DNA of 64,000 nt. Source: Hysterangium stoloniferum (taxonomy: Eukaryota > Basidiomycota > Agaricomycetes > Hysterangiales > Hysterangiaceae). The notes under the pieces were generated by a model. It saw only the letters and a program-made list of their open reading frames with translations. It had not been told where the DNA came from and made no database searches. Below are positions 1-64,000 of the stretch, one piece after another. Numbering within the stretch: the stretch's first letter is position 1; the number at the start of each line of letters is the position of its first letter. A program made the translations under genes and the position numbers. The DNA is taken from positions 186,001 to 250,000 of the forward strand of contig WHVD01000046.1 of NCBI GenBank assembly GCA_015178975.1. Reading direction: 5' to 3'.

Positions 1-944
1 GCGGTGATGGGATTCTAAGCGGGGACCGGTGACTGATGTGTGGGACGAAGACAGACATAGACAGAGACGGAGTCCGGGGGAAGTCCGGTGACTGATATGT
101 GTCGTAATGAGGTCGAACGTAACGAGTCTTGACATAATGGAGTCCAGGCGGGAAATCCTATAAACAGACAATTGGTGCTTGTAGCACGTGGGGGCGTACG
201 GGTTAGTGCCCGGAGTCCGGCGGGATTGTCCGGTCATAACATGACTGGTCCGTGAGATACAGAGTGTCAGGTGTATATAGGGTGGAGTTCGGAGTCCGGT
301 GGAGTCTGATGACTGGTACATGAGACACATGACAGACCATTGACCATAACTGGAGTGGGGCTCAGTTAGAAGGCTCTGGGAGTCCGGGCAGAGTCCGAGG
401 ACTTGGTGCATGAGACAATGTCGGGTATAGACAGGTTGGATGTGCAGGGGGTCTGGCGGAGTCTGAGGACTGGTGCATGAGACACAGACAAATCATGATG
501 GGTCATGCGACCATAGCAGGAGCAGGGTTCTATGCTCTGTTAGAGGGGTTCCAGGAGTCTGGTCAGAGTCCAGTGACTGGTCCATGTGATACAGGGTGTC
601 GGGTGTATATAGGGTGGAGTCCAAAGTCCAGCAGGTTTTCCAGGTCATAACAGAAGTGGGGATAGAGAGTCAGGTGCAGATAGGGTGGGGTGCATACAGA
701 GAATCAGGCATAAACAAGTTGATGTGCAGGCTCTGGTGGGAACTCCGGTTGCAATTATACAATATAGAGGGTCGGGAGCATGTAGGATGGGTCCGGGAGC
801 CTGGAGGCCGGCGGGTTTTCCAGTTCCTGACACTCTCCTCCATAGGGATGGGTAAGAGAAATATTCCTTTTTGGTGGATATTGCAACAACTGGTGTTGGC
901 AAGCCTGTCCCAGAAGCTTTGAGATTAATCCTCTTACCACTGGA
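1..944 (-). repeat. Degenerate LTR sequence with internal subrepeats
   Basis: No gene is visible. The stretch repeats a loose motif of the type GGAGTCYGGYGGG..TCCAGT..AAC several times. The same sequence occurs inside the solo LTR at 5513-6328, at 8777-8988 and 43289-43631 (same orientation) and at 47603-47947 (opposite orientation). It is therefore one or more overlapping copies of that LTR family, read on the minus strand, whose ends I could not resolve. The LTR end motif CATAAC recurs at about 235 and 650, suggesting more than one copy or internal amplification. Confidence 0.6.
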
Positions 945-947
945 CAC

Positions 948-1905
948 TTGTTTCTTCTCAGTTTGTAATTGATTCACATTCTCTATTGCTATCTTCTTTT
1001 CTTCTGATGCTGCTGCCAATTTTAATTCAAGATCAGTGACCTCCTTGCATATGTGATCAGCCTCCACTTGTTCAAAATGTAGAGAAGTCTGATGATTATT
1101 TGAGATGAAATGGTGTGTTAGTGTGTTTTGATGATTCTTCAAAATGCAGTTTTCTGATGCCAATTGAAGTTTCCTTGCAATCTGTTTATCATATTCAAAT
1201 GCACTGTAGTAATAAGATTAGATATTCATGATGATTATACAGATTGTGTAACTCACCTGTCAATTGCCTCTGTAAGTGGGATATGGATACCTGTTGCATG
1301 ATTTGTTGCTTGATGTGACTGCTCATTAAGATTTAGTTGGTCCCAGATCCTAGTCAGCTGATGGAATTTTTGAAAAATGGGGGCACAGTTCAGGGATATA
1401 CCATGGATATGCAAGTTTTTTCCACCACCAGTCTGCAGAACCAAAATAGATATAATGGTGTAAGTATTTCAGAAAAAGTAAATACCTCAGACTTTCTGTT
1501 GCTCATGCCCCAAGCACCAAGCTGTAAATTCATACATCTTCTCCTGTATGGTTATATATTGAAAGTGAGTGATGTGGTTGTAATCTTCATACAAACAAAC
1601 TGCCTTCAGAGGCTCAACACCTCTAGAAAGCCAATTAGAGCAAAGTCACAAGAAAAGTAATGACATACCATTGGCAATGTATATTGCAAATATGACTTCA
1701 ATGTTGAACTATGATTTGTGGATTCTTTGTCACAATCCCACTGATCAAGGATCATTTTGAGTTAACCAAGGCCTTGCATTTGTGGAGCAGAACCATCCAC
1801 CATGAAGATAGCATGTCTGCCTTCTTTGTGAAAGGCTATAATTTTGAGGCCTTTGCTAGTGACACACTCAATGGCCTTGAACCATTTGTCCAGATTAAAT
1901 GGTAG
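948..1905 (-). pseudogene. Fragment of a spliced, probably DNA-transposon-derived protein
   Basis: Read on the minus strand, exon-like blocks can be joined at GT..AG sites. One block (about 1905-1780) reads FNLDKWFKAIE then GRHAIFMVDGSA. One (about 1435-1254) begins WWWKKLAYPWYIPEL followed by a CPHFSKIPS motif. The last (about 1210-948) is a coiled-coil tail rich in E and K. I recall W..PWY.P...P.FSKIP..W blocks with coiled-coil tails in large basidiomycete transposon-associated proteins, but cannot confirm the family. An in-frame TAG after the FSKIP block and the missing 5' end show that it is not functional. It lies upstream of the antisense gene remnant at 2040-2811. Confidence 0.4.
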
Positions 1906-2039
1906 GCCTGTCAAGTTTCACAATTGCAGTACATGCATCCTATTGCTACACCTGAGTAACCATGAAGTTAAATAAAAATAGAGATTAAAGAACAAGTGGA
2001 CTCATGGTGGCACAAATGTGGATCCCAAATCATAATCTC

Positions 2040-2811
2040 CCACTTTATATTGTTAATATCATATCTCTGCAGATGCCTGGAGATGCAGATAAGGCCAGCA
2101 TCCCAGCCCCAACTGGATTTCTGGAAAGCCTTGATGCCCTGGTTGTGGTGACTGGAGCACCATGCATTCTTCAACTCTAAGTGAATTGGCAGCCCTCTCT
2201 TGACTTTCTATTCTTTGTGTTAGTATTAGGAAACTCCATGAGAATCCACTCACATTTCAGTGGGGAGTCCCAGGTTCTCCCTCAGACTCTAATTCTATCT
2301 CCACCACCTTGCACTAGAAACATTCTGTTAATCATGACTTGTTTAAAAGAAATTATGTTTACCTTTTCTGAAAACAACCTAGGCATTTGGCTTTCTCCAC
2401 CACAACCTGAGTGACCTCCACCTTTTCCTCCACTGCCTTCCTGGCAGTCTCCTCCTCTTCCCTCTCCCTCTGCTCCTTTCCTCCTTCTATGTGACCAATG
2501 CCACTGGTATTTTCTCTCCATCTCTTCCTCCTCCTCTCTTGACCACCACTCCTCCTCCTCCCACTGGCATCTTTTCTCCTCATGATGCTCCATGATTTGA
2601 GCAGCAGTGAAGGGGACCCAGATGAGTTGAATGTGGGGCTTGGGCAGTGGGGATTGCCACACATTTTGGTGTTGGTTTTAGCACTATAAAAATTTGTATG
2701 ATAAGAATATTCAAATTCTTCAGAATTTTTTATAGGCTCCTCACAGTTTGAACAATACCTCCAGATCACCTGATGTCTTGACACATGTGCATAAGCAATA
2801 AACCTTATCAA
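2040..2811 (-). pseudogene. Antisense coiled-coil/Zn-cluster gene of a Gypsy element, decayed copy 1
   Basis: This is a degenerate relative of the intact gene at 9164-10104. On the minus strand it has a glutamate-rich coiled coil (2660-2365) broken by one frameshift, then a donor in the same place as copy 2 (AAAAG followed by GTAAAC at about 2363). A short acidic second exon follows near 2310-2240, then a block near 2170-2080 aligning with the cysteine cluster, of which the GWGLGCWP-like part can still be read but most cysteines are lost. Its 5' side lies next to a polypurine tract and an LTR on the plus strand, the same arrangement as copies 2 and 3. It is not functional. Confidence 0.65.
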
Positions 2812-2841
2812 GTTCTAGGGCCTCCTTGGAAAATTGGCCTC

Positions 2842-2854
2842 AAAGGGAGGGTAC
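2842..2854 (+). promoter_or_regulatory. Polypurine tract before 3' LTR
   Basis: A purine run AAAGGGAGGGTAC stands directly before an LTR starting TGTTAGGG. The same tract, slightly varied, precedes the LTR at 8988 (minus) and at 62676 (plus). It would prime plus-strand DNA synthesis of the Gypsy element that owns the antisense gene at 2040-2811. Confidence 0.7.
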
Positions 2855-3206
2855 TGTTAGGGTCAGGAAACCTGCTGGGCTCCTAATCTGTCATGATCCT
2901 CATTCTCAGTATGGTCAACTCTGCATTATTCTTGTTCCCCTTTTCATCTTATTGTCTCACCAGATTAATAGTATAATAACCATTAGTTCTGTATAGTCTA
3001 GGATCTGTTTGCACTCATGATCTGATCAGAAAATCAACCTAGCACTGACTTAGCACTCTATCTACCTACCAGTTTGATACCTGCTTGCTTCTTCTCTTTG
3101 CACCAGTGTATTCCCAGAGCCTGTGGGCCACCTGACTCCATCACTTTGCCTATTCCTGGACTCCCTAGGTTTCTCATACCCCTCCATCTGAAATTGGACC
3201 CTGGTA
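2855..3206 (+). repeat. Gypsy LTR (about 630-bp family), 3'-truncated
   Basis: It starts TGTTAGGG after the polypurine tract and matches the LTRs at 4613-5012 and 5120-6574. A TATA-like element (about 2990) and the 11-mer GATCAGAAAAT at 3024-3034 are present; that 11-mer is the proposed self-primer of this family. Similarity stops near 3206. The following 3207-3573 has no recognisable relation to the LTR. Confidence 0.7.
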
Positions 3207-3573
3207 AATGCATCATCCAAGATCCAGTAGGCAACATTGTTGGAAAAATACCCAAGTCAAAAAAGAACCTGTACAGGAGACAGCAATCAGCCCTTGACAA
3301 AGGGCAAAAAACCCCACTGACACTTGCATGCAGCTTCATAGCACAATGGATGGGATGGACAGCAATAGCTCCAATTTGAGTGAGCAACCTGAAGCAATCA
3401 AATTTGACAACTGCACTAGAAAACCAAGCCAACACATTCAAGGCATTTACAGGGCACTGGTGTAAGCACCCATTGGCAATCTGACCCCAAAATTACTGCT
3501 GGTGTCCAACTGCCCACAAGTGATATATGTACATACCTTATCATGAGGCTGTTGGTTCCCTGATGTACATATT
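3207..3573. other. Unassigned sequence between LTRs
   Basis: No gene, LTR end or RNA can be supported here. A plus-strand reading of about 60 residues is open but resembles nothing I recognise. Position suggests a leftover of a further mobile element between the Gypsy LTR on the left and the Copia-like LTR on the right. Confidence 0.4.
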
Positions 3574-3923
3574 TGTTAGAATATGATAATGTATGATTAG
3601 TTATGACTTCATATTATCTCATCTTGTGACTGATAGGATCTGACTGGTTCATGGCTTCCATGATACATAGTATTATTAGACAGATCATGTGTTCTAGTTC
3701 CATGTATGCACAGACCAAGTGCACAAACCATGTAATCTAGTATACACAGTAGTTAGTCCAGTTGAGTAGTACATAGATCCCTCAACTGGAAGCCTAGTTA
3801 TACCACCAGTTTATATCTACACCACTCTACCTAAGCTACTTTCAGTACCATCATAGAGAGTCCTCATACTGTGATCCCCAGGCTTGCAGTTTATTTTACC
3901 AATATTGGGTACTCATCCTAACA
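3574..3923 (+). repeat. LTR-like unit, probably Copia type (350 bp)
   Basis: The block starts TGTTAGAATATG and ends CTCATCCTAACA, an inverted TGTTAG..CTAACA terminus typical of LTRs. It abuts a Copia pol fragment. The five bases on either side do not match, so it is not a clean solo LTR; a deletion between LTR and pol is likely. Confidence 0.5.
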
Positions 3924-4535
3924 TTGCTCTCACTATGCAAGTGGTCTCACAATTTCACAATTCTTAACCAACCCTGGCCACACCCACTGGTTTTCCATTA
4001 TTTCCATGCTTCTGTACACTAACTGCAAGTCATTGATACCTTTCAAATGCAAAAAATGTGCTTCACAGCCTCTTACTGGATACATGGACACCAATGGTAG
4101 TATGGTGATTGCCATGCTATTTCTAGCTATGCATTTATGTTAAATGGTGGCACCAGATCATGGAGTGTGAAGTGACAAGAAATTGTGTCACTGTCAACAA
4201 TGGAGAGCAAGGATGTGGCTGTAACCCATGCATCCAAAGAAGTACTTTGGCTATGCTCACTGCTCAGCCAGCTGTTTGGACACAATGCATGCACAACTTC
4301 ATTTTTGGACAATCAGTCAGCAATCACACTCACAAAGGATCATCAGTATCATGCTTGCACAAAATATATTGACATACATTTCCACTTCATCCATTGGATC
4401 ATCAAAAATGGTTCAATTCACCTCATTTACTGCCCAACTGGTGACATGGTTGCTGATACACTCACTAAGCCACTCCTTCCACTACCATCAAGTACTTTGC
4501 TTCCAAATTGGGACTATCTACAGCTTGAGGGGGAA
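3924..4535 (+). pseudogene. Ty1/Copia polyprotein 3' end (RNase H), decayed
   Basis: The reading frame from about 4111 to 4530 carries the C-terminal RNase H hallmarks of Copia elements: SWSVK, then SLSTMESKDVAVTHASKE, DNQSAITLTKD, a TKYIDIHFHFI block and a final TGDMVADTLTKPL. Stops interrupt the part before 4185. It ends in a purine-rich tract (4527-4535) followed by the LTR start TGTTGGATTATC. The same segment occurs at the right edge of the window on the minus strand (63712-64000). Confidence 0.8.
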
Positions 4536-4612
4536 TGTTGGATTATCAAGGACATTATAGTCCAGTGGACTCAGAGTTATTGAAAGGTCAAGAACAATGG
4601 CCTGTGCCTCAG
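4536..4612 (+). repeat. Copia LTR 5' fragment
   Basis: The LTR starts TGTTGGATTATC immediately after the Copia polypurine tract. Only about 75 bp remain before Gypsy LTR sequence takes over. In the inverted partner at 63638-63711 the same Copia LTR is interrupted by the complete start of that Gypsy LTR, so here the junction has been deleted. Confidence 0.65.
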
Positions 4613-5012
4613 TATGGTCAACTCTGCATTGTTCTTGTTTCCCCTTTCATCTTTTTGTCTTACCAGATTAATATTACAATAACTGTTAGTGCTATATAGT
4701 CGAGAATCTGTTTGTACTTATGATCTGATCAGAGAATAAACTTAGCACTGACTTAGTAGTCTACCGATTTACCAATTCAATACCTGCTTGTTTCTGTTCA
4801 TTGGCACCAGCATATTCCTGGAGCCCATGGGCTCCCTGACTCCATCACTTTGTATATTCCTGCACTCCCCGGGTTTCCTATATCCCTCCATCTGAAATTG
4901 GAACTGACAATCATGTGAGGGCACAGCACATAAGCTGAAGCCAAGTCTTACCTGTGCCCAGAAAATCTGCAGGTTCACCCTGGATACCTGCCTGTAAGCC
5001 CTGAGCTTAACA
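4613..5012 (+). repeat. Gypsy LTR (about 630-bp family), 5'-truncated
   Basis: The sequence matches the minus-strand LTR 63637-63225 plus 53858-53659. It ends GAGCTTAACA and is followed by GT and a primer binding site. A TATATAG box lies near 4697 and the self-primer region near 4724 reads GATCAGAGAAT. TATTC at 4813-4817 is the unoccupied target of the 9.4-kb chromovirus that sits in the partner copy. Confidence 0.8.
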
Positions 5013-5014
5013 GT

Positions 5015-5025
5015 ATTTTCTGATC
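5015..5025 (+). promoter_or_regulatory. Primer binding site of self-priming type
   Basis: ATTTTCTGATC begins two bases after the LTR end. It is the exact complement of GATCAGAAAAT found in LTRs of this family (3024-3034; also near 5449). Its own LTR carries one A-to-G change, which still pairs as G.T. Confidence 0.6.
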
Positions 5026-5049
5026 CAATCTTGCAGATTGTTCTCTGTC

Positions 5050-5119
5050 ATGCCTTCAAGAAGGAAGGTGTCCAAACAGTCAAATCTACCAGGACCTTCT
5101 ACCCTCCAATCTTCACTTG
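5050..5119 (+). pseudogene. Gypsy gag N-terminus fragment
   Basis: An ATG followed by MPSRRK and NLPGPSTLQS matches the start of the gag at 49836 (MPPRRR..NLPGPLTL). The frame is cut after about 23 codons by the LTR beginning at 5120. The same interrupted gag is present on the minus strand at 53621-53552. Confidence 0.7.
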
Positions 5120-6574
5120 TGTTTGGACTGGGAATCCACTAGGACCCAGACCCTACAATACCAGGACCTACAGTATCTCTCTGTTTACAAGATGATCAAC
5201 CAACTGGATATCCCAGACCTCTTAGACACTTGAAGATCTCTGCCCTGATCCATTCCTGAGCCTGTTTGACATCTAGTTTTTTATGCTCCTACATTTGTTC
5301 CTATTCCATCTCAACCCCTGTTCTGAGTATGGTCAACCCTGCCTTGTTTCTTGTTTGCCCATTTTGTCTTTTATCACACCAGATTAGTAGTACAATAATA
5401 TTTAGTACTACAGTATATAATCGAGTAAATATTTGTACTTGCAATCTGATCAGAAAATTGACTTCGCACTCATCTAGTATTCTATCTATTTGTCCTAGTA
5501 AACTTTACATTATGTTAAGATGTGCATACACAGAGGGTTCCGGGGAACCCGCAGGTAATCCAGTAGGACTTGGCTTCAGCTTATAGGCTGCCCCCTCACA
5601 AGATTGTGTTGTCCAATTTCAGACAGGTGGACAGGAATCCCAGGGAGTCTGGGTGGGGTTCATGGGTCAAGGGGTCATGGGTCGGAGGTCAAGAGTTGAG
5701 AGGTCAGGGGTCGAGATAAATAAGAGAGATAAATGCATCAGAGCCCATGGGCTCTGACTAGCAAAAGCAGTGTGATTCAAGGAGGAGTTTAGAGTGGAAG
5801 ATGTATCAGATTACTGGGGGGAATCTAAGCCGATTTTCTGACTGGATTGTATGTACAACATCTGCCAGACTATATAGACCGTGGAATGAATGACATACCA
5901 AATCCAGTAATAATGAAATGAAACTAGCAAAACATGAAACGGGAATAGTAAACACCAAATCTGGTGTTAGGAATGGGACGGAATGGAGCAGAGTCCAAAT
6001 CGTGACAAATCATAAACCATAATGGGAGGAGCGGAGTCCAAATTGTGACAGGTCATTTGACTAAAAATGGTAATGGGGCTCAGTTAGAGCGATGACAGGT
6101 TCTCTAAGTGGGGTCCAGTGACTGATGTGTGGGATGAGGTCGGACATAGACAGTGACGGAGTCCAGCGGGTATTCCGGTGATTGATACACCATGTAACGA
6201 ACTCGAATGTAGACAAGTCTGACATACGGAGTCTGGTGGGAAATCCAGTGAACTGACAATGAGTGCATATGGGGCGTGGGTGCATATAGGTTAATGCCCG
6301 GAGTCTGGCAGGAATTCTAGTCATAACACATCAACATATTCCAAACCTGTTGATCCTCCAACCAAGACATAAGGTATGTACTCTCAGAGCCTCAGGTTCC
6401 CCATCCCTACCTCTTTGCATAATCCTGAACCCCATGTGTCCTGTGCTCTCCCATCTGAAATTGGACTCAACAATCACATGAGGGTGCAGCACATAAGCTG
6501 AAGCCAAGTCCTACCTGTCCTGGAACATCAATGGGTTTTCCCCAAACACCCATCTGTAAGCCCAGAGCTTAACA
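5120..6574 (+). repeat. Gypsy LTR (about 634 bp) split by another LTR
   Basis: It starts TGTTTGGACTGGG and ends GAGCTTAACA. Removing the insertion 5513-6328 and one copy of its duplicated target leaves about 634 bp, matching the partner LTR at 52922-53551 (minus). It contains a TATA-like box, GATCAGAAAAT (about 5449) and the conserved subterminal motif at 6486-6512. It was inserted into the gag of a related element. Confidence 0.8.
5513..6328 (-). repeat. Solo LTR, 816 bp, with target duplication
   Basis: On the minus strand it runs from TGTTATGACTAG to CTTAACA. Flanking pentamers are CATTA (5508-5512) and CATCA (6329-6333); the uninterrupted partner LTR reads CATCA, so one base changed after insertion. 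It is the family of the 5' LTR of the element at 49801. No internal element sequence remains, as expected after LTR-LTR recombination. Confidence 0.8.
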
Positions 6575-8143
6575 ACTTGCCTTGTACATGATCCAGACAC
6601 CAAAACCCCAGCCTACCATCATGGACAAAGCCCAATTGAACGAGTTCCAGGAAACCCAAAAAACCTGGAAAACAGTGAAGAATCTGCAGGTTCTGATGAG
6701 GACAAGGATGTCCCCTGCACCCCTTCCATATTTCCCAGATGTCACTACTGAGCTATTAGCAAAGACTTTAGAGAAACTCATGGATCACATAAACAACAAC
6801 ATAAAGAAAAGCATAAAGAACCCACATGATCCAAAGTCAATGCACCAGAACCCTTCACTGGCTTAAACCCTAGGAAACTGTCAACCTTTCTCATGCAGTG
6901 TCATTTCAATTTTTGTGATAGACCAACCACATTTACCACAGACTCCCAAGAGTCAACTATGCACTCTCTTACCTCTGGGAATCCACATTAAAATGATTTG
7001 AACTGGAATTCAGTGGACTCAACCCAGAGGAGCTGAATTGGCTTCATGAATGGGATGCATTTGTTGAGGAATTGGAATTAGGATTCATTTGGCCATCAAA
7101 GTTTCCATTTGGAGCACCCATCCTTTTCATCAACAAAAAGGACAGATCCCTCAGACTTTGCATTGATTTCAGAGTACTCAATGGAGTGACATGGAAAGAT
7201 AAGTATCTCCTCCTGCTTACTGTATTTCTGGTCTACTCAATGCTCTGCAGAATGCCCAGATTTATACCAAGATAGACCTCAAACATGCCTACCACATGGT
7301 CTGGATAGCTGAGGGAGATGAGTGGAAAACCACATTCCATACCTGCTATGGGACTTTTGAATGGTTGGTGATGCCCTTCAGGCTCACCAATGCCCCTTCC
7401 ATTTTTCAGTGTTTTGTTAATGACATTTTCTCTGACATGCTGATGTATGTGTTATTCTTTATTTTGATGACATTCTTATTTACATACTCTGAGGACCCAC
7501 ATGACAAAATGGTCTGTGAAGTTCTCTGGAGATTTTGGAACTGTGGTCTTTTTACAAACAGTAAAAAAATTACTTTTGACACAGACACTATTGAGTATCT
7601 AGGTTTCATCATAGGTCCCAGGAGATGCCAAATGGATGAGGCCAAGTACAAGTCATCAAGTATTGGCCTGAACCCTCCAAGGTTAAAGACATTCAGTCTT
7701 TCCTCAGGTTTGCCAATTTTTACTGGCAGTTTATCCACAACTACTCAAAAATCACCATTCCCCTTACTCATCTCACTTGTAAGGACACTCTGTGTGGGAT
7801 TTTACTGAGTAAGTATCATACAGCTTTCAATATTTTGAAAAATGCTTTTTTCTCAGCCCCTATTCTCTCACATTGGAAACCAGATGCTCCACTCATTGTC
7901 AACATGGACACCTCTCACTATGCACTAGGTGCAATTTTGTCTATCCAGGATTCCAATGGTGAAGTGCACCTGGTACCTTTATTCTCCTGGATTTTCACAA
8001 AGCCCAAGCTCAATTACAATGTCCACAACAAGGAACTTCTTGCAATATTTGAAGCCTTCAAAGCATGGCAACACTGTGTGGAAGGCATGGGAACTGTTAG
8101 GATCCTCACCCTTTCAGGCCCCCACAACTTAGTCTTACCTTGA
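6575..8143 (+). pseudogene. Ty3/Gypsy gag-pol remnant, internally deleted (left copy)
   Basis: The order is a gag capsid part (about 6640-7076, ending FVEELE), a direct jump to reverse transcriptase ([31 protein letters not shown], then [21 protein letters not shown]), and RNase H (NMDTSHYALGAILS, NKELLAIFEAFKAWQH). The rest of gag and the protease are missing. The right-hand copy (52921-51862 and 47602-47383, minus) has the same gag-RT junction. Frameshifts and stops abound, and CpG is almost absent. The pol is interrupted at 8095 by another LTR. Confidence 0.85.
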
Positions 8144-8776
8144 TAACCTTTCCAGGACCCTGACATCAGTGCCTCAGACTATGGAGCCACCACCTCAGCA
8201 CCCTGACACTTGGTTTATGTTGTTATCCCTGTCTTTCAGCCCCTGCAAATTGTTCATGCCCTTGTAACCCTCCAGCACCCCAACATTGGAGCCCTTGGAA
8301 TATGGTACCACTGCCTTGGCATCCCAAAACCTGTTTCATTGTAGAATAACCCTTTAGGCATTCTGTTCTGTCTCCATTCCAATGCTCTCCCTTCATCTGT
8401 CCTATATGTAAATGTTACTTGCCACCTCATACCTTTTAGAATACTTTTGTTACATCACATTTAGTTCTAGTTTGTTCCTTGTTCCTTTTCATACTTCTTT
8501 TGACCCATGATGACCTCTCGCTTCTCTAATCAGACCTCCAATCATCTGTTACACTTAGTATGAAGTCTTTCTCATGTATGCTACAGTTCCTTAGTTTGAA
8601 ATTCAACCTAGATTACCCCATCTTGTTTAAGCCCTCTTTACATTTCTCTTAATACTCTTCACTCTATGACTCTTAGTATTTTCAGCCATCTGGTCAATTG
8701 AGCTAAGTTTTGTCTTTAGTTTTTATCATACTATCTGCTCTGTTGGAAATACTGGAGCAGCGTAACACAGGTCTGC
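8095..8776 (+). repeat. LTR (TGTTAGGATCC family), 3'-truncated
   Basis: It starts inside the RNase H frame after GGAAC. The partner copy (46540-47382, minus) is complete at 843 bp and is flanked by GGAAC on both sides. Here similarity ends near 8776, where a different LTR fragment begins. Confidence 0.75.
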
Positions 8777-8988
8777 TGGACGGAGTCTGGTGACTGGTGG
8801 TCGGAGATAGACAAGTGTGGGTGCCATGGGTATTCCAGTGACTGATACATGAAGTAATGGGTGTCAAATACAGACAGTCTGACATACAGAGTCCAGCAGG
8901 TATTCTGGTAAACTGACAATTGGTGCATGTAGGGTGCAGGTGCCTATAAGTTAGTGCCTGGAGTCTGGCAGGAATTCCAGTCATAACA
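8777..8988 (-). repeat. 3' LTR fragment of the minus-strand chromovirus
   Basis: Read on the minus strand it begins TGTTATGACTGG directly after a polypurine tract (9001-8989, GAAAGGAGGGTAC). It belongs to the 816-bp family and its distal part is lost at the junction with 8776. It marks the 3' end of the element whose pol is at 13378-10105. Confidence 0.7.
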
Positions 8989-9001
8989 GTACCCTCCTTT
9001 C
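8989..9001 (-). promoter_or_regulatory. Polypurine tract
   Basis: On the minus strand GAAAGGAGGGTAC lies directly before the LTR. It is equivalent to the tracts at 2842-2854 and 62666-62675 and defines the antisense gene at 9164-10104 as internal to the element. Confidence 0.65.
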
Positions 9002-9163
9002 ATGCCAAAGTCCCAAAGAGGCTCTAGAACTTGATAAAGTTTTGTCAGTTACACATATGTGTCAAAGAGTCATGTGACCTGGAAGGTAAGGTTCAGATGT
9101 GATGAGCCTATTTAAAAAATTGAAAAATAGAAATTTCTTCTTCTTTATTACCCCTATCATCAA

Positions 9164-10104
9164 ATGGGTCCAAAGCTGACACCATGCAGACCAATGCCAA
9201 CCGCCAGGCCCTCCACGGGTGCCATACCATGGGCTCCACTCACCACTGCCCAAATCCTGGTGCAGCTGGAGGAGACATGCCAAAAACAAGAGGAGGCAGA
9301 GAAAAAGGCCAAGGAGGCTGAGGAGGCATTGGAGTGGGAATACCAGGTGGCTCTGGTTGCAGAGGAGGCCAAGGAACAGAGGAGGAAAGATAAGGAGGAG
9401 GCTGCACGGGTTGCTGTGGAACAAGCCAAGGTGGTTGCAGAGAAAGCCACAGTCACTATGGGAAAGGTAAGTCCAACACCTTTTACTCTATTTCTTGCTG
9501 ACTTGGTTTCTAGCACAAGGCAGTAGAAATTGAATCGCAATCCGAGGGGGAGCTGGAGGGCCCTCAAAAGGTGAGTCTCAGGTCTATGGGTTATTCTGGG
9601 GACTAACCACATCAACAGAAAGTAAGAAAGATGGCACCAGTCTGCTTGGAGGTGAAAAATGACCTGCAGTGTTCCAGTTGTAATGACCAGAACACTGACT
9701 GCTATTGGAAGACTGGGTGGGGATTGGGCTGCTGGCCATGCATGCACCTCACAGCGAGGTGCTCACTGGTTCACAAGCCCACAGGGTCCATGGCATGGGA
9801 AATGGGCAGGTCAGACAGACCTGGGGCCTTAGAGGAGGTCTTGAGGTGGATAGCTGAGAGCATAGAGGCCCAGAGTAGGTTGCTTGAGAAAAGAAACTGG
9901 GTGCAGGTAGTCATAGCCAAGAATCTCTATGGGCTCCATGGGGAGTTCTGGATGTTCCTGGTGGAGTATGGCAGGTATGTATATGCAGAGCCACAGGTTG
10001 GGAGTTCTGAGGTGTCCAGTTTGGGTGAGGACAGCATCCACAAGGATGTGGAAGAGCTCCAACAGGAGCTTAATGAAGTTGGGCAGAAAAATATGATCAA
10101 GTAA
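9164..10104 (+). CDS. Antisense coiled-coil protein with Zn2Cys6-like cluster (intact copy 2)
   Basis: This is an uninterrupted three-exon gene: 9164-9466, 9514-9570 and 9619-10104, joined at GTAAGT..CTAG and GTGAGT..ACAG without breaking frame, giving about 281 residues. Residues about 30-100 are an E/K/A-rich coiled coil. Exon 2 is acidic. Exon 3 carries C-x2-C-x6-C-x9-C-x2-C-x6-C (CSSC..DCYWKTG..CWPC..RCSL), the spacing of fungal Zn(II)2Cys6 domains, but without the usual run of basic residues after the second cysteine, so DNA binding is uncertain. The C-terminal third is predicted helical (WIAESIEAQSRLLEKRN). The gene lies antisense between the chromodomain end of a minus-strand chromovirus pol and that element's polypurine tract. 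Its last codons overlap the truncated chromodomain, so the native C-terminus may be lost. Function is unknown; related broken copies lie at 2040-2811 and 61340-62491. Confidence 0.7.
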
Positions 10105-13100
10105 AGCAGTTTATAAGTGTGTCAACACTTATCTATTTTCGAATCTAAAATTTGTGAGATTTCAAACTCAGGTTCTCCATCAATAATGACCAGAGGAGGT
10201 GGAGATTGCACATGATCTGGGATAGTGTTAGCAGTACACAATTCTAACATAGAAACATGAAATACTGGGCGTACCACATGCATGCTATCTAGAAGCTGTA
10301 GGGTCCATGAAACTGAACCTACTTGTGCTATTATTTCAAACGGACCTAAATATTTTTCAGCAAGTTTCTTTGATGGGTGGGTAGTCCAAAAGAATTGAGC
10401 TTTGACAAAAATGCGATCACCAATTTTGAAGTTGGGTGGCAGAATCCGGTTCTTGTCCACTGAACACTGATATTTCTCTTGGGCAGACATTATTACAGTC
10501 CAGAGTTCCTTGTGGAGCTCGTGGAGGTCCATGATGAACTCTTGAGCATGGGCAGAGGTGAGATTTCATTCTGGGTGTACTGTTATATTGGATTGTAACC
10601 TTTATTTGCAAAGAACAGGGAAATGCCAGTAGTGGCCAAAGGTGCATTGTTGTAAGCAAATTCTGTTGATAATTGCAATATACGCAGAGGTATTGCTCCA
10701 ATGTCTGATTGACATGTTTGGTTTGTCCATCACCTTCTGGGTGATGTCTGGATGTGAAATGTAACTTCATGTCCAAGGATTTCCTGAGGGATCTACAGAA
10801 GTGAGAAATGAACTCTGATCCTCAATCAGAGGTTATGTGGGACAGATCTCCATGCTTGGAAAATACATTGATAATAAAAAGTTCTGCTAACTGCATGGAC
10901 GTGATGGTATCATATGTGGAAATGAATATACCTTGTTTGAAAATCTGTCAACAATGACTAGAATGGCAGAATAGCCTTCAGAGTCTGGTAGGTGTTCAAT
11001 GAAATCCATAGAGATAGAATTCCACAGATGTTCCAGTACCGGGAGTTGTTTCAAAAGGCCATATGGCTTGTGATGCTGTGATTTAGAGTGTGGACAAGTA
11101 ATACAAGATTTACAATAGTGCTTAACAAATCCTCGGAGTCCAGGCCAAGTATGTATATTCTCTTCTTATAATTGATAGAGTTTTGTTGAACCCAAAATGT
11201 CCTGAGAGTGGATGATCATGTTTGTACCGGAGAATCCTGAGGCCGAGGCTGATGGAGTCCAGTACATACATGTGATCATCAAGTCTAATGAAACCATACT
11301 GGTCGAGAGACCACTGGGGTTGACCGGGGTCCACGGGATTGTCAAGGTGTGCTTTAGTTATCGGGTCTAGTGGAATTGCCAATAGAATATCTTGATGTAA
11401 CTTCTCAATATCCATGATGATAATTCCATGGATGATGGGATTGATGAGAAAAGTTGCATGGACTGATGCAGTAAGCTGCTGGTTCATGAAAATGGGTTTC
11501 AAGTTGTGTGGGTTTACTGTGGCATAGTTGTTGCTCCCCTCTTTAGGATGGACATCCCATCATGTAGTTAAAGTGTCGGGTTTGCTGCCAAGGTGACCAG
11601 GTCGAAAACGGATGATCATATTAATGGCAGACAGATATTCAGACCAGTGGGCCTGCTGACAGGTCAAAAGTTTTATAGTAGAAAAGTATTCCAGGTTCTT
11701 GTGATCTGTTACAATGTCAATCGGAATTCCCGAGCCTTCCAAGTAATGTCACCACATTTTGAAAGCTGAAAAAATTGCCAGGAGTTCTTTATCATGAACA
11801 TCATAATTGAGCTCTGCTCTGGAAAAGTTCTGGGACAGAAAAGCCATGGGGTGGACTTCTCTAGACAGAATGGCTCCAAGTGCATAGTCCAAGGCATCCG
11901 TCTCAATAATGAGTGGAAGGTCCAGTTTCCAATGCGACAGAATAGGCTGAAGAAAAAGAATCTTTTAAAAGATTGAAAGCTTTTTGACATTTATCATTAA
12001 AAGTCCATGGAGTGCCCTTGCACATAAGATGAGTAAGGGAGACTGTAATTTTGGAATATCTGTGGATAAACCATTGGTAAAAGTTGGCAAAGCTGAGGAA
12101 AGACTGTATATCTTTGACTTTCCTGGGTTCTGGCCAATCTTTGATGACTTGTACTTTAGCTTCATCCATGCAAAGTCCACCGGGTCCCATAATAAAACCC
12201 AGGTATTCCATGGAGTCCGTGTCAAAAGTGCATTTTTTTCCATTTGCAAATAATTGTCACAAATCAAATTTTACTCAATAAAGTTGAATAAACAATTGAA
12301 GAATATTCAACAATATCGAATAAAGATGCCTCATTTGACGAAGTATTAATTCGTCCTGTTGATAAAGCATGAGGCAAAGATAGGACACAGAGGCTCACAA
12401 ATAAATAAGTCAAAGAAGGACTCGGAAAAGTTCGACGATTATGTAATACAGTAATAATATAATATAATACAGGTTTTCTGACTGACTTCCTTCGTTCCTA
12501 TCATTGCCCTTATATACTATTATATCATTTACCTATGATGATAATATGATATCAAAGTGAAATCATCAATGACATCAACCTGAGACAAGTCAAAGATATT
12601 CGAGATTGTCAAAGATATTGTCGAAGAATAGTCAAACAGAAGTCGAAGAATAGTTGAATCGGAAGTCGAGTCAGAAATTGAGTCGGAAAGTCAAAGGAAT
12701 GTCGAAGAAATGTAATATTGAATATTATCAAGATTTGAGCTTGTACGTTCGTGACAATAATCCATGTTGTCTGAGTCTCTGGAGAACTTCACAGACATGC
12801 TTGTTGTGTTTCATGAGGTCCTTGGAGTAGATAAGAATGTCGTCCAAGTAGACAATGACGCATACATCGAGCATGTCAGAGAAAATATCATTAATAAAAC
12901 ATTGAAAAACAGATGGAGCATTGGTGAGTCCAAAGGGCATCACCAACCACTCAAAAGTCCCAGAACAGGTTCTGAAAGTGGTTTTCCATTCATCTCCCAT
13001 GGAGATCCAGACCAAATGGTAGGCATGTTTAAGGTCTATTTTGGTGTAAATCTGGGCATTCCATGGAGTGTCGAGTAGGTCAGATATAAGTGGAAGTGGA

Positions 13101-13378
13101 TATTTATCCTTCTTTGTAACTGCATTGAGTCCTCTAATATCAACACATAGTTGAAGGGATCTGTCCTTCTTCTTAACAAACAAAACAGGTGCTCTAAAAG
13201 GAGACTTAGAGGGTCTGATAAAACCTATAGACAAATGTTCATCCAGGAAATTGTGGATTGCGGAAAGTTCTGTGGAGGAAAGTGGATAAATATGTCCAAG
13301 GGGTGGCTGGGCACTGTCTTCAAGGTCGATTTCTAAGTCGTAGTCTCTGTGGGGCAGAAGCCAGTCAGCTTTTTGCTA
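10105..13378 (-). pseudogene. Chromovirus (Ty3/Gypsy) pol, 5'-truncated and decayed
   Basis: Minus-strand order from 13378: end of protease linker ([13 protein letters not shown]), reverse transcriptase ([44 protein letters not shown] with intact YLDD), an insertion (12756-12255), RNase H (about 12200-11640, [13 protein letters not shown]), the zinc-binding N-terminus of integrase and its core (about 11300-10680, HHPEGDGQTKHVNQTLEQ), the GPFEIIA domain, and the start of a chromodomain (EPEFEISQILDSK). The chromodomain is cut near 10105 and fused to the 3' end of the antisense gene. Gag, protease and the 5' LTR are gone; the element ends near 13378, the boundary to host sequence. Several stops and frameshifts make it inactive. 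Confidence 0.85.
12255..12756. repeat. Solo LTR, 502 bp, distinct family
   Basis: It runs TGTCACAAATC to TTCGTGACA, with a TGTCAC..GTGACA inverted end, flanked by ATAAT at 12250-12254 and 12757-12761. It splits the pol frame exactly between the codons for HGLFANG. AT-rich inside, with short repeats of the type GTCGAAGAATAGT between 12610 and 12710. No other copy of this family was noticed in the window. Confidence 0.85.
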
Positions 13379-13624
13379 AGAAAAGATAAATAGACCGAAG
13401 AAAATGTTTCTCACATGATGGAACTATTCTTTGAGAAACACCGTTAAATTCCATTAGTATAATACATGACGAAGGTTGGTGTGGGTGGCGGTGCAATGTT
13501 CCACGCGTTTATATAAAGTACGAGTATCGTCATACTCCGAAAACTGGTCCCATCACACTTTGGTCGCTTGGAGACGCTTTCACTTGGACTAGAGCAGGAA
13601 CACTGGAATATCATACTACTGTTC
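13379..13624. other. Host sequence at transposon boundary
   Basis: After the broken chromovirus, CpG content rises abruptly and no element homology remains. No gene can be supported between 13379 and 13624. Confidence 0.4.
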
Positions 13625-14500
13625 CTGAAGGTACTAACCGTTTCCTTAAAACATCTTTCCTTTCGGACCTTCCTTTACCGCGGTGGACAAGTATTGGTCC
13701 GTCGGCGATTCTGAATTTCCCGTCTTTCGCAGGAGGCGCGACTCGACCCTTCATTGTTTTACCTTCTTCCTGCGGAACAATCCACCATGGAAACATTTGC
13801 GGCCTATCCTCATCGGCCTTTGTTTGTCGCAATTTTCCGTTAAGGTACCACGTAATGGGGATAGACTTTCAATGACACGGCAGCTTCTTTCGACATGGAA
13901 CTTTTGTCCGGCACCCGAGGTTCTCGTCTTTGGTCTTGAAAGTGATCCTCGGGACCGTGACATCCTACCATAAATGACGGGCTCCCTGTGGATCTATTGA
14001 AGAATCTACTGGTATTGATTGTAGGAGGTGCATGGCTTGTCCAGATTATAAATTACCTCGACACCCCAATCATCCAACAGTTTAACGTTGCACTTGATAT
14101 GTACCCCATGTAACACTATGGGATTAAGGCGAAACTTTTGTTTGGCATTTCGGGCTTGCGGCAGTTATCTGTCAGGGTCGAAAACCTGGCCGATCCGATT
14201 ACCAAGTGAGCTTTCGCGTTCGGGGATCGCATCAAGAGGCTGACACAATGAAACGAGAACGCCTTGTGGATGTATGGGCTGGTTCAAAGCACGGGATCTT
14301 GTAGAGCTCCGGCGGCAATATTTGCAGTGGAATTTATTTGGACAGATTGAGCTATTCAAACCATTTTTATCACATTTATTGGCCAAAGCAACCAATCTCT
14401 CCAAACATACTATTGGACACTCTGCAGTTGGTTTGTAGGACTTTGACTGGTCAAATTTTCAGACCTTCTTTGTCTCTGTCCATGTTTGGGTGAGCGGACC
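13625..14500 (-). CDS. Possible unrecognised gene or gene remnant
   Basis: Three minus-strand stretches look protein-coding in amino-acid composition. The first, about 14404-14165, contains CKYCRRSS and SLCQPLDAIPERESSLGN. The second, about 14170-14020, reads NPIVLHGVHIKCNVKLLDDW. The third, about 13860-13625, includes MFPWWIVPQEEGKTMKGRV and ILVHRGKGRSERKDVLRKRL before a stop. They lie in different frames and would need introns; a stop separates part of the third block. I do not recognise the family. It could be a real spliced gene, a pseudogene, or part of a mobile element. Confidence 0.25.
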
Positions 14501-15285
14501 GCGGTGGAAGCGAATCCAAGGGCCGCAGGCTCCTTTGCGCAAAACATGCTGATGGGGACATAAGTGAGCCCCAGCAGCATGCCAAACTAATAGTAAATAC
14601 ATGAGAAATCTATCTAAACTACAAGTTTTAGGGCAATAAAGGAGCAGGAAAGGGTGGGATGGCGGGAAAAAGAAAAAGACTCAAGGAAAGGCTGAGCAAT
14701 CCTTGAGGGCCGGCCACTCAGACGATGGTGGCAAGAGACAAAAGGCGGCGGGAGCTGACTGCACGATGGCGGAGCTTAAAAGGGGAAACACTCCCATTAC
14801 AAAGAACACGGACTAATCTCATTAGTCCGTTCCAAGATACTGGAACATTTTAAAGGGAATAATCATCAATTTTTTGCAGTGATTATGGACGGATGTCTCG
14901 AGTCCGTAGAGTATTATCAGACAAAAAGGGAAGAACCAGGCAGTACTCTATTAGGTATATTACTAGTCCAGTTTATGAACAGGTGGGTGTGGAATTCGAA
15001 AGCTCCCGGTCTGAGGCACTTACATCTCCGAGAATGTCCACCATCGGGAGTATGGCGTATAAAGAAACAGGAAAGGCTTAGATGTTGTTGAGACGGATTC
15101 GTTGAGTTCTTTTTGCATCTGGCAGCCAATCATCTGAAATCCTGCCGGACGCCACTAGTAGGGAAGCTTTCGAATTGGAATAACTATACTTGTCATTCAA
15201 TATTACTATATAGGCTAACATTCATCAATCGTTATGGAGCTATTTCATAGTGTTAACAGTCGTCCAATCGTTCAACATTATTTGT
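14501..15285. other. Intergenic, no supported gene
   Basis: Short open frames exist on both strands (for example 14893-15081 plus) but none shows a recognisable motif or convincing splice pattern. A purine-rich tract lies at 14640-14700. This is the 3' flank of the sugar transporter. Confidence 0.4.
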
Positions 15286-17859
15286 TCACCGCCCCTTCTC
15301 AGAAATCTTCTGAATATCTTCGGCAACAGGTGCATCGAATTGGTATAGTGGCTGAAGAGTGATTCCTTTGCGCATGAGAATATATCTCTTCACAAAGTAT
15401 GGCAAAAACTTGGTGAGTTGGTAATGCATGTGGGTACGAGTTGGCACGGCAACTATGAACAGCAAATCCCAGGTTAATTCTGCAATACCAGCTGCCGATG
15501 TAGAAATTATACATACAAACGTAATCCAGTTCTTCCAGCGTTCTCTGCTTGGTCTCTGGGACCCAGAGGAAAATCATGATAAATGCAAGGACATTAAGGC
15601 CCCTGGATTGTTTAGCGGTTTATGTCTCAGCATTCAGCATCATGCAATGGCTGAAAATTGGGAAAGCTTACGCATAGAACCCGAAGGCGCCTGTAGGGGT
15701 GAAAGCATCTAATATTCGGGGGAACGATACAGAGAGAACAGCAGCCCAGAACAAATTCGTCGCCACCGCCCAGCTCATTCCGACCTCTGTTAAGCCGACA
15801 AAGAACCAGTTACATTGAGTGGGTGTAATATAAAGGATGTCATACTCACCACGATGAGAGAGAGGGAAAATTTCTGCCGAGTATGTGAATGGCACAGGGC
15901 CTTCACCAGGAGAATAGAAGGCCGCGAAAAGGTAGATAAACAATGCGACCAGTCCAAGATGGGCTTTGCTTGATTGTGGGATAAGGAAACACAACCCTGC
16001 AGCCAGTAAAGTCCACGCCATTTGTGGAAACGTGAACAGAAGCAGGGTCCGTCGTCCATATGTATCAATAGTCCGAACAGCTGGCCAAGCAAATCTGTAA
16101 ATTGTATGAGTTCCACGGGTGGGCATGAAAAAGTGATAGTCACCTACACGAAGTTTACCAATCCGAATCCGAAAGATGCGAGCAAGGCCCCTTCTGGGGT
16201 GGCGTTAGCCTGTAAGAAGACAGTCGATGAATAGAACGCGATGATGTTGACTACCGAAAAGTCATTAAAGGTGCAATGTAGAATTAATAACGGATGGAAC
16301 TTACTTCCACACATCTGCTGGGCAATCATGACCGTGAAAGAAGCAAGGGTTGCACGGCGGACTCGTGGGATGGTGAAAAGCTCAATGAACCGAGTCACAT
16401 AGTTGCTCTTGCCAATTATGTCGGCTTCAACGGCGAGCTGAGCATGAATGTAGTACAAGTCACGAGCTTTATTTCACAACATTTCTGAAATTAGCGGTTG
16501 CATGAGAAGGAGTAAGCTAACCTGCTTGCAGAGGCGTGTTACGCAGGCGACAGAGAGACTTGTATGCATCATGGTAACGCCCTTTTTTTATGTACCATCT
16601 GGGGGATTCTAAATATAATTAGCACGTTTAATGTGGGGCAATCGGTGAATTATTTTAGGAGAAAAATCACCAGGACAGAAGTAAATGCCTATCAGCAAAG
16701 GTACCGCGGGGAGAAAGGCAGAGCCCAATTGCAATCGCCAAGCAATTGAGCCCGTACGGAATAGTACCAAATTAGCTCCGAATCCACTGTGAAAAATAAT
16801 TTATCAATGTTGTATCAGTATAGATAAATAAATATAAATATACATACAGGAATATTCCAAATGCTGTCCACATTTGCCAACACATAACCAGTCCGCCACG
16901 GATGGAGGCTGGACAATTTTCAGCAGCGTAGATAGGAACCGTGGACGCTTTGGAACCCATCCCAACTCCGAGAAGTAGTCGGCATATGAACAATTGAGGC
17001 CAATTATGAACAAAACCAGAGCCGATCACAGAGGCGAAACAGAATACCGCAGAGAAGAATATAGTCCCACGGCGTCCGAAGTAGTAATTCAACGGGTCCG
17101 AGCACCATGCGCCACTGGCTATTGTAAGTGGAAAATTATAGGATATACCGAGAGAACTATAACTCACAATAGAGCAGAAGCAATGAACGGGGCAGAATTG
17201 ATCAGACCCACTATCCAGGTATTACGGTCCACGTTCGGCGCGCCTGGTGAGTCGTCGATGCCAAATTCAATGGGAAAAGATAAATTGGCTCCATTGGATC
17301 CCGTTTGATCCCAACCTCTTATTCCGCAAATGTGAGATCGTGCTGCATATGGTCTTCAAGAAAACTTACTGGACAGCCGCGCCGACAGAGCATAAGATCA
17401 CAGTTATATACAATGCCCTAGGTTGACGCCATTTATGTAGGACTTCATTGCGGAGGGCCTCGCGCTCCTCAGGCTCTAGCTCTGCAATTGACTCGAACTC
17501 AGGGGGGTTCTGTGCTACAAGAGCTCCTTTCCTCAGTAGAGGAACTAGGTCTGTCATGTTGTTCTCTTGAGCGAATTCATCGACTTGAAGGAACAACTTC
17601 TTCCTAGGAATCCCAGCTAAGGGGTTCTTTATCCTATAAAGCCATCAATACCCTTGAACGCCAGTTTATTAGTGTGGGCTGCAGTTTACTTAGCAGACAG
17701 GTTGCTATTTAGATCAATGCGTTCGGTGTGTTTCTCCGCATCGTTTTCTTCAGATCTGAGTGGTGCGAAGTCAGTCTGTAATCGGAAGTTATTATAGGAT
17801 AGTACCTACAGACGGTCTTCTTGTAAAGACTCGACCTTCTCCTTCGATGGTTCAGACAT
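15286..17859 (-). CDS. MFS sugar transporter
   Basis: A multi-exon gene of about 12 exons reads through in frame from ATG 17859 to TGA 15286, roughly 550 residues. It would be a plasma-membrane sugar or polyol/H+ symporter of the major facilitator superfamily. Visible family marks in order: a long acidic cytoplasmic N-terminus, [17 protein letters not shown] (after TM1), [10 protein letters not shown] (TM2-3 loop), [43 protein letters not shown] (end of TM6), [47 protein letters not shown], and the C-terminal [16 protein letters not shown]. Every junction I checked uses GT..AG and keeps phase. N-terminus and motif set match the basidiomycete transporter group often labelled myo-inositol or quinate transporters; the substrate cannot be read from sequence. 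No break was seen, so it is probably functional. Confidence 0.9.
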
Positions 17860-20651
17860 GGTGGTGAAGCCGAAAGAATGCAGAATGAGACTGTGGGAAG
17901 ATTATATATCTGGCTCATTGAATGGGCGGTAGACCTCCCAAAGATTAAGACGCCATGGGAAGATCAAATTCGGCTGGTGTATACTGATACAGAAAGAAGA
18001 ACCCCAAATGTGCCAGTGATCGCGTGGCCCAGTGGCCAATATCACTCCATAGCTGGTCAAGAGTCCATCCCACTGTTACGTAAATGCTTTAACGCTATTA
18101 ATTTGTACACTCCTACCATATCACTGCACACCTAGCTGCAAAGCAAACCAAAAGCGTCACTCGTTTCTGGGTTGAACGAGCACTACCCAATTATGGAACA
18201 GCTTCCAGCCAATGATAGGTCGGCCTATCAACGGAGTCGCAAGCTTAAGCTCCACTTTGATGTAAATTAATACAAGCTGAGATTTGAACGCATCTATGAT
18301 AGCTATATCTAGCGTTCAATAAAACGTCATCTTGAGTAATCACAGTGATCAACACAACACCGACGCAGCACTGAGGCTCAAATGTTTAAACTCTGAATAT
18401 TATCCTCTAGGGTTTATAGAAAATATGAAGTTTACCTGCTAGAACGTTAACTTGAAATTTTTGAGAATGCGTCGGAAATTCTAAAGTGCTCCCGGCACTT
18501 TTTAAATTATCATGCAACGTTCTGGGTACGTTCTCACTACTGGAATAGGTATGAGACATGTAGTGTTTTTAATTCGGTCCACAGCTGGTAGAGGACAAAG
18601 GAAGATCCTTCATTGGACACACTTTACATAGTTCAACTTGGAAAGTTCCCAGACAATCCTTTAGAATAGAATAAAATTTCCTGCCCATTTTCAAAAGCTT
18701 CGAGAAGACTTCCACTTCAGATAGTTGAGATCTCTGTCAGGGATGGGAAATTCGTGATAAGAGACGACACCTCGAGAAGGCCGCGCATATGCACTCCAAC
18801 CGACAAGCGCCGTAAGTTCTCAATGCTATCAATACGTCATATAGATGCCGTCTATAGGGGTGTGGAGGCGATCACGCTGTGTGCTCGGAGTGATTCTCAA
18901 GTGTGCGAGTGATGAGGACCGCAGAAACGCAAGTATGCTATATATGCAAGTTCTTTAACGAGCCCAAAGAAACTATGTATCCATGTTTATTTTGCACAAC
19001 TGTTCTTTGACATGAAAACTTTCCCGAAATCGGTGATAAGCGCAAGGTCTATTACATCGCACTAGCAGCCATCAATGATCGTAGTTTTGGGCCACATGTA
19101 ATGGCCCCCAATGGCTGTTGTACCATCGCATCGGTTTGATAGTTCACAACACTAGTCATACCTTCATTGGTGGACCCTTGGGAGATAGCCGGCAAATGCT
19201 GTGAGCCGCCTGAGCTTAATTAGGTTGATGGCCAACTAGAGCCATCATCGCGCAGCTTGAACCACCCTCTGCCGCGCTTCTGCATCAACGTCAACATCCA
19301 CTACTCCAACCGCATTATCTATTTCCGATAATAACCAATTATGCCAAGGAAATATGTTGATCCTTCACAATAACGATGTCTGAATTCCGGACATTACTAC
19401 GATTGGTATAAACAAGTACTGCAACGTGACGAGACTCATAGTGACTGAGATTTGGTGGTGCGATTTGTTCCGTATCTGTTAGAATTGGAAATAAAATATC
19501 TATCTGGCTGTATTTGTGTGTATGGTATAGTGGACAAGTCTGGACAGAAAAGAGTGAGAGATGACCTATATTTGCATATGATACAGTTCATGTGAAAGGT
19601 TGTATCAACCTCACTCAGTTGGCGCAGACAGGACCAAATTATCGTTGTTTTAGCAGTATAGAAAAATACAAGTGTCTATCTAGCTCTAAAAGAACAATGG
19701 GATAGTAATAACAAAAGGAAACTGAGAACAATGGAGATCTTGATTGGGGCTTGAAATAGGGGAAAGAAGGCTAATCGGGGGAACAAAAAGGGAGCGAACG
19801 TGTATCGATGGTGAGCTTTGTGGTAAGACGGCCAGGATTACATCATGCTATATATGTATATAGACCATGAGGTCCAATGCCGCACACTGCTGCAAGGGTG
19901 TCGCAAAAAGTGGAGAATTGCCGCAAACATACATGTTGGCTTCAAACTAAAACAGAGTCATATTTTAAATTGTGATACATATTAAATGATATATATGTTA
20001 TTGGAAATTACACCATTTTAAACATTAAAACTGAGTCTTAAAATGAATTAACAGGCCCCAGTACACATATTGATATATTATGAAGAATAGATGGAAAGTT
20101 ATATCTATTTATGCTAGTCAAATGCGTTTTTGAGGGCATTTTGAGGTGCTCGCGGCAGTTGCGGCAATCGCGACACCCTGCACGGCACTTTCCATGGCCC
20201 GATTTAGGAACTCCCGGATCTGCACGTGACAGACAGATAAGACAAGTCTCCATGGCTTAATGATTCGAGTACGTGTAAAATAATTTTCTCGACTTGGGGA
20301 AAAATTGATAAGCACTGCCAGTGGTGATTTCATAATCTTTAATTTTTTCGAGAATAACCATAATGAATATACAGATTGAACTTGATAGTTAAATACCGGC
20401 CCAGGGCCCATAACCTGAAGACAATTCAAACACTACAAGTACATAGTTTGCTTTGCTTTGAAACAAAATTCAGCTTAACGACGTACTCTCTCAGCGGTTA
20501 AATGACGCTGAGAGACTCGTCGGAATACATTTAGGAGAAGACTTAATTCGGGTAGATAGAAAATCCACCCGAATTACATTATTTTGAGACATAACCTTAT
20601 TTGCCCCGTATCCTAACACTAACAAACAAGATTGCCAGAGTACACTCGCCA
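17860..20651. other. Divergent intergenic region, no gene seen
   Basis: This 2.8-kb space separates the diverging transporter and hydrolase genes and should hold both promoters. No open frame longer than about 100 codons has a recognisable motif. A stretch from 19479 begins TGTTAGAATTGGAAATA like a Copia LTR, but no matching end or target duplication was found. Confidence 0.5.
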
Positions 20652-21846
20652 ATGGCTGGCGAAGCCCCTTCGTTTTTGCAGTTAGCTTGTAGAGATGACG
20701 AATCTAAATCAACGGGATCCTTTTCTGGTGTATTCCATCACAATGTATCGGATACTATGGTCGCTACTCATGCAAGGTGGTGGCCTCACACTAGTTTACA
20801 ACTCCTAACTGTGGTTTTGTTTATACCTGGTGTTTCTCACAACCTCTGTTATCATTAGTTTTCATTAGTTCTAACTCCCTTAATTTCTCAGGTAACCCCG
20901 GACTTATAGATTTTTATAACCCTTTCCTTTCTGAGCTGCATCGATCATTTAAAGACGAAGGTCTAGCTATCCTTGCGCACGCGCTCCTAGGACACTCGCC
21001 TCATCTTACCATTTCGAAAGGATCTGAATTCTTGTTATTACAGCAAGTAGAAGCCGTCATAACGGTGGTAGACAAAATTAATGCGTGCTGGAATAATATC
21101 AAGCTTGTTCTTATTGGACACAGCGTGGGATCTTGGATCATAACTCAGGTGCGTTTATACCTTGCTCATCTCTCAGTGTCACCTGTTTATTTTAGGCAGG
21201 TTCTCAAAGCGAGACCAAACGTGGTAGATGCTTTATACATGCTGTTCCCTACGATATCAAATATGGCACGCACGCCGAACGGACGGATATTATCGGTAAG
21301 CAATAAGATATGGTAGGTAGAGGCTAGATCTAATAGATATGACTAAAGTGGTTTTTTCACCGTCCAATTGCGTCTATAATCTCTCGTTTATCTATACTCC
21401 TCCGGCCGATTGTTACACCAACCGTATATCTCTTATATTCTTCCTGGCCTGAACACCAAAGGGCTGTTCTCCGTTCCTTCATACGTTCCCCCGACTCTAT
21501 TTTTGCAGCTTTGATTCTTGCAGAAGATGAAATGCGCACCATTACTGCCCCAGATCATTCATTACTAACTGAGCATTTGTCAAAACTTTGGCTGTGCTAC
21601 GCAGAGAAAGATGATTGGGTTGGGGAGGAGCGGGAAGTACTCACACGACTGCTTGGTGAACCGGCTGACGTCAGAATTGTCCATTGCAACCATGGAGTAC
21701 CCCACGCGTTTTGCATTTGTATGTTACACGTTTACTTAGAGTATGCCGTAATAATACAATTTATTCTTTTAGTACACGGGGACTTGATCGCTCAACAATG
21801 TGGCAATTGGTTAAGGATGGGCGGATTTGTGTCAAGCGATGCGTAG
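20652..21846 (+). CDS. LDAH-like lipid-droplet alpha/beta hydrolase
   Basis: Five exons, 20652-20829, 20892-21148, 21200-21295, 21349-21718 and 21773-21846, join in phase to give about 324 residues, the usual length of lipid droplet-associated hydrolase (the DUF2305/Lipase_2 family). The oxyanion-type start VLFIPGNPGLIDFYNPFL, the nucleophile elbow GHSVGSW (about residues 138-144), and the C-terminal block LWLCYAEKDDWV..GVPHAF, which supplies the acidic residue and histidine, are all present. Family members act on lipid-droplet or ER lipids; the substrate is debated. An upstream in-frame start is possible at 20601, but ATG 20652 fits the family length better. No damage seen. Confidence 0.85.
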
Positions 21847-22161
21847 AGACCAGATTTATTATACTCTGAGGAGATCCTTGACATTTAAATCGGCAAGAAC
21901 TTAGCGAAAAAGAACCGCTTATTACATAGAAATTTTTTTTTTGAGGAAAAGTATGGGCCATGTGGGACTGGAGTGGTATATATGTGTAATATTTTTTTGA
22001 AAAAATTATGAAAACAGTGAAGAAAGGCAGTCCTGATAAGGCTCAGGAGTTGTTATTGGACTCGGCCTGATATCGCGTGACAGAACGAACGTGACGCCAT
22101 CTAACAAGTGACTAATTAAATTTAAACTGCGACACCCTTCTACAAGTGGCGCAGATCCTCC
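21847..22161. other. Intergenic
   Basis: Short spacer between the hydrolase and the remodeller. A T-rich run near 21930 and A/T-rich sequence near 21995 are the only features seen. Confidence 0.4.
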
Positions 22162-25100
22162 ATGGCGGACATGGAGATTGAGCTAGGCGAAGGGAGAAAT
22201 TCTACACCTCCAAGGGTGTCGCATACAACCATGGTTGAAGATCTACCTTCACCTCCACCTGATACACCCCCTCTCCAAACGGCAAATACTACTTATAAGA
22301 AACGCGTCAAGGAGTTCTGGGTATCACCTCCACGACTAGATCCCTCAGAGAAAGCTACATACAAGGATATTTCGAGTGGCATGGTAGCTGTGCAGCTGGA
22401 TTCCGACGAAGATCACATGCCAGTCGAGATTGTTGGCGAAATTCGACTTGGGACGGATCTCTACTATTGGGTGAATCATGAGAACGATGTGGTTTACCGG
22501 GTGAGTAGACGTGTTTTTGATTCAATAACAACACTTGACACGTTTTGAACGCGCAGCATCCCTTCAAATCATTCAGACAAGCACATCCTGACATTGTTGG
22601 CGCATATGGTATGCTTTTCAGTCTCCCATGAGGGTCAGTCAACTGTGCTTGACATACAAAATATAGAAGATGAAAAGGAAAATGGTTTTTTGGAAACATT
22701 GGATCCCAACTCATCACGTATACATCCCAAACATCGTGTTCGATTGCAACCTCCTGCCAAAGTGACGCGTTCTAAAGGAACAACAGTCTCTCGTCCCAAG
22801 TATACGCGGATCGAGGACTCCGATGAGGCAGCTTCCGACTCACAATCCGAGTCTGAGGACATCGGAGACGAGGACGATTTCAAAGCATCCAAGGGAAAGC
22901 TGACTAGGGCTGTTGGACCCCCCTCGCGCCGGAGCCGCCGCGCTGCTGGGAAACAGACTAACTATCGAGACATGTCCGCTAGTCCCCCGGCGCGCCCTGT
23001 TTCAACGAGGCGTGCCGCCGCGCGTCATGGCAATAATCAAAGTGCTTATGTTGATCATGACGAGGAGGAATATGAGGATGATTCCGATGAAGTTCGTCCG
23101 AAAAATAAGACTCTCCCGAAAAAGAAACCTATTCGGGGTCGTCTTTCCCGTGCAGCGTACGGAAACATTCGCCCGGTTGCTGATCTTTCCGACGATGAAT
23201 CTGATGATGAATCTGCCCTTCACGCTCACCGAGAAACCTGTGATAAGTGCCGGAAGAAAGCCGCTCACGTTCTCCTGGCCCAATTCTACAAAAAGCCCAA
23301 GGCAAAGCCTGGCCGGAAGAAAGCAACAGATGAATTTGAAGAGAGCGATGATGAGGAACAACGACTTACCGGACTAGGAGGATGGGTTCGATGGTATTTA
23401 ATTCTTCTTCTCCTCTCTCTTTTTGTTTTAAACCTTTTTCTTTATTTATTGACGTCTACCAATAGTATGAAATGTTGCGTTACGTCGCACTGGAAGTGTC
23501 TCACTCGTGCTCAACGTGATGAAATACTGAAAGCGGCTAGAGCAAAGGCGAAGGAATCTGAAGCTGCTGGCCTCAAACCACAAAAGAGAGATACTCTTGA
23601 AGCATACGATACAACGGAATTTTTCTGTAGCGCCTGCATCCAAGGGGGGATTTGCATGTACTGTCGCGAAACGGCGGTTGCTCCTGAGTCTCTTCCGGGG
23701 TTAAAGGCTGACGTGGACTTGGAGAACAAAGAAAACACGGATAAGATTGTCGAGCCTACAGCTAGCTTGTCCAAAGATATACCCGGATTAGAGAAAAACG
23801 TAACTCCTCCACCCGCGATTTTAGTTGTTGACTCGACTCCCCGCCAGGGCGAAGGGGATACAACGGCAGCTGGTTCAACTCCTAAAGCAGTCGCAGAGAC
23901 AGCTATCAGAGAAGATGCTATGGAAGTCGATTCGACGGCGAACATAGCTGCTGCACAACCCATTCCTGAGAAAGGATCTTCTTGTCTCCTTTTCCGCTGT
24001 GCAACTTGCAAGCGTCTTGCCCATTACGAACACCTCCCCCAACCCGATTCAAACGAAGTTTGGACTCCCGCCGAACTTGCACAGCACTATCAGCAGAACA
24101 ATGAGTGGAAGTGTACCGACTGCATATCGTTTGTATACCCTTTAGACAGGATCCTTGCCTGGAGGCCATACCCCGCCAATGCTGTGGAATCTTCTCGCCG
24201 TGCTGGCGAAGTACCTGATCATAGAGCGCTTCTCCCACGCGAGTACCTGGTCAAATGGATTGATAGGAGCTATCGCCGTCTGCAATGGGTGCCGCACATG
24301 TGGTTGCTATCTACTGCTCAGATGAAATTGAAGAATTTCTTGGCCAGTGGTCCTAAGGTCCAGCTTTTAGATACGCCAATCGATGACGTTATCACAGCTG
24401 ATACTGGCCTTACTGCCGACACATCTCTTTCAAAGGAGCATACACCCTCTTTCTTAATAACTGACGAAGTATCGAGGACATCTTCTACCCGTCCGGAATC
24501 TGAGCAGAGAGAAGAGCCGGCCAAACCCCTGCCTGATGCAGAAGCGAGGATACCACTGGCCTGGCGTACGGTCGACCGTGTCCTGGACGTACGGTTCTGG
24601 GTCCCAGACGGTCGGCGGCAAGCCCTTCAGCACAAGAGGTCCAAGTCTCGGAAAGGCAAGGGCAGGGACAAGAGCGTAATAAAACGTGTTGAGAGCGAAT
24701 CAGAGGATGAACTCGATGAAGAGGTTGAAGCAGAAATTGAAGCCGAACGCATTGCTGCACGTATGACAGGCGAGGAGCCTAGCGAGGACCTGTTGGAAAT
24801 TGTGGACGAGTGGGAGGAGCGTACTGGCTACTCAGTTTCTGTCGATCAAGCCGGGGATGTAATCTGGGCTTTTGTGAAATGGAACGAACTGTCCTACGAA
24901 GAAGGTAAGTCAATTTCCACAAATTAATTTTCTGTCGTTGAGTCCCTCCTAGCAACGTGGGACTCACCACCAGCGCCTGAGGATCCTAGTTACGCCGCGT
25001 TTGAGAAAGCCTTTCAGCGTTTCCTCGATTCCCGTGAGGTTTTTGTAGTGAAGAAGGATAAGAAGGCTGCGAAGGAGTTTGATTTGCGACCTAAGCATTT

Positions 25101-28100
25101 GTTTGAGCAAAGGCACCTGGCTCTGACAACCGACCCCGATTCAGGTCAGGAGGGAAAGCTGATGCCTTTCCAAGTATGTGTACGAGTTTGGACGTTGAGC
25201 CTATGGATTAAAAAAATATCGATTTAGTTGATCGGTGTGAATTGGCTATATCGCAATTGGTGGCGCCATCAACCTTCCATTTTGGCCGACGACATGGGTC
25301 TTGTAAGTTTTTTGACAACAATCAAATCATTTGATCCTCTCAACGCTCGATCCAGGGGAAGACAGTTCAGATAACAAGTTTCCTTGGGCATCTTCTTGGA
25401 TCCTACGAGGCCTCGCCGACATTAGTTATCGTCCCCAATTCAACTATCACGAACTGGCTTCGCGAATTTGACAAATGGGCACCCCGTCTTCGTGTTGTCC
25501 CTTTCAATGGCGATGCAAAGTCTCGAGACATAATTCGTCAATACGAGTTATACCATGACTCCGTGACCAGCGGGTGTACAAACCTCAAGTTCAATGTTCT
25601 CGTCACCACCTACGAGACACTAATTGGGAAAGATTTTTCGACTGTTTTCAAACGTGTTCCCAGGTGGGAACTCTTAATTGTAGACGAAGGTCAACGGTGT
25701 AAATCATTTATTCAATCCTACTTTCAACTGTCGGGCCATTAACGCGATTTGTTCTAGTGAAGAGTGACTCTAGTCTATTGTTCAAACGTCTCAACGAACT
25801 GAACGCGCTTCATCGTATTCTTATGACTGGGGTGTGTTCCTGTACTCGTGCATAGATGCACATTTACTCAAGATAATTTCAGACACCTTTGAACAACAAT
25901 ATCCGAGAGCTCTTCAACCTGATGAACTTCCTTGACGCTGATGAATGGAGTGACTTGGAAGCTCTGGAAAAGGAACATGAGGTATTGACCGAGGATTTAA
26001 TATTGAAGCTCCATGAGGTGATTGGTTATCATAATGTAATGTAATTGTATCTGTTGCTGATGAAATTTTTCTAGCGCTTGAAACCGTACTTCCTTCGCAG
26101 GACGAAAGCGTGAGTACTCTTCGCTTATTAGATTTTATATTATCTTAAATGATTGATAACTTAGGGATGTGCTCAAACTACCACCAAAGGTGATTTCAAA
26201 TCAAGGTCACTATTAGATATTTTTTACTGACACCTGATTATTAGAATGAAGTAATCGTACCAGTATCCATGACTGCCATTCAAAAAGAGGTCTACAAGTC
26301 GCTTTTGAGTGAGTTTACGGCGAAATAGGGAGTGGTGTGAATTTCTTCTAAGTATCCAACCAGGTCAAAACGTGGAGATTCTGGGGTCTCTGACGCAGTC
26401 AACCTCACGTGTTAACAATGCAATCAAGAAGTCTAACCTTAACAATCTACTAATGCAGCTTAGAAAGTACGCCCCTCATTTTAGCCTATGATCATCGACA
26501 TTCAGCTCACTTCATCCTAGGTGTCTACAACACCCTTATCTCGTATCCCCGGAATTAGAGCCTTCTGGCCCTCATCTAACAAAGCAAGCTGCGCACGTCA
26601 ATCTTCGTGATGCTAGTGCCAAGCTTCGCTTGCTTCATATGATGTTACCTAAACTGAAGGCTAAGGGCCATAGAGTGCTCCTCTTTAGCCAGGTTGGTTC
26701 AAACCCAATACGATAAGAAATTCCTTAACTGTCTCACTTTTTTTTGTAGTTTGTGATTGCTTTAGATATCATAGAGGACTTCATTACCGGGGAAAATTAT
26801 AACTTCCTACGTCTTGTAAGGAGACAAGAAATTATCACTACTCAACCATTAATTTTTTTCCTACAGGATGGTAATACCAAACAAAGTCAACGGCAAAAGG
26901 ATATGGACTTGTTTAATAAACCGGATTCGGACGTATTCATATATCTCCTCTCTACTCGTGCTGGAGGTGTCGGTATAAATTTATGGTCTGCGGATACAGT
27001 CATCATCTTCGATCCAGATTTCAATCCACACCAAGACTTGCAGGTTAGTCTTGATTCGTTTAATAACCAATTTATTGAATATTTTTCATCCCTACCTAGG
27101 CAATTTCTCGGGCTCATCGCTATGGGCAGACGAAATCAGTGCTTGTGTTCAAATTTATGGTAAAAGGCGCTGCAGAAGGTGAGTTATCTTTTTTTTTCTT
27201 TCACCAAGTCCATTTCCCTGAAAATTTTTCAGAGCGAATCGTGCAGACTGGCAAAAAGAAGCTCGCGCTCGACCACCTCATCGTACAGAAAATGGATGAA
27301 GACGGTGTGTCTGATGACGTGCAATCTATTTTAACCTTTGGAGCCAAAGCGATATTTGAGAATTCCGAAGTCAACGATATACACTGTCAGTCTTCTTTTT
27401 CGACTCACTGTTGCGTTGTTAAACACTGAACTTCGACCCAGACTCGGAGGCGGATATCGACAAGCTAATCGAGCGAACCGAGCTAGAAGGTGATAAGGTC
27501 GCCGAATCGGCCGAATCAGGATTCGGATTTGCCAAGCTTTGGGTGGTAGAGAAAGATTCGATGGAGGAAATAATAGAGGATACACCTCCAGACACTGAAG
27601 AAAACGGATTCTGGGAGGACGTTCTGGCCCGAGCAACAAACGAGAAAGCGAAGGCCAAAGCGGCTGAGGTTACTGGCCGTGGGGCTAAGAGAAAGGCAGC
27701 TGCCATCCAGGTATGTCATCTCACCTTTTTGTGATTAGTCACAGTTTAATTGCTTGCAGAAATATACCTATGACGATGAATCTCCGGAGAAGTTACTGCC
27801 AAAGAAGCGTAGGAAGAGTACTGACGATGACGTCCCGTATAACGTTTCTGAACACGACAGCGACAATGATCGATCAGGTCCATCAAGCCCTCATACTCCC
27901 ACAGAGCTATCGACAGACGACGAATTGCTGCCTCGGCCGCAACCTCAAAGAGCCGACCCCTTTCTCTCTATTAATCAACCTCCAGCACCAGTGGAAGAGA
28001 AACAGCTGCGATCGTACAAACCTGCCGTCACTACGATCCAAAATCACAAACGCGTTGATCCTGATGATTCTGATGACGAGCGACCTTGCGGCTTGTGTCA

Positions 28101-28682
28101 TGGCTTGCATGGCCCAGGGGAGTGTTTCATGACACAAAACCCAGAAAATTTGGTGGATTATCGACGTATGTTATTGACCGAGTCTCGAGAGACCATGAAG
28201 TTGCGACGTGCCGCAGTGCAGGCCATTGATTCGTATCTCGCCTCTCGAGGGCTTACCCATCTTGTCAAAAGTCAAGGGCTTCTTTTCACTGAAAACAGTG
28301 CCCCTCTGAGGAAGAAACACAAATCCCGAAGCAATAATAAGGTCAGGCAGACTGCATCCGCTTCGACCACTCGGCCTTTGACTCCCGAGAAAGTGAATCA
28401 ACGCCAACAGGAAGGCATCTGTGTTATTTGCGGGGGCGGTATACATCTTGTAAAAGTCTGCCCGGTCGTTAAAGCAGGGCCGGCTAGGTTTGTTGCCTTC
28501 ATTTTACGTCGTTTTATGCTCACATGCCTCATAATAGTGTGAGCGCAGCAATAAGTCGTCTTTCTACCAACACACAACACTTTCCCATCATTAATATACT
28601 GCGATCTATCCTTTCACAAGACATGTCTCAAGATACATCAGGGAATTGGGAATTGGCCCGCAACTTCAGACATCCCTATTGA
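22162..28682 (+). CDS. CHD3/Mit1-like chromatin remodelling ATPase
   Basis: A large gene with about 20 short introns runs from ATG 22162 to TGA 28680-28682; I estimate about 1,800 residues. Order: an N-terminal part to 22610; a disordered acidic, K/R-rich segment; split PHD-type zinc finger blocks (CDKCRKK, CMKCCVTSHWKC, FFCSAC at 23245-23640; FRCATCK and WKCTDC at 23995-24125); chromodomains (YLVKWIDRSY near 24250; VDRVLDV near 24570 to FVKWNELSYEE); then a SNF2 ATPase: WLYRNWW, ADDMGLGKTVQ split by an intron (25290-25370), DEGQRLKSD, MTGTPLNNNIRELFNLMNFL. Helicase C motifs follow: VLLFSQ, DGNTKQ, LSTRAGGVGINLWSADTVI, ARAHRYGQ-like SRAHRYGQ. The C-terminus has two Cys clusters (CGLCHGLHGPGEC, CVICGGGIHLVKVC). 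DEGQ replacing DEAH is usual for fungal Mit1/CHD3 proteins as I recall. It would slide nucleosomes in heterochromatic silencing (SHREC/NuRD-like), in the nucleus. The 22594 frame start belongs to an intron and is not the true N-terminus. Confidence 0.9.
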
Positions 28683-30269
28683 CGCTACATCAGATAATGT
28701 CTTCGAGATAAGATATATCCTATATCAGAGGTAGGATATAATCCGTTGGTGCTAGCCTAGTATCCATAGCCACTAGCTAGTGGTAGTGCATTCTAGCACG
28801 ACTATGTGGATTTTAGATACCAATTAAACATGTTATTGCCTGTATACTTGTAATTGTTTTATGCTATAATGTAGTATATATAGTGTCTTACATAGTTGCA
28901 TGGAAAGAGGTAATGTCTAGAGTCACAGTCCTTCCCTCTGATTCCTAGGTTTAAGTCGTACCTTCGACATTTCCTAAACGGTGTTCGATTCTCTATTTCT
29001 ATTTCTATTTCCTTTTTTAAACACAGTTTTATAGTCTGTTAGGACTTCGTCCCATAGTCAACTGCAAGTACATGAATACATTCCCCCTATTCCTAGATTT
29101 GCGTAGATTACTGCTCGATTCTCAAGTGACTCGGATCGCTCGGAAACGGAATTGCTTATTTTTATCGTGGGTTAGAAGAATTCAGAGGTGACTTCATTTA
29201 TTATCCGATTGGGGAATATTTGATGTGATATTCCCTCGTAAACTCTTTAGGGGTGTCATAGAAATTGCTAAAATCCCTCTACAGAGCCCAGTGTGCCACA
29301 GAGAAATCAAGATTTTCAATGAACTGAGCCCGTTAAACTGCTTTGGAGCGGCTCGACTGACTCGCGCTCGAAAATCTATTTCTACGGCTACAAATGGTGT
29401 ACCCGAACTTGAGCGTTAAAACAATCATTCTACTACTCGATGACGGTGACTCGGCGGGACCACCTCAATCCCGCCAAGTCCAAGCGATGTACGGACCAGC
29501 GTGCGACCGTCTGATGGATTAACTCACCTCTATTCTATCACCTTACAGTGTACCACGAACGAACAGCTCTGACACCTTTATCTTCAAAGATGGCTTATCC
29601 TACTGACCATGCATGAGTAACTGTATATTGAAACCTGCACAGATTATAGTGGATTATAAGAACATCCCATTAGGTTTTTAGTGAGCTACTGGTTGCCGCT
29701 TCGCACCTCGTAAGAAACTAACCATTAGTAAACTTAAAAAAATGAGAAGTAAAAGATTAAGCTAAGTATGTTCCACAATACTCTGTAGTGCTCTGGGAAT
29801 GTCAGCTTGTTCCCAAATCATTAGCTTATATTCAAACGCTTTGGCGAATGAGCTGTTCCTTATTTTTATTTTTATTTTTGTGGAGCTATACGAGAAGAGC
29901 CAAGTAGCCAAGCCGTACGCGGCTCATGCCAGGCTCTTGTAGAGTACAGGACCGGATTTCGTAGACATGTCGAACATTAATAATTCAGCCATATAACGTC
30001 TGTTATGGCATAGCCGCCGCCGCCACCTGAGGAAAGGCATCTACGTACAGTATTAGTTAAACTTCTAATAGTGGGACTCAAGTTATAGTAATACGCATTA
30101 AAATCCCGGCAATACTCTCCTTTAGAGAGGTATGGGTATGCTAACCTCGTTGTCATATTTTCCAGGACTTTTTTCCAAGTGGTTTTCACCAGTTTTATCG
30201 GGAAGGCCCGTCTCTTATACTACGGCTAGAATGTCAAGTTTGAACGTCACGCTAACGTATTTGTCCATT
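28683..30269. other. Intergenic, no gene seen
   Basis: A+T-rich spacer with short homopolymer and TTTCTA runs (29000-29015; 29860-29880). No open frame, RNA or repeat could be supported. Confidence 0.5.
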
Positions 30270-30907
30270 CATTTTTACTTGTTCGGCCATAAGGATGGCG
30301 AAGAGCCTGTTCTTACCCGCGTTTGGCTTGTTTGGGCATTATAATCTGCCAGACCGAGCCCAAAATCGCCCGAGCGTAGCACCTCTGGGCCAGGCATCCC
30401 CAGAGCTTGACCAGACCTTTTCCACTAGCCTCCATATCGTGCCCCGGCTTGGGCATTCGCATCCCAGAAGGATGTGTTCTATGTCCTCATTTGATTGGTA
30501 CCGCTCACACTCGGCTCGTCTTTCTAGGGACGGGATGCTGGTCTACCACTGACCGAACCGTGTAGGAGCCGTGTAGTGACTTTGACAGGAAATTGCATAC
30601 GTTCCTTTGGACCTGCTTATTTCTGACGGACTTCCATATCCGCCCCTCTGTAGATCGTTGCCCAGTCCAGTCCTCGACTTCGAGCTGAACCCTGCCTATC
30701 ACGCTGGCTGTCGCGTTTCCCACCTGTCCCACCTGCATTTCTAGGAGGCCGTTGTAGGCGGGACTACGTGACTCTGCTGAGCTGGACGCCCCTAATCTCG
30801 AGGGTGTCCTCCATGTCCAAATTCAGCATGTCTGGGAAGTCTTGTTGGGATATGTGGTTCGGATCCTAAGTACCAACATGTGCCTATAGTAGTCATAGAT
30901 ACCTATA

Positions 30908-31051
30908 CAGTCAACTCCCTCATAACCCATACAATTATGGAGTAACCAAGTTGCTAAGCGGGTTTTAATACCTCCCTGATAACACATACTCCCTGATAAC
31001 ACCTACTTCTGAGCCTATCCCAAAGGGTATGTGTTATGAGGGAGTCGACTG
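30908..31051. mobile_element. MITE, Tc1/mariner-type, 144 bp
   Basis: Terminal inverted repeats of 25 bp differ at two positions: CAGTCAACTCCCTCATAAC at the left and, complemented, CAGTCGACTCCCTCATAAC at the right. TA flanks both ends (30906-30907, 31052-31053), the hallmark of Tc1/mariner/pogo insertion. No coding capacity. Confidence 0.8.
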
Positions 31052-31105
31052 TAGTAGTCCTTATCCATGGGTTTAGTTCTGTCCACCATGGGGTCGTCTG
31101 AGTTC

Positions 31106-31171
31106 GGTCACTTCTGGTGACGAGTCTGGTCATTTCTGGTGACGAGTCTGGTCACTTCTGGTGACGAGTCT
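31106..31171. repeat. 22-bp tandem repeat, three units
   Basis: GGTCACTTCTGGTGACGAGT plus CT is repeated three times with one T/C difference in the second unit. It lies within the LINE relic; no function is evident. Confidence 0.8.
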
Positions 31172-31573
31172 GTGTCTGAGTGGTGGTCTATTTGGCCACT
31201 AGGTCACTATTTTGTGCCTCAATCTCCCCCTTCATTCGATCATTCTAACAAGACTTTGGCCACCCCTTGGGCCGCTAGCCTATCCGCCCCTTCATTTCCC
31301 TGATCGCCACCATGGCCTTTTACTTTCATAATAACGGGGTTTCCCCCCCTCCATCGAGGAGCGGGTGCTGTTACCTGTAGAAGCTCTCCGTTTGTTTCTC
31401 CTACCCATCCTTCACTCTCATCCTTTGTTAGATTGCGTGTCAGGAATCTATAACATATTTGAAGTCCGACCTGATCGGATCATTGTTAGGAAGAATTTTT
31501 TGGGCCGCTACTAGCGCTGCAGCGATTTCCCCTTCATTATTTGTGTTGGACTAGCTTGAAGGCCTTAATTTAT

Positions 31574-32082
31574 ATGTTGACTCAATCGACGGACAAGCGC
31601 TGTCCGGATAACATGTCCCTTTGCAGGGCCCATTGTCTCGGCGCGGCGGCTTGGCGTGATTGTGACATCTAGCGCACAGTGCTTCTGGAGCACCTGATCC
31701 AGACGACGACAGGGTGATGATGCTAGTAGAAGACAGGACCTTTTAATTGATTGGAAGAGACAGATGCCATTTATTCACGGTTGGACGGCTCTATGGGGAC
31801 GTCTTCCACGGCACTTGATCTATGACAGGTCAAACGTTTTGTTGATGACCTTCTGAGGAAACTGTTTCTGTCATCGGAAGCCGTCGGACATTGCCTGCCG
31901 GTGATTATTTCCCATGCATGCCGTCATTTGCTCCACCATGGAAAAGTTGATAGATCCCATTTCTTTCGATGACAGGTGGCTATTTTACATCAAACAGCAA
32001 TGCTCACGGATAGAGTAATTAAAGCTTGACAGTTAATGGGGGGTACTTCCAAGCCATCTCACAACCACATGTGTCTGAACAA
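31574..32082. other. Intergenic upstream of hydrophobin array
   Basis: No gene or hydrophobin remnant was found. The repeated unit of the array starts at about 32083, without a hydrophobin body before it. Confidence 0.4.
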
Positions 32083-33553
32083 AGTATTGATTCAAGTGTA
32101 GCAAAGAACCGCTTGAAAAATGAACTGGACGTAAATACAGGGACCATGCTTGGCGAGTGGTTCTAAGGATGACTGATACATCAATAATTAATAGTTATTA
32201 AACATTCAAGGAGTCAACAATTTAATCAATCGCCTTACTCAGTTCTAGCGTTCTACCACTTCCTGAATGCCGCTCGGCATGACCTCACAAAAAACCAAGC
32301 CGGGTGACCAAGTATTTGGGTTCTTTTAAAATCCAAGAAATGAAGGCATGATTTTCATAAAATTAAGCGGTATTGGCAGTCCCACGAACAAAATTGTGTT
32401 GGACTCGACCCACCAGGCAACGCCCGATTGCCGGGTTCGTCCCGTGACACCAAAAAACACAAGACGGGAAGAACTGGATTGGTCGACACTGGCCACTCAC
32501 ACGGAGAAGATAAAGTATGCAACAGCTGATGGCTCTCGCACAGAATCTCTCAGTTGCATATTTGTGGGGTTCTGTGCCTGAACAGTACACTCACTATTAT
32601 AAACGTATTCAATTGTCAGTGCCAGCATCTAAATTTCGGAGCCGACCACATGGCCAAGTGTGGTCTAGATCAAGGTGCCGCGACCATATTCAAATCACAT
32701 CATTGACTAGTACCCACACCCAGACAGGATTCACAATGGCTATTGTAAATCACTTCATGTAGGACGTCAAGCTGTCGCAATTTCCTAGACTTCGTCTTTG
32801 TTTAGTCGAAGACCGACAGAGAATGTACACAAGTCAATCAATTCGTCCCCATCTAGAAAAATTACTCCGCATTCTGAAATACATTTTACGCTTGGATCCA
32901 GGCATCAACTGTTAATTCCGTGGGGAACAAAATCGAATAATAGTCGTGCGATCCGGTTTCGGAAAGCAGATCAAGACACAAAAATGGTGCTTCTCCGGGA
33001 ACTTGGACCAGTGTTTGGACACTTCATTTCGCGGCAAAAATGCTTCCCAGCAACGTTGGTGTAATTTCACAGTTTTGTTTTACCGAACTTCCATATTACA
33101 TCGTCATGATACGTCATCCGATCTCATGACCTGAAAGACTTCTTATTCTGTTTCCAGAGTGGCCGTTGATCTTGTCACTCTCAAAGGGGTTTTCTCGCGA
33201 AATCAAATTTCCATAACCAAGTGAGCAGAACTAGTTTTATGGTAAATATTATGTAGTATTGCCATTACCAATTACAAGTAATAATGTCACTATGGCTTGT
33301 TGGACTTATTAGCTTATACATTCTGTTGAGCCTAATCACTGTGTGTTAACATCTCAATTCGTTATTCCGTTCTATCATAACGCGGAGACAGACGCATCTG
33401 TGGCTGTCAAAGGTCATTTATTCCTTACTCAAGTACTCTTCCACGTGCTGAACTGCATGTTAAACCTTACGTCGGAGTGCAGGAATGCAATATGGAAAGG
33501 GGGGTTATGAAAAAAGAGGTGAAAAACAACATAGCTGTGCAGGATTTGGAACC

Positions 33554-33559
33554 TATAAA
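33554..33559 (+). promoter_or_regulatory. TATA box of hydrophobin 1
   Basis: TATAAA within the conserved GGAACCTATAAAGAGCC, 93 bp before the ATG. Preceded by CATAGCTGTGCAGGAT-like sequence, which is kept in all four units and may be a shared activator site. Confidence 0.7.
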
Positions 33560-33646
33560 GAGCCTGCCTCTGTATCTTGTTTCTGCAGTTCAATAACATT
33601 TACTGAACTACTCAGCTACTTTTCTTCACTCACACTCACAATCAAC

Positions 33647-34132
33647 ATGTTCGCTAAATCCATCGTTGCCCTTGGAATCTTCAGTATCCTCGCTGTCGCC
33701 GCCCCCAGCCCCCAAACATCCCAGTGCAACACGGGTAAGCCCAATTAAATATCCAGACTGTATTTAATCTCATAATTGACTGACAATATTTTAGGGACGG
33801 CTCAGTGCTGCACCACTGTTGGCGCCGCCACCAGTGCCAGCGTCGTCAACGCCCTTGGCCTCCTCGCCGGGCTCCTTAGCGGAATCACAGGTGTCGTTGG
33901 AATAGGATGCTTGCCGATCATGTCAGTCTTTTAGCAGTTATTCCCTTTATTATTATCATTTAACCAATAACTATTTCGACAGTGGTAGTGTCAACTGTGC
34001 CCAGCAGCCCGTCTGCTGCACTGGCAACAAGTTTAACGGACTTGTGAGTTCTTTTATTAATCGTTCTTTTTGATGATATTTATGTTACTATAATAATAGA
34101 TCAACATTGGCTGCTCCCCCATCTCTCTTTGA
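33647..34132 (+). CDS. Class I hydrophobin 1
   Basis: Four exons (33647-33734, 33795-33921, 33983-34043, 34100-34132) give 102 residues. A signal peptide (MFAKSIVALGIFSILAVAA) precedes the eight-cysteine pattern: C, then six residues, CC, 32 residues, C, eight residues, C-AQQPV-CC, 12 residues, and the last C in GCSPISL. This is class I spacing. Hydrophobins are secreted and self-assemble at air-water interfaces, coating aerial hyphae and fruit bodies. A TATA box lies 93 bp upstream. Introns are at the same places as in the other three genes. No defects seen. Confidence 0.9.
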
Positions 34133-35929
34133 TCGTTACGGTTTCTATGTGAATCAAGTTATGGGCGGACATTCAGTGCTATGTAGTAGCTATTGTCTAC
34201 GTTAGCTCTGCATGATTGATTATATAAAATATTTCCACTAAATATGCGAGAATTGCAAAAAGTATTGATCCAAGTGTGCAGCAAAGAACAAGAAGTCGAA
34301 AAAAGGAAATTGGACGTAAATATAGGACCATACTTGACGAGTGGTTCTAGTAATGACTGATACACCAATAATCAATAGTTTTTAAACATTCAAGGAATCA
34401 ACAATTTAATCAATGGCCTTACCCAGTTCAAAATTTCCTAAATGCCGTTCGGCATGACCCCACAAACCACCGAGCTCGGGTCACCAGGCACTTGGGTTCT
34501 TTAAAAATCCAAGAATTGAAGGCATGATTTTCATAAACTTAAGGGGTACGGTTTCGGCGTCCCACGAAGAAAATTGTTCAAAATGTGAGTGCCAGAAATA
34601 AAAGCGATAGTGTTTCCCCGTCCCCATTCTCTGACAGTCGCAAGCCTCATGCGTGCAATGTGGCACTGTAAGTGGTTGATTATGTCGTGCTATGATTAAC
34701 GCGTAAATATGGTCAGAGGGCTGGATAATAAGGCGTACAGCGGTGCAGCAAGTAACAAAATTGTGTTGGACTCGACCCGCAAGACGGGACCAGGCAACGC
34801 CCGATTGCCGGGGTCGTCCTGTACGGGAAGAACTGGATTGGTTGACACTGGTGGCCACTCACACGGAGAAGATCAAGTATGCAACGGCTGATGGCTCTCT
34901 GCACAGAATCTGTCAGTTGCATGTTTCTCCGGTTCTGTGCCTGAACGGCACACATTATTATTAGGGGATTCAATTGTCAGTGCCCGCATCAAAACCTCGG
35001 AGCCGATCACGGGTGGGTCTAGAACAAGGTGCCGCGGACATATCCCAATCACATCATTGACAGACCCACACCCTCGGACAGGATTCATAATGACGAGTAA
35101 AATCTTTTCATAAATGTCGGAAGGATGTCAAACTGTCGTGGAAGACCGACAGAGAATGTACACACGTCAATCAATTCGTCGCCATCTAGGAAAATTGCTC
35201 CGCATTCTAAAATACATTTTACTCGTAGATCCAGGCATCAACTGTTGATTACTTGAGGAAAAAAATCCAATAATAGTCGTGCGATCCGAGTACGGAAAGC
35301 AGATCGGGACACAAGCATGATGCTTCTCCAGGAACCTGGACCACTGTTTGGACACTTCATTTCGCGGCAAACACGTTTTCTCGCAACGTTGGTGTGATCT
35401 CACAGTGTTTTTTTTTACCGAACTTCCATATTACATTGACATGATGCAGGCAGGCCTGTCAAAGTACATTATCCGATCTCATGTCCTGAAAGACTTCTCC
35501 TTATATTCTGATTTCAGAATAGCCGCTGATCTTGTCACTCTTAAGCGGGTTTCTTCGCCAAATCAAATCAAATTTCCATAAACAAGTGAGCAGAACTAGT
35601 TTTATTGTAATATTATATAATACTGCCATTACCAAGTACAGGTAATAATGTCGCTATGGCTTGCTGGACTTGTTGGCTTATATATATATCCTGTTGAGCT
35701 TAATCACTGTGTGTTAACATCTCAATTCGTTACTCGGTTCTATCGTTATGCGGAGACAGACGGTTTCTTGGCTGGCCGTTTGTTCCTTACTCAGGTATTC
35801 ATCCTCGTGATGAGCTGCATATTAAACGCTACGCTGGAGTGCACCGATGCAACATGGAAATGAAATGAAATGAAATTATGAAAAAAGGGGTGAAAAATTT
35901 AACAGCATAGCTGTGCAGGATGTGGAACC

Positions 35930-35935
35930 TATAAA
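35930..35935 (+). promoter_or_regulatory. TATA box of hydrophobin 2
   Basis: TATAAA in GGAACCTATAAAGAGCC, 93 bp before the ATG, as in the other units. Confidence 0.7.
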
Positions 35936-36022
35936 GAGCCTACCTCTGCATCTTGTTTCTGCAGTTCAATCACATTCACCGAACTACTCAGCTACTTTTC
36001 TTCACTAACACTCACAATCAAC

Positions 36023-36508
36023 ATGTTCGCTAAATCGATCGTTGCCCTTGGATTCGTCAGTATCCTCGCTGTCGCCGCCCCCAACCCCCCAGTATACCAG
36101 TGCAACACCGGTAAGCCCAATCCAATATCCAGACTGTATTTAATCTCATAATTGACTGACAATATTTTAGGAACTGCCCAGTGCTGCACCACTGTTGGCG
36201 CCGCCTCCAGCAGCTCTGTCACCGGTGCCCTTGGCCTCCTCGCCGGGCTCCTCAACGGAATCACAGGTATCGTTGGAATAGGATGCTTGCCGATCATGTC
36301 AGTCTTTTAGCAGTTATTCCCTCTATTACTATTATTTAACCAATAACTATTCGACAGTGGGAGTGTGAATTGTGCCCAGCAGCCCGTCTGCTGCACTGGC
36401 AACCAGTTTAACGGACTTGTGAGTTCTTTTATTAAATGGGTCTTTTTTAAGATATTTATGTTACTATAATAATAGATCAACATTGGCTGCTCCCCCATCT
36501 CTCTTTGA
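36023..36508 (+). CDS. Class I hydrophobin 2
   Basis: Exons 36023-36110, 36171-36297, 36358-36418 and 36476-36508; 102 residues. Signal peptide MFAKSIVALGFVSILAVAA, then YQCNTGTAQCC, a hydrophobic middle with GALGLLAGLLNGITG, GCLPI, NCAQQPVCC and the terminal GCSPISL. All eight cysteines are present. It differs from copy 1 mainly between the signal peptide and the first cysteine and just after CC. Introns are nearly identical to those of its neighbours, suggesting recent duplication or gene conversion. Confidence 0.9.
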
Positions 36509-38317
36509 ACGTTACGGTTTCTAATACCTTGTATGTGAATCAAGTTATGGGCAGGCATTCAGTGTATCTGCTATGTAGTAGCTATTGTCTATGTTAGCTC
36601 TGCATGATTGATTATATAAATGATATTTCCACTAACTATGCGAGAATGGCAAGTGTGCAGCAAAGAAAAAAAGAAATTGAGCGTGAATATAGGACCATGC
36701 TTGACGAATGCTTCTAGTATTGACGGGTACACCAATAATTAATAGTTATTAAAAGTTCAAGGAGTCAACAAACTAATCAATAGCCTTACTCAGTTCTAAC
36801 TTTCTACAATTTCCTAAATGCCGTTCGGCATGACCCACCAGGCACTTGGGTTCTTTAAAAATCCAAGAATTGAAGGCATGATTTTCATAAACTTAAGGGG
36901 TACGGCGTCGGCAGTCCCACGAAGAAAATTGTTCAAAATGTGAGTGTCAGAAAGAAAAGCGACATTGTTTCCCGGTCCCCATTCTCTGACAGTCGCAAGC
37001 CTATAATGCGTGCAATTTGGCACTGTAAGTGGTTGATTATGTCGTGCTATGATTAACGCGTAAATATGGTCAGATGGCCTTATAATAAGGCGTACAGCGG
37101 TGAAGCAAGTGACAAAGTTGTGTTGGACTCGGCCCAAGAAGGTACCAGGCAACGCCCGATTGCCTGGTTCGTCCCGTGCCGATATGGAAAACGACGGGAA
37201 GAACTGGATTGGTCGACACTGATGACCACTCACACGGAAAAGATAAAGTATGCAACGGGTGATGGCTCTGCACAGAATCTGTCAGTTGCATGTTTCTCCG
37301 GTTCTGTGCCTGAACGGCACACACACTATTATTAACGAATTCAATTGTTAGTGCCAGCATCAAATTTTCGGAGCCGACCACATGGCCAAGAGTGGGTCTA
37401 GAACAAGGTGCCGCGACCATATTCTAAGCACATCATTGACTAGTACCTACGGGATTCACAATGACTAGTATAAATCCTTTCATAAAAGTCGGAAAGACGT
37501 CAAACTGTCATAATTTCCTTGACTTCGTCTTTGTTTGGTCGAAGAGCGACAGAGAATGTACACAGGTCAATCAATTTGTCACCATCTAGGAAAATTACTC
37601 CGCATTCTGAAATACATTTTACTGGTAGATCCAGACGTGAACTGTTGATTACTTAAGGAAAAGGAATTGAATGATAGTCGTGCGATCCGGGTACGGAAAG
37701 CGGATCAGGACCCAAAAATGATGTTTCTCCAGGAACCTGGACCAGTGTTTGGACACTTCGTTTCTCGGCAACAATGTTTTCCGGCAACGTTGGTGTGATT
37801 TCACAGTGGTGTTTTACCGAACTTCCCTGTTACATTGACATGATGCAGGCAGACCTGTCAAAGTACATCATCTGATCTCATGACGTGAAAGATTCCTCCT
37901 GATTCTGATTCAGAATAGCCGTTGATCTTGTCACTCTCAGGTATAAGGGGGTTTCTTGGCGAAGTAAAAATTCCATAAACAAGTGAGTAGAACTAGTTTT
38001 ATTTAAATCTTATGTAGTACTGCCATCACCAATTACAGGTAATAATGTTACTATGGCTTGTTGAACTTGTCGGCCTATGTATCCTGTTGAGCCTAATCAC
38101 TGTGTGTTAACATCTCAACTCGTTATTCGGTTCTATCGTTATGCGGAGACAGACGGATCCTTGGCTGTCAAAGGCCGTTTGTTCCTTACTCAGGTACTCT
38201 TCCTCGTGATGAGCTGCATGTCAAACGTCACATCGGAGTACACGGATGCAACATGGAAAAGAAAAGAATTCATGAAAAAGGGGTCCGAAACGGCATAGCT
38301 GTGCAGGATTTGGAACC

Positions 38318-38323
38318 TATAAA
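38318..38323 (+). promoter_or_regulatory. TATA box of hydrophobin 3
   Basis: TATAAA in GGAACCTATAAAGAGCC, 93 bp before the ATG. Confidence 0.7.
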
Positions 38324-38410
38324 GAGCCCACCACCCCATCTTGTTTCTGCAGTTCAATAACACCCACTGAACTACTCAGCTACTTTTCTTCACTCACACT
38401 CACACTCAAC

Positions 38411-38898
38411 ATGTTCGCTAAATCCATCGTTGCCCTTGGATTCGTCAGTATCCTCGCTGTCGCCGCTCCCAACCCCCCAGTAGACCAGTGCAACACCGGT
38501 AAGCCCAATCCAATATCCAGGCTGTATTTAATCTCATAATTGACTGACAATATTTTAGGAACTGCCCAGTGCTGCACCACTGTTGGTGAGGCCTCCAGCA
38601 GCACTGTCATCGGTGCCCTTGGCCTCCTCGCCGGGCTCCTTAACGGAATCACAGGTATCGTTGGAATAGGATGCGTGCCGATCATGTCAGTCTTTTGGCA
38701 GTTATCCCCCTTTATTATTGTTATTTAACAAATAACTATTTCGGCAGTGGTACTATCAACTGTGCCCAACAACCCGTCTGCTGCACCGGCAACGAGTTTA
38801 ACGGACTTGTGAGTTCTTTTATTAAATGGTTCTTTGTTAAGATCTTTATGTTACTATAATAATAGATCAACATTGGCTGCACCCCCATCTCTCTTTGA
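38411..38898 (+). CDS. Class I hydrophobin 3
   Basis: Exons 38411-38498, 38559-38685, 38748-38808 and 38866-38898; 102 residues. Signal peptide as in copy 2, then DQCNTGTAQCC, TTVGEASSSTVIGALGL, GCVPI, NCAQQPVCC and GCTPISL. Eight cysteines are intact. It is closest to copy 2. Differences include acidic E and D residues near the first and third cysteines, which could alter surface charge of the assembled film. Confidence 0.9.
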
Positions 38899-40846
38899 AC
38901 GTTACGGTTTCTAATCCCTGCTATGTGAATCAAGCTATGGGCGGGCAATCAGTGCACCTGCTATGTAGTTGCTATTGTCTACATTAGCTTCACATTATTG
39001 ATTATATGAATGATATTTCCACTAAATATGCGAGAATCACTGGAAGTATTGATCCAAGTGTGCAGCAAAGAACAAAAAGTTGAAAAAAAAAAAAATTGGA
39101 CGTAAATATAGGACCATGCTTGACGAGTGGTTCTAGTAATGTCTGGTACACCAATAATTAATAGTTATCAAACATTCAAGGAGTCAACAGTTTAATCAAT
39201 AGCCTTCCTCAATTCTAACTTCCTAAATGCTGTTCGGCATGACCCCACAAAAGGCCCAACTCGGGTGACCAAGTACTTGGGTTTTGTAAAAATCGAAGAA
39301 TTAAAGGCATCATTTTCATAAACTTAAGGGGTACGGCATCGGCAGTACCACGAAGAAAATGGTTCAAAATGTGAGTGCCAGAAATAAAAGCGTTACTGTC
39401 TCCCCATCCCCATTCTCTGACAAGTCGCAAGCCTAATGCGCGCAATTTGGCACTGTAGTCGGTCGATTTTTGCGTGCCATGATTAACGCGTAAACATAGT
39501 CACATGCTCTTATAATAAGGCTTACAGCGGTGAAGCAAGGAACAAAGTTGTGGCCCATTCTGACTGAGCGGAGATGCTAACCGAGGCCAAAAATGGTCGT
39601 GGGAGCCATACAAAAATTCAGAACCTTTAAGTTTTTGGACTCGACCCGCAAGAAGGTACCAGGCAACGCCCGATTGCCGGGTTAGCCCTATCATCCCTTG
39701 CCGCTAAAGAAAACACCAATAAAACACCATACGGGAGGAACTGGATTGGTCGACACTGATGGCCACTCACACGGAGAAGAACGGCTGATGCTTCTCTGCA
39801 CAGAATCTGTCAGTTGCACGTTTCTCCGGGTTCTGTGCCTGAACGGCACATCACTATTATTAACGAATTCAATTGTCAGTGCCAGCATCAAATTTTCGGA
39901 GCCGAACACATGGCCAAGTGTGGTCTAGAACAAGGTGCCGCGACCATATTCTAATCACATCATTGACTAGTACCCACACCCAGACAGGATTCACAATGGC
40001 TATTGTGAATCATTTCATAAACGTCGGAAAGACGTCAAGCTGTCATAATTTCCTAGATTTCGTCTTTGTTTAGTCGAAGGCCGACAGAGAATGTACACAG
40101 GTCAATCAATTCGTCGCCATCTAGGAGAATTACTTCGCATTCTGAAATACATTTTACTTGTAGAGCGAGGCATTAGCTGTTGATTACTTGGGGAACAAAA
40201 TCGAATAATAGTCGTACGATCCGGTTACGGAAAGCAGATCAGGACACAAAAATGATGCTCTTCCGGGAACCTGGACCAGTTTTGCACACTTGCAACACAT
40301 GTTTTCCGGCAACGTTAGTGTTATTTCACAGTGTTGTTTTGCCGGACTTACCTTGACATGATGCAGGCAGACCTGTCAAAGCACATTATCCGATCTCATG
40401 ACCTGAAAGACTTCTCCTTATTCTGATTTTAGCGTAGCCGTTGATCTTGTCACTCTCATGTATAAGGGGGTTTCTTGGCGAAATCAAATCTCCCTAAACA
40501 AATGAGAAGAACTAGTTTCATAGTAAATATTATGTAGTTCTGCCATGGCCAATTACAGGTAATAATGCCGCTATGGCTTGTTGAACTTGTCGGCCTATAT
40601 ATCCTGTTGAGCCTAACCACTGTGCGTTAACATCTCAACTCGTTATTCGGTTCTATCGTTATGCGGAGACAGACGGATCCTTGGCTGTCAAAGGCCGTTT
40701 GTCCCTTATTCAGGTACTCTTCCTCGTGATGAGCTGCATGTTAAACGTTACGCCAGAGTGCACGGATGCAATATGGAAAAGAAACTAAATCATGAAAATC
40801 ATGAAAAAGGGGTGAAAAACCGCATAGCTGTGCAGGATTTGGAACC

Positions 40847-40852
40847 TATAAA
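40847..40852 (+). promoter_or_regulatory. TATA box of hydrophobin 4
   Basis: TATAAA in GGAACCTATAAAGAGCC, 93 bp before the ATG. Confidence 0.7.
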
Positions 40853-40939
40853 GAGCCTACATCTGCATCTCGTTTCTGCAGTTCAATTACATTCACCGAA
40901 CTACTCAGCTACTTTCCTTCACTCACACTCACAGTCAAC

Positions 40940-41432
40940 ATGCTCGCTAAATCCATCGCCGCCCTTGGATTCTTCAGTATCCTCGCTGTCGCCGCCCCCA
41001 ACCCCTGGAACGAGCCAAACCAGTGTGGCACCTGTAAGCCCAATTAAATAACTAGACTGTGTTTAATCTCATAATTGACTGACAATGTTTTAGCACCGGC
41101 CCTGTGCTGCACCGCTGTTGGTGCGGCCTCCGACAGCGCTGTCATCAGTGCCCTTGGCCTCCTCGCCGGGCTCCTTAACGGAATCACAGGTATCGTTGGA
41201 GTGGGATGTGTGCCGATCATGTCAGTCTTTTAGCAGTTATTCCCTTTATCATTATTATTTAACCAATAACTATTTCGACAGTGGTACTGTCAACTGTGCC
41301 CAACAACCCGTCTGCTGCACTGGCAACGAGTTTAACGGACTTGTGAGTTCTTTTATTACATGATTCTGTTTTAAGATTTTTATGTTACTATAATAATAGA
41401 TCAACATTGGCTGCTCCCCTATCTCTCTTTGA
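40940..41432 (+). CDS. Class I hydrophobin 4 (divergent N-terminus)
   Basis: Exons 40940-41033, 41094-41220, 41282-41342 and 41400-41432; 104 residues. It has the most changed N-terminal region: MLAKSIAALGFF, then APNPWNEPNQCGTSPALCC, two residues longer before the first cysteine. The core (ALGLLAGLLNGITGIVGVG, NCAQQPVCC, GCSPISL) is like the others and the eight cysteines are intact. It is the last complete unit before the transposon block. Confidence 0.9.
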
Positions 41433-41662
41433 ACGTTATGGGCGGCCATTCAGTGTATCTGCTTGTAGTAGCTATTGTCTACATTAGCTGTGCATGATTG
41501 ATTATATAAATAATATTTCCACTAAATATGCGAGAAGGGCAAAAGTATTGATCCAAGTGTGCAGAAAAGAACAAAAAGTTGAAAAAAAGGAAATTGGATA
41601 TAAATATAGGACCATGCTTGACGAGTGGTTCTAGTAATGACTGGTTTATTAAACATTCAAGG

Positions 41663-41788
41663 CGTTAAAAGTGTAGAAAATGAATGGCCAGACTGGGAAT
41701 TGAACAGGGCTTCTGCATATTTAGCAAGGGTGTTACCAACTACACCACCTGACCATGGGAAACAGTGTTAGCATTACACAACCCAACA
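41663..41788 (-). mobile_element. 126-bp insertion carrying a tRNA-like sequence
   Basis: Compared with the other array units, which read CAAGGAGTC without a break, this unit has 126 extra bases flanked by CAAGG (41658-41662 and 41789-41793). On the minus strand, 41754-41686 folds as a partial tRNA: a 7-bp acceptor stem (GGTCAGG with TCTGGCC), a D arm GTGT..ACAC, box A TGGTGTAGTTGG and box B-like TGTTCAATTCC. The T stem and anticodon region do not pair well. It looks like a tRNA-derived SINE or similar short retroposed unit rather than a working tRNA. Confidence 0.55.
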
Positions 41789-41928
41789 CAAGGAGTCCAC
41801 AATTTAATCAATAGCCTTACTCAATTCTAACTTTCTACAATGTCCTAAAAGCCGGTCAGCATGATCCCACAAAAACTGAGCTCGGGTGACCAAGTACTTG
41901 GGTTCTTTAAAAATCCAATAATTGAAGG

Positions 41929-42360
41929 GTATCTGGGGAAAACCTGCAGATGTTCCAGATACAGGTAGGACTTGGATTCACCTTATGGACAGGGGGGATA
42001 TGGGAAGCCTGGGGGCTCCAAGAATATGCTATGTCTCAGTTGGAGAGCCCACAGGTTCCAAGAATATGTCAATGTAAAGTTGATGGGGCAAGTAGGTATT
42101 AGTACTGGAAGATAGGTAGAATACTGAGTCAGTACTAACTCAATTTTCTGATTGGGTTGTAAGTACAAACAGATCCTAGACTATATAGAACTAATAGTTA
42201 TTGTACTACTAATCTGGTGAGACAAAAAGACTAAACAGGTGAGGAAAGAATGATATAAGTCCAAATGGGTACAGAGTCTGTGGATAATGCAGCTAGATGG
42301 AGGATAGTGGGGCTGGTTTCCCAAGGTAAGCTGCATGAAAATCAAGTACAATTTCCATGG
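41929..42360 (-). repeat. Gypsy LTR fragment at the array boundary
   Basis: Minus-strand sequence follows the chromodomain stop of the element on its right and matches the 630-bp LTR family (CAGATTAGTAGTACAATAACT, TATATAGTC, AATCAGAAAATTGAG). It ends abruptly in the hydrophobin repeat at 41928/41929. No target duplication is visible, so the junction is a rearrangement rather than a clean insertion end. Confidence 0.65.
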
Positions 42361-42729
42361 CATTCCTGAGTTCCATGGCCATCATCCAAGAAGTTTCTTC
42401 ATTGGTGTCCTCATAACCTGCCCACTTAACTAAGTAAAGCAGTTTGCAAATGTGTCAATGGTTGTCAATTTTTGAATCTAAAATCTGTGAGATTTTAAAC
42501 TTGGGTTCTCTGTCTATAATGACTGGAGGGGGTGGAGGTTGTACACAGTCTGGGATGGTGTTAGCAGTACAGGGCTCTAAAATTGAAACATGAAATACTG
42601 GGTGTACTGCACACATGCTATCTGGGAGCCAGTGGGTCCAAGCTACTGAGCCAGCTTGTGCTGTAATCTCCAAGGGTCCTAAGTACTTTTCAACAAATTT
42701 CTTGGAGGGTTGGGGTTTCCAGAAGAATT

Positions 42730-42997
42730 TGTTAGAATTGGTGATGAAAACACCCTTTTCCTAGGGGCAGTTCATCCATTTCTTCACTTTTTCATATGAA
42801 GATGCTAATTGTGGACCATGCATTCTGAGGTTAATGCATGCTAGAACCAGTGTACACCTAAACTAGCACCAAACCTATCATGTCAGAAGGTGATTCACTA
42901 ACTGACACATTGATTGACAAACAAGTACTATTATTACAAGTCTATTCTCCCTTGTAGATCGTGTATTACAATAAGTCAACTCATACTATTTTTAATA
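42730..42997 (+). repeat. Small LTR-like insertion, 268 bp
   Basis: It starts TGTTAGAATTGG, ends TTTAATA (CA to TA at the terminus), and is flanked by GAATT (42725-42729, 42998-43002). It interrupts the pol frame at FFW. The start resembles the solo LTR at 44967-45205, but the rest does not. Confidence 0.6.
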
Positions 42998-43288
42998 GAA
43001 TTGGGCTTTAGTTAAGACTGGGGAACCCACTGGAACCTGGTTCCTACTATGTCAACACCTACCTCCCTGTTTACAAGATGAGCCACCAACTGGACCCTGA
43101 CCAGATACCCCAGACCCCTTAGATGCTTGAAGATCTCTTTCCCAATCTGTTCCTAAGTAGGTTTGACATCTGGTTTATTATGCTCCTGTGCTTGTTCCTG
43201 TTCTGTCCTGACCTTTGTTCTTAGTATGTTCAACCCTGCCTTGTTTCTTGTTCACCCTTTTTATCTTTTTATCTTGGCAGATTAGTAG

Positions 43289-43631
43289 TGTTCAGGGATA
43301 GGGAGGCTCACAGAGGGTTTCCAGAGAAACCTGCAGATAATCTGGTAGGACTTGGCTTCAGCTTATAGGCTGTGCCATCATGAGATTGTGTCCAGGTGGA
43401 GTCTGGTGACTGGTGCATGAGACAGTCAGATATAGACAGGTTTGATGTGTGTGGGTCCCAGCAGGCACTCTGGTTGTGACTGTACTTTGGGTACCATATA
43501 GAGGGTTGGGTGCATATACAGTGGGGTCCAGATGCCGGCAGTTTTTCCAGTTAACTGTAACCTGGTGGGTATAGAGAGTTGGGTGCATGTAGGATGGGGT
43601 CCAGAGCCTGGTGGGTTTTCCAGTCCTAACA
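43289..43631 (-). repeat. Solo LTR, 343 bp, internally deleted 816-bp family
   Basis: Bounded by TGTTCAGGG and CAGTCCTAACA, flanked by AGTAG on both sides (43284-43288, 43632-43636). Both ends match the LTR family of 5513-6328 but the middle is missing. Confidence 0.8.
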
Positions 43632-43793
43632 AGTAGTATAATAATCTTTAGTGCTATATAGTTAAATAAATATGTGTACTTACAATCCAATCAGAAAATC
43701 AACTTAGCACCCATCTAGTATCTTATCTGCTTGTCCTAGTAAACTTTAAACCAGCATATTCCTGGAACCTGCAGGTCCTCCAACCAGAACATA

Positions 43794-44795
43794 TGTTAAG
43801 TTCTGGATCTCAGGTGGAATTCCCAGTGGATATTCCAGACACTTCTCGGAACATGTTCATGGAGTTCCTGGGGATTAGTTCAGGGAGTATTGGAATATTA
43901 CCAGAGTACAGATTGGACTTGGATTCAGCTTATGTGCTGCACCCTCATGCACTCACTTGGGTGTCCATATTTCAGAGGGCAGATATATCTGGAGTGTTTA
44001 CAAACACTTGGAGTTCCTGGGGGCTCTGGATGTCTGGAGTATGGAGAGTTCTGGATATTGAGTGGACAGAAAGAACACAGGAGAAGGTTAACTAAGTCAA
44101 GATTAAAACTAAAGAGTAAGTACATGACTATGGAAGACTATATAGATGTTCCAATTATTGTACTACAAGTCTGGGAGTATAATAAGACTTATTTGGAACT
44201 GTTTCCAAACTAAGGATATAATAACAAGTAAGATACATGAGGAACAAGGATGGGGACAGATCAGGGAACAAAAGCAGGAACAATAAACAAATGAAAGAAC
44301 ATCTGTCAACCAGTCAGTTACCAAATGTGGAACAAAGGAAGCGAGTCGGAATATCCACAGACATCCAATACTATCAGGAAATGGATCCCAACACTATAAT
44401 GACTAAGTGTTCATATTTCCGGAAAGCCATGGGTTCTGGGGAAGTCAGAACATTGGCATAGAGAGGTGACAAGGATGATCTGATGAAGGTTGGGCCACAG
44501 ACCAAAGTATCTAGATCAAACACCAGGAGTCTGGCCAGAGTCTGGGTCAGGAAATGACCAAGGACACTTGGAGATACTAGCCAGGGAATGCTGGAGTCCA
44601 ATGGGTTCAGGGTCATAACAGGAGGTGTCTAGTCGAGGGTAGAATACCAGAATGGGATGTGAAGGGTACTTGAGGGATGAGGGTCAGGTTCTGGTGGACT
44701 CTGGACCCTGATACTAGTCCAGAAGATATGTAGTTCAGAACTTGATATGATTTCCAGGAAATACTCTGTGGAGTCTCCAGGAACAGATCTTCACA
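43794..44795 (-). repeat. Solo LTR, 1002 bp
   Basis: On the minus strand TGTGAAGATCTG to GAACTTAACA, flanked by ACATA (43789-43793 and 44796-44800). The host LTR reads continuously across the site once it is removed. It contains the shared subterminal motif near 43914-43937. Confidence 0.75.
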
Positions 44796-44966
44796 ACATA
44801 CCTTGCTCTCAGAAACCACAGGTTCACTGTCCCTACCTCCTTGCATAATCCCAGACTCCATAGGCCCCCTGTATCCTCTTGTCTGATATTGGACTCAAAA
44901 ATCATGCAAGGGTGCAGCACATAAGCTGAAGTGAAGTCCTACCTGTCCTGGAACATCTGCAGGTTT

Positions 44967-45205
44967 TGTTAGAATTACAGGCAGGGGATCGCAGGTATAA
45001 GCAAGAAGTTTGCCAACTCTGTTGCAAACACATGTAGATACAATCATGTAGCTGCTCTATTTAACTAAAAGGAACAATAGATTTTTGTGACACAATATAA
45101 AGGTGGAACAAAAGAACAATAAAACAAAGGGACAAGCTAACAACAATGGGGTGGCGTAACTGGTGTAGCACATTGTGCATGCTCACATAATCCATTATTC
45201 CAACA
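44967..45205 (+). repeat. Solo LTR, 239 bp, Copia-like
   Basis: TGTTAGAATTAC to CATTATTCCAACA, flanked by GGTTT at 44962-44966 and 45206-45210. The short length and the TGTTGGAATA-type inverted end are typical of Copia LTRs. Confidence 0.8.
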
Positions 45206-46539
45206 GGTTTACCCCATCCACCCACCTGTAAACCCCAAACTTAACATTGGGTGGATGTTATCACTTTTCCAGGGTTCTTGGTGGAGTTCATCAAGGTCCA
45301 TCACAAACTCTTGAGCACAAGCTGAAGCAAGGTTGCTTTCTGGGTGTACCATGATGTTGGCATTGTAACCCTTATTGGCAAAAAAGGGTGACATGCCAGA
45401 GTGGTGCGTGGTCTGTTGTTGTACACAATTCTGCTAGTGGAAGAAGGGATTTCTAATTGTCCTGTTGGTAGTCACAATATACTGTATGTAGAGGTATTGT
45501 TCTAGTATATGATTGACATGCTTGGTTTGTCCATCACTTTCTGGATGATATCTAGATGTATAGTGTAATTTTACATTGAGGGCTGTTCTGACAGATTTAA
45601 AGAAATATGATACAAATTCAGAACCCTGATCAGAAGTTATGTGGGATGGGACACCATGCTTGGAAAATACATGAATGATAAACAGTTCCACTAGTTGCAT
45701 GGTCCTAATGGTGTCATGTGCAGACATGAAAATACCTTGCTTGGAGAATCTCTCAATAACAACTAGGATTGCAGAATAACCTTCAGAGTCCAGTAGGTGT
45801 TTTGATAAATTCTATTGAAATTGAATTCCATAGGTATTCCAGTACTGTAAGTTGTTTGAGAAGGCTGTATGGTTTGTGACATTGTGATTTAGAGTATGAA
45901 CAAGTGATGGATAATTTGCAATAGTGCTTGACAAAATATCAGAGTTCAGGCCAAGTATACTCTCTGTGAATCATTGCTAGAGTCTTGTTGAGCCCCAAAC
46001 ATCCCAAGATTATGTGGTCATTTTTGTCCTGGATGATTCTGAGATGGAAGCTGTTGGAGTCCAGTACATATATGCAATCATCAAGTCTAATGAAACCTTG
46101 CGGGTCTTGAGACCACTGAGGTTTGTCAGGGCCCATGGGCTTGCCAAGATGTGCCTTGGTTACAGGGTAAGTTGAGTGGAATTGTAGATAGAATGTCTTG
46201 CTGTAGTTTCTCAATGTCCATAATGATAATACCATGTATGAATGGATGGATAAGGTAAGTAGCACAGACTGATGTGAAAAGTTGCATAGTCATGAAATAA
46301 CATAGGTTTCAGATTATGTGGATTTACCATGGCATAGTCACTACTCCCCTTTTTTGGGTAGGCATTCCATTTTCTAGTCAAAGCATCAGGTTTTCCACCA
46401 AGGTGGCTGGGTTAAAAATGGATAATCATATTAAAGGCAGATAGGTACTTGGACCAATGGACTTGCTGGCAGGTCAAAATCTTCATGGTGGAAAATATTC
46501 CAAGTTCTTGTGATCTGTGACAATATCAACCAGTGTTCC

Positions 46540-47382
46540 TGTTGATCTAAGCAAGGGGGCAAAAGGGGATGATTTTGGAGGTCCGAAAATGGTAAATTGT
46601 ACAAATAAGGAGGTCCTAAAATGGTGAATTGTACTAATTGGGAGGTCTGATTCTATAAGGCAAAGTGGAGCTTGGCTTCAATGTATGTGTTGCACCCTCA
46701 CATGAACTGTTAGGATGCTCCAGTATTTCCAACAGAGCAGATAGTATGATAAAAACTAAAGACAATACTTAGCTCAATTGATCAGAGGGCTGAAAATACT
46801 AAGAGTCATAGAGTGAAGAGTATTAAGAGAAATGTAAAGAGGGCTTAAACAAGATGGGGGTAATCTAGGTTGAGTTTCAAACTAAGGAACTGTAGCATAT
46901 GTACATGAGAAAGACTTCATACTAAGTGTAACAGATGATTGGAGGTCTGATTAGAGAAGTGAGAGGTCATGATGGGTCAAAAGAAGTATGGAAAGGAACA
47001 AGGAACAAACTAGAACTAAATGTGATGTAACAAAAGTATTCTAAAAGGTATGAGGTGGCAAATAACCTTTACATATAGGACAGATGGGGAGAGCATTGGA
47101 ATGGAGACAGAACAGAATGCCTAAAGGGGTATTCTACAATGAAACAGGGTTTGGGATGTTGAGGCAGTGGTACCATGTTCCAGGACTCCAATGTCAGGGT
47201 GCTGGAGGGTTACAAGGGTATGAACAATTTGCAGGGGCTGAAAGACAGGGATAACAACATAAACCAAGTGTCAGGGTGCTGAGGTGGTGGCTCCATAGTC
47301 TGAGGCACTGATGTCAGGGTCCTGGAAAGGTTATCAAGGTAAGACCAAGTTATGGGGGCCTGAAAGGGTGAGGATCCTAACA
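46540..47382 (-). repeat. LTR, 843 bp, TGTTAGGATCC family, complete
   Basis: Minus strand TGTTAGGATCCTCACC to TTAGATCAACA, flanked by GTTCC on the plus strand (46535-46539 and 47383-47387). It splits an RNase H frame between HYVEGMGT and [11 protein letters not shown] 37-bp direct repeat (GGAGGTCCKAAAATGGT..) lies at about 46578-46650. The left-hand copy at 8095 is truncated. Confidence 0.85.
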
Positions 47383-47602
47383 GTTCCCATGCCTTCCACA
47401 TAGTGTTGCCATGCTTTGAAGGCTTCAAATATTGCAAGAAGTCCCTTGTTGTGGACATTGTAATTGAGCTTGGGTTTTGTGAAAGTCCAGGAGAATAAAG
47501 GTACCAGGTCCACTTCACCATTGGAATCCTGGATAGACAAAATTGCACCTAGGTGAGAGGTGTCCATGTCGACAATGAGTGGAGCATCTGGTTTCCAATG
47601 TG
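47383..47602 (-). pseudogene. RNase H piece of the right-hand Gypsy copy
   Basis: Minus-strand reading WKPDAPLIVDMDTSHLGAIL and NKGLLAIFEAFKAWQHYVEG equals 7880-8094 of the left copy. It is separated from the rest of its pol (51862 onward) by the truncated element 47603-51861, with loss of about 210 bp. Confidence 0.8.
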
Positions 47603-47947
47603 TGTTAGGACCGGAAAACCCGCCAGGCTCGAGACCCCATCCTACATGCACCCAACTCTCTATACCCACCAGGTTACAGTTAACCAGAAAACCTGCCAGC
47701 ACCTGGACCCTACTGTATATGTATATGCACCCAACCCTCTATATGGTACCCAAAGTACAGTCACAACCAGAGTGCCTGCTGGGACACATCAAACCTGTCT
47801 ATATCTGACTCTACATATCTCATGCACCAGTCACTGGACTCCACCCAGACAACTTGTCAGCTCTCTAACTGAGCCCCATTCCTGTTATGGTCAAATGACC
47901 TGTCATGTTTCACACCCTGCTCCTGTTCCATTCCATCCAACACCTAG

Positions 47948-49345
47948 GAGGATATCTGAAAACTATTAAGTATACCAAATTCTAATATACTCTAAAGGTG
48001 TTACAACCGTGTCACAATCCAATGGTTCCCGAGGTTAGTGCCACCTATCGACGATTCATGTGATCACTCAAGTCCTCACATCAGAAGCCGTCAGTTCCCC
48101 GATGCTGACGTATGCCTTTGCGGCGATCAAACTCTGTTTACACCCCCATCAAAATATACTCACACTATCTGGTTAAACTCTGATACGTCCCTTTTCATTA
48201 TGATGGTCTGTTCTACTCTATGTTTCACACATATCTAAATATACTTGTAACTCTCAGACTTTTTCCTTTTCTTGTAATCCCACTCTCGGTTAATGTACAG
48301 CCTCTGAACTAATCGTAACCTTCCCATTTCTAGTCAAGCTTATTTGTCAATACCGTTTTCCACTCTTCTCCTAGTTAGTGTTTTCTAGACGCCTGATACT
48401 TGTATATGAACCCACTGTAGTTGTAGTTACTAGGGCAATCAGAATATTGACTCAGAATACCCTCTTATGCCTACAGAAGTCTCAAACTAAGTACTCCACT
48501 ATCCACCTTCGCGTGCGCTCACCCACTCTCGGTTCCCGACCCCTTGGCTTGACACTCAACTTATCCTTCGTTTCTGATCGGTAGTTTTGCCGAGAGGTAT
48601 TCGTTAGGACTAGTCTTCGCCCGCCCGAAATTTAAGGACACCCGACAGATAACTGCGAGGGCGCAGCACATAAGCTGAAGCCAAGTCCTTCCGATCGGTC
48701 ACTGTCAGCCCACTGACATTAGTCAGTTTTCAGTTCTTAACAAAAGGTCATTTAAACATCTGGGATGTGATTCAAACATAATTTGTTTTTTAAAACTTTC
48801 AAAAAGTTTTAAACTCTCTCATACATTAAAAACTAAAGAATCTTTCCGGACATGAGTAGACAATGAAAAAAATTAGTAGTTTGAAACACTAATACTTTTA
48901 AAAAATAGATACCTTTAGATAGTCCATTCCATGCATATGTATATCATTGGCACCTCTAAATACATATGTATTACTTCGGAATAGATCTGTCAATCTGAAC
49001 AGATTTCTACTTGATTCAATGTATCTAGAATATATAGGTGGTTTCACTTAATAAAGAAGGCCATAGGATGAAAAATTTCCAATGACATCTCACATATTTT
49101 ACTAGGAAATAACTACATTACAACTTTTAAAAAACAAATTAACAACAAAAGTATTAGCAAGTATTTACATAAATTGGAAAACTATATACAACAGGTTCTA
49201 TTAATTGATTCTGAATTGTTTCTTATGGTTGGTGGCTAACAATATAATAGTCTCAGAATAGATACTGCTATTTAAAGATGGAGTTTTGTAGCAATTTTGC
49301 TTTTATTAGTAAACATTTGATATTATAATGATTACGGACAACCTC
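47948..49345. mobile_element. AT-rich DNA element (about 649 bp) interrupted by a solo LTR
   Basis: CCTAG flanks both ends (47943-47947, 49346-49350); the interrupted LTR aligns across the site with 5513-6328. The insertion begins GAGGATATC and ends GACAACCTC, a 4-bp inverted end with weak similarity beyond. No coding capacity is visible in the AT-rich body (48748-49345). Probably a MITE; superfamily unclear. Confidence 0.55.
47999..48742 (+). repeat. Solo LTR, 744 bp, third Gypsy family
   Basis: TGTTACAACCGTG to CAGTTCTTAACA, flanked by AAAGG at 47994-47998 and 48743-48747. It is CpG-rich compared with its surroundings, so relatively young. It carries the shared motif GCAGCACATAAGCTGAAGCC near 48663. 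Confidence 0.8.
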
Positions 49346-49802
49346 CCTAGTTTGGTGTTTACTCATCTCATTTCATGATTACTTGTTTTGATCTTTATTA
49401 TTACTGGATTTGGTATTGCATACATTCCACAGTCTATATAGTCTAGCTAATGTTGTATATACAATCTGGTCAGAAAATCAACTAAGTTCCCTCAACTTAG
49501 TTCTCCCCCAGTAACTTAGCATATATCCCACTCTATCCCCATCTCTCATCTTTGAAACACAATGCTATCAATGCTATTGACCTCATTGGAGCCTGTGGGC
49601 TTTCTGACTGGCCTCCTGACCTATTGAGTGTTCAACTTATCAACCTATTGACTGCTCCTGGACTCCCCAGGTTTTCCATCCACCTGTTTGAAATTGGACA
49701 CCATGATCTTGCAAGGGTGTAGCTTATAAGCTGAAGCCAAGTCCTAGATTATCCACGGGTTTCTCTGGAAACCCTCTGTGAGCCTGCCCATCCCTTAACA
49801 GT

Positions 49803-49813
49803 ATTTTCTGACC
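49803..49813 (+). promoter_or_regulatory. Primer binding site, self-priming type
   Basis: ATTTTCTGACC two bases after the LTR end is exactly complementary to GGTCAGAAAAT in the same LTR (49468-49478). The C here, against T in the relative at 5015, is matched by G against A in the LTR. Confidence 0.65.
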
Positions 49814-49835
49814 ACAACTTGCAGATTGTGTCAAT

Positions 49836-51861
49836 ATGCCACCAAGAAGAAGAGCATCTGTACAGGAAAACCTACCTGGACCCTTGACTCTTCATTCCCC
49901 ACTCACTTTGTACACCAGTCAGACACTCACAAACCAGCTGGATGCCATGAACAAATCCCATATCAAAGAACCCCTGGAAAACCTGGATGATTCTGAGCAT
50001 GAGGACGAGTCCATGGCCTCCAACAAGGGCAAAGGTGTTGAAAATCCCCCATCTAATGAGTGACTGCAGTTTCCAGATCCCACTTCTGAGTTGTTAGCAA
50101 TTGCTTTAGATAAATTGATGAACCATATGCTCTGAGAAAACAAGAAAAAGGATCAGGAACCTCACGGTCAAAAGTCAATGCTCCAGAACCCTTCATAAGT
50201 TCCAATCCCAACAAGCTTTCCACCTTCTTCATGCAATGTCACTTCAATTTCCACAATTGATCTGCTGCATTCTCCATGGACTCCTGAAAAGTCAATTATG
50301 CACTCTCATACCTCTTGGGATCCACATTTAAATGGTTCAAACCCACTTTTAGTGGACTTTCTGAGGAGGAGCTGGCTTGAAGATTGGAATGCGTTTGTTG
50401 AAGAGCTAGAGACAAACTTTGGCCCATATGACCTGACCGGAGAAGCCCAGAATAGCCTCAGCAATCTTCATATGAAGGACAACCAGCACATCATGGACTA
50501 CATTGTTCAATTCAATAATCTTGCAGTGTGTTGTCAATGGGGCGATCTTCCTCTCTGCCACCAGTTCTATGCTGGTCTGCCATCCCACCTCAAGGATGAA
50601 GTCTCTAAAGGTGAAGATGGCAAACCCAAAACATTGTCCTGTATGCACCTCAAGGCTCAAAATGCAGATGCATGCTATTGGGAATATCAAGCAGAAGTTG
50701 CCCATGAGACCTCTGTGGAAAAAACCAACAAGTCCATGATGAACAAACCCAATAACAACACCCTGTCTACCAGCAACCAAAACTCCACACAATCTGATTG
50801 GAAGAATCACAAAAAGTCTTCCAACAACAGCAACAACAGCAAAGGTCAGCAATCCAGTAAACAAAATGAAAAAACTGACTTCACAGGCAAGCTTGGGCCT
50901 GATGGCAAACTTACCCCACAAGAAAGGCAGCATCATATGGACAACAACCTTTGTCTCTTGTGGGGAAAACCTGGTCATTGAGTTCCAGAATGTGGAGAAA
51001 GCAAACTCTGCAAAAGGTCATGTAGCCAAAATTTCCTCCATGGAATCCCCATTGAAGGACAAACTGGCTTCCAACCTAAAAAAAGAGTAAGCAATCCCAT
51101 GGACTCTGCACAGGTTGGGGGTTGTGTTACCTCTCCGTACATTCATGAGTTTACTTGTCTTAATGCATCCACTCTTTTGAACTCTGACTCATTTTTTATT
51201 AAACTCATGTCTGATATGATCCTGAAATTTGTTTTCTCAGCACTCATAGATTCCAGCTTGACTCATTGCTTTGTAGATACAAAATTCACACAAAAACATC
51301 TGCTGTCGATGGACAAAAACCAAATTCCACCCCAAAAAGAGTACAACTTAAAAAATTGACCTCAAAGAAGGCACCCAGCCACCCCTCAGACATATCTACC
51401 CACTGTCCTCCACAGAACTTTCTGCAATCCAGGATTTCCTGGATGAACATTTGTCCATAGGTTTTATCTGACCCTTGAAGTCTCCTTTTGGAGCACCCAT
51501 TTTGTTTGTTAAGAAGAAGGATGGATCCCTTCAACTATGTGTTAATTTCAGAGGACTCAATGCTGTTACATGGAAGGATAAGTATCTGCTCCCACTTATA
51601 TCTGGCCTGCTCGACACTCCATGGAATGCCTGGATTTATACCAAGATAGACCTTAAACACACCTACCACTTGGTCCAGATAGCCACAGGAGATGAGTGGA
51701 AAACCACTTTTAGGACCCATTATGGGGCTTTTGAGTGGTTGGTGATGCTCCATCTGTTTTTTAACATTTTATTAATGATATCTTCTCTGACATGCTTGAT
51801 GTATGCATCATTGTTTATCTGGACAACAACATTCCTATCTACTCTAAGGACCCCACAGCAC
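49836..51861 (+). pseudogene. Ty3/Gypsy gag-protease-RT, 3'-truncated
   Basis: Gag starts MPPRRRASVQENLPGPL; capsid ends with DDWNAFVEELETNFGPYD-like sequence (50370-50430), followed by an N/S-rich linker and a damaged zinc knuckle (CLLWGKPGH: second Cys to Trp). Protease follows (ALIDSSLTHCFVD, 51240-51280; DS is kept but Gly is replaced). A deletion leads into RT (51475: [32 protein letters not shown]). It breaks near 51861, where the inverted right-hand Gypsy copy resumes. No 3' LTR. Gag has in-frame TGA codons. Confidence 0.85.
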
Positions 51862-52921
51862 ACTTGTACTTGTCCTCATCCATCTGGCATCTGCTGGGAC
51901 CCATGATGAAGCCTAAATACTCAATAGTGTCTGTGTCCAAAGTAATTTTTTGACTGTTTGTAAAAAGACCACAGTTCCAAACTCTCCAGAGAACTTCACA
52001 GACCATTTTTTGATGTAGATTGGGGTCCTCAGAGTAAATAAGAATGTCATCCAAGTAGAGAATAACACATACATCAAGCATGTCAGAGAAAATGTCATTA
52101 ACAAAACACTGAAAAATGGAAGGGGCATTGGTGAGCCTGAAGGCATCACCAACCATTCAAAAGTCCCATAGCAGGTATGGAATGTGGCTTTCCACTCATC
52201 TCCCTCAGCTATCTAGACCATGTGGTAGGCATGTTTGAGGTCTATCTTGGTATAAATCTGGGCATTCTGCAGAGCATTGAGTAGATCAGAAATAAGCAGT
52301 TATCTTTCCATGTCATTGCATTAAGTCCTCTGAAATCAATGCAAAGTCTAAGGGATCTGTCCTTTTTGTTGATGAAAAGGATGGGTGCTCCAAAAGGAGA
52401 CTTTGATGGCCAAATCAATCCTTTTCCAATTCCTCAACAAATGCATCCCATTCATAAAGCCAATTCAGCTCCTCTGGGGTGAGTCCACTGAATTCCAGTT
52501 CAAATCATTTTAATTCCAAGAGGTAAGAGAGTGCATAGTTGACTCTTGGGAGTCTGTGGTAAATGTGGTTGGTCTATCACAAAAATTGAAATGACACTGC
52601 ATGAGAAAGGTTGACAGTTTCCTAGGGTTTAAGCCAGTGAAGGGTTCTGGTGCATTGACTTTGGATCATGTGGGTTCTTTATGCTTTTCTTTGTGTTGTT
52701 GTTTATGTGATCCATGAGTTTCTCTAAAGTCTTTTCTAATAACTCAGTAGTGACATCTGGGAAATATGGAAGGGGTGCAGGGGACATCCTTGTCCTTATC
52801 AGAACCTGCAGATTCTTCACTGTTTTCCACGTTTTTTGGGTTTTCTGGAACTTGTTCAATATGGGATTTGTCCATGATGATAGGCTGGGTTTTTGGTGTC
52901 TGGATCATGTACAAGGCAAGT
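51862..52921 (-). pseudogene. Gypsy gag-RT of the right-hand copy
   Basis: Minus-strand equivalent of 6575-7660: the gag block TTELLEKTLEKLMDHINNN (52760-52700), capsid pieces, the same direct gag-to-RT junction at about 52428, RT blocks and [14 protein letters not shown] (52080-52030, YLDD kept). Ends at 51862 by rearrangement. Confidence 0.85.
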
Positions 52922-53551
52922 TGTTAAGCTCTGGGCTTACAGATGGGTGTTTGAGGAAGACCCATTGATGTTCCAGGACAGGTAGGACTTGGCTTCAGCG
53001 TATGTTCTGCACCCTCATGATTGTTGAGTCCAATTTCAGATGGGAGAACACAGGACACATGGGGTTCAGGATTATGCAAAGAGGTAGGGATGGGGAACCT
53101 GGGGCTCTGAGAGTACCTTATGTCTTGGTTGGAGGACCCACAGGTTCTGGGAATATATTGATGTAAAGTTTACTAGGACAAATGGATAGAATACTAGATG
53201 GGTGTTAAGTCAATTTTCTGATCAAATTGTAAGTACAAATATTTACTCAATTATATACTGTAGTACTAAATATTATTGTACTACTAATCTGGTGTGATAA
53301 AAAGACAAAATGGGCAAGCAAGAAACAAGGCAGGGTTGACCATACTCAGAACAGGGGTCGAGATGGAATAGGAACAAATGTAGGAGCATAAAAAACCAGA
53401 TGTCAAACAGGCTCAGGAATGGATCAGGGCAGAGTTCTTCAAGTGTCTAAGAGGTTGGGATATCCAGTTGGTTGATCATTTTGTAAACAGAGAGATACTG
53501 TAGGTCCTGGTATTGTAGGGTCTAGGTCCTAGTGGCTTCCCAGTCCAAACA
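52922..53551 (-). repeat. Gypsy LTR, 630 bp, uninterrupted partner of 5120-6574
   Basis: Minus strand TGTTTGGACTGGG to GAGCTTAACA. It reads through the site where the 816-bp LTR sits in the left copy, giving the empty-site sequence CATCA. It interrupts a gag N-terminus at 53552-53621, as on the left. Confidence 0.8.
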
Positions 53552-53621
53552 CAAGTGGAGATTGGAGGGTAGAAGATCCTGGTAGATTTGACTGTTTGGA
53601 CACCTTCCTTCTTGAAGGCAT
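53552..53621 (-). pseudogene. Gypsy gag N-terminus fragment, partner of 5050-5119
   Basis: Minus-strand ATG at 53621 followed by a MPSRRK-like start, cut by the LTR at 53551. The same junction as at 5119/5120. Confidence 0.65.
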
Positions 53622-53658
53622 GACAGAGAACAATCTGCAGGATTGAATCAGAAAATAC

Positions 53659-53858
53659 TGTTAAGCTCAGGGCTTACAGGCAGGTATCCAGGGTGAACCT
53701 GTAGATGTTCTGGGCACAGGTAAGACTTGGCTTCAGCTTATGTGCTGTGCCCTCACATGATTGTCAGTTCCAATTTCAGATGGAGGGATATAGGAAACTC
53801 AGGGAGTCCAGGAATATACAAAGTGATGGAGTCAGGGAGCCCATGGGCTCCAGGAATA
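53659..53858 (-). repeat. Gypsy LTR, part inside a split LTR (continues at 63225-63637)
   Basis: The 3' part of a 613-bp minus-strand LTR; the other part, 63637-63225, begins TGTTAGGTTTGGG. The 9.4-kb chromovirus 53859-63219 separates the two pieces, with GAATA at both borders. The plus-strand copy at 4613-5012 shows the site unoccupied. Confidence 0.85.
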
Positions 53859-54885
53859 TGTTACGACCCATTCCTGGATGTTTCAATATCCGACTTCCGA
53901 TATCCGACTACGGAACATCATAGTTACCATATCTTCTGCATTCTTCCCTTGTTCCACATTTGGTAATTTGTCCGCTGACAAGTATTCACTCGTTTGTCTA
54001 TTATATTCCCGTTTCGGAATATTGTCTCCCCGATATGTCTTATTGTATTTCCATTTTAAGAATACTTCCATTTCCATCTTATTATGGTCTTAGTGTGAGG
54101 AGTATACTTTTACCACAGTTTCATTGTGGTAAAACACTCCTTTTATTTTAATTATATTTTACATATTCTATTCATATTTTTCTATCTTTCATATTCTTTG
54201 AATATTGCATATTTCATTAGTTTGAAGAATTGTGTATACTTGTGGGTGCACTCAGCACCAATTAGAACTCAGACACACTTTAACCCAAGAACCACCACTC
54301 GTAAGACACAAACTAGGTCTACTACGAGCGGTGATCAGGGTAACGTGTCAGCTACCACATAGGTAGCATTATCTGAACTACTGAACACTTCTGGCCTCGA
54401 ACTATAACAGTTGAGGCCTCCACTCAAACCATCGCACTCGTTGACTCCTTCGTCATCTCGTGCTCCTTCTCTCACTTTCTCTTATATTGCACCGAATAGG
54501 TCAATATCCTTCCTTTCTACTCATTTCTTCGTATATAGAACGGTCAGAACTTCCGCCACTCTTCACACTTAGTTTGTAGTACAATAACAAGAAGACTTAC
54601 ATATATTAGTTTCCACGAATTTGTACTTTACCTTAGATCTGATATCAACTTAGTTTCTTATTCCTTCTTCTGTCTTTCTGTACGCTCGATATTTGGAACT
54701 CTTCGGAACTCTGAATATCCGTATCTTCCATTGTAAGTCTCACTTCTGAAATTAAGGACTTTGAGCGTTTGCGTAGAGGTGCAGCACATAAGCTGAAGCT
54801 GACGTCCTGACCCTATCTGGTAGTTCCCAACTTCCCGGTGACTTTCCAATAGTTCTGGAATAAGTTCCCGACACGGCACTTAACA
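53859..54885 (+). repeat. 5' LTR of the complete chromovirus
   Basis: TGTTACGACCCATTCC to GGCACTTAACA. 1027 bp, of which 474 plus 5 bp are the inserted solo LTR; net 548 bp against 544 bp for the 3' LTR. ATATATTA at 54601 lies about 34 nt before AGATCTGATAT (54635-54645), the predicted transcript start and self-primer. Scattered substitutions separate the two LTRs. Confidence 0.9.
54094..54567 (+). repeat. Solo LTR, 474 bp, in the 5' LTR
   Basis: TGTGAGGAGTATAC to CTCTTCACA, flanked by CTTAG (54089-54093, 54568-54572). The 3' LTR of the host element has the site without it. Its 3' end (CTTCGTATATAGAACGGT..) matches, inverted, the start of the insertion 59628-60256, so both belong to one family or close relatives. 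Confidence 0.9.
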
Positions 54886-54887
54886 GT

Positions 54888-54898
54888 ATATCAGATCT
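54888..54898 (+). promoter_or_regulatory. Primer binding site, self-priming type
   Basis: ATATCAGATCT begins two bases after the 5' LTR and is the exact complement of AGATCTGATAT at 54635-54645 (and of the same segment in the 3' LTR, about 62970). Confidence 0.7.
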
Positions 54899-54919
54899 CA
54901 ACTCTGCGACTCGCTCATC

Positions 54920-56155
54920 ATGGGTCCCAAATGCAAAGCTGCTGAAGGACCATCCCAACTTCAATCCCCATTGCAACTTTACACCACTCAACCTGAAACC
55001 CCAATTCAGCCGACAACATCAGCCTCAGTTGAAGAAGTTACCGAGGAGGTTACCGAGGTAATGAAGGACCCCAATATTCCCCACACTTCTGACAACGAAG
55101 CAGAAGATCAGCCAGAGACATTGAAAAAGAAATCTTCCGACGAACTGACTGAAATGTTGTTTATCAACTCCATTGTGAAATTCGCTGACTATTTGAAATC
55201 TCCTGAGGATAGTAAAGAATCATCCCGCACCGGAGTCAAAGAACCCAAACCATTTACCGGCAAGGATCCGAAAAAATTGAAGAATTTCCTTCTCCAATGC
55301 CATTTCAGTTTCTGTGATCGACCTGCTGCATTTAAATCCGACAGTTGAAAAGTCAATTTCACACTCTCTTATCTCAAGGATACCTCTCAAGATTGGTTCG
55401 AACCCAGACTATCTGGAATATCCGACGAGACACCCGTATGGCTCGATGACTGGGACGCTTTTGTGGAAGAACTGGAAACTAATTTCGGACCTTATGATCA
55501 ATCTGGCGAAGTGGAAAATGAATTAATGACGCTTAAGATGAAGGACAATCAACGAGTTTCCGATTATCTCGTCAAGTTCAATACCCTCGCCGCACGATGT
55601 GGATGGGACGATTCCACCCTCAGGCACCATTTCTATATGGGACTTCCGTCACGCCTTAAAGATGAAATCTGCAAAGATGGGAAGCTGAAAACTCTCTAAC
55701 TCATGCAGATTAAAGCTCAAACATCCGATGCCCGTTATTGGGAACGAAAAGCCGAGGTCTCTCGAGAGAACCCGACGGAACGTTCTCAGAATAACAAGGC
55801 GTCGACCAGCAAGTCTTCCAGCAATAACTCAGGCAATAACACCGGCAACTCTGGTACTAATACTGGTAAATCAAACTCTGACCGGAAAAAAAGACAATAA
55901 ATCCAACAAGGATAAACAGTCAACTTCCAACAAACCCGACATTTCCCATTTGTTGGGTACCGACGGTAAACTCACCCCGAAGGAGAAACAATGACGTATG
56001 GACAATGACCTCTGCCTTTTCTGCGGGAAAGGTGGACACAAGGTTTCCAACTGTACTGTTAAATCTAACTCTTCCAAGGCCTGCACAGCAACTTCCACTA
56101 CGACTACAACATCTAAGGAAAAACCCGCCACAGAGTCGAAAAAAGAGTAAGCAAC
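54920..56155 (+). pseudogene. Chromovirus gag with CCHC knuckle
   Basis: ATG 54920 (MGPKCKAAEGPSQLQSPL). The capsid part includes [39 protein letters not shown] and DYLVKFNTLAARCGW; an N/S-rich linker precedes an intact zinc knuckle CLFCGKGGHKVSNC (about 56011-56052). One frame is interrupted by TGA at 55346, TAA at 55697, a frameshift near 55880 and TGA at 55992. Gag would package element RNA in cytoplasmic particles. Confidence 0.85.
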
Positions 56156-57469
56156 CCTCCTGAATCTGCACAGACAGAGGGTTGCATTGACTCTCTCCAT
56201 GTTTTTGAGGTTATCCATCTCAACGCGTCCACTCTCTCTAATCCCGATTCATTATTTGTAAAACTTGTCTCTGACTTTCTTGGAAATTTAGTGTTCCGAG
56301 CTCTGATAGATTCCTGCTCCACACACTGTTTTGTAGATACCACCTTTGCCATGAAACATAATCTGAAACACCATTCTGTTCCCGCAATTTCTTTGCATTT
56401 GTTTGACGGCACTAGCAATACGGCAATCACCCAAGCCTGCGACATGTCTATCCGGTTCCCTTGTGGAACATCCCAGACGGTTACCTTTTTCGTAACACAG
56501 TTGGACTCTAGCTGTTCAGTAGTTCTTGGATACAACTGGCTCACCCGATATAATCCGTTGATTGACTGGGTATTGGGCAGTATTAATTTCCGAATTCCCG
56601 ACACTTCAGTTCCTCCTGCAGCATCTTTTCCGGCCAAAGCCTTTTTGGCATCAATGGCATCTCCAGCTTCTACCGAAACCTCTGAGCCTCCGAAAATCTC
56701 TCTCATCAATGCTTCGGCATTTGTTAGGGTGAGTAAACTGGATGGTTCACAGTGTTTTTCGATCAGCTTAAAAGTTGATGACGCATCTGGATGTTTTGCG
56801 ACTCCAGAATTATCCAAGCTAAAAGCCGACCTGGAAGGAGTTCCTGAAAAATACCATGATTTTGCGGACATTTTCAGTAAGCAAAAAGCTGACAGGCTTG
56901 CACCCTATGACTTAAAAATCAATATTGAGCCCGGTTCAAACCCTCTGTTAGGACCTATTTACCCATTATCCCAATCGGAACTTTCATCCATTCAGGAGTT
57001 CCTGGATGAACATCTGTCGATAGGTTTTATCCATCCCTCAAAGTCTCCGTATGGAGCACCCGTCCTTTTCGTCAGAAAGAAGGATGGCTCCCTTCGACTC
57101 TGTGTCGATTTCAGAGGATTAAATTCCATCACACGGAAAGATAAGTATCCACTTCCACTCGTTACCAATTTACTCGATGCCCCACGGAAAGCTCGAATCT
57201 ACACCAAAATAGACCTCAAACACGCTTATTATTTGGTTCGAATTGCTGAGGGTGATGAATGGAAAACTGCTTTTCGGACTCGCTATGGATCCTTTGAATG
57301 GTTGGTTATGCCGTTCGGCCTTACCAATGCCCCTTCCGCTTTTCAACGTTTTGTTAATGATATATTTTCCAACATGCTTGATGTATGTGTTATAGTCTAC
57401 TTGGACAACATTTTGGTATTTTCCAAGGATCCCGCTCTTCACGATGAACAGGTCCGTGAAGTCTTCTGA
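56156..57469 (+). pseudogene. Chromovirus protease and reverse transcriptase, N-terminal part
   Basis: Frame 56291-57469 covers protease ([16 protein letters not shown]; the usual DSG reads DSC, later [13 protein letters not shown]) and RT ([92 protein letters not shown]). The second catalytic Asp of YLDD is Asn (a single G-to-A change); other copies in the window keep YLDD. It stops at 57467 (TGA), shortly before the DNA element at 57504. Confidence 0.85.
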
Positions 57470-57503
57470 AGACTCCGTAAAAACAGTCTTTTTGCCAATG
57501 GTA

Positions 57504-58287
57504 AGGTAGGCGTCACTTTAATTTGGCACCTGTTTATGTAAGCAAAAAAGTGACCTACTCGCACTCCTTTCTGTGCTTCCACAACATAGATAATCTGTAA
57601 TTAAAGCCCAGGGAAGTGGAGTTGGGATCCATTCCTCCAGTTCTCAGGTTTAAAACTTGAAAAATAATTCACCCTTGCCAAGTAGTAGGACTTACAAATT
57701 TTAACTTTTTTTTTGAGTCTCTGAATGCTTACAAACTTGTTTCCATGTGATTCTGAGATTTTCAAAATTTCGCAAGTGTCAGTATTGGCCGCTTACATAA
57801 TCATCACGTGATATATTGGGCAGCCTTGTTTTAAGGGCCTAAAATTGGGAAAGAAAACTGTATTAAATTCAAATATATGTACTTATCTTACTTACATAAA
57901 AATTCTCCTAAGAAAAAGAGGGTATAGCTGCACATGTACTTGTGCAGTAAGCTGTGCACTTGATCACAGGCCACATTACATAAGCAGTGCAGTGGCAAAC
58001 ACGTGGTTGCACAGTTCTACTACCATGCCTCAGAAGTCTAAAGCTGCACAATCTTGCATCAAAAACCTTGGATCAACAAAAGATACCATGGCCATCATAC
58101 ATTACCTCCAATCATGCTTGCACAAGTATGGCAAGCTCAAATTAATATGCCTGTACTATTATAGTGACTCCAATTTATTTTTTGACTTCATAATAATTTT
58201 TTCAAAAATTTGATTCACAAATTTGGCCGCTCTTGGCACTTAGTAATATGATTACATAAGGTGCTGAACTAAAGTGACGCCTACCTT
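57504..58287. mobile_element. Non-autonomous DNA element, 784 bp, in pol
   Basis: 18-bp perfect inverted ends, AAGGTAGGCGTCACTTTA, extended to about 28 bp with mismatches (TTTGGCACC/TTCAGCACC). Removing it restores the RT frame exactly (..FANG-EKCYFDMDS), so there is no visible target duplication. Inside, an open frame from 57845 to 58213 includes MPQKSKAAQSCIKNLG, which resembles N-termini of some fungal DDE transposases as I recall, but nothing more of a transposase is present. Confidence 0.75.
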
Positions 58288-61244
58288 GAAAAATGTTACT
58301 TTGACATGGATTCTATTGAATACTTAGGTTTCATTATCGGACCTGAGGGTCTCCATATGGATGAAACCAAGGTTCAAGTTGTCCGTGATTGGCCCGAACC
58401 ATGGAAAGTCAAGGACATTCAGTCATTTTTAGGTTTCGCCAATTTTTACCGTCGTTTTATTCGGAATTACTCGGATATTACAGTACCACTTACTCATCTT
58501 ACCCATAAAACTCAACCATGGGTTTTTGACGACAAATGCCGCTCTGCTTTCCAGACTTTGAAAAATGCATTCACTTCGGCCCCGATTCTTTCCCATTTGG
58601 AAACCTGATGTTCCGATTATTGTGGAAACCGATGCTTCCAATTATGCAATTGCTGCGATTCTTTCCATTCAAGATTCTGATGGTGAAATTCATCTGGTCG
58701 CATTCCTTTCTCAGACACTGAAAGTGTCTGAACTCAACTACGACGTTCATGATAAGGAACTTTTGGCAATTTTTGAAGCTTTCAAACATTGGCGCCATTA
58801 TCTCGAAGGTTCCGCAACTCCCATTGACGTTGTTACCAATCACAAAAATCTTGAATATTTTTCTACCACTAAACGTTTAACCCGCTGGCAAGCCCACTGG
58901 TCCGAATTCCTTTCCACTTTCAACATGATTATCCATTTCTGACCTGGACGTCTTGGTGGAAAACCAGATGCCATGACTCGATGATGGGATGTCTATCCTA
59001 AAGAGGGGGAAAGTAACTATTCCGTTGTTAATCCGCATAACTTGAAACCGGTTTTTACAATGCAACAACTTTCTGCATCTATTTGAGTGACTTCCCTCTA
59101 CTATCCAATTGTGTGTAGCATCATGATTATGGACATTGAGCAATTACATCAAGATATCCTTTCCGCACTCACTTCCAATCCAGCTCTCAAGCCACACCTA
59201 GAAGTTCCTGACAATCCCGACCAACCCCAATGGTCACAAGACTCAAGGTTTCATCCGTCTCGATGGACATATCTACATTCCAGATTCCAACAATCTCCGA
59301 CTCCACGTACTTCAGTATAAACACGATCATCCAATCTCCAGACATTACGGCATTAACAATACTCTTGGTTTAATCCGTAGAGAATACACTTGGCCCAACC
59401 TCCGAGATTTCGTAACCCAGTTCTGTAAGTCATGCACCACCTGCTTACACTCTAAAACCCAGAGGCATAAGCCATACGGCCTTCTCAAGCAACTTCTGAT
59501 ACTGGAAAAACCCTGGAACTCAATTTCCATGGATTTTATCGAACAACTTCCAACGTCTGAAGGCTTTACATCCATTCTAATTGTTGTGGATCGATTCTCA
59601 AAACAAGGCATTTTCATACCCACTCATTGTAAAGAGTAGTGGAAGTTCTAACCGTTCTATATACGAAGAATATCGACCATTTAGGTACGACACTAAGATG
59701 TATTGACTGTCGAAGTCTAATACAGAATGAACGCGTATTGACTACTTAGTTCAATATGGTAGAAGGAAGTAGCTATCTAGAATAAGGTAGAGAGCTAAAT
59801 GAATAAGTAGAATCGACTGTCAAGTGCGATTCTGAACGACTGCTCGAGAGTAAAGTAGAGTACTAGAGAGTCGAATAATAGAATAGCATGGATGTGGTCC
59901 ACGTGAGTTGTGATAAGGATTGAGTTTCGACTGGTACAGTTTGAAACTCTGATAGAGTAGATAGCTAAAGCCCGTCTGTGACGGTCGAGACGATACACCA
60001 ATCACAACTTACAGGACACTAATGGGTGTCTGGGTAAGTTGTGGTTGCGGTGTAAAAAGTGTCTGAGTTCTAAACTACGGGTGCTAGAATACATAAGTCT
60101 GGCATGTGTGCGCCCACAAGAGTTGATGTACTGCATACATAGGTCGTCAAACTAATTATAGATATAATAAAAGAGAGAAAATAGAAATAATAAAGGAAAT
60201 ATAGTAAGAGCCCATCCGACTATATTTCCTGAGTGTATTTCACCATACCTCTCACACTCATGATACAATCACGTCCTTACAATTAGTGGAACTTTTCATT
60301 ATTCACGTATTTTCCAAACACAGAGTTCTGTCTCACGTAACTTCCGATCGAGGTTCCAAGTTCGTCTCCCATTTCTTCCAGGCCCTCAGAAAAGCCCTCG
60401 ACATGAAACTACACTTCACCTTGGGATATCACCCAGAAGGTAATGGACAAACGGAACGCGTTAATCAAACATTGGAACAATATATCCGCATCTATTGCAA
60501 TTATCAACAGGACAACTGGAAATCCCTCCTTCCGATCGTGGAATTCACCTACAATAACTCTCCGAATGCAACTACCGGTGTATCTCCTGTTTTCGCCAAC
60601 AAAGGCTATAATCTGAATCTTACAGTACATTCCAAACAAGATTTGGCTTCTGTCCGTGCTCAAGAATTTATTACTGACCTTGACGAATTACATCAAGAAC
60701 TTTGGAAAGCTATTTCTTCTGCACAGGAATATTATCAACATTCCGCAGACAAAACAGGATCCTGCCTCCTAATTTTAAAATTGGTGATCAGGTTTTTGTA
60801 AAAGCTCAATTCTTCCGTACCACCCGACCTTCTAAAAAACTGGCTGAGAAATTTTTAGGCCCATTTGAAATTATAGCACAAGCTGGTTCACTCTCATGGA
60901 CTCTCTGACTTCCCGATAGTATGTGAGCAGTTCACCCCATTTTCCACGTTTCCATGTTAGAACCCTGTGCTCCTAACAAAATCCCGGAATGTATTCAACC
61001 TCCATCCCCTCCGGTCATCATTGACGGAGAACCTGAATTTGAAGTTTCCGAAATTTTGGATTCTAAAATAGACAATCGCCAATGTACGTGTAAATTGCTC
61101 TATTTAGTCAAATGGGCAGGTTATGAAGGTACCGACGAGGAAACTTCATGGATATTGGCCACGGAACTTGGACACGCTATGGAAATTGTTACTGACTTCC
61201 ACACAGCTTATCCAAGCAAACCCGGACCTTTATCATCACTCTAA
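58288..61244 (+). pseudogene. Chromovirus RT end, RNase H, integrase and chromodomain
   Basis: RT connection (EKCYFDMDSIEYLGFIIGP, KDIQSFLGFANFYRRFI), RNase H (IVETDASNYAIAAILS, NYDVHDKELLAIFEAFKHW), integrase HHCC (HDHPIS..HYG, CKSCTTC near 59430), core with DDE residues (SMDFIEQL; SHVTSDRGSKF; HPEGNGQTERVNQTLEQ), a GPFEIIAQAGS domain and a C-terminal chromodomain (FEVSEILDSK, LYLVKWAGYEGTDEETSW, 61040-61200), which in such elements directs integration to marked chromatin. Interrupted by frameshifts (58608, 59250, 60770), stops (58942, 59083, 60908) and a solo LTR at 59628. Confidence 0.9.
59628..60256 (-). repeat. Solo LTR, 629 bp, in integrase
   Basis: Minus strand TGTGAGAGGTATGG to TACTCTTTACA, flanked on the plus strand by CTCAT (59623-59627, 60257-60261). 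Removing it restores the integrase frame IPTHDTITS. Related to the solo LTR at 54094 but in the opposite direction. Confidence 0.9.
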
Positions 61245-61339
61245 CCCTTTTCTGTTTCTTTCTGTTCAGTCTCCAACACTTCTGACACTTCCATTATCAC
61301 ACTCATTTTTAGGTTTTGCAAGTCAAAAAATATATATTA
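61245..61339. other. Spacer between convergent pol and antisense gene
   Basis: About 95 bp separate the chromodomain stop from the antisense gene stop. T-rich and pyrimidine-rich; could serve both 3' ends. Confidence 0.4.
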
Positions 61340-62491
61340 TTAGGACCATTTTAGAGTCTCTGATACCCCAAATCCACTTTCCATCCCAACTCCCGTCTGA
61401 TCAGCAACTTCTGCACTTTCCACCATATCCTGCACCTCTTCATCCTCACTCTCTGATACTTCCAGCCCATTACCTGACTCCCACCCTTTTTCAACACATT
61501 CCACCAACAGATCATTAGGTTGTTCCCGTGCCTTATTGGAAAATCTCTTGGATACTGTGATAACACTGATGCTAACCATTATCTTCTCCAGAAAATTGTT
61601 TTGCCTCCGGAAATTCCAGATCAATGAACGGAAACCCTTTTCCTGGATCTCATTATGGCGATCAAGTGTATCCCGCATTTTCATGACCTCTGTCCCAATA
61701 AAGACCAACGTGTCAACGGTGTCCTTGAGGAGCTCAATGCCCATATTATCCGTTTTTGGCACCTCAGTTTCCGCAGCCTTGGCCGCTTCCGAACTTTCTG
61801 TGTCATTAGTTTTCTGAGCCTTCTCACCTTTTGGAACCCTTTTTGCGGTGAGAGTGCACAGAAGTTTGAGAACCACGCAGGGATAGCAAATTCCACCCCA
61901 TTTTACCTTCTGTTTCCAACACATCATACTCCGTATGGAACATCGATAACACAGATTGTCATGGATGACTTCCATCCATTCCAGAGCCTTGACCTTTGGC
62001 TTCTGTTTCGGAAGTTAATCAAATACCGACCTTTTGTAGATACACTTACTTTAGGACTTGAAGGTCCAGCCTCTCCCTCTACCTCCACCTCCACAGCTTT
62101 TCACTGTACCCAATAGTTATTGGTTGGAACCACAGAAAAATTTATGGATCGAACTTACCTTTCCTTCCCTTATCTCCTTAAGTTTTTCTGCTGCCTCCGA
62201 CTCCCGCTGTAATCTTTCCACCTCTTCCTTCTTTTTCCGAGCCTCTGCCGCTTTCCGTATCCACGCTTCTTTTTCCGCCTTCGCTCACTCCAACTCCCAT
62301 TTTTCCACCTCTTCCGCCTCTTTCAACTCCTGCATCAATGCCTTTTCCTCCTCCTCCTGTCGTCGCTTCAACTCCTCCATCCTTTGTCGTTTTTGTTGAA
62401 GTTCTGCGACCTTTGACATTTTTTGAAGTACGGCAATTTCGGTATCTGAATCTTCCGGGGTAGTGATGAATAATGGCCGACAAATCAACAT
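61340..62491 (-). pseudogene. Antisense coiled-coil/Zn-cluster gene, copy 3 (nearly complete, broken)
   Basis: Minus strand. Exon 1 (about 62491-62159) is a K/E/Q-rich coiled coil (MEELKRRQEEEEKALMQELK) with one TGA codon near 62287. It ends at AAAG/GTAAGT, the same place as in copy 2. The short second exon (about 62096-62045: KAVEVEVEGEAGPSSPK) has a TGA as its first codon, then GTAAGT. Exon 3 (about 61998-61340) carries C-x2-C-x6-C-x10-C-x2-C-x6-C (CYRCSIRSMMC, GGICYPCVVLKLLC) and a long acidic, helical C-terminus (DTVDTLVFIGTEVMKMRDTL; ESEDEEVQDM). A 1-nt frameshift precedes the cluster. It is longer than copy 2 at the C-terminus and probably shows the native end. It lies between pol and the polypurine tract of the complete chromovirus. 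Confidence 0.75.
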
Positions 62492-62665
62492 GCAAGTTGT
62501 GGATAAAGAAACAAAAACATTAATTCAAATATTTGGAGGTTTTTATACTCAGAACAACAGCCGAAACTCTCACCTCCAGAATTGCGTAAATTTGACGACA
62601 CATAATAATCAGCCACCGCTTCAATCACTCAGTACCTAATTGCCTCTATGGGACTTTGGCCTAAC

Positions 62666-62675
62666 AGAGGGGTAC
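62666..62675 (+). promoter_or_regulatory. Polypurine tract
   Basis: AGAGGGGTAC directly before the 3' LTR; equivalent to 2842-2854 and 8989-9001. Confidence 0.7.
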
Positions 62676-63219
62676 TGTTACGACCCATTCCTGGATGTTT
62701 CAATATCTGACTTCTGATCTCCGACTACAGAACATCATAGTTACCGTATCTTCCACATTCTTCCCTTGTTCTGCATTTGGTAATTTGTCCGCTGACAAGT
62801 ATTCACTCATTTGTCTATTATATTCCAGTTTTGCAATATTGTCTCCCCGATATGTCTTATTGTATTTCCATTTTAAGAATACTTCCGTTTCCGTCTTATT
62901 ATGGTCTTAGTTTGTAGTACAATAACGAGAAGACTTATATTAGTTTCCGTGAATTTGTACTTTACCTTAGATCTGATATCGACTTAGTTTCTTATTCCTT
63001 CTTCCATCTTTCTGTACGCTCGATATTCGGAACTCTTTGGAACTCTGAATATCCATATCTTCCATTGTAAGTCTCACTTCTGAAATTAAGGACTTTGAGC
63101 ATTTGCATAGAGGTGCAGCACATAAGCTGAAGCTGACGTCCTGACCCTATCCAATAGTTCCCGACTTCCCGGTGACTTTCCAATAGTTCCGGAATAAGTT
63201 CCCAACACGGCACTTAACA
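62676..63219 (+). repeat. 3' LTR of the complete chromovirus
   Basis: TGTTACGACCCATTCC to GGCACTTAACA, 544 bp, followed by the target duplication GAATA. Lacks the solo LTR found in the 5' LTR. Confidence 0.9.
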
Positions 63220-63224
63220 GAATA

Positions 63225-63637
63225 TGCTGGTGCCAATGAACAGAAACAAGCAGGTATGAACTGGTAAATCAGTAGAATATTAAGTCAGTGCTAAGTTTAT
63301 TCTCTGATCAGATCATGAGTACAAACAGATTCTCGACTATATAGAACTAACAGTTATTGTACTATTAATCTGGTAAGACAAAAAGATGAAAGGGGAAACA
63401 AGAACAATGCAGAGTTGACCATACTGAGGCTAAGGATCTTGATGGAATAGGAACAAATACAGGGGACATAATAAACCAGGTTCAAAAAGACTCAGGAATG
63501 GATTGGGGGAGGGAACTTCAAGTGTATAGAGGGGCCAAGATATCTGGTCAGAGTTTGATTGATGGGTTATCCTGAAAAAAGAGTGATAACTGCTTATAGG
63601 GTATGATTTGGGCCCAGCAGGTTTCCCAAACCTAACA
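63225..63637 (-). repeat. Gypsy LTR, first part of the split LTR
   Basis: Minus strand begins TGTTAGGTTTGGG at 63637 and continues to the chromovirus insertion point; the remainder is 53858-53659. It sits inside a Copia LTR (63638-63711). Confidence 0.8.
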
Positions 63638-63711
63638 ATGTGGCAGGCATTGTTCTTGACCTTTCAATAACTCTGAGTGCACTGGACTATAATGTCCTTG
63701 ATAATCCAACA
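63638..63711 (-). repeat. Copia LTR fragment
   Basis: Minus strand TGTTGGATTATC (63711) to the point where the Gypsy LTR was inserted. The rest of the Copia LTR is not seen in the window. Confidence 0.7.
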
Positions 63712-64000
63712 TTCCCCCTCAAGCTGTAGATAGTCCCAATTTGGAAGCAAAGTACTTGATAGTAGTGGAAGGGAGTGGCTTAGTGAGTGTATCAGCAACC
63801 ATGTCACCAGTTGGGCAGTAAATGAGGTGAATTGAACCATTTTTGATGATCAATGGATGAAGTGGAAATATATGTCAATATATTTTGTGCAAGCATGATA
63901 CTGATGATCCTTTGTGAGTGTGATTCCTGACTGATTGTCCAAAAATGAAGTTGTGGGTGCATTGTGTCCAAACATCTGGCTGATAGCCAAAGTACTTCTT
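63712..64000 (-). pseudogene. Ty1/Copia RNase H end, runs off the window
   Basis: Minus-strand copy of the RNase H end at 4240-4535, including the polypurine tract and the DTLTKPL block. Continues beyond the window edge. Confidence 0.75.

Follow-up and report, generated by a model that had tools for sequence, protein, structure and literature searches.

Antisense accessory genes at the 3' ends of LTR elements are already known from deltaretroviruses and from the plant Retand elements. The literature on these systems describes HBZ of HTLV-1 as a spliced antisense nuclear bZIP factor that is expressed from a TATA-less promoter in the 3' LTR and acts on transcription from the 5' LTR (PMC10186651), and Retand Gypsy elements of plants as having ORFs in antisense orientation, for the most part TRP28, in the interval from pol to the 3' LTR (PMC11963269). 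The Retand elements with such ORFs have been recently active, DNA binding is predicted for the ORF products, and a regulatory role has been suggested by analogy with retroviruses (PMC11963269). In another host kingdom, LTR retrotransposons of bdelloid rotifers are also described as having acquired extra ORFs (PMC5408684), and it is in this description of extra ORFs that they resemble the element considered here. For fungi, we found no description of an antisense gene of this kind in an LTR element among titles and abstracts of the open-access literature, and the available part of the genome paper that reports Hysterangium stoloniferum treats transposable elements in general and does not mention one (PMC7550596). 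The sequence-only reading of the DNA analysed below knew of no description of the arrangement; this holds for fungi in the literature searched but not in general, given the Retand antisense ORFs (PMC11963269). A third, apparently unrelated case, in a fungus and with a different predicted DNA-binding motif, would if true point to repeated invention of antisense self-regulation.

The window analysed here is the whole 64,000-nucleotide stretch of H. stoloniferum contig WHVD01000046.1 from position 186,001 to 250,000, and it was set against the genome of this ectomycorrhizal basidiomycete (111 Mb, 554 contigs). Three copies of the antisense gene occur in the window, with the following features; L073 is a complete element of the same family, described below.

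2040 to 2854, minus strand: copy 1, a decayed remnant of the gene (exons 1 and 2 and part of exon 3), adjoining a polypurine tract and an LTR start at 2855
8767 to 8988, minus strand: remaining start of the truncated 3' LTR of the copy-2 element, matched by L073 sequence both beside and inside its LTR; boundary by reading
about 8990 to 9001, minus strand: polypurine tract of the copy-2 element, read from sequence
9109 to 9115, plus strand: TATA-like box of copy 2 (TATTTAA), 55 bp upstream of the start codon
9164 to 9466, plus strand: copy 2 exon 1, coiled-coil-like and highly charged; the spliced frame is open
9514 to 9570, plus strand: copy 2 exon 2, short and acidic, flanked by two basic clusters, kept in both subfamilies
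9619 to 10104, plus strand: copy 2 exon 3, with C-x2-C-x6-C-x9-C-x2-C-x6-C; a deletion alters the last codons
10094 to 13377, minus strand: fragmented pol of the copy-2 element, comprising RT, integrase, SH3 and a truncated chromodomain
55203 to 61245, plus strand: gag-pol region of the copy-3 element, ending in the chromodomain and broken up by two insertions
61340 to 62002, minus strand: copy 3 exon 3, open, with C-x2-C-x6-C-x10-C-x2-C-x6-C
62050 to 62103, minus strand: copy 3 exon 2, with TGA as its first codon (direct reading)
62159 to 62491, minus strand: copy 3 exon 1, with one premature TGA
62541 to 62547, minus strand: TATA box of copy 3 (locus L009), 56 bp upstream of the start codon
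62676 to 63219, plus strand: 3' LTR of the copy-3 element, within a 92% match to locus L075; ends read from sequence

In copy 2, the three exons, separated by GT-AG introns, splice into an open frame of 281 aa. Immediately 3' of the gene, on the other strand, comes pol, including the SH3 domain and the start of the chromodomain region; the polypurine tract and LTR end (8988) lie on the gene's 5' side. Relative to a complete relative about 390 bp are missing, which comprise the last codons of the gene, the spacer and the C-terminus of the chromodomain. Copy 3 is the mirror image: pol on the plus strand to about 61245, the gene on the minus strand from 62491 to 61340, a polypurine tract, and an LTR from 62676. 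Its introns and cysteine spacing are as in copy 2, yet it contains two premature TGA codons. The kinship of copy 1 to the gene is clear from a local alignment score of 360.5, against at most 76 in 60 shuffles. Because this alignment ends within the cysteine cluster, and no adjoining pol piece was found, copy 1 does not display the full layout. Thus, of three Gypsy 3' ends previously said to have the same layout, copies 2 and 3 do, while of the copy-1 end there remain a recognisable piece of the gene, a polypurine tract and an LTR start.

The sequence-only reading had also pointed out that copy 2 is open through three exons, which is correct but says little by itself: its CpG observed/expected ratio is 0.03, and CpG decay yields few stops. 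The ratio is 0.53 in copy 3 and 1.31 in a young copy, and both window copies, copy 2 above all, have decayed by CpG loss. Judging the gene from the window copies alone was dropped for this reason, and most of what follows draws on copies across the genome. The CpG loss of old copies, set beside values above 1 in young ones, is what CpG methylation or a RIP-like process would be expected to leave.

The complete element L073 has LTRs of about 820 bp that are identical over the 719 bp comparable, open gag (438 aa) and pol (1304 aa) frames, and an antisense gene that is open when spliced. Its Pfam matches above cut-off are Retrotrans_gag (3.1e-14), RVT_1 (1.9e-37), RT_RNaseH (7.2e-36), Integrase_H2C2 (6.4e-20), rve (4.3e-11), SH3_Tf2-1 (1.9e-21) and Chromo (2.9e-07). 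The element is a chromovirus, that is, a Gypsy element with an integrase chromodomain, with gag and LTRs present in the complete copy. It resembles Retand elements in that the extra ORF lies antisense between pol and the 3' LTR. Retand, however, is a non-chromovirus plant lineage with TRP28 (PF04195), whereas the fungal element has a basidiomycete host, a chromodomain, two predicted introns in the antisense gene and a six-cysteine cluster. No match to PF04195 was found in any exon protein scanned, so the element is not Retand.

Exon 3 is abundant in the genome. First-look candidates numbered 1256 with the copy 2 query, 587 with copy 3 and 1375 with a young copy, and 150 candidates were scored per query; exon 1 of the young copy likewise matches at least 150 scored places. 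Among the 150 exon-3 matches listed for the young-copy query, 109 are stop-free and at least 19 are 100% identical to the query. The element family has therefore amplified recently, which makes the self-regulation idea developed below directly testable. The copies fall into two subfamilies, c2 and c3, that are only about 25% identical in exon 3 and 31% identical over the full spliced proteins (young copies), and that have in common the intron positions, the basic clusters around exon 2, the six cysteines and the TATA box. A chance ORF or artefact is ruled out by the copy number, the dN/dS values given below and the conservation of the introns. A telomere-targeted family was considered because many copies lie near contig ends; this was not supported, as both ends read stop inside pol without telomeric repeats.

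Protein matches in a database of 5.8 billion sequences amounted to three partial proteins, all from H. stoloniferum, one of which matches the genome at 99% over 137 residues. No relative from another fungus was among the matches of the protein searches, one of which scored the 7992 candidates that shared most words with the query. With the gene nearly absent from annotation, genes of this kind may go unnoticed in other fungal genomes whose repeats are masked.

A chromodomain lies antisense on the 3' side of the gene, within the 1.5-kb flank, at 57 of 64 distinct places (68 loci minus 4 duplicates by coordinates). Four of the seven exceptions (L007, L037, L043, L067) have no chromodomain in the stretch and three (L042, L047, L048) have one on the same strand only. 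When compared with the element, six of the seven contain LTR or internal sequence and L042 carries the chromodomain itself, so none of the 64 places was seen free of element sequence, and we read the seven as rearranged remains. Between the 150 gene matches and the 150 chromodomain matches listed there are 111 pairs, and in all 111 the chromodomain is antisense on the gene's 3' side with a gap of 198–235 bp. The 39 in each list that lack a partner do so partly because each list holds only the best 150 matches. For 14 of the 39 unpaired chromodomain matches, a comparison of the lists by hand placed exon 1 no more than about 3 kb away, on the side where the layout predicts it.

In the six full gene models built for young copies, each of the two introns measures 48–54 bp and lies in phase 0, and all four splice dinucleotides are intact in 66 of 73 aligned distinct loci, one of the 74 loci not being alignable. 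(A pattern scan for exon 2 matched 10 of the 74 loci; the splice-site counts come from the alignment instead.) Among the matches listed, none runs across the spliced junctions in intron-less form, so no processed copy was seen. The introns are oriented for the antisense mRNA, which would be spliced, whereas in sense genomic RNA they would go unrecognised; this would explain how introns persist through retrotransposition. At C93 (about 151167–152138) and C222 (about 54751–55728) exons 1 and 3 seem to be joined in a single uninterrupted reading frame of 339 and 341 aa respectively, yet the exon spacing suggests that the introns are still present.

Of the 46 rows with a start pattern, 43 (38 of 41 distinct places) have a TATA-like box 50–65 bp upstream of the start codon; the pattern was not found in 33 of 79 rows (74 distinct loci considered), and one of the misses, L080, has no upstream sequence. 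This is a raw count without a chance control, and as the copies are related it amounts to two independent observations, one in c2 and one in c3, rather than 38. The promoter sets the gene apart from HBZ. Like HBZ and the APH genes of HTLV-2/3/4, it runs antisense near the 3' LTR of its element and is spliced by prediction, the likeness drawn here being one of arrangement. HBZ is however a bZIP protein expressed from a TATA-less promoter in the 3' LTR, whereas the fungal gene has a TATA box inside the element, between LTR and gene, and a cysteine cluster. By analogy, HBZ is likely a functional counterpart of the fungal gene, and the fungal case likely has both the arrangement and the logic in common with Retand and HBZ, with a different host, element type, promoter and predicted domain.

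Selection on the reading frame was estimated from copies of both subfamilies. Twelve c3 copies, picked as open and CpG-rich, gave a median dN/dS in exon 3 of 0.18 (66 pairs, range 0.10–0.47), or 0.19 with CpG-affected codons masked. Eight c2 copies, picked as open, six of them CpG-poor, gave 0.22, or 0.20 masked. Picking open frames biases these values slightly towards low dN. Exon 1 had a median of 0.21 and the chromodomain one of 0.13 (six copies each). Differences at codon positions 1, 2 and 3 numbered 693, 522 and 1968 (10 c3 copies, 45 pairs). Since pol and the antisense gene lie apart both in L073 and in all 111 listed pairs, this third-position bias cannot be the product of an overlapping frame. 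At the codon level the case for purifying selection on the antisense gene, with a median dN/dS of about 0.2, is solid. The earlier suggestion of a gene kept by this element family is thus well supported by position, conserved introns and purifying selection: in the copies examined, homologues are neither mostly free-standing nor evolving neutrally.

These data bear on two other explanations. The first is that the antisense RNA alone matters and the frame is incidental, for which there is a parallel in the non-coding roles that antisense RNA of HTLV-1 and HIV-1 is also described as having (PMC10186651). The position bias and low dN/dS, with no overlapping pol to produce them, indicate selection on a protein, so that this explanation seems scarcely credible and is already largely refuted by the codon-level pattern. 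The second takes the gene to be a captured host gene, a passenger without a role for the element, and it gains some plausibility from introns that look host-like and from a zinc-cluster-like motif (weak PF00172 matches, see below) of a kind typical of fungal host regulators. A passenger would not, however, be expected to show a dN/dS near 0.2 when copies from different lineages are compared, to have its introns and promoter in common between the subfamilies, or to be present in the recently inserted L073, and no host gene was found among the matches listed; we regard capture without function as very unlikely.

What the protein, 294 aa long in the young copies, might do is suggested by the order of its parts. 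Exon 1 is charged and, by inspection, coiled-coil-like; the short acidic exon 2 follows, set between two basic clusters; next come the six cysteines, a predicted helical stretch (from a low-confidence model) and an acidic tail. The basic clusters flanking exon 2 are conserved between c2 and c3 and together resemble, by inspection, a bipartite nuclear signal, so the predicted protein is likely nuclear. An alignment of 15 copies from both subfamilies shows no change at any of the six cysteines. Fungal Zn2Cys6 domains have the consensus C-x2-C-x6-C-x(5-12)-C-x2-C-x(6-8)-C, and the spacing in the 15 copies agrees with it. In its C-x2-C-x6-C-x(9/10)-C-x2-C-x6-C cluster, basic clusters, coiled-coil-like part and acidic region the protein resembles Gal4, Ppr1, Put3, Hap1 and Leu3, while differing from them in scoring below the Pfam cut-off, in having its coiled-coil-like part before the cluster rather than after it, and in being encoded by a mobile element.

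Profile comparisons place the likeness mainly in the cysteines. Six of the 15 members match PF00172 at E<=1, with scores shown of 8.8 to 20.8 bits (best E 0.00041), all under the gathering threshold of 21 bits. The profile was often matched as two separate halves, and the best scores come from CpG-decayed copies; four young copies, three of c3 and one of c2, gave E values of 2, 2.4, none and 0.94. A Pfam scan of the exon-3 frames of copies 2 and 3 in the window returned no match to PF00172. An hhalign comparison with stretches of the five factors named above aligned all six cysteines with a probability of 25% and a score of 23.7. Column permutations that kept only the cysteines (40 trials) scored 15.8 in the median and 24.4 at most, at least one reaching the real score, which indicates that the likeness to zinc-cluster factors rests mainly on spacing. 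In Gal4-type factors, DNA is contacted by basic residues that lie between the second and third cysteines; these residues are not conserved in this protein. A search of solved structures with the protein found no match, and two structure models were poor (mean pLDDT 42 and 47). The Zn2Cys6 reading first made from the cysteine spacing therefore keeps its spacing and its invariant cysteines, and draws no support from the Pfam cut-off, the structure search or the models: the protein is a zinc-cluster candidate and not a proven member of the family.

Many zinc-cluster factors prefer the half-site CGG, and this triplet is in excess in the LTRs. The c2 LTR contains 55 against a shuffle mean of 38.7 and the c3 LTR 16 against 7.9, and in neither case did any of 200 shuffles reach the count. 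Two gag-pol stretches lean more mildly in the same direction (18 and 8 of 200 shuffles reach the counts). The excess was examined after the idea had been formed, and we take it as a lead only.

We propose the following scheme. From the TATA box an antisense mRNA would start between LTR and gene, to terminate within the spacer ahead of pol or close to it. The spliced product would be translated into a protein that enters the nucleus by means of the basic clusters flanking exon 2, forms dimers via exon 1 and binds zinc through the six cysteines. It would then bind CGG-containing sites, perhaps in the LTR, where its acidic tail would tune sense transcription of the element. The steps of nuclear entry, dimerisation, zinc holding, CGG binding and transcriptional tuning are modelled on established knowledge of zinc-cluster factors and of HBZ. 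The features on which the scheme builds are solid as properties of the DNA: the gene's position and strand, its conserved splice sites, TATA box and six cysteines, its low dN/dS, and its occurrence in an element whose LTRs are identical. Our main reading, that of a chromodomain Gypsy family with a selected, two-intron antisense gene whose predicted nuclear protein regulates transcription of its own element through a predicted zinc cluster, has in our estimate about an even chance of being right (roughly 0.5). Slightly under that, and so tentative, is the fuller statement that the family encodes its own antisense zinc-cluster factor, with a TATA promoter and introns, to control its own LTRs, as an independently arisen fungal counterpart of HBZ.

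A nuclear protein of this kind could also serve other ends. Instead of working as an ordinary promoter regulator, it may be an anti-silencing factor that binds element copies and protects them from CpG methylation or heterochromatin. Plant VANDAL elements with their VANC protein set a precedent for such a role, and the predicted nuclear, DNA-binding-like protein fits it. So does the CpG content of the family, since old copies have lost nearly all CpG and the youngest retain it; a ratio ranging from 0.03 to 1.31 suggests that CpG-directed decay, most simply methylation, affects the family that carries the gene. Pfam scans, on the other hand, show no known demethylation factor, and we consider an anti-silencing role unlikely. 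Alternatively, the target of the protein could be not the LTR but host genes or the choice of target site, on which it would act in trans, for instance by partnering the integrase chromodomain. The gene does adjoin the chromodomain end of pol, and its predicted product is likely nuclear. But the proximity follows from the layout alone, and the CGG excess of the LTRs leans towards action on the element itself, so that action in trans appears quite unlikely.

Other features of the window concern related or neighbouring sequences. Compared with L073 and L075, the copy-3 element has its pol interrupted by the two insertions at 57505–58288 and 59628–60255. Related pol remains lie on the minus strand at 42325–47600, with the chromodomain end at about 42325, and no match to the antisense gene was found beside them. 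Matching repeats were seen by eye at 4185–4583 (plus strand) and about 63600–64000, with an ORF resembling the RNase H end of Copia elements; a Pfam scan of 4185–4580 gave no match at E<=0.01. Finally, a hydrophobin-like gene with short introns lies at about 40941–41432 on the plus strand, and its protein, spliced by eye, matches PF01185 at 9.7e-17.
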